DNA of 64,000 bases from Christensenella sp. GTDB lineage: Bacteria > Bacillota > Clostridia > Christensenellales > UBA3700. Shown one piece after another: positions 1 through 64,000 of the stretch; position 1 is the first letter of the stretch; each line of letters starts with the position of its first letter. Both the position numbers and the translations under genes were made by a program. Below the pieces are notes generated by a model. The model was not told the DNA's origin. It ran no database searches and saw only the letters and a list, made by a program, of their open reading frames with translations. The stretch covers positions 1 to 64,000 of the forward strand of contig JALFUR010000010.1 of NCBI GenBank assembly GCA_022784465.1, given 5' to 3'.

Positions 1-14
1 AACTTTTTTGACAT
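1..14 (-). CDS. 5' end of an unknown gene running off the left edge
   Basis: On the minus strand an ATG (12-14) is followed by codons for Ser-Lys-Lys before the window ends. A good Shine-Dalgarno GGAGG (24-28) lies 9 nt upstream. Only four residues are visible, so no function can be given. It would be divergent from the alpha-galactosidase gene. The call rests only on the start codon and ribosome site. Confidence 0.4.
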
Positions 15-73
15 ATATTTTGTCCTCCATACTTTAATTCAATTGAATCAACAATTGTACTTAAATTATAGAA

Positions 74-134
74 ACTGCGTTTACTTTTTCCAAAATTAAA
101 AAACTGCGTTTAACTACTGCGTTTACTTTTTCCA
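74..134. repeat. Short direct repeats in a divergent promoter region
   Basis: The ten bases ACTGCGTTTA occur three times (74-83, 103-112, 116-125). The first and third copies extend to 19 identical bases (74-92 and 116-134). They lie between the left-edge minus-strand gene and the alpha-galactosidase gene, so they may bind a regulator, but no such protein is identified. Confidence 0.6.
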
Positions 135-173
135 TTTACGAATAAAAGAAAAGATAAATTAAACTTATTTCGG

Positions 174-196
174 TATAATCTTTTGTATGATATAAT
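174..196 (+). promoter_or_regulatory. -10 boxes for the alpha-galactosidase gene
   Basis: Two perfect TATAAT hexamers (174-179 and 191-196) lie just upstream of the GH27 gene. Neither has a convincing -35 at 17 nt, which suggests an activator-dependent or weak promoter. The repeats at 74-134 lie upstream of both. Confidence 0.4.
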
Positions 197-216
197 GCTT
201 AATGCGAGGTAAAATT

Positions 217-1821
217 ATGAAAAGAAACGGAATGTGTCCAATTTGTTACATTAAACAATTTTTAGGTATTAGAAAAAAAGTATCAAAGTTTTCAATTGAT
301 GAAGATTATAGAAATGAAATTTGTCCAACACCACCAATGGGTTGGTCAAGTTGGAATACATTTAGAAACCAAATTGATGATAACTTGATATTGCAAATAG
401 CTAAAGCTATGAAAGATAAGGGCTTGTTAGATGCGGGATATAAGTATATCAACTTAGATGATTGCTGGCATTCATCTATGAGAGATAAAAATGGAGATTT
501 ACAAGGAGATTTAGTAAGATTCCCACGCGGAATTGCACCATTAGTTGATGATGCAAATAAAATGGGATTTAAAGTTGGTATTTATTCATCAAACGGAAAA
601 TATACTTGTGAAGATCTTCCTGCTTCTTTAGGAAATGAACAAAGAGATGCAAATACATTTGCTAAATGGGGAATAGAATATTTTAAATATGATTATTGCC
701 ATCACTCTATTGTTCCAAAATATGCTCCACTAGTTTACGCAATTAGTTTATTTAAAGATGGCAAATATGTAGAAATAGATTGTACAAATGCCAAGCTTGA
801 TGGACTTGCAAAGTTTATGCCAACAGGAAAGGTTGAATGCAAAAAATATATATCTGGACTCGATGCAGGATTAGGTATTGCTACCTTTGATAACATTAAC
901 GTTGAAGAGGATGGAGAATACGTTTTAACAATACATATCATAAAAAAAGGTATGTATGACAAGTTTTTGCAAGCTGATGTTAATGGCAAAAAATACTTCT
1001 ATGAAGTTCCTCCACAACACTTCTTTAACAATACTGCAAGATTCCAACAAATTGTATCATTGAAAAAAGGTAATAATGTCATTAAACTATCTAATCCAAT
1101 TTCAAATAGAGCAGATGGTGCATTTTATCAATATTACAATATGGGACAATGCTTAAAAAGAGCGTCAGAAGGTAAAAAGCCTATAGTATATTCTATTTGT
1201 GAATGGGGATGGAATGGCCCATACAAATGGGGCGCAAAAGCAGGCAATTTGTGGAGAACCACAGCAGATATTCGCCCAATTTGGCCTTGGATAAAAATCT
1301 TATACGATAAAACAGTAATAAGACACGAATACTCTGGTGTTGGTTCATATAATGATCCAGATATGCTAGAAGTTGGCAACGGCAAATTGACTTTAAATCA
1401 AAATAGAGCACATTTTTCACTATGGTGTATGATGAACGCTCCGTTGATTTTAGGTAATGACATAAGAAGTATGCCAGATAGTGTACTTGAAATAATTTCT
1501 AAAAAAGAATTGATTGCTCTAAATCAAGATCCTTTAGGAAAAGCATGTAAGAGAATTAAAAAAGGCTTGGTAGATATTCTAGCTAAACCTCTTGCTGATG
1601 GTTCAACTGCAATTTGCTTCTTTAATAGAGGAATGCTAAAGAAAAAGTCATCATTAAGCATAGATAAACTTGCTGCTGATTCATATGTTGGATTCAAATT
1701 AGCTAAAAAATATTCAATTAAGGAATTATGGACAGGAGCAGAAGCAGAAGTTACAGATAAAATAGAGTGTAAACTTGAAGGATGCAGCGTAAAAGTATTT
1801 GTTGTTAAAGGCTGCGAATAA
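217..1821 (+). CDS. Cytoplasmic GH27 alpha-galactosidase with an inserted domain
   Basis: This enzyme should remove terminal alpha-galactosyl units from oligosaccharides or glycans. The (beta/alpha)8 start PPMGWSSWN lies near residue 40. The nucleophile Asp is in KYDYC (about 159) and the acid/base Asp in DPDML (about 382), both as in GH27. About 120 residues (180-303) between the two catalytic Asp residues are not part of the usual barrel and look like a beta-sandwich carbohydrate-binding module. There is no signal peptide, so it acts in the cytoplasm on imported sugars. I place the start at 217, behind GAGG, rather than at the in-frame ATG at 202, which lacks a ribosome site. The length, 534 residues, exceeds the common 380-450 because of the insert. 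Alpha-N-acetylgalactosaminidase activity cannot be excluded. Confidence 0.88.
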   Translation: MKRNGMCPICYIKQFLGIRKKVSKFSIDEDYRNEICPTPPMGWSSWNTFRNQIDDNLILQIAKAMKDKGLLDAGYKYINLDDCWHSSMRDKNGDLQGDLVRFPRGIAPLVDDANKMGFKVGIYSSNGKYTCEDLPASLGNEQRDANTFAKWGIEYFKYDYCHHSIVPKYAPLVYAISLFKDGKYVEIDCTNAKLDGLAKFMPTGKVECKKYISGLDAGLGIATFDNINVEEDGEYVLTIHIIKKGMYDKFLQADVNGKKYFYEVPPQHFFNNTARFQQIVSLKKGNNVIKLSNPISNRADGAFYQYYNMGQCLKRASEGKKPIVYSICEWGWNGPYKWGAKAGNLWRTTADIRPIWPWIKILYDKTVIRHEYSGVGSYNDPDMLEVGNGKLTLNQNRAHFSLWCMMNAPLILGNDIRSMPDSVLEIISKKELIALNQDPLGKACKRIKKGLVDILAKPLADGSTAICFFNRGMLKKKSSLSIDKLAADSYVGFKLAKKYSIKELWTGAEAEVTDKIECKLEGCSVKVFVVKGCE

Positions 1822-1842
1822 AGAAATAAACAAAATCAAATT

Positions 1843-1882
1843 AAAAGCTGTTGAAATCTTATGGATTTTGACAGCTTTATTC
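1843..1882 (+). terminator. Rho-independent terminator after the GH27 gene
   Basis: An 8-bp stem (AAAGCTGT/ACAGCTTT) continues into GAAATC/GATTTT around a 5-nt loop (1859-1863), followed by a short T-rich tract. It separates the alpha-galactosidase from the structured leader downstream. Confidence 0.7.
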
Positions 1883-1903
1883 ATTTAAATAGAAAGAGAG
1901 AAG

Positions 1904-1932
1904 TTGCAAAAAAGAAAAGCACTTGTTATACT
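1904..1932 (+). promoter_or_regulatory. Promoter of the structured leader and ECF genes
   Basis: TTGCAA (1904-1909) and TATACT (1927-1932) are separated by exactly 17 nt. Transcription would start near 1940, about 15 nt before the first stem of the leader RNA, giving a 5' UTR of about 205 nt. Confidence 0.6.
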
Positions 1933-1939
1933 ATTTTTT

Positions 1940-2132
1940 GAAAACCGAATATAGATTAAGAGGTTGTTAGTAGAGTGTGAATTTGAAGGGTTCTAGTCCC
2001 TTGCGGCCGTCTAGTAGTGTATACATAGTATACAATCTCCTAATTTGTCCCCTTAATCCATGTGCACTTAAGGGAAACAAAAAAATATATGTAGTCGATT
2101 GCCACATCCTTTAAGTGAGGGTGTGGCATTTT
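1940..2132 (+). ncRNA. Candidate riboswitch-like attenuator leader
   Basis: The leader can fold as a closed multi-stem domain: P1 1954-1960/2052-2058, P2 1967-1970+1973-1975/2037-2043, hairpin 1986-1990/1998-2002, and hairpin 2018-2024/2028-2034 with a 3-nt loop. The 3' strand of P1 can instead pair with 2068-2074. Bases 2065-2074 can also pair over 10 bp with 2108-2117, which lie in a terminator-like hairpin (2100-2109/2119-2128, then TTTT). These exclusive pairings are what an expression platform needs. As drawn, forming P1 frees 2065-2074 to block the terminator, so it would be an ON switch. I see no signatures of cobalamin, TPP, FMN, SAM, THF or T-box leaders. The ligand is unknown. Confidence 0.6.
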
Positions 2133-2146
2133 AGTTGGAGGTTTAG

Positions 2147-2635
2147 ATGAAAAAGAACTTTTCAAACATTTTAAAAATTGTTGTTTTATGTCTTGTAATA
2201 ACAGCATTTTTAACAACTGCCTTTGCTTGTAGCAAAGACCATGGCGATGGTATTTATGCAGATAAAATTACTAAAGATGAATGCGTAAATGTCATTAGCG
2301 ATAGCGAGGTTATATTGTTTGTTTCAGACAAACTTAATAATCTTGAAGATAAAACGTTAGAAGACTTGATGAATTATTATGTATCTGAAGGATATTTAAC
2401 ATACGAAGCTACAGATGGTTCATGGGGAAAATTTATAACTAGCGTAAATGGCAGAGTAGCAAATGACGCAAATAGTGAGTTTTGGGCTATATACACATCA
2501 GATGCTAATCAAGCATCTACTGAATATGATTCATATAAATATGAAGATAAAACAATTGGCTCATCAAATTATGGTGTTTCTAGTTTAAAAATAGCAGCTG
2601 GAGATATCATTGTATTAAAATTGGCATCATACTAG
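2147..2635 (+). CDS. DUF4430-domain lipoprotein, putative vitamin-binding partner of an ECF transporter
   Basis: A 162-residue protein with an N-terminal hydrophobic signal and lipobox-like TTAFAC, giving lipid-attached Cys near residue 28. The rest matches the DUF4430 (transcobalamin C-terminal-like) pattern, including the late motif VSSLKIAAGD. Proteins of this family are often encoded beside ECF S components and may present a cofactor at the cell surface. GGAGG stands 6 nt before the ATG, next to the leader's terminator hairpin. It is 3 nt from the S-component gene. The ligand cannot be told from the sequence; cobalamin is one possibility from family habit. Confidence 0.75.
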   Translation: MKKNFSNILKIVVLCLVITAFLTTAFACSKDHGDGIYADKITKDECVNVISDSEVILFVSDKLNNLEDKTLEDLMNYYVSEGYLTYEATDGSWGKFITSVNGRVANDANSEFWAIYTSDANQASTEYDSYKYEDKTIGSSNYGVSSLKIAAGDIIVLKLASY

Positions 2636-2638
2636 ATA

Positions 2639-3172
2639 ATGAAAACGAGAGATATATGTCAAGTAGCGATTTTAGCTGCACTTATAACGGCAGCAAAATT
2701 TGCTTTGTCTTTTGTTGCAAATGTTGAACTTGTAACAACGCTACTTGTTTCATATTCTCTTGTTCTAGGCATGAAAAAATCGCTTCCAATTTGTCTGATT
2801 TTCATTTTCATAGAAGTGCTTATATATGGGTTATCTGTCTGGGTTATAATGTATTTAATTCACTGGCAATGCGTTGTAATTTTTACATGTTTAGTAAGAA
2901 ACAAAAAACATTCTATTGTATATGCTGTAATTATCGGAATAGTATTAACCGCTTTATATGGCGTTCAGACAACCTTTATTGAAACTATATTTTTTGGAAA
3001 GGGAAAATGGTCTTATTTTTGTGCAAGATATATGTCCGGATTATATTTCTTTATAGTGCACATTGTATGTAACTGTATTGCACTACCTGTGCTTGTACCA
3101 ATAATTACAAAAACGCTAAAAAATCTTGAGAACAATTTCAATAAAAAGGATTTAAAATCCATTGCTGAATAA
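2639..3172 (+). CDS. ECF transporter S component (substrate unknown)
   Basis: A 177-residue integral membrane protein with about five or six hydrophobic helices and the S-component-like start TRDICQVAILAALITAAKF. It should bind a vitamin or similar small molecule in the membrane and dock on a shared EcfA-A'-T energy module, which is not encoded in this window. It lies 3 nt after the DUF4430 lipoprotein gene and lacks its own clear Shine-Dalgarno, so it is probably translationally coupled. Both genes fall under the leader at 1940-2132. Confidence 0.75.
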   Translation: MKTRDICQVAILAALITAAKFALSFVANVELVTTLLVSYSLVLGMKKSLPICLIFIFIEVLIYGLSVWVIMYLIHWQCVVIFTCLVRNKKHSIVYAVIIGIVLTALYGVQTTFIETIFFGKGKWSYFCARYMSGLYFFIVHIVCNCIALPVLVPIITKTLKNLENNFNKKDLKSIAE

Positions 3173-3181
3173 GTTTTTTTA

Positions 3182-3202
3182 ATATTGGAAAAAATCCAAT
3201 AT
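3182..3202 (+). promoter_or_regulatory. Hairpin over the gerA start
   Basis: ATATTGGA (3182-3189) and TCCAATAT (3195-3202) form an 8-bp perfect stem with loop AAAAA. The TTG start at 3185 is inside the stem and the GTG at 3203 directly follows it, so the structure would affect initiation whichever start is used. Confidence 0.5.
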
Positions 3203-4636
3203 GTGGAAGTTTCATTAGAAAAAGATTTAAAAAAACTAGATAGGGTATTTAAAGACAGTTTAGATGTATTTAAATTAGAATTTAGTATTGCGCAAAAATC
3301 TGCCGCAATATTTTTTATTGATGGTTTTATTGATAAAAGAATATTTGAAGATCACATAATTAAACCATTAAAAAATGTCTTAAGTTTAGAAAAACCTTAT
3401 TATGAGCAAATAGCAAAAACAACAATCTATACAAAGCAAATTATAAAACTAGAATCTTTAAAAAAGGCTATAGAAAACATAACGGCTGGGGAGATAGTAC
3501 TTTTTATTGATAAAGCAGAAGGCTATTTTGTTTTTTCGGAAAGATATCTTCCGATGCGTGCAATTCAAGAACCGCCAGTTAATAATGTGTTGCGCGGACC
3601 AAGAGAAGGGTTTAGCGAAGAAATAAAGACTAACTTGTCTTTAATAAGAAAAAGGCTTTATTCAAAAGATTTAAAAATAAAGATGTTTACAAAAGGAAAA
3701 CAAAGCAACACAAAAATTGCAGTTATATATATAAACAATATTGCAAAAAAAGAAATAGTAAATAAAATATGTAGAAAACTAGATAACATAAACATTGATG
3801 GAATAATAGAATCCTCATATGTTGCAAGGTATTTAGAGGAGAATAAAAACTCATTATTTACTCAGGTAGGCAATAGCGAAAAGCCTGATGTCATTGTGGG
3901 CAAAATGCTTGAGGGAAGGGTTGCGATTATAGTAGATGGTTCACCAAGCGTATTGACATTGCCATTTATATTTTTTGAACACTTGCAAACAGCGGAAGAT
4001 TATTATAGAAAAAGTATTAGGTCAACTATGCTTAGAACTATTAGGGTATTAGCTATGCTAATAGCCATATTGCTTCCTGGGTGTTTTGTAGCTATGCTAG
4101 AGTTTCAATATAACCTAATTCCACTTCAATTTTTAAAGGCAATAATTAATTCGTCAATACAAACGCCACTAACGCCAACATTGGAAATGCTTGTTGTTTT
4201 AATCATTTTTGAGATTTTACTTGAAACATCCATAAGAATGCCAAGATATATAGGGATGGCAGTTAGTGTAGTGGGCGCAATTGTTTTAGGAGATACGGCT
4301 GTGTCGGCAGGACTTTTAGCGTCTCCTACAATTTTTGTAATAGCGATATCTACAGTTTGCGTGTATTGTGTTCCGGACGAAGCAGACACAGTAAGTGTGT
4401 TGAGATTAATATTTGTTTGTATTGGCGGAGCGTTAGGATTGTATGGAATAGTAATAGCTTTTATAGCAATGCTTTCATATTTAGTTTCTATGGAGAATTA
4501 CGGTAGTGCGTATTTTGCTCCTTATGCTCCCTCAATACCTCATGATTGGCAAGATGGTCTTACTAAAAATAGCATTTTAAAAATGAAACAAAGGCCATAT
4601 TGTATTTCAACGACAAATAGAACAAGACAAAAATGA
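3185..4636 (+). CDS. GerA-family spore germination protein (A subunit)
   Basis: This is the A subunit of a germinant receptor in the spore inner membrane. It has a soluble N-terminal half and about five membrane helices from residue 280 onward. The family's C-terminal pattern is present (PDEADTVSVLRLIF near residue 398, then FAPYAPSIPHDWQD). The length of 483 fits the family. The start is uncertain: a TTG at 3185 gives full length, and a GTG at 3203 would be seven codons in. Neither has a strong ribosome site, and both touch the hairpin at 3182-3202. The stop overlaps the ATG of the next gene (ATGA), so the A and B subunits are coupled. Confidence 0.9.
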   Translation: MEKIQYVEVSLEKDLKKLDRVFKDSLDVFKLEFSIAQKSAAIFFIDGFIDKRIFEDHIIKPLKNVLSLEKPYYEQIAKTTIYTKQIIKLESLKKAIENITAGEIVLFIDKAEGYFVFSERYLPMRAIQEPPVNNVLRGPREGFSEEIKTNLSLIRKRLYSKDLKIKMFTKGKQSNTKIAVIYINNIAKKEIVNKICRKLDNINIDGIIESSYVARYLEENKNSLFTQVGNSEKPDVIVGKMLEGRVAIIVDGSPSVLTLPFIFFEHLQTAEDYYRKSIRSTMLRTIRVLAMLIAILLPGCFVAMLEFQYNLIPLQFLKAIINSSIQTPLTPTLEMLVVLIIFEILLETSIRMPRYIGMAVSVVGAIVLGDTAVSAGLLASPTIFVIAISTVCVYCVPDEADTVSVLRLIFVCIGGALGLYGIVIAFIAMLSYLVSMENYGSAYFAPYAPSIPHDWQDGLTKNSILKMKQRPYCISTTNRTRQK

Positions 4637-5718
4637 AAAACAAACTTTATATAAGACAATTCTATATTTTGGCATTTATTAGTGTCGCTACTTTCAAAAT
4701 AGGAGTTTTGCCCTCTTTGCTATATAGACAAGCTCAAAGTAGTAGTCTGCTTTCTATGCTTGTTATGATGATATTAGAAATGTTTATTTTTCTAATTTTA
4801 ATTGAGATTTCCTCTCATGGTTCAATACTTGAAGTAGACATTCCAATTAGCATAAAGACTCCTTTGCTTTTATTAGCTTTGTTGAGTTTGTTTATTAAAC
4901 TAAATATATATTTATCTGAAGGCAGTATATTTGTAAAAAATTATGTATTTGATGAAATTGGCCTGTTGTTTGTTGTTGTGCCTATGGCCATTTGTCTATT
5001 ATATGTTTCCTCAAAAGGTTTTACGTCGATTGGCAAAACAGCAGAGATAATAATTTGGTTTATTTTGGTGGCAATTTTTTTCGATATAATTTTTGCAAAG
5101 ATTGAATCAATGGATATTAAATTGGATAAAATGAGCATTTCTGCCTCTATTGTCGCAATAGATGAATATATTTTTTGGTTTGGAGATTTTACTCCGTTTT
5201 TGCTAATTACTTTAACAAAGCCATATGGAAAGAATAAATATAAAGTGTTGTTTCTTATAGGGATTGTTTTGTTGCCAACTCTTGCTATGTTGTTCTTTAT
5301 AATAATGTATAAAAGTGCAGGTGTAGATATAGAATATGCGTTTGCCAAACTCGCGGTTTATAATAGATTTTCTAATATTATTGGTAGATTTGATTTGCTT
5401 ACAATAATTTCTTTTTTGTGCGCAATGTTTATAAAGCTTAGTTTAATATTTGTATCAATAATAGAAATTTTAAATTACTTTTTTAAACGAAAAAACCTTT
5501 TTGGAATAATATTGGCAATTGTAATTTCATGCTTAACAATTCTTGTTTTTAATAATCTAACTACAACGATAAGTATAGCTACATCGTTTATAAAATATAT
5601 AGTTGTTTCAATCGAGTTTTTATTACCAATAGTTGTATTTATATTGCAAAGGTATTATAAAGTTTCCTCAAAAACTTATTCTTCTAATTTATCAAGGATG
5701 GAATATGATAAAAAATAA
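4633..5718 (+). CDS. GerB-family spore germination permease (B subunit)
   Basis: A 361-residue protein with about ten membrane helices, related to the amino acid/polyamine permease fold used by GerAB-type B subunits that sense germinants. It overlaps the A-subunit gene by 4 nt (ATGA) and is followed by a short C-subunit-like gene that begins before its stop. Length and order match gerA-gerB-gerC operons. The germinant is unknown. Confidence 0.85.
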   Translation: MKNKLYIRQFYILAFISVATFKIGVLPSLLYRQAQSSSLLSMLVMMILEMFIFLILIEISSHGSILEVDIPISIKTPLLLLALLSLFIKLNIYLSEGSIFVKNYVFDEIGLLFVVVPMAICLLYVSSKGFTSIGKTAEIIIWFILVAIFFDIIFAKIESMDIKLDKMSISASIVAIDEYIFWFGDFTPFLLITLTKPYGKNKYKVLFLIGIVLLPTLAMLFFIIMYKSAGVDIEYAFAKLAVYNRFSNIIGRFDLLTIISFLCAMFIKLSLIFVSIIEILNYFFKRKNLFGIILAIVISCLTILVFNNLTTTISIATSFIKYIVVSIEFLLPIVVFILQRYYKVSSKTYSSNLSRMEYDKK

Positions 5719-6280
5719 GAAATATATTATTTTCATATTAGTTATTGTATGTATCGTAGCTTTTTCGTTTTTAAATAAGGCTACAGTTTTTGATTCTATT
5801 ATAGCGGTTGGGCTTTCTGTGCAAATTGAACAAGAAAAGATTTACTACACAATAGATTATTTATCTAAAGAAGAAAAAGGAATACTAAGCGTTGAAGCAA
5901 AAGACCTTGATGATTTGAAAACTAGGGTAAAGAATAAAACAGGGAAAAGCATTTCTTTTGCACATTGTGTAGTGTTTATTATTCAAAAAAATCAAGACAT
6001 GTTTACACTTTTAAAGGATATATGTTTAGAAAAAACAATTGACTATAACGCATTAATATTTGTTTGTTTAAGTCCAAAAGAGATATTGAGTGAAGAAATA
6101 TTAGAAAAAGAAAGTGTATCTTTATTTATTGAAAAATCTAGAAAAGAAGACAAAGACAAAATAACGCTAAAGGAATTTTTAATAGCTAAACAAAATAAAA
6201 CCTCAATAGCGATTGAAGAGATAGCCATTGAGGAAAAGCTTTTAGAATCTAAGGGAGAGTTTGTTTTAAAGTGTTACTAA
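5705..6280 (+). CDS. Short GerC-like spore germination protein
   Basis: A 191-residue protein with one N-terminal membrane helix (about 5-22) and a soluble domain beginning DSIIAVGLSVQIEQ, which resembles the first domain of GerC proteins. Typical GerC proteins are about 370-residue lipoproteins. This one has about half that length and no lipobox Cys, so it seems anchored by a transmembrane helix. The start at 5705 has GGATGG upstream; the longer in-frame ATG at 5633 lies inside gerB. It overlaps the gerB end by 14 nt. Its 3' end overlaps nagA tail to tail by 15 nt. Identity as a GerC relative is inferred mainly from position. Confidence 0.6.
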   Translation: MIKNKKYIIFILVIVCIVAFSFLNKATVFDSIIAVGLSVQIEQEKIYYTIDYLSKEEKGILSVEAKDLDDLKTRVKNKTGKSISFAHCVVFIIQKNQDMFTLLKDICLEKTIDYNALIFVCLSPKEILSEEILEKESVSLFIEKSRKEDKDKITLKEFLIAKQNKTSIAIEEIAIEEKLLESKGEFVLKCY

Positions 6281-7417
6281 TTCTCCATTGATTATAGTTT
6301 TTACAACATTTAAATTCTCATCTAATATATTAAAATCTGCGGCCAGTCCAGGAAGAATATCGCCTCTATCTTTTAAGCCCAAAACTTTTGCTGGAACCTG
6401 TGTTGCCATTTGTATGCATTCTTCTGCACTATAGCCTTGAGCGAATAACAAAGCAACCATTTTAGATATAGGAGTAATTGATCCAGCATAAGTGTTTGCC
6501 TTAGGAAGTACAGCAACACCATCTTCAATTAATATTTCTTGTTGCGATTCTCCGCTTCCAAGATAATATAATCCTTCTTTTTGTCCTGCTACGCTTAAAG
6601 AATCTGACACAAGACAGATTTTATCTGCGCCTTTTAGTTTGTAAATCATATTAAATAAATCATTTGGAACATGTCTATTATCTGCTATAACTTCGCAAAT
6701 AAGTTCATCTTTAATTAATCCCATTTCGGTTAAACCTAAATGTTTTTTTGGATTATCGCGTCTAGAAGGTCTTGAAGTGCAATTGTACATATGAGTAACA
6801 GTAGATGCGCCTTTTTCTACACACGCATTAATCTCGTCATCTATGCTATTATCGTGTCCTAAAGATATTTGTATATTATGTTTTACTGCTTTTTCTGTAA
6901 ATTGTGCTGCGTTTTTAAGATTTGGAGCAAGGGTAATTCTAGAGATAGAATCAGCATATTTCCAAATTAAAGAAGTATTAGCATCTATAGGATCTAAAAG
7001 CAGCTCTTTTGGATGAGCTCCAGCTGCTGCAGCAGATAGATAAGGCCCCTCTAAATGAATGCCGATGATTTTAGCATATTTGGATTTATAATTATTTATG
7101 TTTAATATAGCTTTTTCAATGTCTTTGAAAGAGGCAGTCATAGTTGTTGGGCAAAAGGAAGTGATGCCAGTAGATAAATGATATCTTGCAATTGTTTCTA
7201 TAGCCTCAACGCTTGGTTCCATGCAATCTTTTCCAAATCCGCCATGAGTGTGAATGTCTATGTAGCCAGGTGCAACGATATTGTAATTTGCATCTATAAT
7301 ATCTCCACCATTTTGCATTTTACCAAGAGCTGTAATAACTCCGTTTTCAAAAGAAATATTTGTTGGTTCGTGGATTTGTCCACCTATATATGGTCTTGCA
7401 TTAATAATTGTTGTCAT
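6266..7417 (-). CDS. nagA: N-acetylglucosamine-6-phosphate deacetylase
   Basis: It removes the acetyl group from GlcNAc-6-phosphate to give glucosamine-6-phosphate in the cytoplasm. The amidohydrolase barrel shows the metal site HTHGGFG (His 56 and 58), GIHLEGPYL, a GHDNS segment and the catalytic-Asp region VSDSLSVAG. The length of 383 is normal. I chose the ATG at 7417, 9 nt after GAGG; a TTG five codons upstream is in frame but overlaps the ribosome site. A strong promoter lies at 7437-7465. No nagB or PTS gene is near, so its substrate could come from salvage of imported N-acetylhexosamine or from cell-wall recycling. Confidence 0.93.
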   Translation of the reverse strand: MTTIINARPYIGGQIHEPTNISFENGVITALGKMQNGGDIIDANYNIVAPGYIDIHTHGGFGKDCMEPSVEAIETIARYHLSTGITSFCPTTMTASFKDIEKAILNINNYKSKYAKIIGIHLEGPYLSAAAAGAHPKELLLDPIDANTSLIWKYADSISRITLAPNLKNAAQFTEKAVKHNIQISLGHDNSIDDEINACVEKGASTVTHMYNCTSRPSRRDNPKKHLGLTEMGLIKDELICEVIADNRHVPNDLFNMIYKLKGADKICLVSDSLSVAGQKEGLYYLGSGESQQEILIEDGVAVLPKANTYAGSITPISKMVALLFAQGYSAEECIQMATQVPAKVLGLKDRGDILPGLAADFNILDENLNVVKTIINGELVTL

Positions 7418-7436
7418 TTTTATATACCTCAAAAAA

Positions 7437-7465
7437 ATTATATTTTTTTAATGTAAATTAGTCAA
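7437..7465 (-). promoter_or_regulatory. Promoter of nagA
   Basis: On the minus strand TTGACT (7460-7465) and TATAAT (7437-7442) are separated by exactly 17 nt. It is a near-consensus vegetative promoter about 20 nt from the nagA start. Confidence 0.75.
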
Positions 7466-7538
7466 CAAATACACATCAACAGATTGTAGATAAGGCAATC
7501 GTTAATTATTTAACGCGCGTATGCATTATAAATTATTT

Positions 7539-7568
7539 TTGACAATATAATATTTTATATAGTAAGAT
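7539..7568 (+). promoter_or_regulatory. Promoter of the 7605 surface-protein gene
   Basis: TTGACA (7539-7544), an 18-nt spacer and TAAGAT (7563-7568) precede the gene, whose Shine-Dalgarno is GGAGG. Between this and the nagA promoter (7466-7538) I see no further structure. Confidence 0.55.
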
Positions 7569-7604
7569 AAACTTGTCATACAAAAAATGAGCGGAGGTTA
7601 AATT

Positions 7605-9260
7605 ATGGCTAAGAAAAAAATCGATGAAGATTTAGAATTAGAAGATGAAATCTTAGACGAAGAAGAATTCGACGAAGATATTGACGATGTCGAAGACTTT
7701 GATGACATTGACGAAATTGATGAAGTTGATGATGAAGTTGATGATGAAAAGCCTTCTAAGAAAGCTTCAAAGAAAAAAGGCAAGGGTCCAAAAAAGAAAT
7801 TAAGCAAAGGTAAAAAAGCAGCCATTGCTATTTCAGTAATTGCAGGTGTTGCTCTTATTGCTGTATTAGTAGTATTTGTTATTATGCCAGCATTAATGCC
7901 ACCAGCTGTAGTTTCTAATAATACTACAGGTATCTTGTCTAAGAGTGGATATCAAAAATATATTGAAGACACTTCTAAAATTAGATTATCAAAAGATGCT
8001 ACAGAAGATCATATTGTTACAGTTCAAGAAATGTTAGACGCAACAGGATTAAGCATGTCTAATTCTGCAGATCAAGTTCAAATCGCTGCAAATATCTTTA
8101 ATTTGGCAGTTACAAACTACGCTAACGTTGCAGATACTGCATGGTATTGCTATACAGACTCTAGCGTTTATGCAGACAATGTAAAGGCTAAACTTGGTAT
8201 ATCTCTATCTTTTGCTAGTTTCAATGTAGGGGTTAGATCTGCATATATGCTTACTTCTCAAGAAACAACAAATGCAAAAAATGAAGGAGATTCAAATTCT
8301 TATTCTTCTACAATTTCAGGTGTAACTGTACTTGATATTGATGGTCTTCCAGATAATCTAACAAATACAGTTAAAGGTTTATTTGGTTACAATATTCAAA
8401 GTTTGTTATACGAAGGAACATATGCTTTTAGAAGAGGTAATAATGGTGGTGCTCAATTCTTTGGAGATGAATCAGAAGAAGGATATAAATATGCAATGGG
8501 TGCATACAACGCTTCTTTCCCAACAAAAATCAATACAGCTAAAAACGAGGTAGGAGAATACAAGCAAGGATCTTTCGTAGTAAAAGAATATAATAAAGAA
8601 GAAGATTCTTCAGCTCATAAATTAGATACAGTTGATACTCCTATTCCACCAGTAGTAACAAGAACAAAGGCTTGGGATCCACTACAAAAGACATATTCTT
8701 ATGGATATAAGATTAATGTTTATGGTACAGATTATGTATATTACAGTGGTAACTATGGTGTAGGTTGGGCTTCATATGATTTCTCTGTTAACAACTTAGA
8801 TTCTACAACATCTGTTACATATGATAAGAATACTCACGTTTATACAATCAAGATGGTTGTTAAGCCAGAAAAAGCTAATGAAGCTTGTGAATTTGCTAAA
8901 GGTTCTTTGATGAAAGATACAAAAGACTACATTACAATGCAAAATCCAGAATATTCATTAGAAGAAAATACAATTGAAATTTTCGATAATGGTTTAATTA
9001 AGAGCTGGAAGAGACAAGAAACAGTTTCTTCAGACAAAAAAGCGCAATTGATTATCTTATCAGGTGATTGCTTCAATGGTGGTGGAACAACAAATATCAC
9101 ACAACAAGCATTCTCATATTTGCCTGAAGATACAAATCCTCTTGCAAATGCAGCATTATATTGGCCAGAATTAGGTCAATCTAGCGTTGTTGGTAATTTA
9201 GCATTTAATTTAAGTGCATATCCAACATTAGCACAATATAATCCATCAAAAAATAATTAA
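7605..9260 (+). CDS. Membrane-anchored surface protein with acidic cytoplasmic tail
   Basis: I do not recognise a named family. The first 47 residues are almost all Asp, Glu and hydrophobics. A Lys-rich stretch (51-71) and a single membrane helix (about 72-97) follow, so the remaining 450 residues should lie outside the cell. That part is rich in Ser, Thr, Tyr and Asn with beta-strand patterning and no recognisable catalytic motif. The architecture (charged tail, basic patch, one helix, long ectodomain) recurs in the proteins at 13465 and 34313. GGAGG precedes the ATG, and a hairpin at 9281-9302 follows the stop. Confidence 0.75.
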   Translation: MAKKKIDEDLELEDEILDEEEFDEDIDDVEDFDDIDEIDEVDDEVDDEKPSKKASKKKGKGPKKKLSKGKKAAIAISVIAGVALIAVLVVFVIMPALMPPAVVSNNTTGILSKSGYQKYIEDTSKIRLSKDATEDHIVTVQEMLDATGLSMSNSADQVQIAANIFNLAVTNYANVADTAWYCYTDSSVYADNVKAKLGISLSFASFNVGVRSAYMLTSQETTNAKNEGDSNSYSSTISGVTVLDIDGLPDNLTNTVKGLFGYNIQSLLYEGTYAFRRGNNGGAQFFGDESEEGYKYAMGAYNASFPTKINTAKNEVGEYKQGSFVVKEYNKEEDSSAHKLDTVDTPIPPVVTRTKAWDPLQKTYSYGYKINVYGTDYVYYSGNYGVGWASYDFSVNNLDSTTSVTYDKNTHVYTIKMVVKPEKANEACEFAKGSLMKDTKDYITMQNPEYSLEENTIEIFDNGLIKSWKRQETVSSDKKAQLIILSGDCFNGGGTTNITQQAFSYLPEDTNPLANAALYWPELGQSSVVGNLAFNLSAYPTLAQYNPSKNN

Positions 9261-9280
9261 TTGATGAAAAAAAAATGAAT

Positions 9281-9302
9281 GTCGCACGAGAAATCGTGCG
9301 AC
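9281..9302 (+). terminator. GAAA-tetraloop hairpin between genes
   Basis: A perfect 9-bp stem, GTCGCACGA/TCGTGCGAC, closed by a GAAA loop. The downstream T content is weak (TCTTT), while an A-run lies upstream, so it may work better for minus-strand transcripts or as a processing or stability element. It ends 13 nt before the next ATG, which has no visible Shine-Dalgarno. Confidence 0.6.
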
Positions 9303-9315
9303 TCTTTACAATAAA

Positions 9316-10398
9316 ATGACATTAAACGAAATAGTAAAACAATTTAATATTAACGATAAAATTAATGACATATCTCCATACGGGGAAGGTCATATTAATG
9401 ATACTTATTTAGTTACTTGTGATTCTAATCAATACATTTTGCAAAGAATTAATACTAAGGTTTTTCCAAATTATTATGGATTGATGGATAACATACAACA
9501 AGTAACAAAGTTTATTCATAGTTCAAAAAATAGTGAAAATAGCGTTTGCTTAAAATTTTATCAATCCAGTCAAGGCGACTTAACTTTTAAAGATGAAAGT
9601 GGCTGCTATAGATTATGTGATTTCATTAAAGATTCGTATGTTTATCAAACGGTTGAAGACGCATCTGTTTTAGAAGAAGCAGGAAAATGCATTGGCTTAT
9701 TTATATCACAGTTAGATAGTTTCGATGCTTCTTCATTGTGTGAAGTAATTGAGAATTTCCATCACACAGCAATTAGATTTGATACCTTCAATAAATCTTT
9801 AAAACAAAATAAAGCAAATAGAAAAAATAACGTTGAAAAAGAAATAGAATTTGTATTAAATAGAAAACAATTTGCTTGCGAAATTGTAAGCAAAATAGAT
9901 AGCAAAGAATTGCCATTAAGAGTTACTCATAATGATACAAAGCTAAACAATATATTGTTTAGTAATACCACAAAAAAGGCTTTGTGTTTAATAGATTTAG
10001 ATACAATTATGCCAGGTAGTTTATTGTACGATTTTGGTGATGCTGTAAGATTTGCTTGTTCAACGGCACCAGAAGATGAAAAAGACCTTGATAAAGTTCA
10101 TTTTGACATTTCTTTATATGAAAGTTTTACAAAAGGTTTTCTAGAAGGAATAGGAAAAAATATTACTCCACTAGAGCTTGAAATGCTTAACGTGGGAGCT
10201 AAAATGATGACTTTTGAATGCGGAATGAGATTTTTAACAGATTATCTTGATGGCGATGAGTATTTTAAAGTTAAATATGCAGAACATAATTTAGTGAGAG
10301 CAAGAACTCAATTTAAATTAGTTTATGAAATGGAACAAAAAGAACAACAAATGCGAGATATAGCATATAAATATTATTCAAACGGAGGCGTACAATGA
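9316..10398 (+). CDS. NahK-like N-acetylhexosamine 1-kinase (APH fold)
   Basis: A 360-residue kinase of the aminoglycoside phosphotransferase fold. It begins with the family-like YGEGHINDTYLV loop, has the catalytic-loop motif THNDTKLNNILF near residue 213 and the metal-binding segment LIDLDTIMPG. The pattern matches bifidobacterial NahK, which phosphorylates GlcNAc and GalNAc at C1. The gene overlaps galE by 4 nt, the pairing seen in lacto-N-biose/galacto-N-biose salvage, although no phosphorylase or uridylyltransferase gene is present here. No Shine-Dalgarno is visible before the ATG. A different sugar or choline-type substrate remains possible. Confidence 0.72.
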   Translation: MTLNEIVKQFNINDKINDISPYGEGHINDTYLVTCDSNQYILQRINTKVFPNYYGLMDNIQQVTKFIHSSKNSENSVCLKFYQSSQGDLTFKDESGCYRLCDFIKDSYVYQTVEDASVLEEAGKCIGLFISQLDSFDASSLCEVIENFHHTAIRFDTFNKSLKQNKANRKNNVEKEIEFVLNRKQFACEIVSKIDSKELPLRVTHNDTKLNNILFSNTTKKALCLIDLDTIMPGSLLYDFGDAVRFACSTAPEDEKDLDKVHFDISLYESFTKGFLEGIGKNITPLELEMLNVGAKMMTFECGMRFLTDYLDGDEYFKVKYAEHNLVRARTQFKLVYEMEQKEQQMRDIAYKYYSNGGVQ

Positions 10399-11411
10399 GC
10401 GTTTTAGTTACAGGTGGAGCCGGCTACATTGGTTCCCATACAATTATAGAATTAGCAAACAACGGATACGATGTTGTAGTTGTAGACAATTTGTGCAATT
10501 CTAAAAAAGTTGCCATAGAGCGTGTGGAGAAAATTATTGGTAAAAAATTAAAATTTTATCAATACGATGTTTGCGACATAGATAAATTAAGAGAGATTTT
10601 TAAGTCAGAAAAAATTGATGCTGTAATTCATTTTGCAGGATTAAAGGCTGTTGGAGAATCTTGTAAAAAGCCTTTAGAATATTATAGAAACAATTTAATA
10701 TCTACATTAAATTTGATTTTGGTTATGAGAGAAAATGGATGTAAAAATTTGGTATTCTCTTCTTCAGCTACAGTTTATGGACAACCAAAATCAGTTCCAA
10801 TAAAAGAAGATTTCCCATTAGGACCATGTACAAATCCTTATGGTTCTACAAAACTAATGATAGAAGATATGCTAAGAGATATATATAAAGCAGATCCTTC
10901 TTTCAACATTGCATTACTTAGATATTTCAATCCAATTGGAGCACATAAGAGCGGAACTATAGGAGAAGATCCAAATGGAATTCCAAATAATTTGATGCCA
11001 TATATTACTCAAGTAGCAATTGGCAAATTAAAACAATTAAGCGTATTTGGTAACGATTATCCAACTCCGGACGGAACGGGCGTAAGAGATTATATTCACG
11101 TTGTCGATTTAGCTCGTGGACATATTATGGCATTGAAAAAACTTGAAACAAATTCAGGATTAGTAACATACAATCTTGGAACAGGAAAAGGATATAGCGT
11201 TTTAGATATGGTTAAAGCTTTTGAAAAGGCAAGTGGCAGAAATGTTCCATATGTAATTGCACCAAGAAGAAGCGGAGATATTGCAGAGTGTTATGCTGAT
11301 CCAACAAAGGCTAAAGAGGAAATCGGATTTGAATGTCTATATGGATTAGAAGAGATGTGCCAAGATAGTTGGAGATGGCAATCTAATAATCCAAACGGAT
11401 ACGGAGAATAA
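10395..11411 (+). CDS. galE: UDP-glucose/UDP-N-acetylglucosamine 4-epimerase
   Basis: It interconverts UDP-glucose and UDP-galactose, and possibly the N-acetyl forms. Visible marks are the NAD motif GGAGYIGSHT (residues 7-16), Ser near 123 and the catalytic pair Tyr149 and Lys153 in NPYGSTK. The length of 338 is typical. It overlaps the kinase gene by 4 nt and precedes a PglF-like dehydratase by 21 nt, so it can link glycan salvage with polysaccharide precursor supply. Confidence 0.95.
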   Translation: MSVLVTGGAGYIGSHTIIELANNGYDVVVVDNLCNSKKVAIERVEKIIGKKLKFYQYDVCDIDKLREIFKSEKIDAVIHFAGLKAVGESCKKPLEYYRNNLISTLNLILVMRENGCKNLVFSSSATVYGQPKSVPIKEDFPLGPCTNPYGSTKLMIEDMLRDIYKADPSFNIALLRYFNPIGAHKSGTIGEDPNGIPNNLMPYITQVAIGKLKQLSVFGNDYPTPDGTGVRDYIHVVDLARGHIMALKKLETNSGLVTYNLGTGKGYSVLDMVKAFEKASGRNVPYVIAPRRSGDIAECYADPTKAKEEIGFECLYGLEEMCQDSWRWQSNNPNGYGE

Positions 11412-11432
11412 TAGGAGAAAAAATCATTACTT

Positions 11433-13397
11433 ATGCTAAGAAAAAGATTAACAAAAGAATCATATGCTATAAGAACGATAAGGGAAATAGGCTTATTATT
11501 TGCCGATGTAGGAATTGTAATAATTTCCTTTATGGCAGCCTTAATTTTGGGTCAAATATATATAATAAGGGCAGATGTAGCATTAGATAATATCATTTGG
11601 GAAGGTGCGCTAAAAGCGTTGGCTGCAATTATTCCATTATATGCACTATTTTTCTGGATTTTTAGAGTATTTAAAGTAGTTTGGAGATACGCAAGAGGAA
11701 AAGATTATTTGCGTATTATTGGAGCTACTACTGTTGCTTTTGTTATATTTATTTTTATTGATCAAAAGTTTCAATTTATTGCAAAAGATGGCTTTACAAT
11801 TCCAGAGCTAAATGGGCAATTACTTAAGGTATATCCTGTTTATGTTCTTTTCTATTTTATAAGCAATGCTGTTTTGTTATTTTCAAGAATAATTTACGAA
11901 TTCTTGTTTACTACAGCAAAAAACAAAAAATCTTTACGTCCAAGAAGAGCAACATTGATTGTTGGAGGAGGATTAACAGCAGCTACACTTATTGAAGAAT
12001 TGTTAAGACCTGAAAGTATTTATGTTCCTATATGTATAGTTGATGATGATCCTGAGAAAAAGGGAAGACTAATTAATGACGTTGAAATTGTTGGAACAAC
12101 AAAAGAAATAGAAGCTATTGTTAAAAAATACGATATAAATACAATTATTTATGCTATCCCTTCTGCTTCAAAAGAAAGAAGAAAAGAAATACTAAATATT
12201 TGCGCTAAAACAAACTGCAAAGTAAAAGTTTTACCTTTCTTTACGGAAATAGTTGATACTATCGACGTAATGAAGCAAATGAGAGATATTAAGATTGACG
12301 ACTTGTTAGGAAGAGAAAGTGTTTCTTTTGACAATCAGGACATAAAAGAGTTTATAAAAGATAAAGTTGTAATGGTAACCGGTGGCGGCGGATCTATAGG
12401 TTCAGAATTATGTAGACAAATATGTCTATATGGAGCAAAAAGATTAGTCATATTAGATGTATATGAGAATTCAACATATAACATACAACAAGAACTTTTG
12501 AGAAAATATGGAAGAGACGCTGAGATTTTTGCAGAAATCGTTTCCATTACAGATAGAGGCGAATTAGATAAAGTTCTTGAGCAACATAAGCCAGAGATTA
12601 TATTCCATGCTGCTGCCCATAAGCATGTTCCTTTAATGGAATCCGAGCCAGTTGAAGCCGTTAAGAACAACGTTTTTGGTACACTAAATGTGGCAGAACT
12701 TGCAGTGAAACACAACGTTAAGAGATTCATTATGATTTCTACAGATAAAGCTGTAAATCCAACTAATGTTATGGGTGCTACAAAAAGATGTTGTGAAAAG
12801 ATTATTGAATATATGACAATGAAAAAATCATCTACCAATTTTGCTGCTGTAAGATTTGGCAATGTACTTGGAAGCAATGGTTCTGTAATTCCTTTATTTG
12901 AGTCACAAATAAAGGCAGGCGGACCAGTTACAATTACTCATCCAGATATAATAAGATATTTTATGACAATTCCAGAAGCAGTTTCACTTGTTCTTCAAGC
13001 AGGAACTTATGCAAAGGGCGGAGAAATCTTTGTATTGAATATGGGAGAACCTGTTAAAATTCAAACATTAGCTGAGAATTTAATCACTATGATGGGACAT
13101 GTTCCAAATGGAGATATAAAAATAGAATATACAGGATTAAGACCAGGAGAAAAACTATACGAGGAGTTGTTAATGGCGGAAGAAGGCTTGCAACAAACTG
13201 CTAATGATAGAATAAAGATTGGAAAACTATCTGATTTCTCTCCAGAGGAATTTAAAGAAGAATTAGAGAAGATGAGAGAGATTTGTTCTACAAATGAAAA
13301 ATTGCCTGTTATAGAGCAATTAAAAGTGTTAGTCCCAACTTTCCATCACGACAGAGAATTCTTTGATAGACTAGAAGCAAAAGCAAATAATTCTTAA
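11433..13397 (+). CDS. Membrane-bound UDP-GlcNAc 4,6-dehydratase (PglF/CapD type)
   Basis: A 654-residue protein with four to five N-terminal membrane helices, a CoA-binding-like Rossmann domain (about 172-290) and a second NAD-binding domain starting TGGGGSIGSELCRQ near residue 316. The active-site set Thr437-Asp438-Lys439, Met447 and Lys451 follows the PglF pattern, where Met replaces the usual Tyr. It should make the UDP-4-keto-6-deoxy sugar that an aminotransferase such as the one at 54733 can use. It is the third gene of the run with the kinase and galE, and a strong terminator follows. Confidence 0.88.
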   Translation: MLRKRLTKESYAIRTIREIGLLFADVGIVIISFMAALILGQIYIIRADVALDNIIWEGALKALAAIIPLYALFFWIFRVFKVVWRYARGKDYLRIIGATTVAFVIFIFIDQKFQFIAKDGFTIPELNGQLLKVYPVYVLFYFISNAVLLFSRIIYEFLFTTAKNKKSLRPRRATLIVGGGLTAATLIEELLRPESIYVPICIVDDDPEKKGRLINDVEIVGTTKEIEAIVKKYDINTIIYAIPSASKERRKEILNICAKTNCKVKVLPFFTEIVDTIDVMKQMRDIKIDDLLGRESVSFDNQDIKEFIKDKVVMVTGGGGSIGSELCRQICLYGAKRLVILDVYENSTYNIQQELLRKYGRDAEIFAEIVSITDRGELDKVLEQHKPEIIFHAAAHKHVPLMESEPVEAVKNNVFGTLNVAELAVKHNVKRFIMISTDKAVNPTNVMGATKRCCEKIIEYMTMKKSSTNFAAVRFGNVLGSNGSVIPLFESQIKAGGPVTITHPDIIRYFMTIPEAVSLVLQAGTYAKGGEIFVLNMGEPVKIQTLAENLITMMGHVPNGDIKIEYTGLRPGEKLYEELLMAEEGLQQTANDRIKIGKLSDFSPEEFKEELEKMREICSTNEKLPVIEQLKVLVPTFHHDREFFDRLEAKANNS

Positions 13398-13416
13398 ATA
13401 TTTTAGTAAAAAAAAC

Positions 13417-13453
13417 AGAAGGGGATATCAATTTTGATATACCCTTCTTTTTT
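13417..13453 (+). terminator. Bidirectional terminator between convergent genes
   Basis: AGAAGGG-ATATCA pairs with TGATAT-CCCTTCT (14 positions, one mismatch) around a 4-nt loop. A T-run follows on the plus strand and an A-run precedes it, so it can end both the dehydratase transcript and the minus-strand surface-protein transcript. Confidence 0.85.
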
Positions 13454-13464
13454 AAGGCTGTGTT

Positions 13465-15402
13465 TTAAGAAACAGTTACTGGTGTGGAATTAGAATTTAA
13501 ATAATAGTTATATCCTTCAGCAACAATACTAATTGAATCGCCTATAGGATTTAATCCTTCTTCAACAGCAATAGAGAAAGAAGTATTAGTTGTTCTATAT
13601 ATCTTTCCGTTGTATTGAATTAGGTATATTTTTGCGTTTTCATTGCCCTCAAAGGAAATGTTAATTTTCTTTGAAGCAGCATCATATTTTGCTTCTATAT
13701 TTGAAACAGCTTCTAGTTTTTCAGTGTTTTTATATGAACACATTGCTTCTTTAGAAGTCTTTAATTCTTTAGAGTGAGAATTTGCTGTAATTCTAATAGA
13801 ATGATATCCTAAAGCATCTACATAACTTGTAATGTCTATTTCAGTATCTGTTGCATTTTCTGTTTCAATAACTTTTACGCCATCAATGTAAATTGTATAG
13901 AAATCTGCAAATTCAACTTGATTGAATGACAATAAAACCTTATCGTCTACTCTTAAGGCAGATAAGTTCTTTGGTGTAGATAAAACAAGAGAATAAGTGT
14001 AAGTAATTGTTTTTACATCACTATCCATATATAGATATTCTCCATCATTTAGCGAGTCATAATCTAATGTGTCGAAATTGTAATTTCCAACAGCATAAGC
14101 AGATATGGAAATTGTAGCTGCTCCATTTTCTTGTTTTAAAAGTGATGTAATGTCATAAAAATGATCATCAATATTTCCAGAAGACTTATTTTTTGTAATT
14201 GTGCCATCATATGTGAAGTTGTATTTTACATAAGGGAAACCTTCTATTCTTGCACATGTAGCTTTAAAAGAACCTTCGTCTTCATTTACTATTAAATCAA
14301 CAGGTGTATCGAGTTTTTCAATATATACTACCTTGCTGCAATTAGTTGTTGTAAAGCTGCTTGTATATGGTTTATATATAGCAAGAAGAATTACATTTTC
14401 ATAAATTGGACAAGAATAGTTATCTAGCATGGCAACTTTTTTGCCTCCAGTTATTTTATCTACAGCACCATATATTTGTGCAGTAGAATCTGCATTTAAT
14501 TGGATTGAGTGCATTGTTGAAGAAGAATAAGAAACAATATTTGAGTTTTCAAATATAGTGTTTTCAACTTCTATTTTTCCATAGATATTAACTGAAGTGC
14601 AATTTGAGAATGTAAAAGTAATATCTGTATTTGCAGCGGCGATTGCTTCCTTAATGTTTACTTCATTAGCGCCATTAATTGTGCTAGAGTTCACAATAGA
14701 AACACCGGACAAATCTATATTATTTATATCTGCAACATTCAAAGATCCTAAGATAATAGTTGTAGATGCAATATTCAAATTAGCATTAGGAGCATTGATT
14801 TCAATGTCATTTGCCTTTAAAATTCCTTTTGCTTTATAACTATTTTTGTTCTTTGTGCCAATGTTTATTGTATTTGAAGAATCTGTTGAGATAATTAATT
14901 TTCCATTTACTGTTAAATTATGTCCATTTAAATCAATAGAACTATCTATATTTGTTAAATCTAAATCAGAATCAACAACGATATCTTTTTTTAGAACAAA
15001 ATATTTGCCAGCAGTTTTTTTTGTATTAAAATCGCTTGCATCATTAACCATTATTTTTCCTTTGAAATAGAAAAAGCAAGGGAAGAAGATTGAGCAAAAC
15101 AATACAACCACAACGGCTGCAGCTATGCAAGCTATCATTATTTTCTTCTTTTTTGTTAAAGGTTCCTTTAATTTTGCTTTATGGTCTAAAGGAACTTGAA
15201 CCTTTGGTTCAACATCTAATGTGTTATCAATAAGTATTTCCCCTGATTCTGTTAACTTTAACTCGTCAGATTTATTTTCCGTGTTTGAAGAGTCTGATTT
15301 AATTTGATCAGTATTTTCAGGATTTTCTTGAGTAGGTAGTTCTTGCTTTGAAATGTCTTGAGCAAATGTTTCTTCATTAAGAACATCTTTTTTCTCTTCC
15401 AT
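13465..15402 (-). CDS. Membrane-anchored surface protein with beta-helix-like and Fn3-like parts
   Basis: I cannot assign a family by name. Residues 1-80 form an acidic, Gln- and Pro-rich tail, KKKK follows, and one membrane helix spans about 88-113. Outside the cell residues 135-340 show short repeating strand patterns (DLTNIDSSIDLNGHNL and similar) like a right-handed beta-helix. Two segments from about 470 on, beginning TPKNLSALRVDDKVLLSF, look like fibronectin type III folds. An AAAGGAGG site precedes the ATG. It sits 2 nt downstream of apgM and is probably co-transcribed with it. A role in adhesion or the cell envelope is likely but unproven. Confidence 0.75.
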   Translation of the reverse strand: MEEKKDVLNEETFAQDISKQELPTQENPENTDQIKSDSSNTENKSDELKLTESGEILIDNTLDVEPKVQVPLDHKAKLKEPLTKKKKIMIACIAAAVVVVLFCSIFFPCFFYFKGKIMVNDASDFNTKKTAGKYFVLKKDIVVDSDLDLTNIDSSIDLNGHNLTVNGKLIISTDSSNTINIGTKNKNSYKAKGILKANDIEINAPNANLNIASTTIILGSLNVADINNIDLSGVSIVNSSTINGANEVNIKEAIAAANTDITFTFSNCTSVNIYGKIEVENTIFENSNIVSYSSSTMHSIQLNADSTAQIYGAVDKITGGKKVAMLDNYSCPIYENVILLAIYKPYTSSFTTTNCSKVVYIEKLDTPVDLIVNEDEGSFKATCARIEGFPYVKYNFTYDGTITKNKSSGNIDDHFYDITSLLKQENGAATISISAYAVGNYNFDTLDYDSLNDGEYLYMDSDVKTITYTYSLVLSTPKNLSALRVDDKVLLSFNQVEFADFYTIYIDGVKVIETENATDTEIDITSYVDALGYHSIRITANSHSKELKTSKEAMCSYKNTEKLEAVSNIEAKYDAASKKINISFEGNENAKIYLIQYNGKIYRTTNTSFSIAVEEGLNPIGDSISIVAEGYNYYLNSNSTPVTVS

Positions 15403-15404
15403 TT

Positions 15405-16616
15405 TTATTCCTCCTTTAAAAATCTTTTTATCAAATCTTCGCTATTATCAAAATATATGCCACTTTCTTTTGCTGTTTGTTCATTATAACTAGATGCACC
15501 ATTAATTTCTTTATTTGACCTATAAATCAAATAAGGAACAGGATCAGATACATGAGTACGCAATGCTATTGGCGTTGGATGATCTGGCATAACTAGTATG
15601 CTATATTCTTCATTAGTTTTATTCATTTCATCAACGATATATTTTACGACCAATTTATCTATTAACTCTATAGACAAGATTTTATGCTTTAAATCTCCTT
15701 GATGTCCGCATTCATCTGGGGCTTCCATATGTATATAAACATAATCGTTACCTTTCTTTAAAGATTCAATTGCAGCTTTTGCTTTTCCTTCAAAGTTTGT
15801 TTCATATGTTCCACATGCACCTTCAACTTCAATTACTTCCATTTTAGCGCCAATTCCAATGCCTTTTAATAAATCTACAGCGCTTATTACAGAGCCTTTT
15901 AATCCGAATTTATCTGAAAAAGCTTGTAAGTTTGGTTTTGTACCTTCACCCCATAGCCAAATGCTATTAGCTGGGTTTTTACCTTTAGCAATTCTCTCTT
16001 TATTTATTGGGTGATCTTTTAATAAGTCATAGGATTTAATAATTAAATCTCTCATTTGGTTGCCATACAACCCTTTTGGAAGATAATTTTTTATGTTTTT
16101 TCCAGAGATATCATGAGGAGGAGTTAAGTCAGTTCCTGTCTTTGCATGATGCTTTACTAAGCAGTGTCTATAACTTACACCAGAGTAAAAAGCAATATCA
16201 TTATTTCCAAAATGCTCTTGAAGGTATTCAATTAAAACTCTAGCTTCTTCTGTTGATATTTCGCCAGCAGAATAATCAACCATAGTTTTATCTTCAAAAT
16301 TTTTTTCATCAGACAAAGTTACAAGATTGCATCTCATAGCAATGTCGTCATCTTTTAAATCAATTCCAATTGATAATGCTTCAAGAGGGCTTCTTCCAGA
16401 GTAACAATCTTTTACGCAATATCCCATTACGGCAAGATTTGCAACATCGCTTCCAGGTTTAAATCCTGCTGGAACCGTTTTAACTAAGCCAATTTCACCA
16501 TTTTTACAAAGAGCGTCAATATGTGGTTTATTTGCAACCATTAAAGGTGTTTTATTATCTAATTCTTTTATAGGGTAGTCGGCCATTCCGTCGCCAAGTA
16601 CAACGATATATTTCAT
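15405..16616 (-). CDS. apgM: Cofactor-independent phosphoglycerate mutase, archaeal type
   Basis: It interconverts 3- and 2-phosphoglycerate in glycolysis. The alkaline-phosphatase-fold start VVLGDGMADYP holds a metal Asp (residue 9). The presumed phosphoserine is in KPGSDVAN (Ser56). Late metal ligands appear in EAPDECGHQGD and VMPDHPTP. The length of 403 fits ApgM, which is shorter than GpmI. AAGAAGGA precedes the ATG. It leads a two-gene unit with a surface protein, a pairing with no obvious functional link. Confidence 0.9.
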   Translation of the reverse strand: MKYIVVLGDGMADYPIKELDNKTPLMVANKPHIDALCKNGEIGLVKTVPAGFKPGSDVANLAVMGYCVKDCYSGRSPLEALSIGIDLKDDDIAMRCNLVTLSDEKNFEDKTMVDYSAGEISTEEARVLIEYLQEHFGNNDIAFYSGVSYRHCLVKHHAKTGTDLTPPHDISGKNIKNYLPKGLYGNQMRDLIIKSYDLLKDHPINKERIAKGKNPANSIWLWGEGTKPNLQAFSDKFGLKGSVISAVDLLKGIGIGAKMEVIEVEGACGTYETNFEGKAKAAIESLKKGNDYVYIHMEAPDECGHQGDLKHKILSIELIDKLVVKYIVDEMNKTNEEYSILVMPDHPTPIALRTHVSDPVPYLIYRSNKEINGASSYNEQTAKESGIYFDNSEDLIKRFLKEE

Positions 16617-16656
16617 ATTTATTCCTTCTTTTATTATTTATATATACTTGAATTAT

Positions 16657-16685
16657 AGTTTAAACTTTTAATATTTATTTGTCAA
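16657..16685 (-). promoter_or_regulatory. Promoter of the apgM unit
   Basis: On the minus strand TTGACA (16680-16685), a 17-nt spacer and TAAACT (16657-16662). A perfect TATAAT lies five bases further on, so the exact -10 is open. Confidence 0.5.
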
Positions 16686-16847
16686 ACATGCATATGTGCG
16701 CATAATACATGGGTAAAAAAATCTTCTTACAAAAAGAATTTGATCTAATCCATACATCGTTTCTATTTTTGTTTTATGAAATAGCAACAAATTTTGCATT
16801 TTTCGGATATTTTTAAGGACGAAAAAGGTTGATAGAAACTATTATCG

Positions 16848-16876
16848 TTGAAAATATTTATATATTTTGTTAATAT
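16848..16876 (+). promoter_or_regulatory. Promoter of the GH2-glpK-symporter operon
   Basis: TTGAAA (16848-16853), a 17-nt spacer and TAATAT (16871-16876) lie 33 nt before the GH2 start. The rest of the divergent gap (16686-16847) shows no clear element. Confidence 0.45.
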
Positions 16877-16908
16877 ATAGAGGAACGACATTTTTAAAGG
16901 TGGTAATT

Positions 16909-19308
16909 ATGATAGGTAAAATCAATTTGAATTTTGATTGGAAGTATTCAGACACATTCAAAGAGGAATATTTAAGCGCCGACTATAAAGATAAGTCATT
17001 TAAAACAGTTAATATTCCACATGCAAACAAGGAGATACCATATAACAATTTCGATGAAGAAATATATCAATTTATTAGTTGCTATAGAAAACATATAGTA
17101 ATTGATGAGGCACTAAAAGGTAAAAAGTTAGTATTGGAGTTTGAAGCAGTTGCTAACGCTGCAGATGTTTATATCAATGGACAATTTGCTTTTTCTCATA
17201 AAGGTAGTTATACTGCTTTTTCTCATGATATTACAGATTTAGTTAAATATGGAGAAGAAAACATTATTGCAGTTAAGGTAGACAGCACAGAAAGAGACGA
17301 TATTCCTCCATTTGGAAATGTTGTTGATTATTTAGTTTACGGCGGAATTTATAGAGAAGTATATATTTATGTTCATGAAGATGATTATATATCTAATATG
17401 TTGTTAACTCCAGTTAATGTTCTAGAAGAACCACAACTAGAAATTGACTTGAAGTTTAATAGAGATTTGCAAAACAAAGAGGTTTTAATTGAGGTATCAG
17501 ATAACGCTAATAACGTTGTTGCTAGAGAAACAAAAACGCTTAGCGGAAAAGAATATAAGACTTCTTTAGATATGAAAGGCTGCATCCTATGGAGTAATGA
17601 AAATCCTTACTTGTACACAGTTAAAGCATCAATTGGAGAAGATTCAATTGAGGATAGAGTTGGTATGAGAAGTGTTAAGTTTACAAGAAAAGGCTTCTTC
17701 TTAAATGGTAAGAAATTAAAAATTAGAGGTTTAAATAGACATCAATCTTATCCATATGTTGGTTATGCAATGCCAGCTTCTGCACAAATAGCAGATGCAG
17801 ATTTCTTGAAATATCATTTAGGTGTTAATTTGGCAAGAACATCACATTATCCAAATTCTAAACATTTCTTAAATAGATGCGACGAAATAGGATTATTAGT
17901 ATTTACTGAAATTCCAGGATGGCAATTTGTTTCTCAAAAGAAAGAATGGAGAGATATGTGTCTTCAACATGTAGAGGAAATGATTGTTCAAGATTATAAT
18001 CATCCATCTATTATTCTATGGGGAGTTAGAATTAATGAAAGTGGAGATGACGATGAATTATATACTAGAACAAATGCACTTGCTCATTCACTAGATAAAT
18101 CTCGTCAAACTTCAGGTGTTCGTTGTATACCTCAAAGTCATTTGCTTGAAGATGTTTATTCATACAATGATTTCATTCATGCTGGTGGAAAGATTGCTCT
18201 TCTTCCAAAGTTTATTGTATGTAGTTTATTTAAACCACTACTTATTTCTGAGCATAATGGTCATATGTTCCCAACAAAGACATTTGATCATGAAAAGAAA
18301 CGTCAAGAACATGCTTTAAGACACGCAAGAGTTTTAAATGCTGCTTATAAATCAAAAGGACACGCAGGTGCAATTGGATGGTGTATGAGTGATTACAATA
18401 CACATAAAGATTTTGGATCTGGTGATAAGATTTGTTATCATGGCGTATCAGATATGTTCCGTATTGATAAGCTTGCAGCAAATACTTATAAAATTCAACA
18501 AAAAGAAATCCCTGTTCTTGAGATTTCTTCAAATATGGAAATAGGAGATACAGCAGGTGGCCAAGTAGGAGATGTATATATCTTTACTAACTGTGATGAA
18601 GTAAGAATGAGCAAAAATGGTGTTTTAGTAAATACCTTTGATATGAACAAAGAACGCAAAAAATCTGAGTTCAAATATCTTCCATGCCCACCTACAGTAT
18701 TAAGCGATATTATTGGAAACCAAATTGAAAACTCTGATGAATATCATTTCACACCAAAAGATGCAAAGAGAATGAAAAAAGCTTTGCTTGATGTAAAGAA
18801 GTATGGAACTGTTGGTGGAATATTGCACAATCCATTTACATTGTTAAAATGCCTAGTTAAATACAAGTTGTCTGTAGATTCAATTACAACAATGTACGGA
18901 AAATTTGTTACAAGCTGGGGTGGAAAGCAAGTGTCTTATAAGTTTGAAGGATATATAAACGGAGAACATGTTATAACCGTAGAAAAAGGTGCTGTTTCTG
19001 AAGTATCTATGGCAGTAAAGACAGATAAGGATTTACTTGTAGAAAAAGATACTTATGATGTTACTCGTATAGAGATTAAAGCGGAATCTCAATATGGAAA
19101 CGTATTACCTTATGATAGTTCTATTGTCAATATTGAAACAAATGGACTAGTAGAAGTAATTGGACCTAAGACAATTGCATTAATTGGTGGACAAAGAGCA
19201 TTCTGGGTAAAAACTGCAGGAAAATCTGGAGATGCTAAAATTAAACTTTCAAGCCCAACATTAGGTGACAAAGAAGTTAATTTAGTAATAAAGAAAGAAC
19301 AAGTATAA
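16909..19308 (+). CDS. GH2-family glycosidase (beta-galactosidase or beta-glucuronidase type)
   Basis: A 799-residue enzyme with the GH2 order: jelly-roll sugar-binding domain (about 25-160), immunoglobulin-like domain (160-260), TIM barrel (265-560) and extra C-terminal beta domains. The acid/base Glu is about residue 377 (RINES; the family more often has GNE) and the nucleophile Glu about 448 (ISEHNGH). No signal peptide is seen, so it acts on imported sugar. I start it at 16909 behind AAAGGTGG; the in-frame ATG at 16867 has no ribosome site. It heads an operon with glycerol kinase and a GPH symporter. Sugar specificity cannot be read from the sequence. Confidence 0.88.
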   Translation: MIGKINLNFDWKYSDTFKEEYLSADYKDKSFKTVNIPHANKEIPYNNFDEEIYQFISCYRKHIVIDEALKGKKLVLEFEAVANAADVYINGQFAFSHKGSYTAFSHDITDLVKYGEENIIAVKVDSTERDDIPPFGNVVDYLVYGGIYREVYIYVHEDDYISNMLLTPVNVLEEPQLEIDLKFNRDLQNKEVLIEVSDNANNVVARETKTLSGKEYKTSLDMKGCILWSNENPYLYTVKASIGEDSIEDRVGMRSVKFTRKGFFLNGKKLKIRGLNRHQSYPYVGYAMPASAQIADADFLKYHLGVNLARTSHYPNSKHFLNRCDEIGLLVFTEIPGWQFVSQKKEWRDMCLQHVEEMIVQDYNHPSIILWGVRINESGDDDELYTRTNALAHSLDKSRQTSGVRCIPQSHLLEDVYSYNDFIHAGGKIALLPKFIVCSLFKPLLISEHNGHMFPTKTFDHEKKRQEHALRHARVLNAAYKSKGHAGAIGWCMSDYNTHKDFGSGDKICYHGVSDMFRIDKLAANTYKIQQKEIPVLEISSNMEIGDTAGGQVGDVYIFTNCDEVRMSKNGVLVNTFDMNKERKKSEFKYLPCPPTVLSDIIGNQIENSDEYHFTPKDAKRMKKALLDVKKYGTVGGILHNPFTLLKCLVKYKLSVDSITTMYGKFVTSWGGKQVSYKFEGYINGEHVITVEKGAVSEVSMAVKTDKDLLVEKDTYDVTRIEIKAESQYGNVLPYDSSIVNIETNGLVEVIGPKTIALIGGQRAFWVKTAGKSGDAKIKLSSPTLGDKEVNLVIKKEQV

Positions 19309-19330
19309 ATTAATTTGATAAAGGGGAATT

Positions 19331-20815
19331 ATGGAAAAGTATGTTATTTCTTTAGATCAAGGAACGACAAGTTCTAGAGCTATTATCTTTAATCATGAAA
19401 GGGAGATAGTAGGAGTTTCACAAAAAGAATTTACTCAAATTTATCCAAAAGCCGGTTGGGTTGAACATGACCCAATCGAGATTTGGAATACCCAAAAAGA
19501 GGTTATGTTGGATGTTTTGCAAAAATGCAATATCCGTATTGATCAAATTGATTCTATTGGAATTACAAACCAAAGAGAAACAACAATTATTTGGGATAAA
19601 AACACAGGAAAGCCAATTTACAACGCAATTGTGTGGCAATGTCGTAGAACTTCTGAATATACAGAAAAACTTATACAACAGGGTTATTCTGAAATGGTAT
19701 ATTCTAAAACCGGATTGCCAATCGACCCATATTTTTCTGGAACAAAAATAAAATGGATTTTAGATAATGTGGATGGAGCTAGAGAAAAAGCGGCAAACGG
19801 TGAGCTTTTATTTGGTACAATAGATACTTGGTTAATGTGGAAGTTATCTGGTGGAGAAATACATGCTACAGATTATACAAATGCATCTAGAACAATGATA
19901 TATAATATTCATACTCTTGAATGGGACGAAGAACTTATATCACTTATAGATGTTCCAAAAAATATTTTGCCAAAAGTATGTCCATCTAGTTACATATTTG
20001 GCTATACAGATGAAAAAGAATTTGGAGCTAAAATTCCTATATCAGGAGTAGCGGGAGATCAACAATCTGCTCTATTTGGTCATTTATGTATAGAAAAAGG
20101 AATGGTCAAAAATACATACGGAACAGGATGCTTTTCTTTAATGAATACAGGAAAAAAAGCTGTTGAATCAAAAAGAGGATTAATAACAACTTTAGCAGCA
20201 TCTCAAGAAGATGGAAAACCTCAATATGCTATAGAAGGTTCAGTATTCATTGGCGGCGCTGTTTTACAGTGGCTTAGAGATGAATTAAAGATGATTTCTT
20301 CTGCAAGAGAAGCTGATGAAATTTCAGAAAAAACTCCTGATTCAAATGGCGTATATTTAGTTCCAGCATTTGTTGGCTTAGGAGCACCACACTGGGATCC
20401 TTATGCTAGAGGAACTGTTGTGGGATTAACAAGAGGTGCAACGAAAGAGCATTTTGTTAGAGCTGCACTTGAATCTATAGCTTATCAAGTTTTTGACGTT
20501 ATTCATGCAATGGAGAGTGACATGGGAACGAAGATTGTAAATTTGAGTGTAGATGGAGGAGCAAGTAGGTCTGATGTATTAATGCAATTCCAATCAGACA
20601 TACTAAATACAAAAGTAATTAGGCCAAAGACTATAGAAACCACAGGGCTAGGAGCTGCATATTTAGCAGGCTTGGCAACTGGATTTTGGAAAAATATTGA
20701 TGAATTAAAATCATCAGAGCCAAGCAAAATCTTTGAGCCAAAAATGGATAAAACTAGAAGGGAAGAATTGCTACTTGGATGGGAAGTTGCAATAGGACAC
20801 GCAAAGCACAGATAG
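19331..20815 (+). CDS. glpK: Glycerol kinase
   Basis: It phosphorylates glycerol to sn-glycerol-3-phosphate with ATP. The FGGY-family start [24 protein letters not shown], the [11 protein letters not shown] loop and the C-terminal [16 protein letters not shown] are all present. The 494 residues match the family. GGGGAA precedes the ATG. It lies 22 nt after the GH2 gene and 1 nt before the symporter gene. No glpF or glpD is nearby, so its glycerol may come from a glycoside processed by this operon. Confidence 0.96.
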
Positions 20816-20816
20816 T

Positions 20817-22190
20817 ATGATAGAATCTATATCGAAAAAGACTAAAAATACTTATATATATGCAGCAGCAGGACAGGGTGCAATCTATGCGATGGTATCG
20901 TCTTGGGCGCTAAGATATTATACGGACGTATTGGGACTTGAACTTGCATTTATTATGGCGTTAATGTGGGTGGCAAGAATGATTAATGCCTTTGCAGATC
21001 CTGTTGTTGGTATTTTGGTAGATAGAACAAATTCAAGAAAAGGCAAAATGCGTCCTTATTTGCAATATACGCCTTTTATCATTTCATTACTTACAATACT
21101 ATTATTTGTAGATATTGGAATTGAGAGCCAATTAATAAAATGCATATATGCTGGATTTATATATATAGCATGGGGAATAGCATACTCTTTTGCTGATTCT
21201 CCTTTGTGGGGTCTTCCTTGTGATTTAACAACAAACTCTGAAGATAGAAACAAACTATATTCTTTAGCAAAGATTTTAAACAGTATTGGAGGCGCAATAC
21301 CTACCGTTGTTGTTTCTTTATTAATGAGTGAACAACTACTTGGAGTACAAAAAGGAATATTCTTCTCTGCTATAGGAATTTCTGTTATTGGTCTTATACC
21401 ATTTGCTTTAGTATATCCAAATACTAAAGAGATTCATCAAGGAAAAACTAAAACCATATCACTAAAAAAACAATTCCAATATACCTGGGAAAACAAGATT
21501 TTAATGCTTGTTGTACTATGTGGAATTTTAGGTTTTGGAAGATATTTAATACAAGGTGCATATACTTATTGCGCAGAGTATGTTTTTGAGTGTTCATCAG
21601 AATTTATAAACAATTTTAAGCAAGTAATAGGATTTGCCTTAATTGGAATAGGAATGTTTCCAACTATGATTTTAACACCATATCTTGTTAAAAAATATTC
21701 ATATAAGTGGTTAATGATTGGAGCAGGACTATTATCCACAATAATTATGATTGCTTTTTACTTTGTGGGACTTGCCACAAATTATAACTTTTATATAGCT
21801 TTAATCTTTTTATTCCTATCAGGACTTCCATTAGGAGTTTTTAATATAATAATCACATCTGTTGTAGGGGAGTGTGTTGATTATTTTGAATGGAAAAAGG
21901 GTGTAAGGATGGAAGGAATGGCAGCATCCATGACAACGTTTTTAGCAAAAGTTGGCTCAGCTATTGCGCTTGGTATAATTCCTCTTATACTAATGATAGT
22001 TGATTATAAAGCAGATCAAGTGCAAAGCGAAGGTGCAAAGAAGGGAATATTTATGCTAATTACAATTATTCCTGCAATTAGTATGTTTTTATGCACAATT
22101 CCAATGTTCTTCTACGATTTTGTAGGAGAAAAAAGAGAAAAAGCATTAGTTGAATTAGCACAAAAAAGAGAGCAAGAACAAATTAATTGA
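20817..22190 (+). CDS. GPH-family sugar:cation symporter
   Basis: A 457-residue protein with twelve predicted membrane helices and glycoside-pentoside-hexuronide symporter features, including FADPVVGILVDRTNSRKGKMRPY between helices 2 and 3 (split here as FADPVVGILVDRT and NSRKGKMRPY). It should import a glycoside with Na+ or H+. It follows glpK by one base and converges on the TetR gene, overlapping it tail to tail by 8 nt. The GH2-glpK pair suggests a glycosyl-glycerol substrate, which is an inference. Confidence 0.88.
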   Translation: MIESISKKTKNTYIYAAAGQGAIYAMVSSWALRYYTDVLGLELAFIMALMWVARMINAFADPVVGILVDRTNSRKGKMRPYLQYTPFIISLLTILLFVDIGIESQLIKCIYAGFIYIAWGIAYSFADSPLWGLPCDLTTNSEDRNKLYSLAKILNSIGGAIPTVVVSLLMSEQLLGVQKGIFFSAIGISVIGLIPFALVYPNTKEIHQGKTKTISLKKQFQYTWENKILMLVVLCGILGFGRYLIQGAYTYCAEYVFECSSEFINNFKQVIGFALIGIGMFPTMILTPYLVKKYSYKWLMIGAGLLSTIIMIAFYFVGLATNYNFYIALIFLFLSGLPLGVFNIIITSVVGECVDYFEWKKGVRMEGMAASMTTFLAKVGSAIALGIIPLILMIVDYKADQVQSEGAKKGIFMLITIIPAISMFLCTIPMFFYDFVGEKREKALVELAQKREQEQIN

Positions 22191-22737
22191 TTTTAAATCC
22201 ATTTGCAATTTGTTTTGTTAACGTGTCAGTAAATAGGACACGTTTTTTTTCATCTTGTAAATCTTGAAGATTATCACACATAGATTCAACAAGTCCGCTC
22301 ATAATAAAATTAACGCTATAGACGAACTGATCTCTTTCAACATATCTATAAGCATTGTCTTTTAATATTTTGTCCTCAAGCACCTTTTTTAAACGTCTTC
22401 TAAAATTAGAATGATAATTTGTTTTTAAAAGTTGAGTTAATTGTTCTATATAGATATCTACAGTGTACATAATATCTCTTAAAAACGCTTTTGGGTTGGT
22501 TAAAACAGTTGAGAAATCAAAATTATCTAGAGTTTTTGTTAGTGATGAGCACACGTTATTGAATAATTGTTCAATAATGTCTGTTGGATTTAAGTAATGA
22601 AGATAAAATGTGCTTCTAGATACATTTGCATAATTGCAAATCTCTTTAATAGATAATTCTGTAATAGGTGTTTTTTCTAATAAAGCTAAAGTCGCATTTA
22701 AAATAGCTGTTTCAGTCTTCTTAATTCTTCTATCCAT
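22183..22737 (-). CDS. TetR-family transcriptional regulator
   Basis: A 184-residue protein with an N-terminal helix-turn-helix (LSIKEICNYANVSRSTFYLHY, about residues 28-48, spelled here as LSIKEICNYANV then SRSTFYLHY) and a helical ligand-binding part of the TetR_C type. I place the start at 22737 behind GAGGT rather than at the in-frame ATG at 22815, which would cover the promoter and operator. A perfect palindrome lies between its -10 box and start, so self-repression is likely. It is divergent from the DegV gene and convergent with the symporter; either could be a target. Confidence 0.85.
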   Translation of the reverse strand: MDRRIKKTETAILNATLALLEKTPITELSIKEICNYANVSRSTFYLHYLNPTDIIEQLFNNVCSSLTKTLDNFDFSTVLTNPKAFLRDIMYTVDIYIEQLTQLLKTNYHSNFRRRLKKVLEDKILKDNAYRYVERDQFVYSVNFIMSGLVESMCDNLQDLQDEKKRVLFTDTLTKQIANGFKIN

Positions 22738-22756
22738 ATTTAACCTCGAACATTTT

Positions 22757-22771
22757 TGGACATTATGTCCA
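22757..22771. promoter_or_regulatory. Palindromic operator of the TetR gene
   Basis: TGGACAT-T-ATGTCCA is a perfect 15-nt palindrome, 20 nt upstream of the TetR start and downstream of a minus-strand TATAAT (22784-22789). A related half-site, GACATTAT, follows at 22778. This placement suits autorepression and possible control of the divergent DegV gene. Confidence 0.55.
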
Positions 22772-22875
22772 TTAATAGACATTATTATATTATTTGCCGT
22801 GTACAAAAGCAACAAAATTGAAAAAATTAATAATATAATTAGGGTGTCAAAAAAAAATTAAGGAGTGTAACGAAA

Positions 22876-23778
22876 ATGTCAATTTATGTTTTTTCGGATA
22901 CAACCGGGGATGTACCAGAACGCTTTTTAGCGGAACATGAAAATGTTGGAATTTTACCTCTTTCTTTTTCTCTTGATGAAGACAATTATGACAATATTGA
23001 AACAAAATTGCCTATTGGTGAATTCTATGCAAGAGTCAAAGCAGGAGCTGTAACAAGAACTTCAATGTGTCCAACATTTGTAATGGAAGAGATGATGAAA
23101 GCACAATTAGATAAAGGTAACGATGTACTATTCTTAAGTGTTTCATCACAGATTAGTGGAAACTATGAAGGTGGCGCAAGTGTTGTTGAGAAATTAAGTA
23201 AGGAATATCCTAACAGAAAAATCGCAGCAGTTGACACTAAGTTGGCTTCAGGTGGACAATGGTTACATTTGCATTATGTAATCCAAGAAAGAGATAAAGG
23301 AGTAGGATTTGAGGAACTACTTGCATATTCTCTAAATTTAAGAGAACATATAGTGTCATACTTCACTTGTTCTGATTTGAAGCATCTTGCTAGACTTGGA
23401 AGACTTTCTTCCGCAACGGCTTTAATTGGTTCTGTTTTAAAAATCATGCCAGTTATGTATGTAAATCCAAACGGAAAGCTTGTTGCTATGACTAAAGAAA
23501 TTGGAAGAAAAAAAGCGCTAAAGAAAATTATTCTTAAAATACAAGAAAAGATTTCTAAGCAAGGACAAGAAGGCCTTATTACAATTACAAATGCAGGTTG
23601 CTATGAAGATGCCGCTATAGTAAAAGAAGAACTAGCAAAGGTATTTCCAAAGGCAACTATCGAGATTAACGATATAGGCCCTGTAATAGGTTCTCACACG
23701 AGCGTTGGATGTTTGGCTGTATTTAGTTTAACAGACAGCAGAATTGATTTAGAAGATAAAGAATGGAATAATAAGTAA
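22876..23778 (+). CDS. DegV family fatty-acid-binding protein
   Basis: A 300-residue DegV/FakB-type protein that would hold a fatty acid in the cytoplasm, for example for a FakA kinase. It has the opening SDTTGDVPE, the ligand-loop pattern TRTSMCPTF (about 55-63), VSSQISGNYEG and LKIMPVMYVN. AAGGAGTG precedes the ATG, and a TATAAT at 22834-22839 is the likely -10. No fakA is in the window. Confidence 0.9.
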   Translation: MSIYVFSDTTGDVPERFLAEHENVGILPLSFSLDEDNYDNIETKLPIGEFYARVKAGAVTRTSMCPTFVMEEMMKAQLDKGNDVLFLSVSSQISGNYEGGASVVEKLSKEYPNRKIAAVDTKLASGGQWLHLHYVIQERDKGVGFEELLAYSLNLREHIVSYFTCSDLKHLARLGRLSSATALIGSVLKIMPVMYVNPNGKLVAMTKEIGRKKALKKIILKIQEKISKQGQEGLITITNAGCYEDAAIVKEELAKVFPKATIEINDIGPVIGSHTSVGCLAVFSLTDSRIDLEDKEWNNK

Positions 23779-23925
23779 GAATTCATAGTCTTAGATGCAC
23801 GCCGTGTAGTTTATTGCTAAATATATGATACGCAGCGATTTTGCATTACACTAAGAGTTTACAGTTACTTTATTCCTAACAAACAAGAACATACTATTAG
23901 TATTCTTGACAACATCTAACAATAT

Positions 23926-23958
23926 AAGGACGCTATCACAATGATAGCGTCCTTAATT
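23926..23958 (+). terminator. Terminator after the DegV gene
   Basis: A perfect 13-bp stem (AAGGACGCTATCA pairs with TGATAGCGTCCTT) around the 3-nt loop CAA, followed by AATTTT. Between the DegV stop and this point (23779-23925) there is only an imperfect hairpin near 23885-23909. Confidence 0.9.
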
Positions 23959-23996
23959 TTATGTAAAATGGGATATTTTAATGTAACGCTTATTAC

Positions 23997-24029
23997 TTCC
24001 CAAAATTGAAAATTTTTCATTTTTGGGAA
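23997..24029. repeat. 33-nt palindromic repeat, left copy, beside a DUF4143 ATPase gene
   Basis: Two 16-nt arms with one mismatch surround a central T; the outer arms are TTCCCAAAA and TTTTGGGAA. The right arm with its flank (TTTTGGGAA then A/G, TGGAT) is repeated at 25282-25304, on the far side of the ATPase gene, 1269 bp away in the same orientation. Confidence 0.85.
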
Positions 24030-24034
24030 ATGGA

Positions 24035-25228
24035 TCATTTGTTTAATAACCAATCTGTCACGTCAATAATTTTAACACCTTCATATTGATATTCGGGATG
24101 TCTTGTTCGCGAGATTATCATTTTAGGATAAGCATCCTTGATTTTAAGCAAGGGTTCAACCTCTCGATTAAAAGTTTCTTTGTTGTCTATGTTATCTGAA
24201 ACTTGGATATAGATTTTCTCGTTTCTTTTTAATGCCACAAAGTCGATCTCTTTTTTATACAATGAACCTACATAAACTTCATAACCACGTCTAAGCAGTT
24301 CCATTGCAACAATATTTTCAATTACTCTACCATTATCTAAATTTTTAGTGCCAAGCTTGGCATAACGAAAGCTGTGGTCGCTTAAATAATATTTATCGTT
24401 AGAAGAAAGATACTTTTTACCTTTAATATCGTATCTACGGATTTTATAAAAAGCAAAAGCGTTACAAAGATAGTTTAGGTAATTGCCAACTGTCTTATGA
24501 TTAATTTTATCTTTATTAGAGGTAAGTGTATCGGTGATACTTCTTGCCGATGTTAGATTAGATACATTATCCATCAAAAATTGTGAAATTCTATCCATTA
24601 AAGCAGGGTTTTTAATATTATATTTTTGTCGTATATCTCTTAAAATTAATGTGTCATAAACATTTTCGATATACTCATATTTATCTTCTTGCTCTTTATA
24701 TAAATAAGCTCCCGCCATACCACCTTCAAGCATATAATTGTCAAAAGCAGTGTATTTATCTAAAGGTTCAAAGTAATTTACGTATTCTGCAAAGGAGAAT
24801 GGATACACTTTGATTTCAAAAGTTCTTCCTGTAAACAATGTCGCCAAGTCGGAACTAAGCAAAAAAGCATTTGAACCAGTAATATAAATATCGTATGCTT
24901 CCGTTGCATGTAAATTGTTTATGCATAATTCAAAGTTATCGCACATCTGGATTTCGTCAATCAAAACAAAATTGTCTTTACCATCTACATGATTGTTTTC
25001 GATATATTCATTAAGTGATTTATATTCCTTAAGATTATCATATTTAGTTAAGTTGAAATTGATGTGAATAATATTAGCATTGGGAATGTTTTTTTGTATA
25101 TATGTTTTGAACGCTTCAAGCAATTTAGACTTGCCGGAACGTCTTATTCCAGTTAATACTTTTATATCGGGAGTCCCAATCACACCTATCATTTTTTCTA
25201 AATATTGTTTTCTTTCAATTAGTTTCAT
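24035..25228 (-). CDS. AAA ATPase with DUF4143 domain, between two palindromic repeats
   Basis: A 397-residue ATPase with Walker A GIRRSGKSK (about 27-35), a Walker B-like VLIDEIQ near residue 87, and a DUF4143 C-terminal part with the nuclease-fold-like pattern KEIDFVA...IYIQVS (about 325-345). The family is widespread and its cellular role is not settled. GAGGTG precedes the ATG, and a TATAAT -10 lies at 25250-25255. A palindrome overlaps the -35 region and another lies 5 nt beyond the stop. A distant relative with different repeats is at 39794. Confidence 0.85.
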   Translation of the reverse strand: MKLIERKQYLEKMIGVIGTPDIKVLTGIRRSGKSKLLEAFKTYIQKNIPNANIIHINFNLTKYDNLKEYKSLNEYIENNHVDGKDNFVLIDEIQMCDNFELCINNLHATEAYDIYITGSNAFLLSSDLATLFTGRTFEIKVYPFSFAEYVNYFEPLDKYTAFDNYMLEGGMAGAYLYKEQEDKYEYIENVYDTLILRDIRQKYNIKNPALMDRISQFLMDNVSNLTSARSITDTLTSNKDKINHKTVGNYLNYLCNAFAFYKIRRYDIKGKKYLSSNDKYYLSDHSFRYAKLGTKNLDNGRVIENIVAMELLRRGYEVYVGSLYKKEIDFVALKRNEKIYIQVSDNIDNKETFNREVEPLLKIKDAYPKMIISRTRHPEYQYEGVKIIDVTDWLLNK

Positions 25229-25249
25229 AGAAAATCACCTCGTAAAACT

Positions 25250-25278
25250 ATTATAACATATCTATTTCCCAAAATAAA
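25250..25278 (-). promoter_or_regulatory. Promoter of the DUF4143 ATPase gene
   Basis: A perfect TATAAT (25250-25255) with a poor -35 (TTTATT, 25273-25278) at 17 nt. The -35 lies inside the 33-nt palindrome, so a protein bound there would control this promoter. Confidence 0.5.
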
Positions 25279-25298
25279 AAAATTTTCATTTTTGGGAA
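25266..25298. repeat. 33-nt palindromic repeat, right copy, over the ATPase promoter
   Basis: The same length and outer arms as the copy at 23997-24029, with the right half nearly identical. It covers the -35 region of the ATPase gene. It may be an operator or one end of a small mobile unit. Confidence 0.85.
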
Positions 25299-25360
25299 GT
25301 GGATTTTTAAAGATATAAAAAAGACTCCGATATGGAATCTAATTTTTTTACTAACGTAAA

Positions 25361-25386
25361 TAAAAAGGGGCACATATAATGCCCCT
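25361..25386 (-). terminator. Terminator of the small membrane protein gene
   Basis: GGGGCA (25367-25372) pairs with TGCCCC (25380-25385). On the minus strand the stem is followed by TTTTTATTT. It ends the transcript of the 75-residue protein gene. Confidence 0.75.
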
Positions 25387-25408
25387 ATTTGTTTGTTTGA
25401 TTTTTAGA

Positions 25409-25636
25409 TTAGATATTAAGCAATCTAAAGATCTTTTTCTTTAGAATCATGAATACAATATCTAAAATCCAAATAATATTCCAGCCTAATAATAAACGTA
25501 AAATTGCAGCAACAATCTTACCTTCTTTAATACGTGTAATGATACCCAATATTAATGAAGTAACTGGAATAATACATAAAATTAAACTAACAACATAATC
25601 TAAACCAAAATAATCTGATTTTTTTGATTTTGCCAT
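25409..25636 (-). CDS. Small two-helix membrane protein
   Basis: A 75-residue protein with a Lys/Ser-rich start (MAKSKKSDYFGLD), two hydrophobic helices (about 15-34 and 44-64) and a basic end. An excellent site, CGGAGG, precedes the ATG, and a terminator follows, so it is a real single-gene unit. Small proteins of this pattern are common in gut Clostridia, but I know no function. Confidence 0.8.
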   Translation of the reverse strand: MAKSKKSDYFGLDYVVSLILCIIPVTSLILGIITRIKEGKIVAAILRLLLGWNIIWILDIVFMILKKKIFRLLNI

Positions 25637-25746
25637 AATAATACCTCCGAGGTTTTTTTACTATATATATTTTAGCACAATAACATCTAACCGTGTGAAA
25701 TTTTATGTAAAAGATATTTTTGAATTAACATTCAAAAGTATATGGT

Positions 25747-25775
25747 TTGACAAACGCAAAAAAACAATATATCAT
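25747..25775 (+). promoter_or_regulatory. Promoter of the ABC transporter gene
   Basis: TTGACA (25747-25752), a 17-nt spacer and TATCAT (25770-25775), about 30 nt before the start codon. Confidence 0.7.
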
Positions 25776-25805
25776 AGTTAGTATCCTAACAAATTGAGGT
25801 AAAAA

Positions 25806-28358
25806 ATGTTACAAATAAAAAATATAGTAAAAGACTACGGGGATAAAGACAATATAGTACATGCCTTAAAGGGGATTAATCTTAATTTTAGAGACTGTGA
25901 ACTTGTTTCAATCTTAGGGCAATCAGGATGTGGTAAAACCACACTTTTAAATATTATTGGCGGATTAGATAGATATACATCTGGTGATTTAATAATTGAT
26001 GGTGTATCTACAAAAAACTATAAAGACGTAGATTGGGATACTTATAGAAACGTAAGAGTAGGTTTTATATTTCAAAGTTATAACTTAATAATGCATACGG
26101 ATATTGTGTCTAACGTTGAAATGGCCTTGACTTTATCTGGAGTAAACGCAAAAGAAAGAAGAGAAAGAGCAATAAAGGCTCTTGAACAAGTAGGATTAAA
26201 AGATCAAATTTATAAAAAGCCAAATCAATTATCTGGTGGACAAATGCAAAGAGTCTCAATTGCAAGAGCTCTTATAAATAATCCAGAAATTCTTTTAGCA
26301 GACGAACCAACAGGGGCGTTGGATTCTGCAACATCAATTCAGATTATGGATATGATTAAAGAAATAGCCAAAGATAGATTGGTTATTATGGTTACTCATA
26401 ATCCAGAATTGGCTGAGAAATACTCAACAAGAATCGTTCGTCTAAGCGACGGAGAAGTTGTTTCAGATAATAATCCATACGATATAAACGAGGAAATAAA
26501 AGACGAGGTAAAAGACCTTTTTGCATCTACTCCTACAGAAGAGGAAAAGATTGTATTATCTAAAAAAGAAGAGAGAAAAATAAATAAAGAAAAAAAGAAA
26601 AAACTTGCAAAAACGTCAATGAGTTTTTTAACTGCATTGAAATTGTCGTTTAATAATTTGATGACTAAAAAGGGAAGAACAATTTTAACTTCAATAGCTG
26701 CAAGTATTGGAATAATTGGTGTTTCCTTAGTTCTTGCTGTATCTAATGGATTTTCTGTTTATATAAATAAAATGCAAAAAGATATGATGGCTGGATATCC
26801 TATTACTATTGCTCAAAGCGGAATAGATATGGCGACAATGACGACTTTAGCCATGGGACAGCCAGCAAAAGACAGCAATGTAGAATATGCTAATTCTAAT
26901 ACTGTATCAACATATAACTCCATAAAGAAATTAACAGATATGGCAGCAGCCATGCAAAAGAACAACATAACAGAAGAATATGTAGAATATTTAAATACCA
27001 ATCTTCCAAAAGATTCGTATGGAAGTATATATTGTTCTTATGGCATGACAATGAATATTATTGGTAAGCCAAATGTTAAAATATTTAACGATACAAAAAA
27101 ACTTGTAGAAATGACACCTGGTGCTAAACAATATGCTTCTATGATTTTCAGCGGAGATCCAAATTCTGAATATCAGAACATTCCAAATATGTCTATGATG
27201 TTTGCATTAGGAGAACTAACTGGCGGTAAGGAGTTTGTCGAGTCGCAATATGATTGTTTGTATGGCTCTTTCCCTGTAGATAAAACACAAATGGTGCTAA
27301 TTGTAAATGAATCTAATCAAATAGGCGAGTTTACTATGTCTGCACTAGGATTAGATCCTAAACAAGAATACACTTTTGAGGAAATAATTGCTCATTCAAA
27401 AGCAAATAAAATGAAAGCTTATGCAAATAACGAGTATTACTATTACGATTCCGAAGAAGATTATTATAAGCCAAATGATTTTGAAACTTTATATAATAGC
27501 GAAACAGATTGTGTTGAGCTTGAAATAGTTGGTATCTATAGAGCAAAAAAAGATGTATCATACGCAACAATGTCTACAGGAATACATTATTCTACAGAAT
27601 TAACACAATACATATTAAATAAAAACTACGATTCTGAAGTCGTACAAGCTCAACGAGATAAAGATGAATATGTTTTAGCACTTGACCATAAGTACCCATC
27701 AAGCGCGTCCGATTCTATTGGCTCTATGTTTGGAGCAGGTATGGCCGTAACAGATCAAGAATCATCACTTTTGGTGCTTGGGGGATTAAAAACTCCAATA
27801 GAAGTTAGTATCTATCCAGTAAACTTTGAAGCAAAAGCTCAAATAACTGCAGTGTTAGATAAATGGAATCAAGACCATTCAAAAGATGAACAAATAACTT
27901 ATACCGATATGGCATCTATGATTGCTTCTATGCTTTCTCAAATGATTAAAATAATTACAATTGCTCTTGTTTGCTTCTCAGCAGTTTCATTGTTTGTATC
28001 ATCATTTATGATAGCTATTATAACTTATGTTTCTGTTGTGGAAAGAACAAAAGAAATTGGAATATTAAGAGCACTTGGCGCAAGAAAGATAGATATATCT
28101 CGTGTGTTTAATGCAGAAACGGGAATTATCGGTTTGGTTGCGGGCGTGATTGGTGTTGTTATAACTTATATACTTTCTATTCCAATCAATATTATTGTGA
28201 ACATTAAGGCGGGAATGGTTTTAAACCTATGCTCACTAAATCCATTAACGGCTCTTGCTATGATTGGATTGAGTATAGTTTTGACCTTGATTGCAGGTTT
28301 AATCCCATCAAGGATGGCCGCCAAGAAAGACCCAGTTGTAGCGCTTAGAACCGAATAA
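25806..28358 (+). CDS. MacB-like ABC transporter, ATPase fused to FtsX-type permease
   Basis: The 850 residues hold an N-terminal ABC ATPase (Walker A GQSGCGKTT near 38, signature LSGGQMQR near 141, Walker B LLADEPTGALD), a Lys-rich linker (about 235-275), a membrane helix (about 300), a large extracellular domain (about 320-690) and three C-terminal helices of the FtsX/MacB permease. It probably works as a homodimer that drives extrusion or mechanotransmission rather than classical import. It stands alone between its promoter and a terminator. GAGG precedes the ATG. The substrate could be a peptide, lipid or lipoprotein. Confidence 0.88.
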   Translation: MLQIKNIVKDYGDKDNIVHALKGINLNFRDCELVSILGQSGCGKTTLLNIIGGLDRYTSGDLIIDGVSTKNYKDVDWDTYRNVRVGFIFQSYNLIMHTDIVSNVEMALTLSGVNAKERRERAIKALEQVGLKDQIYKKPNQLSGGQMQRVSIARALINNPEILLADEPTGALDSATSIQIMDMIKEIAKDRLVIMVTHNPELAEKYSTRIVRLSDGEVVSDNNPYDINEEIKDEVKDLFASTPTEEEKIVLSKKEERKINKEKKKKLAKTSMSFLTALKLSFNNLMTKKGRTILTSIAASIGIIGVSLVLAVSNGFSVYINKMQKDMMAGYPITIAQSGIDMATMTTLAMGQPAKDSNVEYANSNTVSTYNSIKKLTDMAAAMQKNNITEEYVEYLNTNLPKDSYGSIYCSYGMTMNIIGKPNVKIFNDTKKLVEMTPGAKQYASMIFSGDPNSEYQNIPNMSMMFALGELTGGKEFVESQYDCLYGSFPVDKTQMVLIVNESNQIGEFTMSALGLDPKQEYTFEEIIAHSKANKMKAYANNEYYYYDSEEDYYKPNDFETLYNSETDCVELEIVGIYRAKKDVSYATMSTGIHYSTELTQYILNKNYDSEVVQAQRDKDEYVLALDHKYPSSASDSIGSMFGAGMAVTDQESSLLVLGGLKTPIEVSIYPVNFEAKAQITAVLDKWNQDHSKDEQITYTDMASMIASMLSQMIKIITIALVCFSAVSLFVSSFMIAIITYVSVVERTKEIGILRALGARKIDISRVFNAETGIIGLVAGVIGVVITYILSIPINIIVNIKAGMVLNLCSLNPLTALAMIGLSIVLTLIAGLIPSRMAAKKDPVVALRTE

Positions 28359-28373
28359 TATAAGGAATTTATT

Positions 28374-28410
28374 AATTAAGCGCGAGGAAAGTCGCGCTTA
28401 ATTTTATTTA
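28374..28410 (+). terminator. Terminator after the ABC transporter gene
   Basis: A 12-bp stem (AATTAAGCGCGA/TCGCGCTTAATT) with loop GGAAAG and a following TTTATTT. Confidence 0.9.
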
Positions 28411-28413
28411 TAT

Positions 28414-28450
28414 GCAAGCGCTTGCGTATAGTAAAAATAAAGAATATAAT
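28414..28450 (+). promoter_or_regulatory. alaS promoter overlapped by a LacI-type palindrome
   Basis: TTGCGT (28422-28427), a 17-nt spacer and TATAAT (28445-28450) form the promoter. The perfect palindrome GCAAGCGCTTGC (28414-28425) overlaps the -35 box. Its central CG resembles operators of LacI/CcpA-type regulators. No T-box leader is seen, although many Firmicutes use one for tRNA-synthetase genes. Confidence 0.55.
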
Positions 28451-28481
28451 TATTTCGAAATTACAACGTTGGAGATAAAAT

Positions 28482-30275
28482 ATGAAAAAGCTTTTATCAT
28501 ATGAATTAAGAGAAAAATATTTAAAGTTTTTTGAGCAAAATGGACATAAAATTATTCCATCTGCTTCTTTAATTCCAGAAAATGATCCTTCTGTATTATT
28601 TACTACAGCAGGAATGCATCCACTTGTTCCATATTTATTAGGACAAAAACATCCTTATGGACAAAGATTAACCGATGTTCAAAAATGCGTTAGAACAGGA
28701 GATATAGATGAAGTTGGAGATGCAACTCATTGTACATTTTTTGAAATGCTTGGAAACTGGTCTTTAGGAGATTATTTCAAAAAAGAATCTATAACTTTCT
28801 CATTTAAATTCTTAACTGAAGTTCTTGAAATTCCAGTAGATAAATTGGCCGTAACAGTATTTGCAGGAGATGAAGATTGTCCTCGTGATACTTTTGCTGC
28901 TAGTGTGTGGGAAGAATTAGGCATTAAGAATATTTGTTATCTTTCAAAGGAACATAACTGGTGGTATGCAGGTGCAACTGGTCCTTGCGGAAGTGATACA
29001 GAAATTTTCGTAGATACAGGTGTTGCGCCATCTTGTGAAAACTCAAATCCTGGAAACGATCCAGATAAATGGGTTGAAATTTGGAACAACGTATTTATGG
29101 AGTTTAATAGAACTGCCGATGGAAAGTTCGAACCACTTAAGCAAAAGAACGTTGATACAGGAATGGGACTTGAAAGAACAATTTGTATGATTAATGGATA
29201 TAAGTCTGTATATGAAACAGATTTGTTCTCAGATATTATTGAAAAAATTGCTCAATTAAGCGGAAAGCCATATGGTGAGGATGAACAATCTACTCGTGCA
29301 ATGAGAATTATTGCTGACCATATTAGAACAGCAACATTCTTAATGGGAGATGAAAAAGGAATTGTTCCATCAAATGTTGATCAAGGTTATGTTTTAAGAA
29401 GATTAATAAGAAGAAGCGTTAGATTTGCTCGTCAAATAAATGTTGATTCTAAAGAACTTGTTACAATTTCTAAAATGTATATTGATAAATATAAGAAATA
29501 TTATCCTGAACTTGAACAAAATGAATCAAAGGTTTTAGAGGAATTAGCAAAGGAAGAAGAAAAGTTCTCTAAGACACTAGAAAATGGTATTAAAGAACTT
29601 GAGAAAGTTTTGACATATATGAAGAATGGTGTTTTAAATGGAAAAACAGCATTTAGATTATATGATACATTTGGATTCCCAATAGAGATGACTCAAGAAA
29701 TTTGCAAAGAAAAAGGATATGAAGTTGATTTAGAAGGATATAAGGTTGCAGAAGCTGAACACATTAAAAAGTCTCAAGCTGGAGCTGAACAAAAATTCAA
29801 AGGCGGTCTAGCAGATTCTTCTGAGCAAACAACATACCTTCATACAGCTACACACTTACTTCTTGGTTCTTTACAAAAATTACTTTCAAAAGATATTCAC
29901 CAAAAAGGAAGTAATATTACAGCTGAAAGATTACGTTTCGACTTTAATTTTGATAGACCATTAACTGAAGAAGAAAAGAAAATGATTGAAGACAATGTAA
30001 ATAAGGCTATTAAAGAAGATGTAAAAGTAGTATGCGAAGAAATGACCGTAGAACAAGCTAGAGAGGCAGGAGCAGAAGGTGTATTTGGTTCAAAGTACGG
30101 CGATATTGTAAAAGTATATACAATGGGCGATTACGATAAAGAAATATGCGGCGGTCCACATGCTGAACATACTGGACAATTAGGCGAGTTTAAGATTATT
30201 AAGGAACAATCTTCATCTGCAGGAATTAGAAGAATTAAAGCAGTTATTGATACATCAAAAGCTATCAGCAAATAA
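28482..30275 (+). CDS. alaS: Alanyl-tRNA synthetase, short form without C-Ala domain
   Basis: It charges tRNA-Ala. The class II catalytic domain (about 1-230) with TAGMHPLVPYLLG, the tRNA-binding helical part and the editing domain are present; editing metal ligands appear as HTATH (about 453-457) and CGGPH (about 556-560). The protein stops at 597 residues, soon after the editing domain, where the usual enzyme has about 870. The oligomerisation/C-Ala domain is missing. The reading frame ends cleanly and a terminator follows, so this is a genuine short type rather than a broken gene. GGAG precedes the ATG. A second full-length alaS elsewhere cannot be excluded. Confidence 0.92.
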   Translation: MKKLLSYELREKYLKFFEQNGHKIIPSASLIPENDPSVLFTTAGMHPLVPYLLGQKHPYGQRLTDVQKCVRTGDIDEVGDATHCTFFEMLGNWSLGDYFKKESITFSFKFLTEVLEIPVDKLAVTVFAGDEDCPRDTFAASVWEELGIKNICYLSKEHNWWYAGATGPCGSDTEIFVDTGVAPSCENSNPGNDPDKWVEIWNNVFMEFNRTADGKFEPLKQKNVDTGMGLERTICMINGYKSVYETDLFSDIIEKIAQLSGKPYGEDEQSTRAMRIIADHIRTATFLMGDEKGIVPSNVDQGYVLRRLIRRSVRFARQINVDSKELVTISKMYIDKYKKYYPELEQNESKVLEELAKEEEKFSKTLENGIKELEKVLTYMKNGVLNGKTAFRLYDTFGFPIEMTQEICKEKGYEVDLEGYKVAEAEHIKKSQAGAEQKFKGGLADSSEQTTYLHTATHLLLGSLQKLLSKDIHQKGSNITAERLRFDFNFDRPLTEEEKKMIEDNVNKAIKEDVKVVCEEMTVEQAREAGAEGVFGSKYGDIVKVYTMGDYDKEICGGPHAEHTGQLGEFKIIKEQSSSAGIRRIKAVIDTSKAISK

Positions 30276-30315
30276 CAAACAGCTCTCATAGGAGAGTAAC
30301 AAAAACAACAAGTTT

Positions 30316-30342
30316 AAGATCGTCTTATGGGCGATCTTTTTT
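30316..30342 (+). terminator. Terminator after alaS
   Basis: AAGATCGTC pairs with GGCGATCTT around TTATG, followed by TTTTT. A smaller CTCTC/GAGAG hairpin lies just upstream (near 30285-30298). Confidence 0.85.
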
Positions 30343-30344
30343 AA

Positions 30345-30551
30345 GGTTGTTCAAGTTTAACTAGTTTAACCTTGCCAGCAAACGTAATAAGTATGGGAAT
30401 ATATGCTCTTTCAAATTGTACCGGATTATCAACCATAACATTTAGTGGTACGCAAGATCAATGGAATGCAATACAAAAAGGAGATAACTAGAACAATAAT
30501 ACTGGTAATTATACAATTAAGTGTAGTAATGGAGATTTAGCAAAATCTTAG
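30345..30551 (+). pseudogene. Remnant of a BspA-type leucine-rich-repeat surface protein
   Basis: The frame beginning at 30345 reads as a LRR_5/BspA unit: CSSLTSLTLPANV, then ALSNCTGLSTITF, then SGTQDQWNAIQKGDN. A TAG at 30489-30491 falls where this family normally has Trp (GSNWNSNTGNYTI). After it NNTGNYTIKCSNGDL continues to a TAG at 30549. No start, signal peptide or upstream repeats remain, and a stop lies directly before 30345. It is the decayed 3' end of a large surface-protein gene. Confidence 0.75.
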
Positions 30552-30553
30552 CC

Positions 30554-30598
30554 AAAAAAAGAAACTGCTTGAATTTCAAACAGTTTCAATTTTTTATA
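30554..30598. terminator. Bidirectional terminator between the remnant and the M28 peptidase gene
   Basis: GAAACTG and CAGTTTC (30561-30587), with inner TTGAA/TTCAA, lie between an A-run on the left and a T-run on the right. It can end the minus-strand peptidase transcript and plus-strand readthrough. Confidence 0.8.
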
Positions 30599-30607
30599 TA
30601 AACAATA

Positions 30608-31894
30608 TTATTTCTTTTTAGGTTCTTGAGGTAATCCCTCTTTATCATATTTACAAATAGCTTCTACCATAATATTAATTCCGATGTTAATTGCTTCTGG
30701 AACTAGATTTTCTGGAGTATCGTATCTTGTATGGTAATATACTGGTGGATCTGGGTTCATTGCAGCAAATCCTGTTGCTGGGATTTTTCTTTGAGTAAAT
30801 GGAGCTGCATCACAACCACCAATATAAATTGAAGCAAAAGACAAATCCATTCCGCAATTTGCAGCAGCATCTTTAATTAAGTATTTTGCACCCCAATGGT
30901 GTTGTAGTGTTCCAGATAAATCTCTATCATATACAGCCATATCTTTAATATCTCTAAAAGTGTCTAATGCTATAACTACAGTAGGAATTTCTTTTAATTC
31001 CTTTTCATGTTCTCTTGAATAAGCTTTTGTTCCTCTTAAACCTGCTTCTTCTGAACCAGAACAAATCATTCTTACTTCTGTATTTTCAAATTCAATTCCT
31101 GCCTCAGCTAGAGCTTTCATTGCACAAAGTCCTGTATAGCATCCAGATAAATTGTCTGATGCTCCAGGTCCAGATTTTGTCCAAGATTGGAAGAATATAA
31201 ATGCTATTTCAAAAGGAATAAACACAATACTTATAACGAAAAATAGTATAAAGAACCATTTTGCACTTTCAATTACTGATGCATGCGAACCATTGCTTAC
31301 AATAATACAAACAAGAGCAAATATTGTTTGAATTATTAATCCTATAACAGCAGGGATTTGAACAATTAGTTTTGCAAGTAGTCCACCTTTATCAGAATAT
31401 TTTCCAATTAAGGCATTTATTGTCCATTCAAATTGGCTATCTGAGTGACCAACCATAATGATTCTTTTCTTTACTTCTCCTTTTGGAGAACGAGTAGCTA
31501 TCATATTGTGGCTTGTTTGTTTAGGGAACAAAAAGTCATCGAATTCTCTGTACATAATGAATTCAAAAACTAATGGGATGATTCCAGCAATGCATACAAT
31601 AAGTGCAGCAATAGAACTAACGAACCAGTTTAAAAATACAGAAGAAACACCACAAACAACAGTAAATGGAATAAAGCCCATAAAGCCTTGGCGGTGTAAA
31701 GTGAAAGATTCTATTTCTGTTTTATTGCAAGAACTTTTTATATACTCTGCCATGTGTTCTTGTGCTTTTAATTCTTCTTTTGAACCTGGCTTTCTTGGTC
31801 CAATGTCATTACAAATAGTTGTAATTTCGCTAACAGCTTCATCTGTTAATTTTTTTGTGTCAATTGTTTTGCTGTATTCATTCGCAATTTTCAT
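30608..31894 (-). CDS. M28-family membrane zinc peptidase
   Basis: A 428-residue protein with about four hydrophobic helices in its first half and an M28 aminopeptidase fold. Likely zinc ligands and catalytic residues appear in GHSDSQ, GASDNLSG, SGSEEAGLRG, the Asp of ALDTFRD and YYHTRYDT. The membrane helices are inserted between the first His and the second Asp. I start it at 31894 behind GAGAGG; the in-frame ATG at 31930 lacks a site. It probably trims peptides at the membrane. No operon partner is visible. Confidence 0.82.
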   Translation of the reverse strand: MKIANEYSKTIDTKKLTDEAVSEITTICNDIGPRKPGSKEELKAQEHMAEYIKSSCNKTEIESFTLHRQGFMGFIPFTVVCGVSSVFLNWFVSSIAALIVCIAGIIPLVFEFIMYREFDDFLFPKQTSHNMIATRSPKGEVKKRIIMVGHSDSQFEWTINALIGKYSDKGGLLAKLIVQIPAVIGLIIQTIFALVCIIVSNGSHASVIESAKWFFILFFVISIVFIPFEIAFIFFQSWTKSGPGASDNLSGCYTGLCAMKALAEAGIEFENTEVRMICSGSEEAGLRGTKAYSREHEKELKEIPTVVIALDTFRDIKDMAVYDRDLSGTLQHHWGAKYLIKDAAANCGMDLSFASIYIGGCDAAPFTQRKIPATGFAAMNPDPPVYYHTRYDTPENLVPEAINIGINIMVEAICKYDKEGLPQEPKKK

Positions 31895-32010
31895 ACTGTA
31901 ACCTCTCTTTTTCGCATTAGTCAAACACATTTTAAATATATTATTTTTTTCAATTTATGTAAATACACAAAATAATTTTGTTGTAAAAAGTTTAGTTTTG
32001 TATAAAAAAA

Positions 32011-32032
32011 GATGCAAACCATGCGGTTTGCA
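32011..32032 (-). terminator. Terminator of glnN
   Basis: TGCAAACC and GGTTTGCA form an 8-bp stem around ATGC. On the minus strand TCTTTTTTTA follows. Confidence 0.85.
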
Positions 32033-32055
32033 CCCTGTTTATCTAAGACGAATAA

Positions 32056-34140
32056 TTATCTAATTGAGAATAATATCTCTCCGTAACTTGGATATGGCCA
32101 ATATTTTGAAGAGGTTATAGTTTCCATTGCGTCAACATCTTCTCTCAATTCTTCCATTGCGGTAAATAATTTCTTTCTGCAACTTAAAGCTTGTTTATCT
32201 ATTTCTTTAATCTTAGTTGTAGCTATTTTAACTTCTTCCAATTTTTCTGTTTTTTCTACTGTAGAATTGTATAGATTATTTAGTCGCTCTAAAATATGTT
32301 TTTGAGCAGACATATTCATGTCTAGGCCAAGAGTTTTAGCATTAATTAAACTTGTCATTAAATCATTGATGTATAAAGTAACAGCAGGAAGGATATCTTT
32401 TTTAACCATTTCAACCATAGTTGTTGCTTCAATCTCAATAATCTTAGAATAATTTTCAAGCATAATATCCGCTCTTGATTTTACTTCAAAAGGAGTAAAT
32501 ACGTTATGTTTAACAAATAAATCTATATTCTTTTGAGCTTTAAATTGGAAAATGGCTTCTGGTGCAGATCTTAAATTTAAAAGACCACGCTTTGCAGCTT
32601 CTTTTTCCCAAGAAACATCATAGCTATTTCCGTTGAATATAATGCGTTTATGGTCGTTAATGTTTTCCTTTATAATATCCTTTACTGCTTGATCAAAGTT
32701 TGTAGATTTTTCTAATGTATCTGCAAATCTACATAAAATCTCTGCTACGGCAGTATTAATTATTATGTTTGGTCCAGCTATAGACAAAGAAGAGCCTGGC
32801 ATTCTGAATTCAAATTTATTACCAGTAAATGCAAATGGGGAAGTTCTATTTCTATCTGTTGTGTCCTTAATGAACTTTGGAAGAACATCTACGCCCATTT
32901 CAAAAAAGCATTTTGCACGTTTTGAATAAGTTCTACCATCAGCAATTGCGTCTAAAATACCTGTAAGTTCTTCACCTAAAAATACAGAAACAATTGCAGG
33001 AGGCGCCTCGTTTGCACCTAATCTATGGTCGTTACCAGCTGTTGCAACACTCATTCTCATAATATCTTGGTATTCATCAACTGCAGTAATAACTGCTGTT
33101 AAGAACAATAAAAATTGCAAATTGTCCTCAGGAGTTTCACCAGGATCTAATAAATTTTCTCCTGTTGATGTAGATAAAGACCAGTTATTATGTTTACCAG
33201 AACCGTTTACGCCTTTAAAAGGTTTTTCATGTAACAAACATGCCATATCATGATGAGCAGCAATTTTTTTCATCATTTCCATAGTTAATTGGTTTTGATC
33301 TGTTGCTAAGTTTGTTTCACAAAAGATTGGAGCAAGTTCATGTTGAGCTGGAGCAACTTCGTTGTGTTCTGTTTTTGCATATACGCCAAGTTTCCATAAT
33401 TCCTCGTCTAATTCTTCCATGAACTTTTGAACGCGTTCTTTTATTGTTCCAAAATAGTGATCTTCAAGCTCTTGTCCTTTTGACGCTGTTGCACCAAATA
33501 AAGTTCTACCTGTATAAACTAAATCTGGACGTTTTTTGTAAACGGATTTATCTATTAGGAAATATTCTTGTTCACTTCCAACTGTTGAACAAACATTATC
33601 TACATCTTTACCAAATAGTTTCAATATTCTCTTAGCTTGAATATTTAATGCATTTATAGATTTTAATAGCGGAGTTTTTTTATCTAAGGCCTCACCAGTA
33701 TAAGAACAAAAGGCTGTCGGAATACAAAGTGTTTTATCTTTAATAAAGGCATAAGAAGTTGGGTCCCATGCTGTGTATCCTCTTGCTTCAAAAGTAGCTC
33801 TAACGCCACCAGAAGGGAAAGAAGAAGCATCAGGTTCCCCTTTAACGAGTTCTTTTCCTCTAAATTCCATGATTAATTCGCCGTTTTTTGTTCCAATAAA
33901 AGAATCATGTTTTTCAGCAGTAATACCTGTCATTGGTTGAAACCAGTGAGTAAAATGAGTGCAACCATGTTTGATTGCCCAATATTTCATTGCTTCAGCC
34001 ACTTCGTTTGCTATATCTAAAGTAATAGAAGTTTTATTTTTTATACATTCTTGTAATTTTGAATAAGTCTCGTCTGAAAGCATTTCTTTCATTGTTTCAT
34101 CATTGAAAACTAAGCTGCCAAAAATATCTTTAATCGCCAT
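32056..34140 (-). CDS. glnN: Glutamine synthetase type III
   Basis: It makes glutamine from glutamate and ammonia with ATP. The 694 residues and motifs (FPSGGVRATFEARGYTAWD, here read as FPSGGVRATFEARG then YTAWD; EQEYFLID; KHNNWSLST; NEAPPA; FRMPGSS) are those of the GSIII family, not of GSI or GSII. I place the start at 34140 behind GGAGAA; the longer frame to 34200 would cover the promoter. It is a single-gene unit with its own promoter and terminator. Confidence 0.95.
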   Translation of the reverse strand: MAIKDIFGSLVFNDETMKEMLSDETYSKLQECIKNKTSITLDIANEVAEAMKYWAIKHGCTHFTHWFQPMTGITAEKHDSFIGTKNGELIMEFRGKELVKGEPDASSFPSGGVRATFEARGYTAWDPTSYAFIKDKTLCIPTAFCSYTGEALDKKTPLLKSINALNIQAKRILKLFGKDVDNVCSTVGSEQEYFLIDKSVYKKRPDLVYTGRTLFGATASKGQELEDHYFGTIKERVQKFMEELDEELWKLGVYAKTEHNEVAPAQHELAPIFCETNLATDQNQLTMEMMKKIAAHHDMACLLHEKPFKGVNGSGKHNNWSLSTSTGENLLDPGETPEDNLQFLLFLTAVITAVDEYQDIMRMSVATAGNDHRLGANEAPPAIVSVFLGEELTGILDAIADGRTYSKRAKCFFEMGVDVLPKFIKDTTDRNRTSPFAFTGNKFEFRMPGSSLSIAGPNIIINTAVAEILCRFADTLEKSTNFDQAVKDIIKENINDHKRIIFNGNSYDVSWEKEAAKRGLLNLRSAPEAIFQFKAQKNIDLFVKHNVFTPFEVKSRADIMLENYSKIIEIEATTMVEMVKKDILPAVTLYINDLMTSLINAKTLGLDMNMSAQKHILERLNNLYNSTVEKTEKLEEVKIATTKIKEIDKQALSCRKKLFTAMEELREDVDAMETITSSKYWPYPSYGEILFSIR

Positions 34141-34171
34141 AATAATTCTCCGTTGAATTGTCTCTACAAAT

Positions 34172-34200
34172 AGTATAAAGATTAAAAAAAATATAGTCAA
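34172..34200 (-). promoter_or_regulatory. Promoter of glnN
   Basis: On the minus strand TTGACT (34195-34200), a 17-nt spacer and TATACT (34172-34177). Confidence 0.75.
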
Positions 34201-34258
34201 CTTAACTTTATGAACTATATATATTAAAGATTTTTAACGCATATTAATAAAAATTATG

Positions 34259-34264
34259 TATAAT
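34259..34264 (+). promoter_or_regulatory. -10 box for the 34313 surface-protein gene
   Basis: A perfect TATAAT, 49 nt before the start codon. A -35 is not obvious; TTAACG with a 19-nt spacer is the nearest. Confidence 0.4.
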
Positions 34265-34312
34265 GGAAAAAAAAGGCTTTAGTTATAACGAGCGCAAAAA
34301 GGAGAAGAGGCA

Positions 34313-37300
34313 ATGGCAAGACGTAGAAGAAGACGTAGAAGCAATGGATGTTTAAAATGTCTAACAACATTTTTAATTGTATGTATTCTTATTGTCGGAG
34401 TTGTATATGCCGGCGGAATGTTTGCTTGGAAACAATACGCTGAACCTACCGTAGGAATTACTTTCAATGAAGCACTTGGCGTTATTGGTACAATTTATGG
34501 AGGAAAAGAATCAAAAGCGGTTACAAAGCCTTACGCAGAAGAAGATCTAGATTCTTTCTATACAGATTTACGTAGTTCGTTATACCTAAAAGACACAGTA
34601 GATTTAAAAGATAGTTTTTCAAATGTTGTTGCAGACTTATTAGCATCAAAAGAGGAAACTGAAGCAGAAGTTCAAACAACAGCAGCTGGAGAAGGAACAC
34701 CAGAGGAAGAGACACAAAGCAGTGAGCCTTTTACTACTGGTAATGCTGCAATAGATGATTTATTAAATCAATTAGATTTTGATTTTTCTTCTTTGAAGAA
34801 TTATGTAAATGAAGAGGAAACCCCTCAATTGTTAGAGATTTCAGATAAACAACTAGCTGCCTTTTTAGATGATACAATATCTTCGCTTTTAACATCTGAT
34901 GCAATAAACGGTAAAGTTGGGGAACTAACACAAAGCATGGGTATGAGTGTGGATTTAACAAATGTTGTTAAAATACCTCAAGTTATTATAGAAAATAAAA
35001 ATCCATTAGATGAAACACAAACGGGAGTAACGCTAACTGTCGCTTTGAATCTAAGACAAACAGTAAAGTCTTTACTTTCATCAAAAAGTAGCGCTCTTGG
35101 TATTGTAGCAGGAATAGTTCCAAAAGCTATTTATGCTACTATTACTATTTTCCCAAATGATTCTGAAAGATCTGCACAAATTGTTATCAATGCGGCTTCA
35201 GATGAAAAAATGTCTGTAATTTTAAGACTTGCAAATGCTGCTTTGAAAAATACAGAATATGGCTCAGTTGATGGCATATTAAAAATGGTAAATCAAAAAG
35301 CTATTGAAGCCATAGCAAAGGTACAAGAACTTGTTCCTGTTAGCTTTGTTGATTCAGGAAGTGTTGAATTAAAGCCAATTAAAGCTTTAATGAATATGTT
35401 AAAGATTACAGAAATTAGCGAAACTCAATTCTTAAGCATGATAAGAGATGTTTGCTTGCCAACATTTTCAGATGTATCTACAAGCCTTGGATTCCCAGAA
35501 AGCATTACATATGATCAAATAAGCACAATAATTGATCAAAAGATATTATTGCTAATAGATGAGTTAGAAGATAAATATGCAATTGAAGAAAATTATTTGA
35601 AAAAAGAAACTTTATATTCTCAATTAACAAAAGTCGATTCTGATGATGGTTCAGATTGTTTGAAAAATCATATAGAACCGGATAGACTTCCACTTGCTGA
35701 TGCTAGTTATGTTGCATCAGAACATAAGGTAGATGTTGCTTATCAGGCATTTGCAGGAATCATTAATGGATATTTAGAAGAAAATCCAATTTCAAGCGGA
35801 AGCATGAACATGAGCATTAACGTTATAAACATGTACTATTCTACATCACTAAACGTAATGTCTATAGTACTTGAAATTAATCTTTTAGAAGCCTTATCTG
35901 GCTCTATTGAAGAGGGAACGATTGTTTATAAACTTGTGTCTCAATTAATTCCAACAAGTCTATATATGACTGCAAATATAGAGTTAGCAACAGAAGGATC
36001 TACTACTATTTCTGTAAACGGAAAGTCAATAGAACAAACACAAGAACATCTTGCAACTATGGTTCAGATTTGCACATCTTTAGGAATGGATGCAGCTTCT
36101 TTAGAGTATTCAAGCCTTGCAAATCAAGTAGGTGATGCTGTCAGAAATGGTTTAAATGCAGTTGGTGAAAAATTAGGAGCAGAGCTTGTATTTGAAGAAG
36201 ATTTAGTTAAATTGCCAAATATATATGAAGTACTTGCAGGTATCGTATTTAAGGATGCAGCAGAAGTATTAACTCCAGAAGAGATTTATGGATTAATGCA
36301 CTCTCTATCTTATGAAATGCCACAAAACTTTGTAGAAGCGGCAGGCGGATTAGGATTAACTCCAGAGACAACGATTGAAGAATATACTACTCAAGTAAAT
36401 GGTAGCATGGATACATTTGTTGCTAATTTAGTGAATCAATATGCAATAGATAATAGTGTAGCTCAAATTACCAATGACAATGTATATAATAAAATAACTA
36501 CAATTTCTGAAGATAAAACACTTATAAATAGCGTAGGAATAGAAAATTTACCAATAGCGCCAGATTATTCAACATATCTAAAGACCGATTTTAAAGTTGA
36601 AACAGGGTATCTTGCTTTGACGAATATTTTAAATAGTTATTTGCAAGAAAATACAGTAGCAGAAAGTGGCAAACTTGACCCTTCTAAGTATTCACTAATA
36701 AATGTTTCATATGATGAAATGCAAAAATTTTTGGGATTGAAAATAGAGGTAAAATTATTAGACTATATAAATCTTGATCCTACATCTTCTATGTATGATA
36801 TAGCAAGTCAGATTCTACCTGAAAGCATATATTTAGATGTTGAGGTATACATAGGAACAGATCCACTATTAGAGCAATGCAATATAACAATAATTGGACT
36901 TGATTTAACTTCGTCTGAGACTTTATTGGAAAGAATGATTATTTTTGGAAAAGCATTAGGTGCTAATATGGATGCATTAAATTTAGTTTCATTAAAAGAA
37001 ACTCTAAGTGGCAATGTTAAGAATGGTTTAAATAACATTGTTGAAAAAATGGGAACAGAAATTGCTTTTTCTAATGAAAGTTGTCAATTACCAAGCATAT
37101 ATGAAATACTTGCTAACAAGATTTTATATAAGGCAGAGGAGATAGTTAATTTAACAGATGAAGAAGTATTTAATGTATTTAAAGGACTAAAAGCAATTCC
37201 TAACGATTATAAAGAATCAAATAAAATAGACCTTGCTAATGATAGCGGATTAGTTAATGAAATTAACACAAAATATTACATAAACGATGAAAAGAAAGTT

Positions 37301-38686
37301 GCTGTTCCTGTAGACAACGCAGCAGACCCATCAATAATCAACCAATTAACAAGTATTGCATCAGATTATAATAATGCAATAAAAGGCGGAGAACTTGCTG
37401 CAGCGTGGACAGCTGCAGTTGCAGGCGGCGAAGATAAGGCAACAATAATGAAAAACTCATTCTCTCCATTAGCAAAAGAGGGAGAGATTGCAACTTTATT
37501 TAACGATTCAATAAAAATAACTGCAGAAGGACTTGAAAATATCGCAATAAAGAGTGTATTTGTAGAAAACGAAAACACACTAAAAATTATTTTCTCTTGC
37601 GATTATAAAAAGAGTGAAGATAATGCAAATTCATACGATGGTCTTGTTCCAGAGTTTGTTATAAAAGCAACATTAGATTTAAGCAAGATTAGTAGCGAAG
37701 AAACTTGTTGTACTCTTTCAATTAATGATTTATCTACAGCAGAAGGAGAGGAACTTGACGATTTCTCATTAATGATTTCAAGATTATCTACATCAAGTTT
37801 CTCAATTGCTGACACCACAACTCAATGTGATACGACAATTAAGACTAATTTAAAAGACATGTTAGATAAACTAAATATGACTTTAGTAGCTAAAAATGGA
37901 GAAAATGAAGCAAAGATTTATATCTCTAGCATTTTTGAAGCTGCTCATAAAAACATTGTTGGCGCAAATACCTTTACTGCAATTGATGTTGCAGATACAA
38001 TTTCTGCACTTCATAGCAACATTGTTTCTACAGCGCAAACAGATATCGTCGTTAGCGAACAACCTGAATCCCCAACACTTTCTGGCGCTACTTTAAGCGG
38101 CTCTATTACGGCAAGAAATCTTGGTGCAATTATATTAAATAAGGGTTATGGTACATTGACAGAAACATTTGGTGCTAATAGCATTTCATTAAATCAAGTA
38201 GCAATATTAGATTTAGAAGCTTTATCAGATATAACAGATGTATATACAGCAAGCCATTTAGAAACTTTAAAATTATCTATTCCTAATTTATTTAATGGTA
38301 AAGTAAGTGGCACATATGCGCTTATAACATTAGATTTAGATACAGCGAAAACGCCATTTAGTTCTTCTTTATTGCCAAGGACAATTAATGTAACTGCCAT
38401 GATTAATTTAGATGATGCTTCAACAAAAATTATTTATAATAATTTAACTTCAGATGAAATGACAGTATTAGCTGCATTATCTAACAATAATGATGCATTT
38501 AACTCTAGCAAATCAACAGCAGAATTAAGCACATATATTCAAGGTTTAGTTGTATTAAGTTATACAGGATACAATCTAACTTTAGGTCAAATTATTGCAT
38601 CTAATTTGGGCGTAGTTGTATCTACAAGTTATAATGACAGTATATGTGGAAGATATAATATTACAACTACAATATCATTAACATAA
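34313..38686 (+). CDS. Large membrane-anchored protein with tandem ~290-residue modules
   Basis: The 1457-residue protein starts with MARRRRRRRSN, has one membrane helix (about 20-38) and a long ectodomain. Two tandem modules of about 292 residues are visible: roughly 470-760 and 760-1050, marked by KLPNIYEVLAGIVFK versus QLPSIYEILANKILYK and LIPTSLYMTANIEL versus ILPESIYLDVEVYI. A diverged third copy probably precedes them (about 165-470). The modules look helical with amphipathic strands and have no catalytic motif. GGAGAAGAGG precedes the ATG. It is followed after 13 nt by a PfkB kinase. Function unknown; envelope scaffold or lipid-binding roles are possible. Confidence 0.78.
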   Translation: MARRRRRRRSNGCLKCLTTFLIVCILIVGVVYAGGMFAWKQYAEPTVGITFNEALGVIGTIYGGKESKAVTKPYAEEDLDSFYTDLRSSLYLKDTVDLKDSFSNVVADLLASKEETEAEVQTTAAGEGTPEEETQSSEPFTTGNAAIDDLLNQLDFDFSSLKNYVNEEETPQLLEISDKQLAAFLDDTISSLLTSDAINGKVGELTQSMGMSVDLTNVVKIPQVIIENKNPLDETQTGVTLTVALNLRQTVKSLLSSKSSALGIVAGIVPKAIYATITIFPNDSERSAQIVINAASDEKMSVILRLANAALKNTEYGSVDGILKMVNQKAIEAIAKVQELVPVSFVDSGSVELKPIKALMNMLKITEISETQFLSMIRDVCLPTFSDVSTSLGFPESITYDQISTIIDQKILLLIDELEDKYAIEENYLKKETLYSQLTKVDSDDGSDCLKNHIEPDRLPLADASYVASEHKVDVAYQAFAGIINGYLEENPISSGSMNMSINVINMYYSTSLNVMSIVLEINLLEALSGSIEEGTIVYKLVSQLIPTSLYMTANIELATEGSTTISVNGKSIEQTQEHLATMVQICTSLGMDAASLEYSSLANQVGDAVRNGLNAVGEKLGAELVFEEDLVKLPNIYEVLAGIVFKDAAEVLTPEEIYGLMHSLSYEMPQNFVEAAGGLGLTPETTIEEYTTQVNGSMDTFVANLVNQYAIDNSVAQITNDNVYNKITTISEDKTLINSVGIENLPIAPDYSTYLKTDFKVETGYLALTNILNSYLQENTVAESGKLDPSKYSLINVSYDEMQKFLGLKIEVKLLDYINLDPTSSMYDIASQILPESIYLDVEVYIGTDPLLEQCNITIIGLDLTSSETLLERMIIFGKALGANMDALNLVSLKETLSGNVKNGLNNIVEKMGTEIAFSNESCQLPSIYEILANKILYKAEEIVNLTDEEVFNVFKGLKAIPNDYKESNKIDLANDSGLVNEINTKYYINDEKKVAVPVDNAADPSIINQLTSIASDYNNAIKGGELAAAWTAAVAGGEDKATIMKNSFSPLAKEGEIATLFNDSIKITAEGLENIAIKSVFVENENTLKIIFSCDYKKSEDNANSYDGLVPEFVIKATLDLSKISSEETCCTLSINDLSTAEGEELDDFSLMISRLSTSSFSIADTTTQCDTTIKTNLKDMLDKLNMTLVAKNGENEAKIYISSIFEAAHKNIVGANTFTAIDVADTISALHSNIVSTAQTDIVVSEQPESPTLSGATLSGSITARNLGAIILNKGYGTLTETFGANSISLNQVAILDLEALSDITDVYTASHLETLKLSIPNLFNGKVSGTYALITLDLDTAKTPFSSSLLPRTINVTAMINLDDASTKIIYNNLTSDEMTVLAALSNNNDAFNSSKSTAELSTYIQGLVVLSYTGYNLTLGQIIASNLGVVVSTSYNDSICGRYNITTTISLT

Positions 38687-38699
38687 GAGGATAAATACA

Positions 38700-39599
38700 A
38701 TGAAAAAATATGACACTTTAACAATAGGACACATTTCATTAGATTACAATATTGATTATCTAGATAATCAAATAATAGAAGTTGGGGGTGCTGTTATTTA
38801 TTCTTCAGCTGCTGCATATGCAGGTGGATATAAAACTGCAGTTGTTACAAAAGTAGCGCCACAAGATAAAGATAGATTAAATGAGTTTGTAATTGATAAA
38901 GAAGATATATTCTATATCCCATCTAATAAATCAACATCTATTAGAAATAAATATCATACTGCAGATAAAGAAAGAAGAACCTGCACTTGTATATCTCAAG
39001 GAGATCCTTTTGAAATTAAAGATATAGAGAATTTTAATACAAACATTTATCATTTTGCTGGCCTTATATATGGCGACTTTGATGGAGAAATTATTAAATA
39101 TGCATCAAAAAAAGGCAAAGTAGCAGTTGATGTTCAAGCACTTTTACGCCATGCGGATAAAAAGACAGGTGCAATGTATTTTGAAGATTGGAAAGACAAA
39201 AAAGAAATTCTGCCATATATAGATTATCTAAAAACAGATGCTGCAGAAGCGGAGATTTTAACAGGTCTTACAGATAGACTTGAAGCTGCTAAATTATTGC
39301 ATGAGTGGGGTGCAAAAGAGGTTGTAATTACTCATAACACTGAGGTTTTGGCATATAACGGAGAAGAACATTACACATGTCCAATTAAAGCTAGAAACTT
39401 ATCTGGAAGATCAGGAAGAGGAGATACAACATTTGCTGCATATATTACAGAAAGACAAAACGAGTCAATGGAGAAAGCCTTGCTTTGGGCAACAGCAACA
39501 GTATCTACAAAAATGGAAAAACCAGGTCCATATAAGGGAAATAGAGATACAATTGTCGATTATATACATCAAATGTACAAAGAATATAACCTTTATTAA
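38700..39599 (+). CDS. PfkB-family sugar kinase
   Basis: A 299-residue ribokinase-fold enzyme. The start TLTIGHISLDYN, GGAVIYSSAAAYAGG, the DAAEAEILTG segment and the catalytic anion-hole motif GRSGRGDTTFAAY (Asp about 242) are present. The substrate is not clear; the family includes fructose, adenosine, inositol-type and nucleoside kinases. GAGG precedes the ATG, 13 nt after the large surface-protein gene, so the two may be co-transcribed. Confidence 0.85.
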   Translation: MKKYDTLTIGHISLDYNIDYLDNQIIEVGGAVIYSSAAAYAGGYKTAVVTKVAPQDKDRLNEFVIDKEDIFYIPSNKSTSIRNKYHTADKERRTCTCISQGDPFEIKDIENFNTNIYHFAGLIYGDFDGEIIKYASKKGKVAVDVQALLRHADKKTGAMYFEDWKDKKEILPYIDYLKTDAAEAEILTGLTDRLEAAKLLHEWGAKEVVITHNTEVLAYNGEEHYTCPIKARNLSGRSGRGDTTFAAYITERQNESMEKALLWATATVSTKMEKPGPYKGNRDTIVDYIHQMYKEYNLY

Positions 39600-39628
39600 T
39601 TCTATTTAATTTAATAACAATTTATTAT

Positions 39629-39670
39629 AATCATTATCTACTTTCTATAGGTTCATAATGATTATTTTTT
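39629..39670 (+). terminator. Terminator after the PfkB kinase gene
   Basis: AATCATTAT (39629-39637) pairs with ATAATGATT (39655-39663) around a 17-nt loop, followed by TTTTTT. The T-run leads directly into the first repeat of the next locus. Confidence 0.65.
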
Positions 39671-39780
39671 TGGAAAAACCGATATTTTTTGTTAAAAAAG
39701 TATTGGAAAAACCGATATTTTATATTAAAATAGTATTGGAAAAACCGATATTGGTCAAAAAAGTGTTGTAAAATTCGAGA
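39670..39780 (+). repeat. Three 17-nt repeats with a 33-bp period upstream of an ATPase gene
   Basis: TTGGAAAAACCGATATT is exact at 39670-39686, 39703-39719 and 39736-39752, so each copy is 33 bp from the next. A diverged fourth (TTGTAAAATTCGA) is at 39766. The spacers share a TTAAAAaAGTA-like core. The array ends 14 nt before the ATPase start and so must include its promoter region. A 33-bp period is close to three helical turns and would place bound proteins on one face. Confidence 0.9.
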
Positions 39781-39793
39781 AAATGGAGTAAAG

Positions 39794-41110
39794 ATGTTTA
39801 GAAGAAAGATAGAAACAGTTTTATATGATAATTATAAAGATAAAGAATCTAAAATAATTATAATTGATGGAGCTAGGCAAATTGGGAAAAGTTTTATTAT
39901 TAGAGCTAGCGCGTCTAGTTATTTCAAAAATTATGTTGAAATAGATTTAAAAAGCGATTTTGAAGGAGAGAAACTTTTTGAAAATGCTAGAACAACAAAA
40001 TCTTTCTATTTATTAATTAGTTCTTTATATGGGGATAAAATTAATTCAGTTGATGATACAATTATTTTTTTAGATGAGATACAATACTATCCTCATTTAA
40101 TAACTTTGTTAAAAGACTTAAAAAAAGAGAATCGTTATAGGTACATTGCAAGTGGGTCATTGTTAGGCGTTACATTAAAGCATATTTTTATTCCTATGGG
40201 TTCAATTGAAGAAATAAAAATGTATCCGATGGATTTTGAAGAATTTTTATGGGCAAATCATGTTTCAAAAGATTCAATCGAGTATTTAAGAGAATGTTTC
40301 ATTAATAAAGTAAAAATAGAAGATGTTATTCACAAGACATATTTATCATTATTTAAAGATTATTTGATTTGTGGCGGTTTGCCTGATGCTGTAAAAGAAT
40401 ATGTAGAGAATAGAAATGTTATTAAAATGAGAGCGGTGCAAAATCAAACCTTTATTCATTACAAAGATGATTCCTCAAAATACGATTTAACTAATAAGTT
40501 AAAAATCTCTAAAGTCTACGATTTTCTAATATCAAACATGGGAAATAAAGTAAAAAGAGTAATATTTAAAAAAATTGAGAATAAAGAGGACTCAAATTTA
40601 GAAAAATATGAAGAAGAGTTTGACTATTTGTCTGCTGCAGGTGTTGTAAATTCAGTCAATGCAGTTAGTAATCCAGTTTTTCCGCTAAATGAATCAATTT
40701 GCAAAAACTTAGTCAAATTATATTACAACGATGTAGGTATCTTAACAAATTTGTTGTACAAAAATAATATTCAAGCGATTTTAGAAAATGATAAAGGTAT
40801 AAATTTAGGATCAGTTTATGAAACCGCTTGCGCAATGGAATTGGTTGCTCATGGACACAATTTATTCTATTTTGATAGCAAAAAAGTTGGCGAAGTGGAT
40901 TTTTTAATTAATGACTATAACAATCTAAATATTTTGCCAATTGAAATTAAATCAGGCAAAGATCAAAACAATTTTAGGGCTATACCAAAATTAGTAGCGC
41001 AAGATGGAAATTATAAAATGCCATATGGATATGTATTTGGTAATAAAAATATTTGTGAAATTAAAGACAATCTTATCTTTATGCCTATATACTTAATTAT
41101 GTTTGTTTAA
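39794..41110 (+). CDS. AAA ATPase with DUF4143 domain, behind a repeat array
   Basis: A 438-residue ATPase with Walker A GARQIGKSF (about 29-37), Walker B-like FLDEIQYYPHL (about 93), sensor-like ASGSLLG and a C-terminal DUF4143 part with a clear PD-(D/E)XK-like pattern: EVDFLIN...LPIEIKSG (about 370-395). It belongs to the same broad family as the gene at 24035 but is distant in sequence and has different repeats. GGAG precedes the ATG. The biological role of the family is not established. Confidence 0.85.
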   Translation: MFRRKIETVLYDNYKDKESKIIIIDGARQIGKSFIIRASASSYFKNYVEIDLKSDFEGEKLFENARTTKSFYLLISSLYGDKINSVDDTIIFLDEIQYYPHLITLLKDLKKENRYRYIASGSLLGVTLKHIFIPMGSIEEIKMYPMDFEEFLWANHVSKDSIEYLRECFINKVKIEDVIHKTYLSLFKDYLICGGLPDAVKEYVENRNVIKMRAVQNQTFIHYKDDSSKYDLTNKLKISKVYDFLISNMGNKVKRVIFKKIENKEDSNLEKYEEEFDYLSAAGVVNSVNAVSNPVFPLNESICKNLVKLYYNDVGILTNLLYKNNIQAILENDKGINLGSVYETACAMELVAHGHNLFYFDSKKVGEVDFLINDYNNLNILPIEIKSGKDQNNFRAIPKLVAQDGNYKMPYGYVFGNKNICEIKDNLIFMPIYLIMFV

Positions 41111-41128
41111 TAAAAGAGCAATAAAGTT

Positions 41129-41167
41129 GACATTGATTTACTCTCGTGATATTTTAAAAATCGAGAG
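41129..41167 (+). promoter_or_regulatory. Promoter with inverted repeat for the 41185 gene
   Basis: TTGACA (41129-41134), 17 nt and TATTTT (41152-41157). CTCTCG (41143-41148) and CGAGAG (41162-41167) flank the -10 box as an inverted repeat, an arrangement that suits a repressor. Confidence 0.5.
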
Positions 41168-41184
41168 AAATTTGGAGAGAAAAG

Positions 41185-41550
41185 ATGAAATACCCTAAAA
41201 GGGACAGTTTTTTTGAAAGAATAGAAAAGATTGATGCCCAAACAAAAGAATATTATGAGCAAATAAACTATGCATTACTTGAATATAAAAATGTAAAGGC
41301 AAGATATAGTTTAAGATGTATTAGTTATAGATTAAATGGAAAACTAATCGCTAAAATGGCTCTAGGTGGCAAAAATTTAAAACTATTTTTAGCTATAAAT
41401 CCAAATGATGAAAAATTAAATACTGGAAAATATCATCCAAGAGACGTATCTAAAACTAAAACTTATGTAGAGGTACCAACAATGCTACCAATAAAATCTC
41501 AACTTGCTACTAAAAAGGCAATTGAAGTTATAAACATGATGATGCAATAA
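41185..41550 (+). CDS. Hypothetical 121-residue basic protein
   Basis: I do not recognise this protein with confidence. It is basic, with a helical start (FFERIEKIDAQTKEYYEQ), then a compact strand-rich part (YSLRCISYRLNGKLIAKMAL; LKLFLAINPND; KYHPRDVSK; KSQLATKKAIEVI). The last part recalls small DUF1801/DUF5655-type domains, a weak impression only. GGAGAG precedes the ATG. It has its own promoter and terminator. Confidence 0.65.
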   Translation: MKYPKRDSFFERIEKIDAQTKEYYEQINYALLEYKNVKARYSLRCISYRLNGKLIAKMALGGKNLKLFLAINPNDEKLNTGKYHPRDVSKTKTYVEVPTMLPIKSQLATKKAIEVINMMMQ

Positions 41551-41556
41551 ATACGG

Positions 41557-41601
41557 CCACAGCAAATGAAAATGAGCTGTGGTTTTCGCCACAGCTTTTT
41601 T
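41557..41601 (+). terminator. Terminator with a competing upstream hairpin, before metG
   Basis: AGCTGTGG/CCACAGCT (41575-41596) with loop TTTTCG and a T-run is a strong terminator. An identical upstream CCACAGC (41557-41563) can pair instead with GCTGTGG (41576-41582) and would prevent it. It ends the 41185 transcript and may also act as an attenuator for metG, 70 nt downstream. Confidence 0.8.
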
Positions 41602-41672
41602 AAAGCCAAGATTTGCTTTAAATAATAAATAAAGATATAATAAAAACTAGTTTATGTTAAGGAGCTTAACAA

Positions 41673-43640
41673 ATGGAAACAAAAAATAAAAAATTTTATA
41701 TTACAACCCCAATATATTATCCTTCTGGCAAGTGGCATATAGGAACTTGTTATACCACTATAATTTGCGATGCAATTGCAAGATATAAAAGAATGCAAGG
41801 ATATGATGTTTTTTATCTTACAGGTACCGATGAACATGGTCAAAAAATCCTAAAGGTTTCTCAAGAAGCCGGCGTTCCAGTAAAAGAATATATTGATGGC
41901 GTTGTTAACGAATTAAAAAGACTTTGGAAAATATTAGATATTTCATATGATAAATTTATTCGTACTACAGATAAAGAACACGAAGAAGCTGTAGCAAAAA
42001 TATTTGAGAAATTATACAAACAAGGAGATATATATAAATCTTCTTATGAGGGTTGGTATTGTACTCCTTGTGAATCGTTTTGGACTAAATCTCAACTTGT
42101 CGATGGTAAATGCCCAGATTGTGGAAGAGAAGTGCAATTGACACAGGAAGAAAGCTATTTCTTTAAAATGAGCAAATATCAGGATAGAATTATTAAATTA
42201 ATTCAAGATAATCCAGATTTTCTACAACCACAAACAAGACAAAATGAGATGATAAATAATTTCCTAAAGCCAGGATTACAAGATTTGTGTGTTTCAAGAA
42301 CATCTTTTGATTGGGGTATTAAAGTTCCTTTTGATCCAAAACATGTCGTATATGTATGGATTGATGCCTTAACAAACTATATTACAGCCTTAGGTTATGG
42401 CTCAGATAATGATGAACTATTTAAAAAATTCTGGCCAGCAGATATTCACATGGTCGGAAAAGAAATAGTGCGTTTCCATTCTATTATTTGGCCAGCAATT
42501 TTAATGGCATTAGGACTAGAAATGCCAAAGAAAGTTTATGGCCATGGATGGCTTTTGTTTGGCGAAGATAAGATGAGTAAATCAAAGGGCAATATTGTTG
42601 ATCCATTTATTTTAACAGATAGATATGGAGTTGACGCTTTAAGATATTATTTGCTTAGAGAAGTTTCTTTTGGGCAAGATGGAAGTTATACAAATGAAAC
42701 ATTCTTAAAGAGAATTAACAGCGATTTATGTAACGATTTAGGAAATTTGGTTTCAAGAGTAACAGCCATGGTAACACAATATTTTAATGGCGTTATCCCA
42801 TCTTCACAAGAGAAAGAGGCAATTGACGAAGAATTAATAGAGCTAAATAACACTCTAAGAGACAAAGTTGATCAATGCATGGATAGTTTGCATATTCCTG
42901 AAGCTTTGGAAAATATTTGGAGAGTAATACAAAGAGCAAACAAATACATTGATGAAACAACTCCTTGGATATTAGCAAAAGATGAATCTAAAAGAGCAAG
43001 ACTTGCTAGTGTAATGTACAACCTTTGTGAGAGTATAAGAATTATCAGCATTTTCTTGCAACCATATTTGACAAAAACTCCAGAAAAAATATTTGCAAAA
43101 CTAGGAATACAAGACGAAAGTTTAAAAACATTAGATAGTGCAAAGTTTGGCAAAATGGAAGCAGGATTAAAAGTAGAAAAAGGCGATGCACTTTTCCAAA
43201 GATTAGATATGAATAAGGAAATAGAAGCAATGAACAAGATTGCAGAAGAGGAAAAAGCAAAAGCTTTAAAAGAAAATAAAAAAGCTACAGAAGACAATGT
43301 AGTAAAGATTCCAGAAATTGGAATTGATGAGTTTGAAAAAATACAACTAAAAGTTGGAAAAGTAATTGAGTGTCAAAAAGTAGAAAAAGCAGATAAATTA
43401 CTTTGTAGTAAAGTGGATTTAGGCGAAGGCAAACTAAGAACAATAGTTTCAGGTATAGCTAAATACTATTCTCCTGAGGAAATGGTTGGAAAACAAGTTG
43501 TAGTTGTTGCTAATCTAAAGCCTGTAAAATTGCGTGGAATATTATCTGAAGGAATGCTTTTATGCGCGTCAGATAAAGATGGCAATTTATCGCTTGTGTC
43601 TCCAATTACGACTATGCCAGCAGGAAGCGAGATTAGATAA
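41673..43640 (+). CDS. metG: Methionyl-tRNA synthetase
   Basis: It charges tRNA-Met. The class I signature appears as KWHIGT (residues 20-25) and KMSKSKGN near residue 300. A zinc knuckle is visible (CTPC...CPDC, about 130-149). The C-terminal tRNA-binding domain (about 550-655) is included, so the protein is the full-length 655-residue homodimeric type. GGAG precedes the ATG. It starts the conserved metG-tatD-rSAM-rsmA unit and overlaps tatD by one base. Confidence 0.97.
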   Translation: METKNKKFYITTPIYYPSGKWHIGTCYTTIICDAIARYKRMQGYDVFYLTGTDEHGQKILKVSQEAGVPVKEYIDGVVNELKRLWKILDISYDKFIRTTDKEHEEAVAKIFEKLYKQGDIYKSSYEGWYCTPCESFWTKSQLVDGKCPDCGREVQLTQEESYFFKMSKYQDRIIKLIQDNPDFLQPQTRQNEMINNFLKPGLQDLCVSRTSFDWGIKVPFDPKHVVYVWIDALTNYITALGYGSDNDELFKKFWPADIHMVGKEIVRFHSIIWPAILMALGLEMPKKVYGHGWLLFGEDKMSKSKGNIVDPFILTDRYGVDALRYYLLREVSFGQDGSYTNETFLKRINSDLCNDLGNLVSRVTAMVTQYFNGVIPSSQEKEAIDEELIELNNTLRDKVDQCMDSLHIPEALENIWRVIQRANKYIDETTPWILAKDESKRARLASVMYNLCESIRIISIFLQPYLTKTPEKIFAKLGIQDESLKTLDSAKFGKMEAGLKVEKGDALFQRLDMNKEIEAMNKIAEEEKAKALKENKKATEDNVVKIPEIGIDEFEKIQLKVGKVIECQKVEKADKLLCSKVDLGEGKLRTIVSGIAKYYSPEEMVGKQVVVVANLKPVKLRGILSEGMLLCASDKDGNLSLVSPITTMPAGSEIR

Positions 43641-44410
43641 TGATTATAGATTCTCATGCACACTTAAATGACCCTACACTAATGAGCAAAGCGAAAGAGA
43701 TTGTAGAAGGATTTAAGGAAAACGGTATAGAAAAATGTATTATTGCTGGATTTAATTATGAATCAAGCGTATTAGCTGTAGAGCAGGCAAATAAATTTAA
43801 ACAATATTGTTTAATAGGTACGCATCCTGCCGACGTTAAGGAGTTAGACAATACTTTAATTGAAAAATATAGAGTGCTTGCTCAAAACTCACGCGTTGTA
43901 GGCATTGGAGAAATTGGACTTGATTACCATTATATGGATGGGGAACCTAAAGAAGTTCAAATGGCAGCTTTTATTAAACAAATAATACTTGCTGATGAAC
44001 TAAAATTGCCTATTTCTTTACATATAAGAGATGCATATGGCGATGCATTGCAAATCATGAGAGATTATAAGCAATATTTAAATAGTGGAATTTTACTTCA
44101 TTGTTATGCTTCTAGCGCTGAAATGGTAAAGGAATTTTCAAGATTTAATTGTTACTTCGCTCTTGGCGGAGCAATAACATTTAAAAACGCAAAGAAGGAA
44201 GAAGTTATAAAAGCTATACCACTAGATAAACTTGTGGTAGAAACAGATTGTCCATATCTAGCACCAACGCCATATAGAGGACAAGTAAATGAACCAAAAT
44301 ATATAAATTTAGTTATAGATAAAATAGCTCAGACATTAGAAATTTCACGTGAGAGCGTGATTGATCTAACAAGAGCAAATACAAAGAATCTCTTTAGGAG
44401 AATTAAATAA
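43640..44410 (+). CDS. tatD: TatD-family metal-dependent DNase
   Basis: A 256-residue TIM-barrel hydrolase with metal ligands in DSHAHLND (His6, His8), GEIGLDYH, SLHIRDA, ILHCYA and ETDCPYLAP. Family members act as 3'-5' exonucleases or in DNA and tRNA-end quality control. It overlaps metG and the next gene by one base each (TAATG), so it is tightly coupled. Confidence 0.93.
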   Translation: MIIDSHAHLNDPTLMSKAKEIVEGFKENGIEKCIIAGFNYESSVLAVEQANKFKQYCLIGTHPADVKELDNTLIEKYRVLAQNSRVVGIGEIGLDYHYMDGEPKEVQMAAFIKQIILADELKLPISLHIRDAYGDALQIMRDYKQYLNSGILLHCYASSAEMVKEFSRFNCYFALGGAITFKNAKKEEVIKAIPLDKLVVETDCPYLAPTPYRGQVNEPKYINLVIDKIAQTLEISRESVIDLTRANTKNLFRRIK

Positions 44411-45000
44411 TGGAAAACGTTGTATACGAATTAGGTGATAGTTTATACATTAATGCTACAAATAGATGCACTAATGCATGTGCTTTTTGTGTTAGAAATT
44501 ATGAAGAAAATATATATGGAGATTTATGGTTAGATAGCGAACCATCTCCAGAATATATTTTGAATGAATTGAAAAAATATGATTTATCTAAATATAAATC
44601 CATTGTCTTTTGTGGCTATGGAGAGCCTACATATAGGCTAGATGTTATAGAAGCAGTTGCAAAATTTGCTCATAGCAATGGTTTAACAACACGTATAAAC
44701 ACAAATGGTCATGGAGATAAAATAAACGACGGAAAAGCCGCCAAAGTCCTTGTAGACAATATCGATATTATAGGAATTAGTTTAAATGAGGTAAATGCTC
44801 AAGCATATGATGAGCTTTGCCACTCAATATATGGAAAAGATGGCTTTGATATTATGATTGCATTTGCAAAAAAATGCGTTGAATTAGGCGGAAATGTAAT
44901 TTTTAGTATAGTTGATGTTGTTGGAGAAGAAAAAATTAACAAGGCTAAGCAAATTGCTCAAGATATTGGTGCAAAACTAAGAGTTAGACAACTAATATGA
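44410..45000 (+). CDS. TatD-linked radical SAM protein
   Basis: A 196-residue radical SAM enzyme with cluster Cys residues 20, 24 and 27 in NRCTNACAFCVRN, then GYGEPTYR and RINTNGHG typical of the family. The size and place directly after tatD match the TatD-linked radical SAM family (TIGR04038 type), whose reaction is unknown. It overlaps tatD by one base and rsmA by four. In many Firmicutes a ribonuclease M5 gene sits between tatD and rsmA; here this gene takes that place. Confidence 0.88.
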   Translation: MENVVYELGDSLYINATNRCTNACAFCVRNYEENIYGDLWLDSEPSPEYILNELKKYDLSKYKSIVFCGYGEPTYRLDVIEAVAKFAHSNGLTTRINTNGHGDKINDGKAAKVLVDNIDIIGISLNEVNAQAYDELCHSIYGKDGFDIMIAFAKKCVELGGNVIFSIVDVVGEEKINKAKQIAQDIGAKLRVRQLI

Positions 45001-45827
45001 GTTCAATTATAGACACATTAAAAAAGAACAATTTTAGATTCAATAAACAATTTGGACAGAACTTTATTACTGATCAGAATTTGTTAAGAGCAATTGTTGA
45101 TGATGCAAAAATAACAAAAGATGACGTTGTTGTAGAAATTGGTCCTGGAGCAGGAACGCTTACAAAAGAAATTGCAAAAAAAGCAAAAGAAGTATTTTCT
45201 TTTGAAATAGATAATAATCTTGCTCCAATTTTAAATGAAACGCTACAAGATTGTCCTAATTCTACTGTAATATTTAAAGATTTTCAAAAAGTTGATGATG
45301 AACAATTAAATCAGATCTTAAACAATAGAGAATATAAAGTTGTTGCTAATTTGCCGTATTATATTACAACTCCTATTATTATGAAATTCATTGAATCTAC
45401 ATATCCACCAAAATCCATAACTGTTATGGTTCAAAAAGAAGTTGCTGAAAGATTAAAATCTAACGCTCTAACGTCAGAAATTGGCGCGATATCTTTATCT
45501 ATTGCTCTTTATGGCGACGTGGAAATGACTAGAGTGGTATCTAGAAAAATGTTTATGCCTGAGCCTAATGTGGATAGTGCAGTAATTAGAATAGATATGC
45601 AAAATAAGTATGACAATATAGACAAAAAACCTGTCAAAAAATTAATTAAAGCAGCTTTTAATATGAGAAGAAAAACATTTTTAAATAATATATCTAATGC
45701 ATTTAATATATCTAAAGATAGAATAAAAGAAGTGTTAAAAGAATTGAATATTGATGAAAACATTAGAGGCGAAGCTGTGTCTATAGATAACTATATAGCA
45801 ATAGCAAAAAAATTGGGTATAAATTAA
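44997..45827 (+). CDS. rsmA: 16S rRNA adenine dimethyltransferase
   Basis: It dimethylates two adjacent adenines in helix 45 of 16S rRNA, late in 30S assembly. Visible marks are FNKQFGQNFITD, the SAM motif EIGPGAGTLTKE (about 47) and the catalytic NLPYYITTPI (about 118). The length of 276 is typical. It overlaps the radical SAM gene (ATGA). Confidence 0.96.
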   Translation: MSSIIDTLKKNNFRFNKQFGQNFITDQNLLRAIVDDAKITKDDVVVEIGPGAGTLTKEIAKKAKEVFSFEIDNNLAPILNETLQDCPNSTVIFKDFQKVDDEQLNQILNNREYKVVANLPYYITTPIIMKFIESTYPPKSITVMVQKEVAERLKSNALTSEIGAISLSIALYGDVEMTRVVSRKMFMPEPNVDSAVIRIDMQNKYDNIDKKPVKKLIKAAFNMRRKTFLNNISNAFNISKDRIKEVLKELNIDENIRGEAVSIDNYIAIAKKLGIN

Positions 45828-45864
45828 AATTTTTTCAAATATACTATTGTGAGGCATAGGTCAC

Positions 45865-46641
45865 ATGATAGTTTTAAAAAGATTTATTATTCTTAATGAA
45901 GTTGAAGAGTCTTCCGTATCCGGAATTATTAAGTTTGAAAATTTTATGCAAAAAACCTCTTTTGAGGTTAAGGCTCCACTATTAAAAAAAGATTATACTT
46001 TAGTCTTATATATAGCAAATGAGTTTATTATAAAAAAGCTAGATATTCAAAAGTTTTTTTCTTTAGAAAAAGAATATGATTTGTCTTGCTTTATTCAAGC
46101 AATAATAATTCAGGGAAAGAATGTAATAGCTCATGGTTCAACAAACGGCTCTAATATTCCTTATGATAGATTATATAAAGAGTTTCTTAAAGAAAATATG
46201 ACACAAGATGAGCAAGAAATTGTTGAACCTATAAAAAGCGAGAAAAATGATGAAACCTCAAAAATAGAAGTTATAAAGGAAGAAGAAAAAGAAGTTAATT
46301 GTGAGCCTTGTCAAACTAAAAAAGAAAAGTCTTTTTATGAAAAGATAGAGAAAAAATTAGATGAACTATTTTTGATGCACGAAAAAGAAGAGATATTACA
46401 AGAGAAAATAAAGGACAGCGTTTGGGCAAAAATACCAACGTATGAAAATGATTATTATGTTGTTGGAATAATAAAAGAAGAAGGAAGGCCGATTGTTATT
46501 TGTTATGGAGTACCAGGCGAGAATTTGGAAAATAAGGAAATAAATGAGGAAGGTGCTAGTTGGTTTGAAATTGAAAACCACAGCGGATATTGGATGATTT
46601 ATCAAAATGCAGAGGATGGAAGTATAATGCAAATAGAGTAG
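45865..46641 (+). CDS. Unknown two-domain protein after rsmA
   Basis: No named family is recognised. The 258 residues have an N-terminal strand-rich domain (1-105), a charged linker (110-175, Glu/Lys-rich, with CEPC) and a C-terminal domain (about 180-258) with DYYVVGIIKEEG, ICYGVPG and GYWMIYQNAEDG. The last pattern recurs in uncharacterised Clostridia proteins. A GAGG lies 10 nt before the ATG. It lies 37 nt after rsmA and may share its transcript. Confidence 0.65.
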   Translation: MIVLKRFIILNEVEESSVSGIIKFENFMQKTSFEVKAPLLKKDYTLVLYIANEFIIKKLDIQKFFSLEKEYDLSCFIQAIIIQGKNVIAHGSTNGSNIPYDRLYKEFLKENMTQDEQEIVEPIKSEKNDETSKIEVIKEEEKEVNCEPCQTKKEKSFYEKIEKKLDELFLMHEKEEILQEKIKDSVWAKIPTYENDYYVVGIIKEEGRPIVICYGVPGENLENKEINEEGASWFEIENHSGYWMIYQNAEDGSIMQIE

Positions 46642-46710
46642 AAATAATTAGTAGTTAAATAAATAAGCGCATGCTATAATTATCACGTAGAAAATTATTA
46701 GGAAGAACTT

Positions 46711-47688
46711 GTGAAATACTTATTTTTTGATATAGAATGCGCGAATTGTTTTAACGGAAAGGGAAAGATATGCAGTTTTGGTTACTGTATAGTTGATGAA
46801 GAATTTAACGTTATTGAAATAAAAGATTTAATAATTAATCCAAAGGATAAATTTAATTTAGGGCCAAAAGGAGATGAAAGAATTCATTTAGCATATTCTA
46901 AAGAAGTTTTTGAATCTTCGCCAGATTTTTTACATTATTTTGAAGAAATAAAAAATCTATTTACACAAGAAGATATCATGGTTTTTGGACATGCTGTATC
47001 TAACGACATTTCATTTTTAAAATCAGAATTCGAGAGATACAATTTAAATCCTATCGATATTAAAGCATATGATACTCAAGTTATTTATAAACAATACAAA
47101 AAAGATCAAAACTTGTCTGCGCTAGATAAATTATGTGTGCTTTATAATATCCCTGTAGAAAACCTTCATAGAAGCGATTATGACGCATCATTAACTATGA
47201 AATTATTAAAAGCTATATGCAAAGAAACTAATAATTCTATAGCAAGTTTATTAGAAGAATATCCAAATACATATGTGGAATATAAGAATAATAATATATC
47301 AAAAAGTTTTGAAGAAATGACAAATTCAAAAAGACTACAAAGTCTTTCTCATTCAAAAATTGATAGGTATAAACAACGCAATATAAGATATCAAAAATAT
47401 TCTTTTGACAGCGAAATTGAAGATAATGACTATAACTTAGCAAAAGCGTATGTAAGAATTCTTGCCGAAAACGATGCTATATACTTATCTAAAGTTAGCA
47501 AATGCTGTTATTATATATGTAGAAATAAAGTTAGCAAAAAATCCCAAGAAGCTTTTAGAAGATTAAATCGCATAAAAGAAGAAGGATTAAAGCAAAGCTT
47601 TTATATAATTAGCGAAGAAAAGTTTAAAGAACATTTTAAAATTGACGAAGAAAAGATAAAAGATTATTTAGAGGATAAAACAAGATGA
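46711..47688 (+). CDS. DEDDh 3'-5' exonuclease
   Basis: A 325-residue protein whose first 170 residues are a DnaQ-like exonuclease: FFDIECAN (Asp6, Glu8), GHAVSNDISFL, and HRSDYDAS as the ExoIII His/Asp motif. The remaining part is basic with no clear domain; the family resembles PolC-type or epsilon-like proofreaders. The start is GTG behind GGAAG. It overlaps mtnN by four bases. A TATAAT at 46675-46680 may be the -10. Confidence 0.85.
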   Translation: MKYLFFDIECANCFNGKGKICSFGYCIVDEEFNVIEIKDLIINPKDKFNLGPKGDERIHLAYSKEVFESSPDFLHYFEEIKNLFTQEDIMVFGHAVSNDISFLKSEFERYNLNPIDIKAYDTQVIYKQYKKDQNLSALDKLCVLYNIPVENLHRSDYDASLTMKLLKAICKETNNSIASLLEEYPNTYVEYKNNNISKSFEEMTNSKRLQSLSHSKIDRYKQRNIRYQKYSFDSEIEDNDYNLAKAYVRILAENDAIYLSKVSKCCYYICRNKVSKKSQEAFRRLNRIKEEGLKQSFYIISEEKFKEHFKIDEEKIKDYLEDKTR

Positions 47689-48362
47689 TTGGAATAATAG
47701 GAGCAATGCAAATAGAGGTTGATGCAATAAAGCAAAAACTAACAAAAACAAAAGAGATAAAGATTGGATCTATTACTTTTGTTGTTGGAGAATACAACAA
47801 TCAAGAGTTTGTTATAGCTCAATGTGGAATAGGAAAAGTATTTGCGGCTATTTGTGCTCAAACAATGATTATGCATTTTAATCCTAAATATATACTAAAC
47901 ATTGGAGTTGGGGGCAGTTTGTCTAAAAACTTAAATGTTGGCTATATTGCAATTTCCTCTGCATTAGTACAACATGACATGGATACTTCTCCTTTAGGAG
48001 ATCCAAAAGGTTTAATCTCTGGAATCAATGTAATTGAAATTCCAGCAGATAAAGATTTAATTAACAAGATTGAACAAGCCGTAAAAAAGGCCTCTATTAA
48101 TTACGAGATAGGAGTTATTGGCTCTGGAGATCAATTCATTAATAGCGTAGAGAAAAAAGATTTTATTAAAAAAACTTTTAATGCAATTGCTTGCGATATG
48201 GAAGGTGCGGCAATAGCTCAAGTTTGCTATGTAAACAATGTGCCATTTGCTGCAATTAGGGCTATATCAGATAATGCGGATGGCAAATCTCATGTCGATT
48301 ATAGCGACTTTATTCAAATAGCAGTCAATAACACATTAAAAGTTTTTTCGAATTTATATTAG
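47685..48362 (+). CDS. mtnN: 5'-methylthioadenosine/S-adenosylhomocysteine nucleosidase
   Basis: It hydrolyses MTA, SAH and 5'-deoxyadenosine. The start IGIIGAMQIEVDAI holds the conserved Glu, and the C-terminal VSDNADG-like segment (ISDNADGKSH) holds the catalytic Asp near 198. The substrate site MEGAAIAQVCY is present. The length of 225 is typical. It overlaps the exonuclease gene (ATGA) and abuts queT end to end. It could clear 5'-deoxyadenosine made by radical SAM enzymes. Confidence 0.94.
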   Translation: MIGIIGAMQIEVDAIKQKLTKTKEIKIGSITFVVGEYNNQEFVIAQCGIGKVFAAICAQTMIMHFNPKYILNIGVGGSLSKNLNVGYIAISSALVQHDMDTSPLGDPKGLISGINVIEIPADKDLINKIEQAVKKASINYEIGVIGSGDQFINSVEKKDFIKKTFNAIACDMEGAAIAQVCYVNNVPFAAIRAISDNADGKSHVDYSDFIQIAVNNTLKVFSNLY

Positions 48363-48869
48363 TTATTCAAACAATCTAGGATATCTTGCTACGAGCTTTT
48401 TTAAAGAAAAATACAAGATAGTTCCAAGTCCGTAAATTGCAATGGATTGAGATGCTAATAAGAATAGTACTTGAAGATAGTACACATATTCTAGTTCTGT
48501 ATATATTAGCCAAATCAAAGGTAAAAACAATGCATTAAGAATTACTGGGAATAATCCACCAAGTATTATTTTTAGCCAATCGTTTTTGATATATTTGCCA
48601 ATAAGATATGTGCAAAAGCAAGAAATTAATGTTATTAAAGATCCTAAGAAGATATCTGCTATTGTGCAACCAGTAATCCAATTTGCCAAAATACATCCTA
48701 TAAATAAAGCGGGGATGCTTTCTGGAAAAAATAGTGGTAGTAGAGTTAATGCTTCACTAGGTCTAAATTGAATGGCACCAGATGCGATTGGAAATACTAC
48801 AAATGTTAAAACTACATACAAAGCCGCAATAATACCGGCGCGGCAAAGCCTTTTGGTTGAAAATTTCAT
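48363..48869 (-). CDS. queT: QueT-type ECF S component for queuosine precursors
   Basis: A 168-residue membrane protein with about six helices that should import a queuosine precursor (preQ1-type) together with a shared ECF module. The pattern VVLTFVVFPIASGAIQFRPSE near the start (here VVLTFVVFPIA then SGAIQFRPSE) and NWITGCTIADIFLG is that of QueT. GAGG precedes the ATG inside a preQ1-like pseudoknot, which supports the substrate call. No queuosine synthesis gene is in the window. Confidence 0.87.
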   Translation of the reverse strand: MKFSTKRLCRAGIIAALYVVLTFVVFPIASGAIQFRPSEALTLLPLFFPESIPALFIGCILANWITGCTIADIFLGSLITLISCFCTYLIGKYIKNDWLKIILGGLFPVILNALFLPLIWLIYTELEYVYYLQVLFLLASQSIAIYGLGTILYFSLKKLVARYPRLFE

Positions 48870-48877
48870 TTATGATA

Positions 48878-48916
48878 CCTCGGTTGTTTTATTGAAGTGT
48901 TTTCCGAAAACCTTCC
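48878..48916 (-). ncRNA. preQ1-I-like riboswitch (variant) in the queT leader
   Basis: Read on the minus strand, GGAAG (48912-48916) pairs with CTTC (48894-48897). The loop base run UCGG (48904-48907) can pair with CCGA (48880-48883), which overlaps the Shine-Dalgarno GAGG (48878-48881). An A-rich tail (AAUAAAACAA) joins them. This is the H-type pseudoknot layout of preQ1-I, and with GG-UUU...ACAC...A-rich tail it aligns loosely with the known consensus. Pairing would hide the ribosome site when ligand binds. The conserved loop is not identical, so it is a variant or a new type. Confidence 0.6.
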
Positions 48917-48922
48917 AAATGC

Positions 48923-48951
48923 ATTGTATCAAAGGAAGAGAATATCGGCAA
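48923..48951 (-). promoter_or_regulatory. Promoter of queT
   Basis: On the minus strand TTGCCG (48946-48951), a 17-nt spacer and TACAAT (48923-48928). The start of transcription would fall about 6-8 nt downstream, at the first base of the pseudoknot stem. Confidence 0.7.
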
Positions 48952-49018
48952 ATAAAAAAGCATAGAAATATTTTTAAACATACAAATATTTATATAAATA
49001 TAACCGCGTGCGTTTTGC

Positions 49019-49047
49019 TTTACATTATAAGCGTTTAGTGGTATATT
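49019..49047 (+). promoter_or_regulatory. Promoter of the polysaccharide cluster
   Basis: TTTACA (49019-49024), a 17-nt spacer and TATATT (49042-49047), 18 nt before the first start codon. No terminator is visible between here and the right edge, so the whole cluster may be one long transcript. Confidence 0.55.
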
Positions 49048-49065
49048 CAAAATAGATTTATAAGT

Positions 49066-50520
49066 ATGGAAGAAGTAATAGTTAATACGAATAATCAAAA
49101 CAAGTTTGAGCAATCAAAGTTTATGCAAGTGTTTAATAAATTTGTATATTCCGATTGTTTTTTTATTGCATTGGTACTGATTATTTCAATTTGTTGGTGG
49201 CAAAAATGGTTGTTTGCAGGTTTGTCTATTCTTGTAGTTTTGGCATCAATTTTATTTGTAATTAAAAGAGATGTTTTACCAGCTTGTTCTATTCTTTTAT
49301 TAACCACTTCAGTAGTTTCTGTCAGAAAAATTCCTAGTAACATAATGGATTTATGGCCACTTGTCGTTTTGCTTATTATTTCTATTTTGGCACACATTAT
49401 CATATATCCAATGAAATCTTTAAAACTTGGAAGAATGACTATGCCGTTGTTGGCGGTGCTTGTAGCATGTTTACTTGGTGGAATTGGTTCTCAACTTGAG
49501 CATGTTATAAAGGCAGATATAATAAATGCACTTTGGCTTGGTGGAATTCCTTTAGTTATTTATTTTTTAGTATTAAATTATGAATCTATTCCAGAAAACA
49601 TTTCTTTTGCTCAATATGTAGCAAAACTGATTTTTTATTTTGGATGTATAGTTGTTCTTGAAATAGCTATATATTATATTTCAAATTGGGATTTTGTAAT
49701 GGAAAACCCTCTTTCGGTTGTTCATTTAGGCTGGGGAGTTTCAAATACTGTTGCTACAGTTTTGTTATTATCATTTCCAATGGGATTTTATCTATATTAC
49801 ACCTCAAAGGGACCAAAATCATATTTGTATATATTAATGTCAATTACTCATTTTATTGGAATTGCTTCAACTACATCAAGAGGAGCATTAATAGTTGGCA
49901 GTGTAGAGTTTGTTATTTTAGTAATAGCTACAATTTTTGTTTGTAAAGACAAAAAAAGAAAAGAATATTTAATTATGTCAGCAATAATACTTGCAGCAGC
50001 GCTATTTATTATTGTTTTAGAAAGAAATGCAATTATTAAGATTTTTCACATAATATTCGTAGATGGAATGGCAGATAGTGGAAGATTTAGAATATATACT
50101 GAAGCAATTGCGTGTTTTTTACAATCACCAATGTTTGGGGCAGGACTCGGATATGTTGGTGATTGGAAAGCTATAATTGACCAAAAAGGTTTGTATCAAA
50201 TTCACAATACGATTTTGCAAATCCTTGCATGTACAGGAATCATAGGAGCAATTGCGTATTTGTTCTACTATGCTGAGAGAATAAAAATGCTGTTTGATAA
50301 ATGGGATGCTTTTAATTTGTTTGTATTTTTGGCAAGTTTTGGATTTGAAGGATATTCAATGTTAAATACTGGAACAATACAAACTTTTCCATTTTTGGCA
50401 ATAATTATGGTGCTTACTATTGCTGTAGAAAAAAACACAAAATTGACCGAATATAATTACATACAAAAATTATTTTTCAAGAAAAATAAGGAGGGCTGTT
50501 TGAATGGAAACAATGGCTAA
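49066..50520 (+). CDS. O-antigen ligase/polymerase family membrane protein (Wzy-like)
   Basis: A 484-residue protein with about eleven to twelve membrane helices and a large loop near residues 320-390 that holds FGAGLGYVGDW, like the Wzy_C/WaaL pattern. It would join repeat units of a surface polysaccharide outside the membrane. Its end overlaps the Wzz-like gene by 17 nt. No convincing Shine-Dalgarno precedes the ATG. Confidence 0.8.
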   Translation: MEEVIVNTNNQNKFEQSKFMQVFNKFVYSDCFFIALVLIISICWWQKWLFAGLSILVVLASILFVIKRDVLPACSILLLTTSVVSVRKIPSNIMDLWPLVVLLIISILAHIIIYPMKSLKLGRMTMPLLAVLVACLLGGIGSQLEHVIKADIINALWLGGIPLVIYFLVLNYESIPENISFAQYVAKLIFYFGCIVVLEIAIYYISNWDFVMENPLSVVHLGWGVSNTVATVLLLSFPMGFYLYYTSKGPKSYLYILMSITHFIGIASTTSRGALIVGSVEFVILVIATIFVCKDKKRKEYLIMSAIILAAALFIIVLERNAIIKIFHIIFVDGMADSGRFRIYTEAIACFLQSPMFGAGLGYVGDWKAIIDQKGLYQIHNTILQILACTGIIGAIAYLFYYAERIKMLFDKWDAFNLFVFLASFGFEGYSMLNTGTIQTFPFLAIIMVLTIAVEKNTKLTEYNYIQKLFFKKNKEGCLNGNNG

Positions 50521-51850
50521 CGAAAAAGAACTAACCTTAAAAGATATTTTTAATATCATAAAAAAAGGATGGGTAAGAATTATTGTGTATATTCTTGTAG
50601 CTGCGCTTATTGCTAGTGCGGTATTGGTAACAATTTATACTAGTAATAAACAAGTAGAATATACAACAAATGTTAGATTTAACAACAGCAATCTTGCTTC
50701 AGGAGTTTCAGAATGGGGAACAGATTTTGATTATTCATCTATTGTTAAATCTGTAGAGGTTGTAAATGCTGCACTGGCAGAATGTGGATATGAAGGTGAA
50801 ATGTCAGATGAATTGTCCAAGTGGGTTACTAAAAATATTAAAGTTGTTGCAAATGAAGAAAGAAATGATTTAGGCGAAATAATAGTTAATAATGGTAACT
50901 TAAATATTGTTTTAAAAAAGTCAAATGAGTTAAGATTGACAGATTCTGACTATAAGGCAATTGTTGATGAAATTGCAAGACAATCAATTATTTATATAAG
51001 AAATAAATATTCATATAAAATAGATTTTGCAAATGTATCAAGCTTAGACTATACTTCAACAAATTATGTTAAAGTATATGAAATTTTATATAAAGAATAT
51101 GTTCAATTAAATAACATATTAGATAGCATTCTTTCTATAGATTCTTCATTTAGATCAACTCAAACAAAACAATCATTCCAAGACATTAAAAATAGAATCA
51201 ATTTTGTTTCTAGCGATATAAATTCTTTGGTAAGTTATTTTACGCAAAATGCAGTAAAAAATACGGAAAATCAAAGAGAAGATGAGGTCTCATACGTTGA
51301 TAGAAAAGTGGCTGAATATACAGTTCAAATTGATAACTTAGAATCTTCAATAACGAAACTTGGAACAATAATAGATAGTAGTAAGCCTGTTATTGTGGCT
51401 GGAGAAAACGTTGTTCAGTTCGGATTGAGCAGTGAAGATTATTATGATTTGATTAAACAATATAAAGCAATGCAAGAAGAACTTATTCAACTAAAGACAG
51501 AAAAACAAACATGGGAAACATTGCAAGTTTCTTATTCTGGAGTGATTATTACAGAAGCTAGTAAACAAGCTTTAGTTAAGGCTATGATTAGCGACATACA
51601 AATAGAGTTATCGTCAATTTATGATGATATGTCTGTTGGAGTAGAAGAATACAACAAAGAAGCATTGCTAATAAATGATATAAAGATAGAAATACCAGCA
51701 CAAAAGATAAGTCAAAGCGTATTAAGTGCAAGCATAATAATAATATTAGAATTTGTAATTATTGTTCTTGCCGCTATTGTGGCAATGGTGGTTACAAACT
51801 CAAAAATGAAAGCGAAGGGGAGCGACAATGAAGGAGTTAATAATAAATAA
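50504..51850 (+). CDS. Wzz/YveK-like chain-length or export protein
   Basis: A 448-residue protein with membrane helices near both ends (about 25-45 and 405-425) and a long extracytoplasmic coiled-coil-rich part, the layout of polysaccharide co-polymerases. The start LTLKDIFNIIKKGWVRI resembles Wzz domains. No tyrosine-kinase domain is fused. GGAGGG precedes the ATG inside the end of the Wzy-like gene, and the 3' end overlaps the next gene by 23 nt. Confidence 0.75.
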   Translation: METMANEKELTLKDIFNIIKKGWVRIIVYILVAALIASAVLVTIYTSNKQVEYTTNVRFNNSNLASGVSEWGTDFDYSSIVKSVEVVNAALAECGYEGEMSDELSKWVTKNIKVVANEERNDLGEIIVNNGNLNIVLKKSNELRLTDSDYKAIVDEIARQSIIYIRNKYSYKIDFANVSSLDYTSTNYVKVYEILYKEYVQLNNILDSILSIDSSFRSTQTKQSFQDIKNRINFVSSDINSLVSYFTQNAVKNTENQREDEVSYVDRKVAEYTVQIDNLESSITKLGTIIDSSKPVIVAGENVVQFGLSSEDYYDLIKQYKAMQEELIQLKTEKQTWETLQVSYSGVIITEASKQALVKAMISDIQIELSSIYDDMSVGVEEYNKEALLINDIKIEIPAQKISQSVLSASIIIILEFVIIVLAAIVAMVVTNSKMKAKGSDNEGVNNK

Positions 51851-53900
51851 TTATCTAGGAATAGATTTATTAAAAGAGGATATCTCAGCAGGTTATGATT
51901 TAACCGATATATATGAAGTTGAAAAACTTATGAAAGTAATACGTATGTCAATTATACGTAAGCATATTAATAATGGTGTAATCTTTTTAGATTTTGACGG
52001 AGTATATATCGACAAAGATGTTGTTATAGGGAAAGGAACAAAGGTATATGCAAACAATTATTTGCAAGGAAGCACTGTTATTGGAAAAGATTGCGTTATT
52101 GAAGCAGGAAATACTATAAACAACTCAAGAATAGGAGATTCAGTAAAAATCAGTGCAAGCAATTTGTCCGACTGCGAAATAGGGTCAAAAACTACAGTTG
52201 GACCAAATGCACATGTTCATACACATAGTGTAATTGGTAGTGGATGCAGAATAGGAAACTATGTGGAAATTAAAAACAGCACATTAGGAATGGGCACAAA
52301 AGCTGCGCATCTTGCATATGTAGGAGATGCAGATATTGGCTCTAATTGCAATTTAGGCTGTGGTTCAATTTTTATTAATTACGATGGAAAAAATAAACAT
52401 AGAAGTGTTGTTGGCAATAGTGTATTTATAGGAAGCAATAGCAATGTAGTTGCGCCTGTATCTATTGAAGATAACGCATATATTGCAGCTGGAACAACTG
52501 TTACTGTGGATTTACCAAAAAATTGCATGTGTATTGGAAGATCAAGAGAAACTGTTAAAGAAAACAGAAGTAAATACAATAAGCCTTTATATGTTAAAAA
52601 ATATTTTGGAACAGATGGTATTAGAGGTGTATACGGCGAGTTTTTAACAGAAGAAATAGCATTTTTATGTGGAAACAGATTGGGATATTCTTCCGATGGA
52701 GGAGTTGTTGTTGTAGGAAGAGACAACAGACCAAGTGGAGAAAAATTAGCAAAGGCTTTAATTGAAGGTGTTATAAAAGCAGGTGCGAGTGTAATTGACC
52801 TTGGAGTTGTTACTACTCCAAATGTTGCTTTTACAACAGTGGATAAAAAAGCAAATTATGGTGTAGCTATTACTGCTTCTCATAATCCTTGGAAATATAA
52901 CGGCATAAAGATCTTTGATTATAATGGTAGAAAATTAGAAGATATAGAAGAGATTGAGATAGAAAAACACATTGATGAAAAGAAAGTGTTTGAAGGTAAA
53001 GGATTAGGCCTAATAAAAGACGGCAAAGAAGAAGTAAAAGAGTATTTAAATGATTTATGTAGATTAATAGGAAATTTAAACGGGCTTAAAGTTGTTCTTG
53101 ATTGTTCAAATGGTGCAATATCAAAAACAGCAGAAACGATTTTTAAAAATGTTGGAGCAAATGTCATTGCATATAACACAAGTGAAGATGGTCATTTAAT
53201 CAATGAAGGATGTGGAGCCTTACATCCTGAATTTATTGTAGAAAAAGTATTGGAAAACAAAGCAGACATCGGACTTTGTTTTGATGGAGATGCGGATAGG
53301 GTTATTGCCGTTGACGAGAAAGGCAAAAAAGTTGATGGCGATAGCATTATTTATATAATAGGCCGTGCATTAAAAGAAAAAGGCAAATTAAATAACGATA
53401 TGGTCGTTGGAACTTTGCATACCAATATGGGAGTTGAAAAATCATTAGAGAAAATTGGTATTAAACTAGCAAGAACAGACATAGGAGATCATTTTGTTGT
53501 TGAAAAAATGTTAAGAGATAATCTTATGGTTGGTGGAGAACAATCTGGTCATATCATTTTAAGAGAGTTCTCAAATACTGGAGATGGCGTCTTAGCGGGA
53601 TTATATCTAGCTAAACTTATAAAGGAAACAGGGAAAAGTTTATCTTCACTTGATGATAGCGTTCATTATCCGCAAGAAAATATTAATATTATCACAGAAA
53701 AAAAGAAAGAAATAATGGCCGATAATGATGTTAAGGAATTTGTCAAATCAATAGAAGAAGAACTGAGCAATAAGGGAAGAGTACTATTAAGGGCAAGTGG
53801 AACAGAGCCAAAAATTAGAATAATGGCAGAATGCGAAAATAGTGAACTTGCTAAAGAAATTGCAAACAAAATGAAAATGTTTATTGAGGCTAAATTGTAA
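51828..53900 (+). CDS. GlmU acetyltransferase domain fused to phosphoglucosamine mutase (GlmM)
   Basis: The 690 residues join two enzymes that catalyse consecutive steps. Residues 1-250 are the GlmU linker helix and left-handed beta-helix: VYIDKDVVIG, VEIKN (Lys149), the catalytic His161 in KAAHLAYVGDADIG, INYDGKNK, IAAGTTVT. Residues 257-690 are GlmM: FGTDGIRG, active Ser351 in TASHNP, metal Asp486/488/490 in DGDADR, the amino-sugar loop GEQSGH and RASGTEPKIR. Together they would convert GlcN-6-P to GlcN-1-P and then GlcNAc-1-P. The uridylyltransferase half of GlmU is absent. At the E. coli GlmU Arg333 position there is His131. It overlaps both neighbours. Confidence 0.85.
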   Translation: MKELIINNYLGIDLLKEDISAGYDLTDIYEVEKLMKVIRMSIIRKHINNGVIFLDFDGVYIDKDVVIGKGTKVYANNYLQGSTVIGKDCVIEAGNTINNSRIGDSVKISASNLSDCEIGSKTTVGPNAHVHTHSVIGSGCRIGNYVEIKNSTLGMGTKAAHLAYVGDADIGSNCNLGCGSIFINYDGKNKHRSVVGNSVFIGSNSNVVAPVSIEDNAYIAAGTTVTVDLPKNCMCIGRSRETVKENRSKYNKPLYVKKYFGTDGIRGVYGEFLTEEIAFLCGNRLGYSSDGGVVVVGRDNRPSGEKLAKALIEGVIKAGASVIDLGVVTTPNVAFTTVDKKANYGVAITASHNPWKYNGIKIFDYNGRKLEDIEEIEIEKHIDEKKVFEGKGLGLIKDGKEEVKEYLNDLCRLIGNLNGLKVVLDCSNGAISKTAETIFKNVGANVIAYNTSEDGHLINEGCGALHPEFIVEKVLENKADIGLCFDGDADRVIAVDEKGKKVDGDSIIYIIGRALKEKGKLNNDMVVGTLHTNMGVEKSLEKIGIKLARTDIGDHFVVEKMLRDNLMVGGEQSGHIILREFSNTGDGVLAGLYLAKLIKETGKSLSSLDDSVHYPQENINIITEKKKEIMADNDVKEFVKSIEEELSNKGRVLLRASGTEPKIRIMAECENSELAKEIANKMKMFIEAKL

Positions 53901-54721
53901 TGATAATTATAACAAAAGAAGATGGGTCGTATAAGAGTGTTTCTTTAAATAATAAATACGTAAATCAAGCAATAGATTTATATAAGCAAACTTTTAACGA
54001 TTCAGAATCTTTTATAAAAATCATTATGGAAAAAGTAAAAGCTGTCTCTATTGATATAGTTGATAAGCAAGTTGTATCATGTGCATTTTATAGAGAAAAA
54101 CATATATTAGAGAACAAAAAGAAAATGAAAATCCCATTTATTTTTGGAGTTGCAACAAATCCTAATTATAGGCATCAACAAAGAGCACATAAAGTAATAA
54201 ACGGGTTATTGAATTATATAAAAGAAAAAGGCTATGAGATGGCATTTCTAGCGCCAGCAAATAAAGGTTTATATGCATTTTACTCTCAATTTGGATTTGA
54301 AAAATATAGTTTTTTCGAATACAAAAATGGAAGAATAGAAGACAAATATGTTGTTAGACAAGGTAGCGTAGAAGATGCAGAAATCATTATGAAGCTTTTC
54401 AATAAAAACGCTAGAAAATTGATTAATTGCCAAATAAGGAATAAGGCGGAAACCGAAATAAAATTAAAAGAGGTTGAGGCGGATGGAGGCAAAATAATGC
54501 TAGCATTGAATAACAAAAAAGTAATTGGGTATTATTTTGAAGATGGCGATATAATAGAATCAATAGGAATAGACTGGATATACGAAGAGGAAGGAAAGAC
54601 AATAGTAATTCCAACAAACAAATATATGGAAACCTCAAAATGTCCAGGCATAGTAGTTAAAAACTTAAATACTGCAAAAGACAAAACAGGCAAAGACGCA
54701 TATTTTTATGATATGTGGTAA
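53900..54721 (+). CDS. GNAT-family acetyltransferase
   Basis: A 273-residue protein with an N-terminal GNAT fold: FGVATNPNYRHQQRAHKVI is the acetyl-CoA loop region (about 76-94), and AFLAPANKGLYAFYSQFGF the following strand-helix (split at ANK). A second, smaller domain follows (about 150-273), like Eis-type enzymes. The gene overlaps the GlmU-GlmM gene by one base and stands 11 nt before a PglE-like aminotransferase, so it could acetylate the amino sugar made there; a protein or antibiotic substrate is also possible. Confidence 0.75.
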   Translation: MIIITKEDGSYKSVSLNNKYVNQAIDLYKQTFNDSESFIKIIMEKVKAVSIDIVDKQVVSCAFYREKHILENKKKMKIPFIFGVATNPNYRHQQRAHKVINGLLNYIKEKGYEMAFLAPANKGLYAFYSQFGFEKYSFFEYKNGRIEDKYVVRQGSVEDAEIIMKLFNKNARKLINCQIRNKAETEIKLKEVEADGGKIMLALNNKKVIGYYFEDGDIIESIGIDWIYEEEGKTIVIPTNKYMETSKCPGIVVKNLNTAKDKTGKDAYFYDMW

Positions 54722-54732
54722 AGAGGAGAAAT

Positions 54733-55938
54733 ATGAATATACCATTTTCACCACCAGACATTTCCGAAGAAGAGATTAACGCAGTCGCCGATACATTGCG
54801 TTCTGGTTGGATTACTACTGGTCCAAAAACTAAAGAATTTGAAAAACAAATTGCTAGTTATTGTGGAACGAATAAAGCAGTATGCTTAAATTCTGCAACG
54901 GCAGGATTAGAACTTGTTTTAAAAATTTTAGGTGTGGGACAGGGAGATGAAGTAATAACTTCTGCATATACTTATACGGCTAGCGCTAGCGTAATTGAAC
55001 ATGTTGGAGCAAAAATTGTATTATGTGATATACAAAAAGATTGCTTAGAAATGGATTACGAAAAACTTGAATCGTTAATTACAGAGAATACCAAAGTAAT
55101 TATTCCGGTGGATATTGCAGGAAAGATTTGCGACTATGATAAAATATTTAACATAGTTGAAAATAAAAAAAAGTTATTTAAGGCTAAAAATGAAATTCAA
55201 TCCATTTTTAATAGAGTAATAATTTTGGCAGATGCAGCTCATAGTTTTGGAGCAACACGAAAAGGTTTAAAAAGTGGAAATATTGCTGATTTTACATCGT
55301 TCAGTTTTCATGCAGTAAAAAATTTAACGACAGCAGAGGGCGGTGCTGTAACATGGAAAGCAAATAAAGAGATTGACGACGAAAAAATATATAAAGAATT
55401 TATGCTTTGGTCGCTTCATGGACAAAGCAAAGATGCTCTAGCAAAAACCCAACTTGGAGCTTGGGAATACGATATAAAAATATGTGGTCAAAAATGTAAT
55501 ATGACAGATATTATGGCATCTATTGGACTTGTTCAATTATCTAGATATGGACAATTGTTAAATAGAAGAAGAGAGATCATTGAAAAATATGATAGCGAGT
55601 TAAAAGATTATGTTGATAGCGTAAAACATTATTCTAGCGATTCTTCTTCAAGTGGTCATTTGTATATAACTAATGTTAAAAATATTAATTTAGAGCAAAG
55701 AAATGCAATAATAATTAAAATGGCAGAAAAGGGAGTAGCTACGAATGTCCATTATAAGCCACTTCCATTGCATTCGGCCTATAAAAACTTAGATTTTGAT
55801 ATAAATAATTATCCAAATGCATATTCAAGATTTAAGAGCGAAATAACTCTTCCTTTGCACACTCTTCTTACAGATGAGCAAGTAGATTATATTATCAAAT
55901 TATATAAAGAGACAATTAATGAGGTGAAAAATGTATAA
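54733..55938 (+). CDS. DegT/DnrJ-family sugar aminotransferase (PglE-like)
   Basis: A 401-residue PLP enzyme that would add an amino group to a UDP-keto-sugar. It has SGWITTGPKTKEFE, NSATAGLE, the PLP Asp in ADAAHSFGA (about 167) and the Schiff-base Lys196 in FHAVKNLTTAEGG. With the 4,6-dehydratase at 11433 and the phosphoglycosyl transferase next to it, it fits the route to a diamino sugar like N,N'-diacetylbacillosamine; this is an inference. I start it at 54733 behind GAGGAG. It overlaps the next gene by 8 nt. Confidence 0.87.
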   Translation: MNIPFSPPDISEEEINAVADTLRSGWITTGPKTKEFEKQIASYCGTNKAVCLNSATAGLELVLKILGVGQGDEVITSAYTYTASASVIEHVGAKIVLCDIQKDCLEMDYEKLESLITENTKVIIPVDIAGKICDYDKIFNIVENKKKLFKAKNEIQSIFNRVIILADAAHSFGATRKGLKSGNIADFTSFSFHAVKNLTTAEGGAVTWKANKEIDDEKIYKEFMLWSLHGQSKDALAKTQLGAWEYDIKICGQKCNMTDIMASIGLVQLSRYGQLLNRRREIIEKYDSELKDYVDSVKHYSSDSSSSGHLYITNVKNINLEQRNAIIIKMAEKGVATNVHYKPLPLHSAYKNLDFDINNYPNAYSRFKSEITLPLHTLLTDEQVDYIIKLYKETINEVKNV

Positions 55939-57664
55939 ATTCTTCAAAAGATTGTTTGATTTAATTTTATCGATAGTTGCTTTGCCTTTTTTATTAATAA
56001 TTACGATTTTTGTTGGTATAGCTATCAAGTGCGAAGATGGCGGCCCTGTGTTTTATTGCGGAAAGAGGATAGGAAGGAATGGTAAAATTTTTAGAATGGT
56101 AAAATTTCGATCTATGAGAGTCAATGCTCCTGATATCAGGCTTAGGGATGGGTCTACTTACAACGGCGATGATGATCCGAGAGTGACCAAGGTAGGTAAG
56201 TTTTTGCGAGTGACTTCCATTGACGAGTTGCCACAAATTTTCAATGTTTTCGTTGGTCAAATGAGTTTAATCGGACCAAGACCCGACCCTGAAGATTGGC
56301 TTGACAAATATTCTGAGGAAGAAAGGGTATTTTTGACGGTGCGTCCGGGCATAACGGGATATAGTCAAGCTTATTTTAGGAACCAAGTCGATGGCAAAGA
56401 AAAAATCAAAAATGATGTATATTACGCAAAGCATTGCTCCTTCGAATTAGATATAAAAATTTTTTTCAAGACGATTGCCGTAGTAGTCAAGAGAGAAAAC
56501 ACATATAAGGACACTCAAGGCGAAGACGAGGTAATGCACGAGATAGAAAATATGAACCTTCTCGATAATGACACTCAAGGCGAAATAGGATTTGTTCAAG
56601 AATATGGTAGCGAATTTGATGATTTGTCCAACAATCAATTCTTGTTGAAAACCCCCACCACTCCATATTTTTTACAAGGTAAAAACGCACAGTTTTTTAG
56701 AAGTGGGAGAGATTGCCTAAAAGCAATAGCAAAACATTTTGACAAAGCGCAAAAGGTCGTACTAATGCCTGCGCTAAGTTGTCCTTCAATGTTATTACCT
56801 TTTACAAGTAATGGATATCATCCTATTTTTTACAAACTTAACGAAGATTATACAGCTAACGTTGCCGATGTAGAGAGCAAAATTCACGATGGAATAATAT
56901 TTTTATATTTTTCTTATTTTGGCGTTCAACCTTTTTCTACTCAATGGCTTCAAATGAACAAAACAAAGTACCCAAACACTATTTTTGTAGAAGATTGTAC
57001 ACAAGACTTATTGTCGCCACGTGAGGGATTTGTTGCCGACGTAACAGTTGCAAGTATTCGAAAGTGGTTGTCAATTCCTGACGGGGGAGTATTGTGGAGC
57101 AAGAACACAATTAAAAACGAGGTTTTGGTAGACAATAGTTTTGCTCGTCTTAGACAAGAGGCGATGAGTCTAAAAAGTCAATATCTAAGGACGAAAGACA
57201 AGGCGTCCAAAGATAAATTCAGAGCATTGCTTAATGAGGCATCAAACTTGTTGGACGTTTCTGAGCAACCATATAATATTTCGTTAAAGTCTTTAGATAT
57301 TTTGAACTTGGTAGATTTTGACCAAATTTATGCGGTACGCAAAGCTAATGTAGCCAAGTTGCAAAGAAGACTTGATGGTTTGCGAGAACAAAGAAAAATC
57401 AAATATGTTGCTAACGACACGAGCAAAAGTACGTTATATTTTCCTATTTTAATAGAAAATCGCGACCAAGTACAGAGCAATTTGGCTAGACAAGGCGTAT
57501 ATTGTCCAGTCATATGGCCTATTGCGCCTCAAGCAGAGGGAATGTGTGAGGTAGCGCAAAATACGGCAAATAAAATACTTGCAATTCCGTGCGACCAACG
57601 CTATAACGAGCAAGATATGGATTACGTTGCAAGTATCGTTATTTCGACAATACAAGGCAAATAA
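55931..57664 (+). CDS. Phosphoglycosyl transferase fused to a DegT-like aminotransferase domain
   Basis: Residues 1-200 are a PglC/WbaP-type phosphoglycosyl transferase: one re-entrant membrane helix (about 8-32), KFRSM, the catalytic Asp108-Glu109 in SIDELPQ, GPRPD and RPGITG. It starts lipid-linked sugar synthesis. Residues 230-577 form a DegT-like PLP fold (EDCTQD near 364, SIRKWLSIPDGG with Lys388). The linker holds DTQGE twice (204-208, 224-228), encoded by identical 15-mers 60 bp apart. The frame is open throughout. This union is not one I know. Base composition is richer in G+C than in its neighbours. Confidence 0.82.
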   Translation: MYKFFKRLFDLILSIVALPFLLIITIFVGIAIKCEDGGPVFYCGKRIGRNGKIFRMVKFRSMRVNAPDIRLRDGSTYNGDDDPRVTKVGKFLRVTSIDELPQIFNVFVGQMSLIGPRPDPEDWLDKYSEEERVFLTVRPGITGYSQAYFRNQVDGKEKIKNDVYYAKHCSFELDIKIFFKTIAVVVKRENTYKDTQGEDEVMHEIENMNLLDNDTQGEIGFVQEYGSEFDDLSNNQFLLKTPTTPYFLQGKNAQFFRSGRDCLKAIAKHFDKAQKVVLMPALSCPSMLLPFTSNGYHPIFYKLNEDYTANVADVESKIHDGIIFLYFSYFGVQPFSTQWLQMNKTKYPNTIFVEDCTQDLLSPREGFVADVTVASIRKWLSIPDGGVLWSKNTIKNEVLVDNSFARLRQEAMSLKSQYLRTKDKASKDKFRALLNEASNLLDVSEQPYNISLKSLDILNLVDFDQIYAVRKANVAKLQRRLDGLREQRKIKYVANDTSKSTLYFPILIENRDQVQSNLARQGVYCPVIWPIAPQAEGMCEVAQNTANKILAIPCDQRYNEQDMDYVASIVISTIQGK

Positions 57665-57682
57665 GAGGATGAAAAGATTAAC

Positions 57683-58861
57683 ATGAAATTACTTATAATA
57701 GGTGCAAGCATTTTGCAAGTGCCCGCAATACTTAAAGCAAAAGAGATGGGAATAGAAGTAGCTGTTGCCGACTACAATCCGTCTGCAGTGGGAGTGGCGT
57801 TGGCAGACAGGTATTTCAATGCCAGCACTTTAGACAAAGAGGCAGTTTTGGCAGTGGCGAAAGAGTATAGGCCCGATGGTATTATGACTATGGCAACCGA
57901 TATGCCTATGCGCACGATTGCATACGTTTGTGCGCAAATGGGCTTGAGGGCAATTAGTGAGCAATGCGCTATAGATTGCACAGATAAGGTTGCGATGATA
58001 CGTTGCTTTAAGCAAGCAGGAGTTCCAAGCCCTCAATTTTGGGAAATTAAAGAGGTTTCAGATATTCACGCAATAAAAGAGAAGTTGGTGTTCCCATGTA
58101 TAATGAAACCTGCTGACAATTCTGGCAGCAGAGGCGTGGTTTTATGTCATGATTTTGAAGAGCTGCAACAAAGGTTTAAGTATTCTGTGGCAAGTTCTCG
58201 AAGTGGAGTAGTGCTAGTGGAAGAATATATGACGGGAGATGAAGTTAGTGTAGAAACTTTCGTTATTAATGGTGTAGCACATGTATTACAAATCACTGAC
58301 AAGTTAACAACCGGAGCGCCATATTTTGTAGAAATGGGTCACTCTCAACCTACGAGGCTTTGTCATCAAGCTCAAGAGTCAATTAAAGAAGTGACTCAAT
58401 TAGCGGTAAATTCCGTTAATATATGTGATGGACCAGTTCATTTAGAGATGATAGTCAAGGACAATAAGGCTCGTATGATAGAACTTGGAGCTAGAATGGG
58501 CGGAGATTGTATTACATCGCATCTTGTTCCTTTATCTACCGGCATTGATATGACCAAACAAACTATATTGTATGCTTTGGGGCAACAGGTCGATCTTGAG
58601 CAAAAATATGTTCAAGCGAGCGCGATTAAGTTTATTAAGGCTCCGATAGGACGATTAGAGGCCATTAGTGGTGTGCAAGAGGCAAAGGAAGACTTTCATG
58701 TTAAAGAAATTGGATTTTTTAAACATATAGGTGATACAATAGAATCTGTCCATTCTAGCGGAGATAGGTTGGGCTACGTGATAACACAAGCAAATACCAT
58801 TCAAGAGGCGCTTGAATCTTGTCAATTAGCATTGGAAAAAATAAAAGTGGAGGTTAAATAA
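57683..58861 (+). CDS. ATP-grasp ligase (CarB/PurK-like)
   Basis: A 392-residue enzyme with a Rossmann-like preATP-grasp domain (IIGASILQVPAILKAKEMG), the ATP-binding FPCIMKPADNSGSRGV (about 137-152), VEEYMTGDEVSVE and the metal site ELGARMGGD (about 272). Such enzymes join a carboxylate to an amine with ATP. Beside amino-sugar genes it may attach an amino acid or modify a sugar acid. AGAGGATG precedes the start. It shares the raised G+C of the upstream fusion gene. Confidence 0.83.
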   Translation: MKLLIIGASILQVPAILKAKEMGIEVAVADYNPSAVGVALADRYFNASTLDKEAVLAVAKEYRPDGIMTMATDMPMRTIAYVCAQMGLRAISEQCAIDCTDKVAMIRCFKQAGVPSPQFWEIKEVSDIHAIKEKLVFPCIMKPADNSGSRGVVLCHDFEELQQRFKYSVASSRSGVVLVEEYMTGDEVSVETFVINGVAHVLQITDKLTTGAPYFVEMGHSQPTRLCHQAQESIKEVTQLAVNSVNICDGPVHLEMIVKDNKARMIELGARMGGDCITSHLVPLSTGIDMTKQTILYALGQQVDLEQKYVQASAIKFIKAPIGRLEAISGVQEAKEDFHVKEIGFFKHIGDTIESVHSSGDRLGYVITQANTIQEALESCQLALEKIKVEVK

Positions 58862-58862
58862 T

Positions 58863-60113
58863 ATGACGAGAAAGGTCTGGATTGTTAGTCATTACGCAAT
58901 GCCTCCTCATCTTGAGATGCGGGTCAAGACCTTGCGTTTTGCTCAATATCTGCAAGATGTTGGCTATGATGTTTTGCTTATTACGGCAAGTACTATTCAC
59001 AATACGGATATTAATCTCATTCAGGACAAGAGTTTATATATAGAGAAAGAATACGATGGGCTAAAGTTTGTTCACATTAAATGTAACCAATATAATGGTA
59101 GTAGAATAAAAAGAATAATTAATTTGTATCAGTTTCAATATAATTTTTGTAAAGTAATGAAAAATTTTGATAAGCCAGAAGTAATACTTGCGGACTGCAA
59201 TTGTATAAACTATTCAGGTATATACAAGTTTGCAAGTAAAAACAATATTCCCTTCATTTCTGAAATACGAGATTTGTGGCCGTTATCAATAGTAGAATAT
59301 TTGCATTTTAGAAACAATAACCCGATCATTCGCTATCTTTATTCAAGAGAAAAGAAGATGTATAAAGTGTCCAATGCAATTATATTTTCAATGGAAGGCG
59401 GAAAGGATTATTTAATAAATAAAGGTTGGGATAAAAGTATTAACCTTAATAAAGTCTTTAATATCAACAATGGCATTGATATTAATCAAGTTAAACAATC
59501 TGAGATTGATAATGTTCTAGAAGATAAAGAATTGCTTGACGATAAGTTTAAAATCATATATACAGGTTCAATTCGACAAGTCAACGATATAGGAAAAATT
59601 CTAGATGTGGCAAAAGAGGTAAAGTCTAGAGGCTTAGATGATATTAGATTTATTATATACGGAGATGGAGATCAAAAAGATGAGTTGCAAAAACGAGTGA
59701 TAGACGAAAAAATAGACAATGCTGTTTTTAAAGGCTTTGTACAAAAGAAATATATTCCTTATATTTGCTCAAAGGCTAATGTTAACATTATTAACGTGGT
59801 TCCGTCAATATTAACTCAATACGGAGCAAGTTGGAACAAACTTTTTGATTATATGGCAGCGAGAAAGCCAATTTTGTCTACACTTAAGGTTAAATATGAT
59901 CTTATTGACAGATACGATTGTGGCATTAGTACTCAAGATCAATCGGTTTCAACAATTGCTAATGCTATTGAAGAGTTATATAACATGCCTAAAGATAAAT
60001 ATCAACAAATGTGTGATAATGCTTGGAAAGGAGCTGAGTGTTACGATTTTAAAACATTAACAGCCAAATTGCAAGAGGTTATCGAATATGCAATAATTAA
60101 CGACAAAAAATAA
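58863..60113 (+). CDS. GT4-family glycosyltransferase
   Basis: A 416-residue GT-B glycosyltransferase like WbuB/WbpH enzymes. Visible marks are ISEIRDLWPLSI (about 139) in the N-terminal lobe and YTGSIRQVNDIGKILD (about 236) and FIIYGDGDQKDEL in the donor-binding lobe. It should add the second or later sugar to the lipid-linked unit on the cytoplasmic side. GGAGG precedes the ATG, inside the end of the ATP-grasp gene. Confidence 0.87.
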   Translation: MTRKVWIVSHYAMPPHLEMRVKTLRFAQYLQDVGYDVLLITASTIHNTDINLIQDKSLYIEKEYDGLKFVHIKCNQYNGSRIKRIINLYQFQYNFCKVMKNFDKPEVILADCNCINYSGIYKFASKNNIPFISEIRDLWPLSIVEYLHFRNNNPIIRYLYSREKKMYKVSNAIIFSMEGGKDYLINKGWDKSINLNKVFNINNGIDINQVKQSEIDNVLEDKELLDDKFKIIYTGSIRQVNDIGKILDVAKEVKSRGLDDIRFIIYGDGDQKDELQKRVIDEKIDNAVFKGFVQKKYIPYICSKANVNIINVVPSILTQYGASWNKLFDYMAARKPILSTLKVKYDLIDRYDCGISTQDQSVSTIANAIEELYNMPKDKYQQMCDNAWKGAECYDFKTLTAKLQEVIEYAIINDKK

Positions 60114-60130
60114 TAAGAAGGAAACTTTAT

Positions 60131-61255
60131 ATGCAATTTATAGATCTTAAAAAACAATATAACATTCTTAAAGAAGAAATAGATAAGAGTATATCCAAGG
60201 TTTTGGATGATAGCCATTATATTGGAGGCTTAGAAGTAAAGCAATTAGCAGAAGAATTAGCGCAATATTGTGGCGTGAAACATTGTCTTACTTGCGGAAA
60301 CGGTACTGATGCATTAACTATCGCACTTAGGTGCTTAGGGGTAGGCAAAGGCGATGCGGTATTTGTGCCTACCTTTACGTTTTTTGCTTCAGCAGAAACC
60401 GTTGCGCTTGAAGGAGCAACATGTATATTTGTTGATGTTGATCCAAGAACATTTAATATTGATAGTGTCAAGTTGGATAAAGCAATTTCAAAAGTTATAA
60501 AGGAAGGAAAGCTTAATCCTAAATGTGTTATAGCAGTAGATTTGTTTGGACAACCAGCTGATTTCCCTACAATACGTAAGGTAACTGACAAATACGGGTT
60601 ATTAATAATAGAAGATGGAGCACAAGGATTTGGTGGAAGTATAGAAGGGAAAAAAGCTTGTTCTTTTGGAGATATATCTACCACTTCATTTTTTCCGGCA
60701 AAACCATTAGGATGTTATGGAGATGGTGGGGCAATTTTTACAGACAACGATGAATATTATGCGCTTATGTCATCTTTAGCCGTTCATGGAAAGGGTAGTT
60801 ACAAATATGACAACATTCGTATTGGATATAACTCTCGTCTTGATACTATTCAAGCAGCGATATTGCTTCCAAAACTTCATGCTTTTGATAATTATGAGTT
60901 AAGAGATCGCAACAAGATTGCCGAAAAATATAAACAATTGTTAGAAAAAGAGTTTATTACTCCGTATGTTCCTCAAGGATTTATTAGTAGTTGGGCTCAG
61001 TATACAATTATATTAGACAATTTGGAACAAAGAGAGAGAATTCAAGCAAGACTAAAAGAAAATGGTATACCAACAATGATATATTATCCAATACCTATGC
61101 ACAAGCAAACAGCATTTAGCGGGTACAATTTCAATGTGGATGATTTAAAAGAAGCAGAGAATTTGTGCGATAGGGTTCTTAGTATACCAATGCATCCTTA
61201 TTTAGATAATGAAACAATAGAATTTATCGCAAATAGTTTAATAGAAAGCAAATAA
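60131..61255 (+). CDS. wbpE: UDP-3-keto-GlcNAcA aminotransferase (WbpE/WlbC type)
   Basis: A 374-residue PLP aminotransferase with [24 protein letters not shown] (about 57), the PLP Asp in IEDGAQGFG (about 162) and Lys191 in [14 protein letters not shown]. It should aminate the 3-keto group of the UDP-GlcNAc-uronate made by WbpA and WbpB. The next three genes supply the other steps, which supports the assignment. GGAAAC lies upstream. Confidence 0.88.
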
Positions 61256-61271
61256 TTATATAGGAAAAATT

Positions 61272-61844
61272 ATGGAAGAAAATTATTTTGTACACGAATC
61301 AAGTTATGTAGATAAACCTTGTCAAATAGGAGAAGGGACAAAAATATGGCATTTTAGTCATATAATGAAAGATTGTATAATAGGAGAAAGATGCAATATT
61401 GGTCAAAACGTTGTAATTTCCCCAGGAGTAGTTCTTGGCAATAATGTAAAAATACAAAATAACGTATCTGTATATACGGGAGTTGTCTGCGAAGATGATG
61501 TGTTTCTAGGACCTAGTTGTGTTTTTACTAATGTTATTAACCCTCGGAGTCATGTTAGTAGAAAAGACGAATATAGAAGCACACTATTAAAAAAAGGATG
61601 TTCAATAGGAGCTAATAGCACAATAGTATGTGGACATAATATTGGCAAATATGCACTTGTTGGAGCGGGTAGTGTTGTTACAAAAGATGTACCAGATTAT
61701 GCATTAGTTGTGGGTAATCCTGCTAGAGTAAAAGGATACATATGTAATTGTGGAGAGAAATTAGAATTTGACGAAAAAGGAAATGCTGAATGTAGATGCG
61801 GAAGAAAATATAATAATAAACAAGGGATAATTAAGGAGATATAA
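61272..61844 (+). CDS. wbpD: UDP-3-amino-GlcNAcA N-acetyltransferase (WbpD/WlbB type)
   Basis: A 190-residue left-handed beta-helix acetyltransferase. Hexapeptide repeats begin at [14 protein letters not shown], a short insertion [18 protein letters not shown] matches WbpD/WlbB, and the cap [17 protein letters not shown] is typical. The C-terminus has CNCGEKLEF...CRCGRK, a possible zinc ribbon common in this family. It follows wbpE by 16 nt and precedes wbpA by 3 nt. Confidence 0.9.
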
Positions 61845-61847
61845 AAA

Positions 61848-63167
61848 ATGGGAATGAAAGAAGAATTATTACAGAAGATTAAAGATAGAAGTTTAGTTGT
61901 TGGTGTATGTGGACTAGGATACGTAGGACTACCTCTTGCTGTAGAAAAAGCTAAAGCAGGATTTAAAACGATTGGTTTTGATGTTCAAGAGAGCAAAGTA
62001 AACATGGTAAATAATGGCCAAAATTATATTGGCGATGTAGTTAATGAAGATTTGGCATCATTAGTAAAAGAAGGGAAGTTAAGTGCTACTACAGATTTTT
62101 CGTTTGTTAAAGATGTTGGTTTTATTGCTATTTGTGTGCCTACGCCATTAGATATTCATCAACAACCCGATATAAGTTATGTTAGGGATAGTGCTATTGC
62201 AATATCTAAAAATCTTACAAAAGGAACCATGGTTGTTTTAGAATCAACAACATATCCTGGAACAACAGAGGAGTTAATTAAACCAATTCTTGAAGAAGGA
62301 AGTGGACTTAAATGTGGCGAGGATTTTTATCTTGGTTTTAGTCCTGAAAGAGTTGATCCAGGTAATCTTATTTATAAAACAAAAAATACACCAAAAGTAG
62401 TAGGTGCGATTGGTGATGATGCAAGAGAAGTAATCGCTACTATGTATCGATCTGTATTGCAAAGCGACATACATGAAGTTTCTTCTCCTGCTGTTGCTGA
62501 AATGGAAAAGATTTTGGAAAACACTTATCGTAATATCAATATTGGCCTTATAAATGAACTTGCTCAACTTTGCCACAAAATGAATATAAGTATTTGGGAA
62601 GTCATTGAGGCTGCTAAATCTAAACCATATGGGTTCCAAGCTTTCTATCCGGGTCCTGGTCTTGGAGGACATTGTATTCCTCTTGATCCATATTATTTAT
62701 CATGGAAAGCAAGAGAGTATGGATTCCATACATCTATGATTGAAGCTTCTATGATGGTTAATGATAAAATGCCAGAATATACAGTGGAAAGAATTGGCGA
62801 TATTCTTAATTCTTTTAGTAAATCATTAAAAGGTGCTAAAGTATTGCAAGTAGGAGTAGCTTACAAGCAAGATATTGATGATTATCGCGAAAGTCCAGCT
62901 TTAGTAGTTGGAGATTTATTACGAAAAGAAGGATGCGATGTTACTTATTACGATCCATATGTACCAAAATATAGATATAAAGGTCAATGGTATGAGGGCG
63001 TTGCAAGCATTAATCCTAAGATGGTAGAAGAATTTGATATAGTTATTGTTACAAGCGGACATACAAAGATAGATTATGATATGATTGCTCAAAATGCAAA
63101 GGTTGTATTCGATACAAAGAACGCTATGAAAAACGTTAAAAATAGAGAAAAAATTAAACTGTTATAA
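61848..63167 (+). CDS. wbpA: UDP-N-acetylglucosamine 6-dehydrogenase (WbpA type)
   Basis: A 439-residue NAD-dependent enzyme that oxidises C6 of UDP-GlcNAc (or UDP-ManNAc) to the uronate. The NAD motif VGVCGLGYVGLPLA (about 18), ESTTYPGTTEE, the helix NTYRNINIGLINELA and the catalytic Cys in GLGGHCIPLDPYYL are present. AAGGAG precedes the ATG. WecC-type ManNAc specificity is possible, but the neighbours favour WbpA. Confidence 0.9.
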   Translation: MGMKEELLQKIKDRSLVVGVCGLGYVGLPLAVEKAKAGFKTIGFDVQESKVNMVNNGQNYIGDVVNEDLASLVKEGKLSATTDFSFVKDVGFIAICVPTPLDIHQQPDISYVRDSAIAISKNLTKGTMVVLESTTYPGTTEELIKPILEEGSGLKCGEDFYLGFSPERVDPGNLIYKTKNTPKVVGAIGDDAREVIATMYRSVLQSDIHEVSSPAVAEMEKILENTYRNINIGLINELAQLCHKMNISIWEVIEAAKSKPYGFQAFYPGPGLGGHCIPLDPYYLSWKAREYGFHTSMIEASMMVNDKMPEYTVERIGDILNSFSKSLKGAKVLQVGVAYKQDIDDYRESPALVVGDLLRKEGCDVTYYDPYVPKYRYKGQWYEGVASINPKMVEEFDIVIVTSGHTKIDYDMIAQNAKVVFDTKNAMKNVKNREKIKLL

Positions 63168-63293
63168 TAATATAAAATATTAAATAATCACATATAAAAA
63201 AACATGTTTTTTATCATTAAATAGAATTAGGATTATTAAGATTAAAAAAGTCGAGATAATAATGAAAAGGATAAAGCAAAAGGAGAAGGGTAG

Positions 63294-64000
63294 ATGAAAT
63301 ATGCATTGATAGGATGTGGAAGAATATCCACTAATCATATAAAGGCAGCAGTGGCCAACAAATTAGAAATTGTTGCAGTATGTGATGTAATTCCTGATCG
63401 CATGGAAGAAGTTCTTGCTAAACATGACTTGCAAAACAATAAAAGTATTGCAAGGTATACAAATTATAAGGAAATGCTTGCTGAACATAAGGAAATTCAA
63501 TTATGTTCTATTGCTACAGAAAGCGGTTTGCATGCCGAAATTGCTTTGTATTGCATTGACCATGGCATAAATGTCATTATTGAGAAACCAATGGCAATGA
63601 GTATTGCTGATGCAGAAGAGATTATTAAGAGAAGTGAAAATAATGGGGTAAAGGTATCCGCATGCCATCAAAATCGTTTTAATATTGCTGTTCAGCAAAT
63701 GCGCAAAGCATTGGAAGAAGGTAGATTTGGTAAAATATCTCATGGTTCAATACATGTAAGATGGAATCGTAACAAGGATTACTATGATCAAGCAAAATGG
63801 AGAGGCACTTGGGCTCAAGATGGGGGAGCTTTAATGAATCAATGCATTCATGGCATAGACCTTTTGCGTTGGATGATGGGCAATGAAGTAGATGAGGTAT
63901 ATGGTGTAACCAAGCAACAATTTCACAATTATTTACAGTGTGAAGATGTTGGTATGGCAGTTGTTAAATTTAAAAACGGAGCAGTCGGGACTATTGAAGG
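63294..64000 (+). CDS. wbpB: UDP-GlcNAcA 3-dehydrogenase (WbpB/WlbA type), cut by the right edge
   Basis: The first 235 codons of a Gfo/Idh/MocA oxidoreductase. It begins MKYALIGCGRISTNHIKA with a Rossmann NAD motif, has IIEKPMAMS (Lys of the EKP motif, about residue 97), CHQNRFN and the active-site region GGALMNQCIHGIDLLRWMMG. It should oxidise C3 of UDP-GlcNAcA. AAGGAGAAGGG precedes the ATG. The frame is open to the last base. The 126-nt gap upstream has only a weak AAAAAACATGTTTTTT palindrome. Confidence 0.88.
   Translation, partial: MKYALIGCGRISTNHIKAAVANKLEIVAVCDVIPDRMEEVLAKHDLQNNKSIARYTNYKEMLAEHKEIQLCSIATESGLHAEIALYCIDHGINVIIEKPMAMSIADAEEIIKRSENNGVKVSACHQNRFNIAVQQMRKALEEGRFGKISHGSIHVRWNRNKDYYDQAKWRGTWAQDGGALMNQCIHGIDLLRWMMGNEVDEVYGVTKQQFHNYLQCEDVGMAVVKFKNGAVGTIE

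Follow-up and report, generated by a model that had tools for sequence, protein, structure and literature searches.

A fused acetyltransferase and mutase gene

The window, by which we mean the whole 64,000-nucleotide stretch of the Christensenella sp. contig analyzed here, contains a single uninterrupted forward-strand frame of 690 codons that begins with ATG, is preceded by a ribosome-site-like stretch (GGGGAG), and joins a GlmU-type glucosamine-1-phosphate (GlcN-1-P) acetyltransferase to the phosphoglucosamine mutase GlmM (Table 1). The mutase part (aa 260-685) scored 464.7 bits against TIGR01455, above the curated NCBIfam equivalog cut-off of 447.55. GlmU models matched aa 27-250 with the C-terminal half of their profiles only (TIGR01173 positions 228-449; NF010934 positions 225-444), and the score of 245.7 bits against TIGR01173, which describes bifunctional GlmU, was below its equivalog cut-off of 366.85. 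Pfam recognized Hexapep and all four PGM_PMM domains, and profile matching found the N-terminal uridylyltransferase domain, with its motifs LAAGxGTRM, QxGTGHA, and GDxPL, to be absent from the fused protein. No in-frame start codon occurs from aa 236 to 275, so translation of the GlmM part could not begin separately at the junction.

Table 1 Features of the fused gene and its immediate neighbors (all coordinates are window positions).
Feature	Coordinates	Strand	Basis
O-antigen ligase/polymerase-like gene (Wzy_C)	49066..50520	+	PF04932
Upstream gene overlapping the fused gene, 448 aa	50504..51850	+	No Pfam/NCBIfam match
Fused gene, GlmU-type GlcN-1-P acetyltransferase and GlmM	51828..53900	+	Profiles and conservation
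GlmU linker helix remnant, aa 28-48	51909..51971	+	AlphaFold2 helix; GlmU-structure alignment from aa 36
GlmU C-terminal left-handed beta-helix (LbH) acetyltransferase, aa 30-250	51915..52577	+	TIGR01173; 4aaw, 1hm0
His131, in place of the E. coli Arg333 equivalent	52218..52220	+	Alignment of LbH rows
His161, equivalent of E. coli GlmU catalytic His363	52308..52310	+	Invariant in fused proteins and all LbH rows
Hinge joining both enzymes, aa 250-254	52575..52589	+	Sole stretch with pLDDT < 50
GlmM domain, aa 257-690	52596..53897	+	TIGR01455; structures 6gyz, 7ojr
Ser351 in TASHNP, GlmM phosphoserine site	52878..52880	+	Invariant column
Metal-binding loop DGDAD, aa 486-490	53283..53297	+	D486, G487, D488, D490 invariant
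Sugar-binding loop EQSGH, aa 571-575	53538..53552	+	E571, S573, G574, H575 invariant
GNAT acetyltransferase directly downstream, one-base overlap with the fused gene	53900..54721	+	PF13527

The nearest solved structures were S. aureus and B. subtilis GlmM for the mutase and S. pneumoniae GlmU for the acetyltransferase, and no PDB chain spanning both enzymes was among the sequence matches listed. An AlphaFold2 monomer model with 53 related sequences as input had a mean pLDDT of 93.4 and showed the linker helix at aa 28-48, the LbH strands, and the GlmM fold; at a pTM of 0.68, the mutual placement of the two enzymes is uncertain. The original prediction held that the GlmU linker helix and beta-helix, with its catalytic His, run directly into a complete GlmM, fusing two consecutive enzymes of one pathway, and that the uridylyltransferase is missing. 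The profile matches within one open frame, the model, and His161 agree with it on the first points, and no GlmU-type uridylyltransferase was found in the fused protein or in the genome.

Judged by its position and terminal membrane segments, the 448-aa upstream product may be chain-length-regulator-like. The same upstream gene pair precedes the fused gene in Christensenella sp. UBA3700 (L013) and SIG377 (L014), and L013 also has the same downstream GNAT neighbor. In genus g1 the fused gene lies on the margin of a polysaccharide cluster; other families carry it elsewhere. Two further observations concern the window at large. A second fusion, at 55931-57664 (+), combines a bacterial sugar transferase (PF02397, aa 6-187) with a DegT-like aminotransferase region (PF01041, aa 459-570), and three genes at 3185-6280 (+) look by eye like an operon for a spore germinant receptor, which suggests a spore former.

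Active-site residues

The whole GlmM enzyme is present, and its Ser, metal, sugar, and phosphate loops are all in place: Ser351, Asp486/488/490 (DGDxD), Glu571-His575 (GExSGH), and the phosphate loop Arg655-Glu660 (RxSGTE). Mutase activity would be expected from these residues. Unlike GlmM, the fused protein has an additional N-terminal acetyltransferase.

With GlmU, the bifunctional GlcN-1-P acetyltransferase/N-acetylglucosamine-1-phosphate (GlcNAc-1-P) uridylyltransferase, the fusion shares the linker helix, the left-handed beta-helix, and nearly all active-site residues. It retains the equivalents of E. coli Glu349, Lys351, His363, Tyr366, Asn377, and Asn386, as well as those of Tyr387, Lys392, Ser405, Ala423, and Arg440. 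Numbering follows the E. coli GlmU sequence, in which the known residues landed at their expected numbers. Unlike GlmU, the fusion has no uridylyltransferase domain, has GlmM at its C-terminus, and has His131 at the equivalent of Arg333, a residue that presumably takes part in substrate binding. Because of this replacement, acetyltransferase activity is less certain than in ordinary GlmU; the retained residues nevertheless suggest that the fused protein performs the step. His occupied the Arg333 position only in the window clade and its unfused sister G126, and all remaining LbH rows examined had Arg, so the change probably preceded the fusion.

The beta-helix might instead have lost or changed its catalysis through this replacement, and now mainly hold GlmM as a trimer or acetylate another sugar phosphate. 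We consider this improbable. His131 does replace Arg across the window clade, and GlmU LbH domains do trimerize (PMC11947611), but the other catalytic and CoA-site residues checked (the His363, Lys351, Tyr366, Asn377, and Lys392 equivalents) are all kept, and the genome shows no second GlcN-1-P acetyltransferase, yet has MurA.

Genome-wide search for GlmM and GlmU

The genome containing the window is 98% complete, such that a missed gene is possible, and it has two PGM_PMM loci. One is the fused gene. The other encodes a 590-aa enzyme that is no GlmM equivalog, since its scores against the glmM (77.4 bits) and Arch_GlmM (175.6 bits) models are far below the cut-offs, as are its scores against all GlmM and phosphoglucomutase models that it matched. 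No full-length GlmU, other GlmM, or other GlmU acetyltransferase was found in this 98%-complete genome. Searching the genome with the GlmU profile at E<=1 returned the fused beta-helix, GlgC, an IspD-like protein, GalU, and unrelated hexapeptide proteins only, with no GlmU uridylyltransferase among them, and four congeneric genomes gave no sign of the GlmU N-domain either. MurA is present (495 bits). MurA uses UDP-GlcNAc, so this compound must be made or obtained.

The position of the gene had raised the idea of a paralogue dedicated to its polysaccharide cluster, with housekeeping GlmM and GlmU encoded elsewhere, and the genus g1 neighbors (Wzy_C, sugar transferase, aminotransferase, and nucleotide-sugar dehydrogenase genes) would fit it. 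We regard this as very unlikely and rejected it: the whole-genome profile searches found neither separate glmM and glmU genes nor a stand-alone GlmU N-terminal protein, leaving the fused gene as the sole GlmM and sole GlmU-type acetyltransferase found, and in other families the fused gene is not part of a polysaccharide cluster (in G036, for instance, it adjoins glmS). Given that no other GlmM, GlmU, or GlmU acetyltransferase was found and that MurA is present, the fused gene most likely encodes the housekeeping enzyme from GlcN-6-P through GlcN-1-P to GlcNAc-1-P.

Recurrence of the fusion

The same fusion occurred in L013 (79% identity), L014 (77%), and the Clostridia assemblies L015-L017 and L019, and a separate search reached it in family and order relatives. 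In all, the fused architecture was conserved in L013-L017, L096, L097, L099-L101, L166, L167, and L019, at 42-79% identity. Several assemblies carry two labels, judged by identical match tables (L013 = G004, L014 = G002, L015 = G266, L017 = G018, L019 = G277, L018 = G196). The fusion is genuine: the window comes from a draft of 15 contigs, and relatives do have separate adjacent genes, but a frameshift or an assembly or sequencing artefact is next to inconceivable and is ruled out by the identical architecture in independent assemblies, across that range of identities and in three separate places of the tree.

We built an unrooted tree of 44 rows from the acetyltransferase and mutase, with 200 bootstrap trees. 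The fused or separate state needed three changes on it, and a single change sufficed in 0/200 bootstrap trees. The first fused group is the window clade (genus g1, G036, L015, L016, G009, and L017; support 100/99). The second is a clade within genus g5, where unfused relatives keep two adjacent genes. The third is L019 on a long branch, whose taxonomic group f28 otherwise has unfused pairs. If separate genes are ancestral, the three changes amount to three gains, and the fusion most likely arose three times independently in this order. The fused protein of G266 (family code f24, locus L160) groups with those of family f3 and shares 61% identity with that of the window, a possible horizontal transfer.

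Origin of the domain order

The relatives form a series: GlmU that is intact, GlmU whose uridylyltransferase is eroded, an acetyltransferase-only gene beside glmM, and the fusion. Intact GlmU of 455-476 aa, with the signature motifs kept, was found in seven relatives, in several of them beside pth. Eroded GlmU, in which the beta-helix follows an N-terminal part of 80-190 aa with none of the signature motifs, was found in G039, G040, G044, G046, G051, G053, G054, and G057, and the same type in L018, L022, L023, G126, G070, G146, G382, and G091. The eroded gene is still next to pth or prs in G040, G051, G053, G039, and G054, and others adjoin glmM. Most of family f1, as well as members of f8, f9, f14, and f28, have an acetyltransferase-only gene of ~200-240 aa immediately before glmM, as a rule no more than ~16 bases from it.

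As acetyltransferase-only genes stand directly upstream of glmM in relatives, the acetyltransferase would come to be N-terminal upon fusion. On these arrangements the domain order is explained by gene order, and a functional reason is unneeded. That intact GlmU came first is suggested by the remnants and by the wide occurrence of intact GlmU. Acetyltransferase-only GlmU genes beside prs and pth were also seen in the cultured Sinanaerobacter (L026, 8820-9536) and in a Eubacteriales assembly (L024, 9995-10696); by these two, uridylyltransferase loss seems to reach past the close relatives of the window.

Candidates for UDP-GlcNAc synthesis

The candidates in the genome are GalU (G000:C13:20763-21548) and GalT (G000:C13:162283-162810). 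GalU is one of only three PF00483 (NTP_transferase) proteins there, the others being GlgC and GlgD. NTP_transf_3 is absent from this genome, and a UDPGP-type pyrophosphorylase was ruled out, with no UDPGP-family enzyme found. GalU with a widened specificity may make UDP-GlcNAc from GlcNAc-1-P, a tentative assignment to which we give not quite an even chance. It is favored because L018 (= G196) has an eroded acetyltransferase gene, glmM, glmS, and galU in a row within 5 kb, with gaps of ~10-20 bases, and because its PF00483 proteins are GlgC, GlgD, and the GalU of the row only, the same three as in the genome of the window. The galU neighborhoods of relatives gave no consistent link to glm genes except in L018/G196; glmM and galU are neighbors in G322 and G109, convergent by coordinates.

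GalU scored 385-396 bits on TIGR01099 in GlmU-intact genomes and 270-347 in most GlmU-less genomes tested, with 390 in G054, where GlmU is lost. The GalU position aligned via GExxLTD to GlmU Tyr197 was Gln in 5/5 intact genomes and Tyr, Cys, or Phe in 30/35 GlmU-less ones, the rows being closely related, and L018 keeps Gln. These differences point to GalU, but they are confounded by kinship and give a lead only.

An enzyme other than GalU may equally be responsible, a reading that we place slightly on the doubtful side: GalT-type transfer from UDP-glucose, a small nucleotidyltransferase in relatives, UDPGP in a few, or an unrecognized enzyme. The GalT of the genome could also transfer UMP, most of family f1 encodes a nucleotidyltransferase of ~240 aa that resembles archaeal GlmU, HddC, and MurU, and UDPGP is present in G044, G047, G052, G146, G382, and G411. 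In G084 and G277, near-complete reduced genomes of about 0.8-0.9 Mb with MurA and the acetyltransferase/GlmM, no PF00483 or PF01704 protein was found. Against this reading stand the absence of the small nucleotidyltransferase from genus g1, that of UDPGP noted above, and the single gene row of galU and the other three genes in L018. As a general replacement the ~240-aa nucleotidyltransferase was rejected, because genus g1 lacks it and the matches listed included none in G041, G042, G053, or G054. This stand-alone protein is encoded at L114 3986-4678, L116 3971-4711, and equivalent loci of family f1, near serC/serA-like genes in several genomes.

For the order as a whole, it is possible, though we would sooner doubt it, that much of it dropped the GlmU uridylyltransferase and re-purposed GalU, or used an unrecognized enzyme in reduced genomes without PF00483/PF01704, with the acetyltransferase-GlmM fusion as one outcome. 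Elsewhere in the window, an APH-family kinase (PF01636; 9316-11411, +), directly before a galE-like gene, resembles N-acetylhexosamine 1-kinase by eye and could provide a salvage route to GlcNAc-1-P or GalNAc-1-P.

Proposed function and significance

We consider the following joint explanation highly probable: the sole GlmM and the acetyltransferase work in one chain, the uridylyltransferase was lost first, fusion occurred repeatedly, and another enzyme, likeliest GalU, acts last. The GlmM domain would convert GlcN-6-P to GlcN-1-P, and the beta-helix domain would acetylate this product, yielding the GlcNAc-1-P needed for peptidoglycan and surface polysaccharides. The GlmU uridylyltransferase domain would have been lost in an ancestor, after which the remaining acetyltransferase gene came to precede glmM directly and the two fused. 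A separate enzyme would then convert GlcNAc-1-P to UDP-GlcNAc. As the fusion is repeated and the genes are closely adjacent in relatives, co-production is presumably beneficial, possibly through shared expression, a fixed 1:1 ratio, or local removal of GlcN-1-P; channeling of GlcN-1-P by the fused enzyme is possible. The GlmU acetyltransferase works as a trimer whose active sites are shared (PMC11947611), and by analogy the LbH trimer would hold three GlmM units together.

The fusion arranges known enzymes in a new way; it is no new kind of system. Acetyltransferase-containing arrangements also include archaeal-type GlmU (TIGR03992) and an alternative bacterial GlmU (TIGR03991), which, going by the model names, pair the acetyltransferase with a nucleotidyltransferase, whereas the partner here is a mutase. 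The reported MurB/MurC fusion of Verrucomicrobium spinosum likewise joins two enzymes of cell-wall precursor synthesis in nature, but these are other enzymes at other pathway steps (PMC4803751). In the openly accessible papers searched, judged by titles, abstracts, and selected passages, no description of a natural GlmU-GlmM fusion was found.

Fused relatives are natural test cases for the effect of joining two steps on flux. The GlmS-GlmM-GlmU route to UDP-GlcNAc is generally regarded as near-universal among bacteria, and drugs are aimed at GlmU. A Clostridia order that is often without the GlmU uridylyltransferase, and in which the acetyltransferase is repeatedly tied to GlmM, indicates that this route is open to rewiring and draws attention to the enzyme that makes UDP-GlcNAc there.
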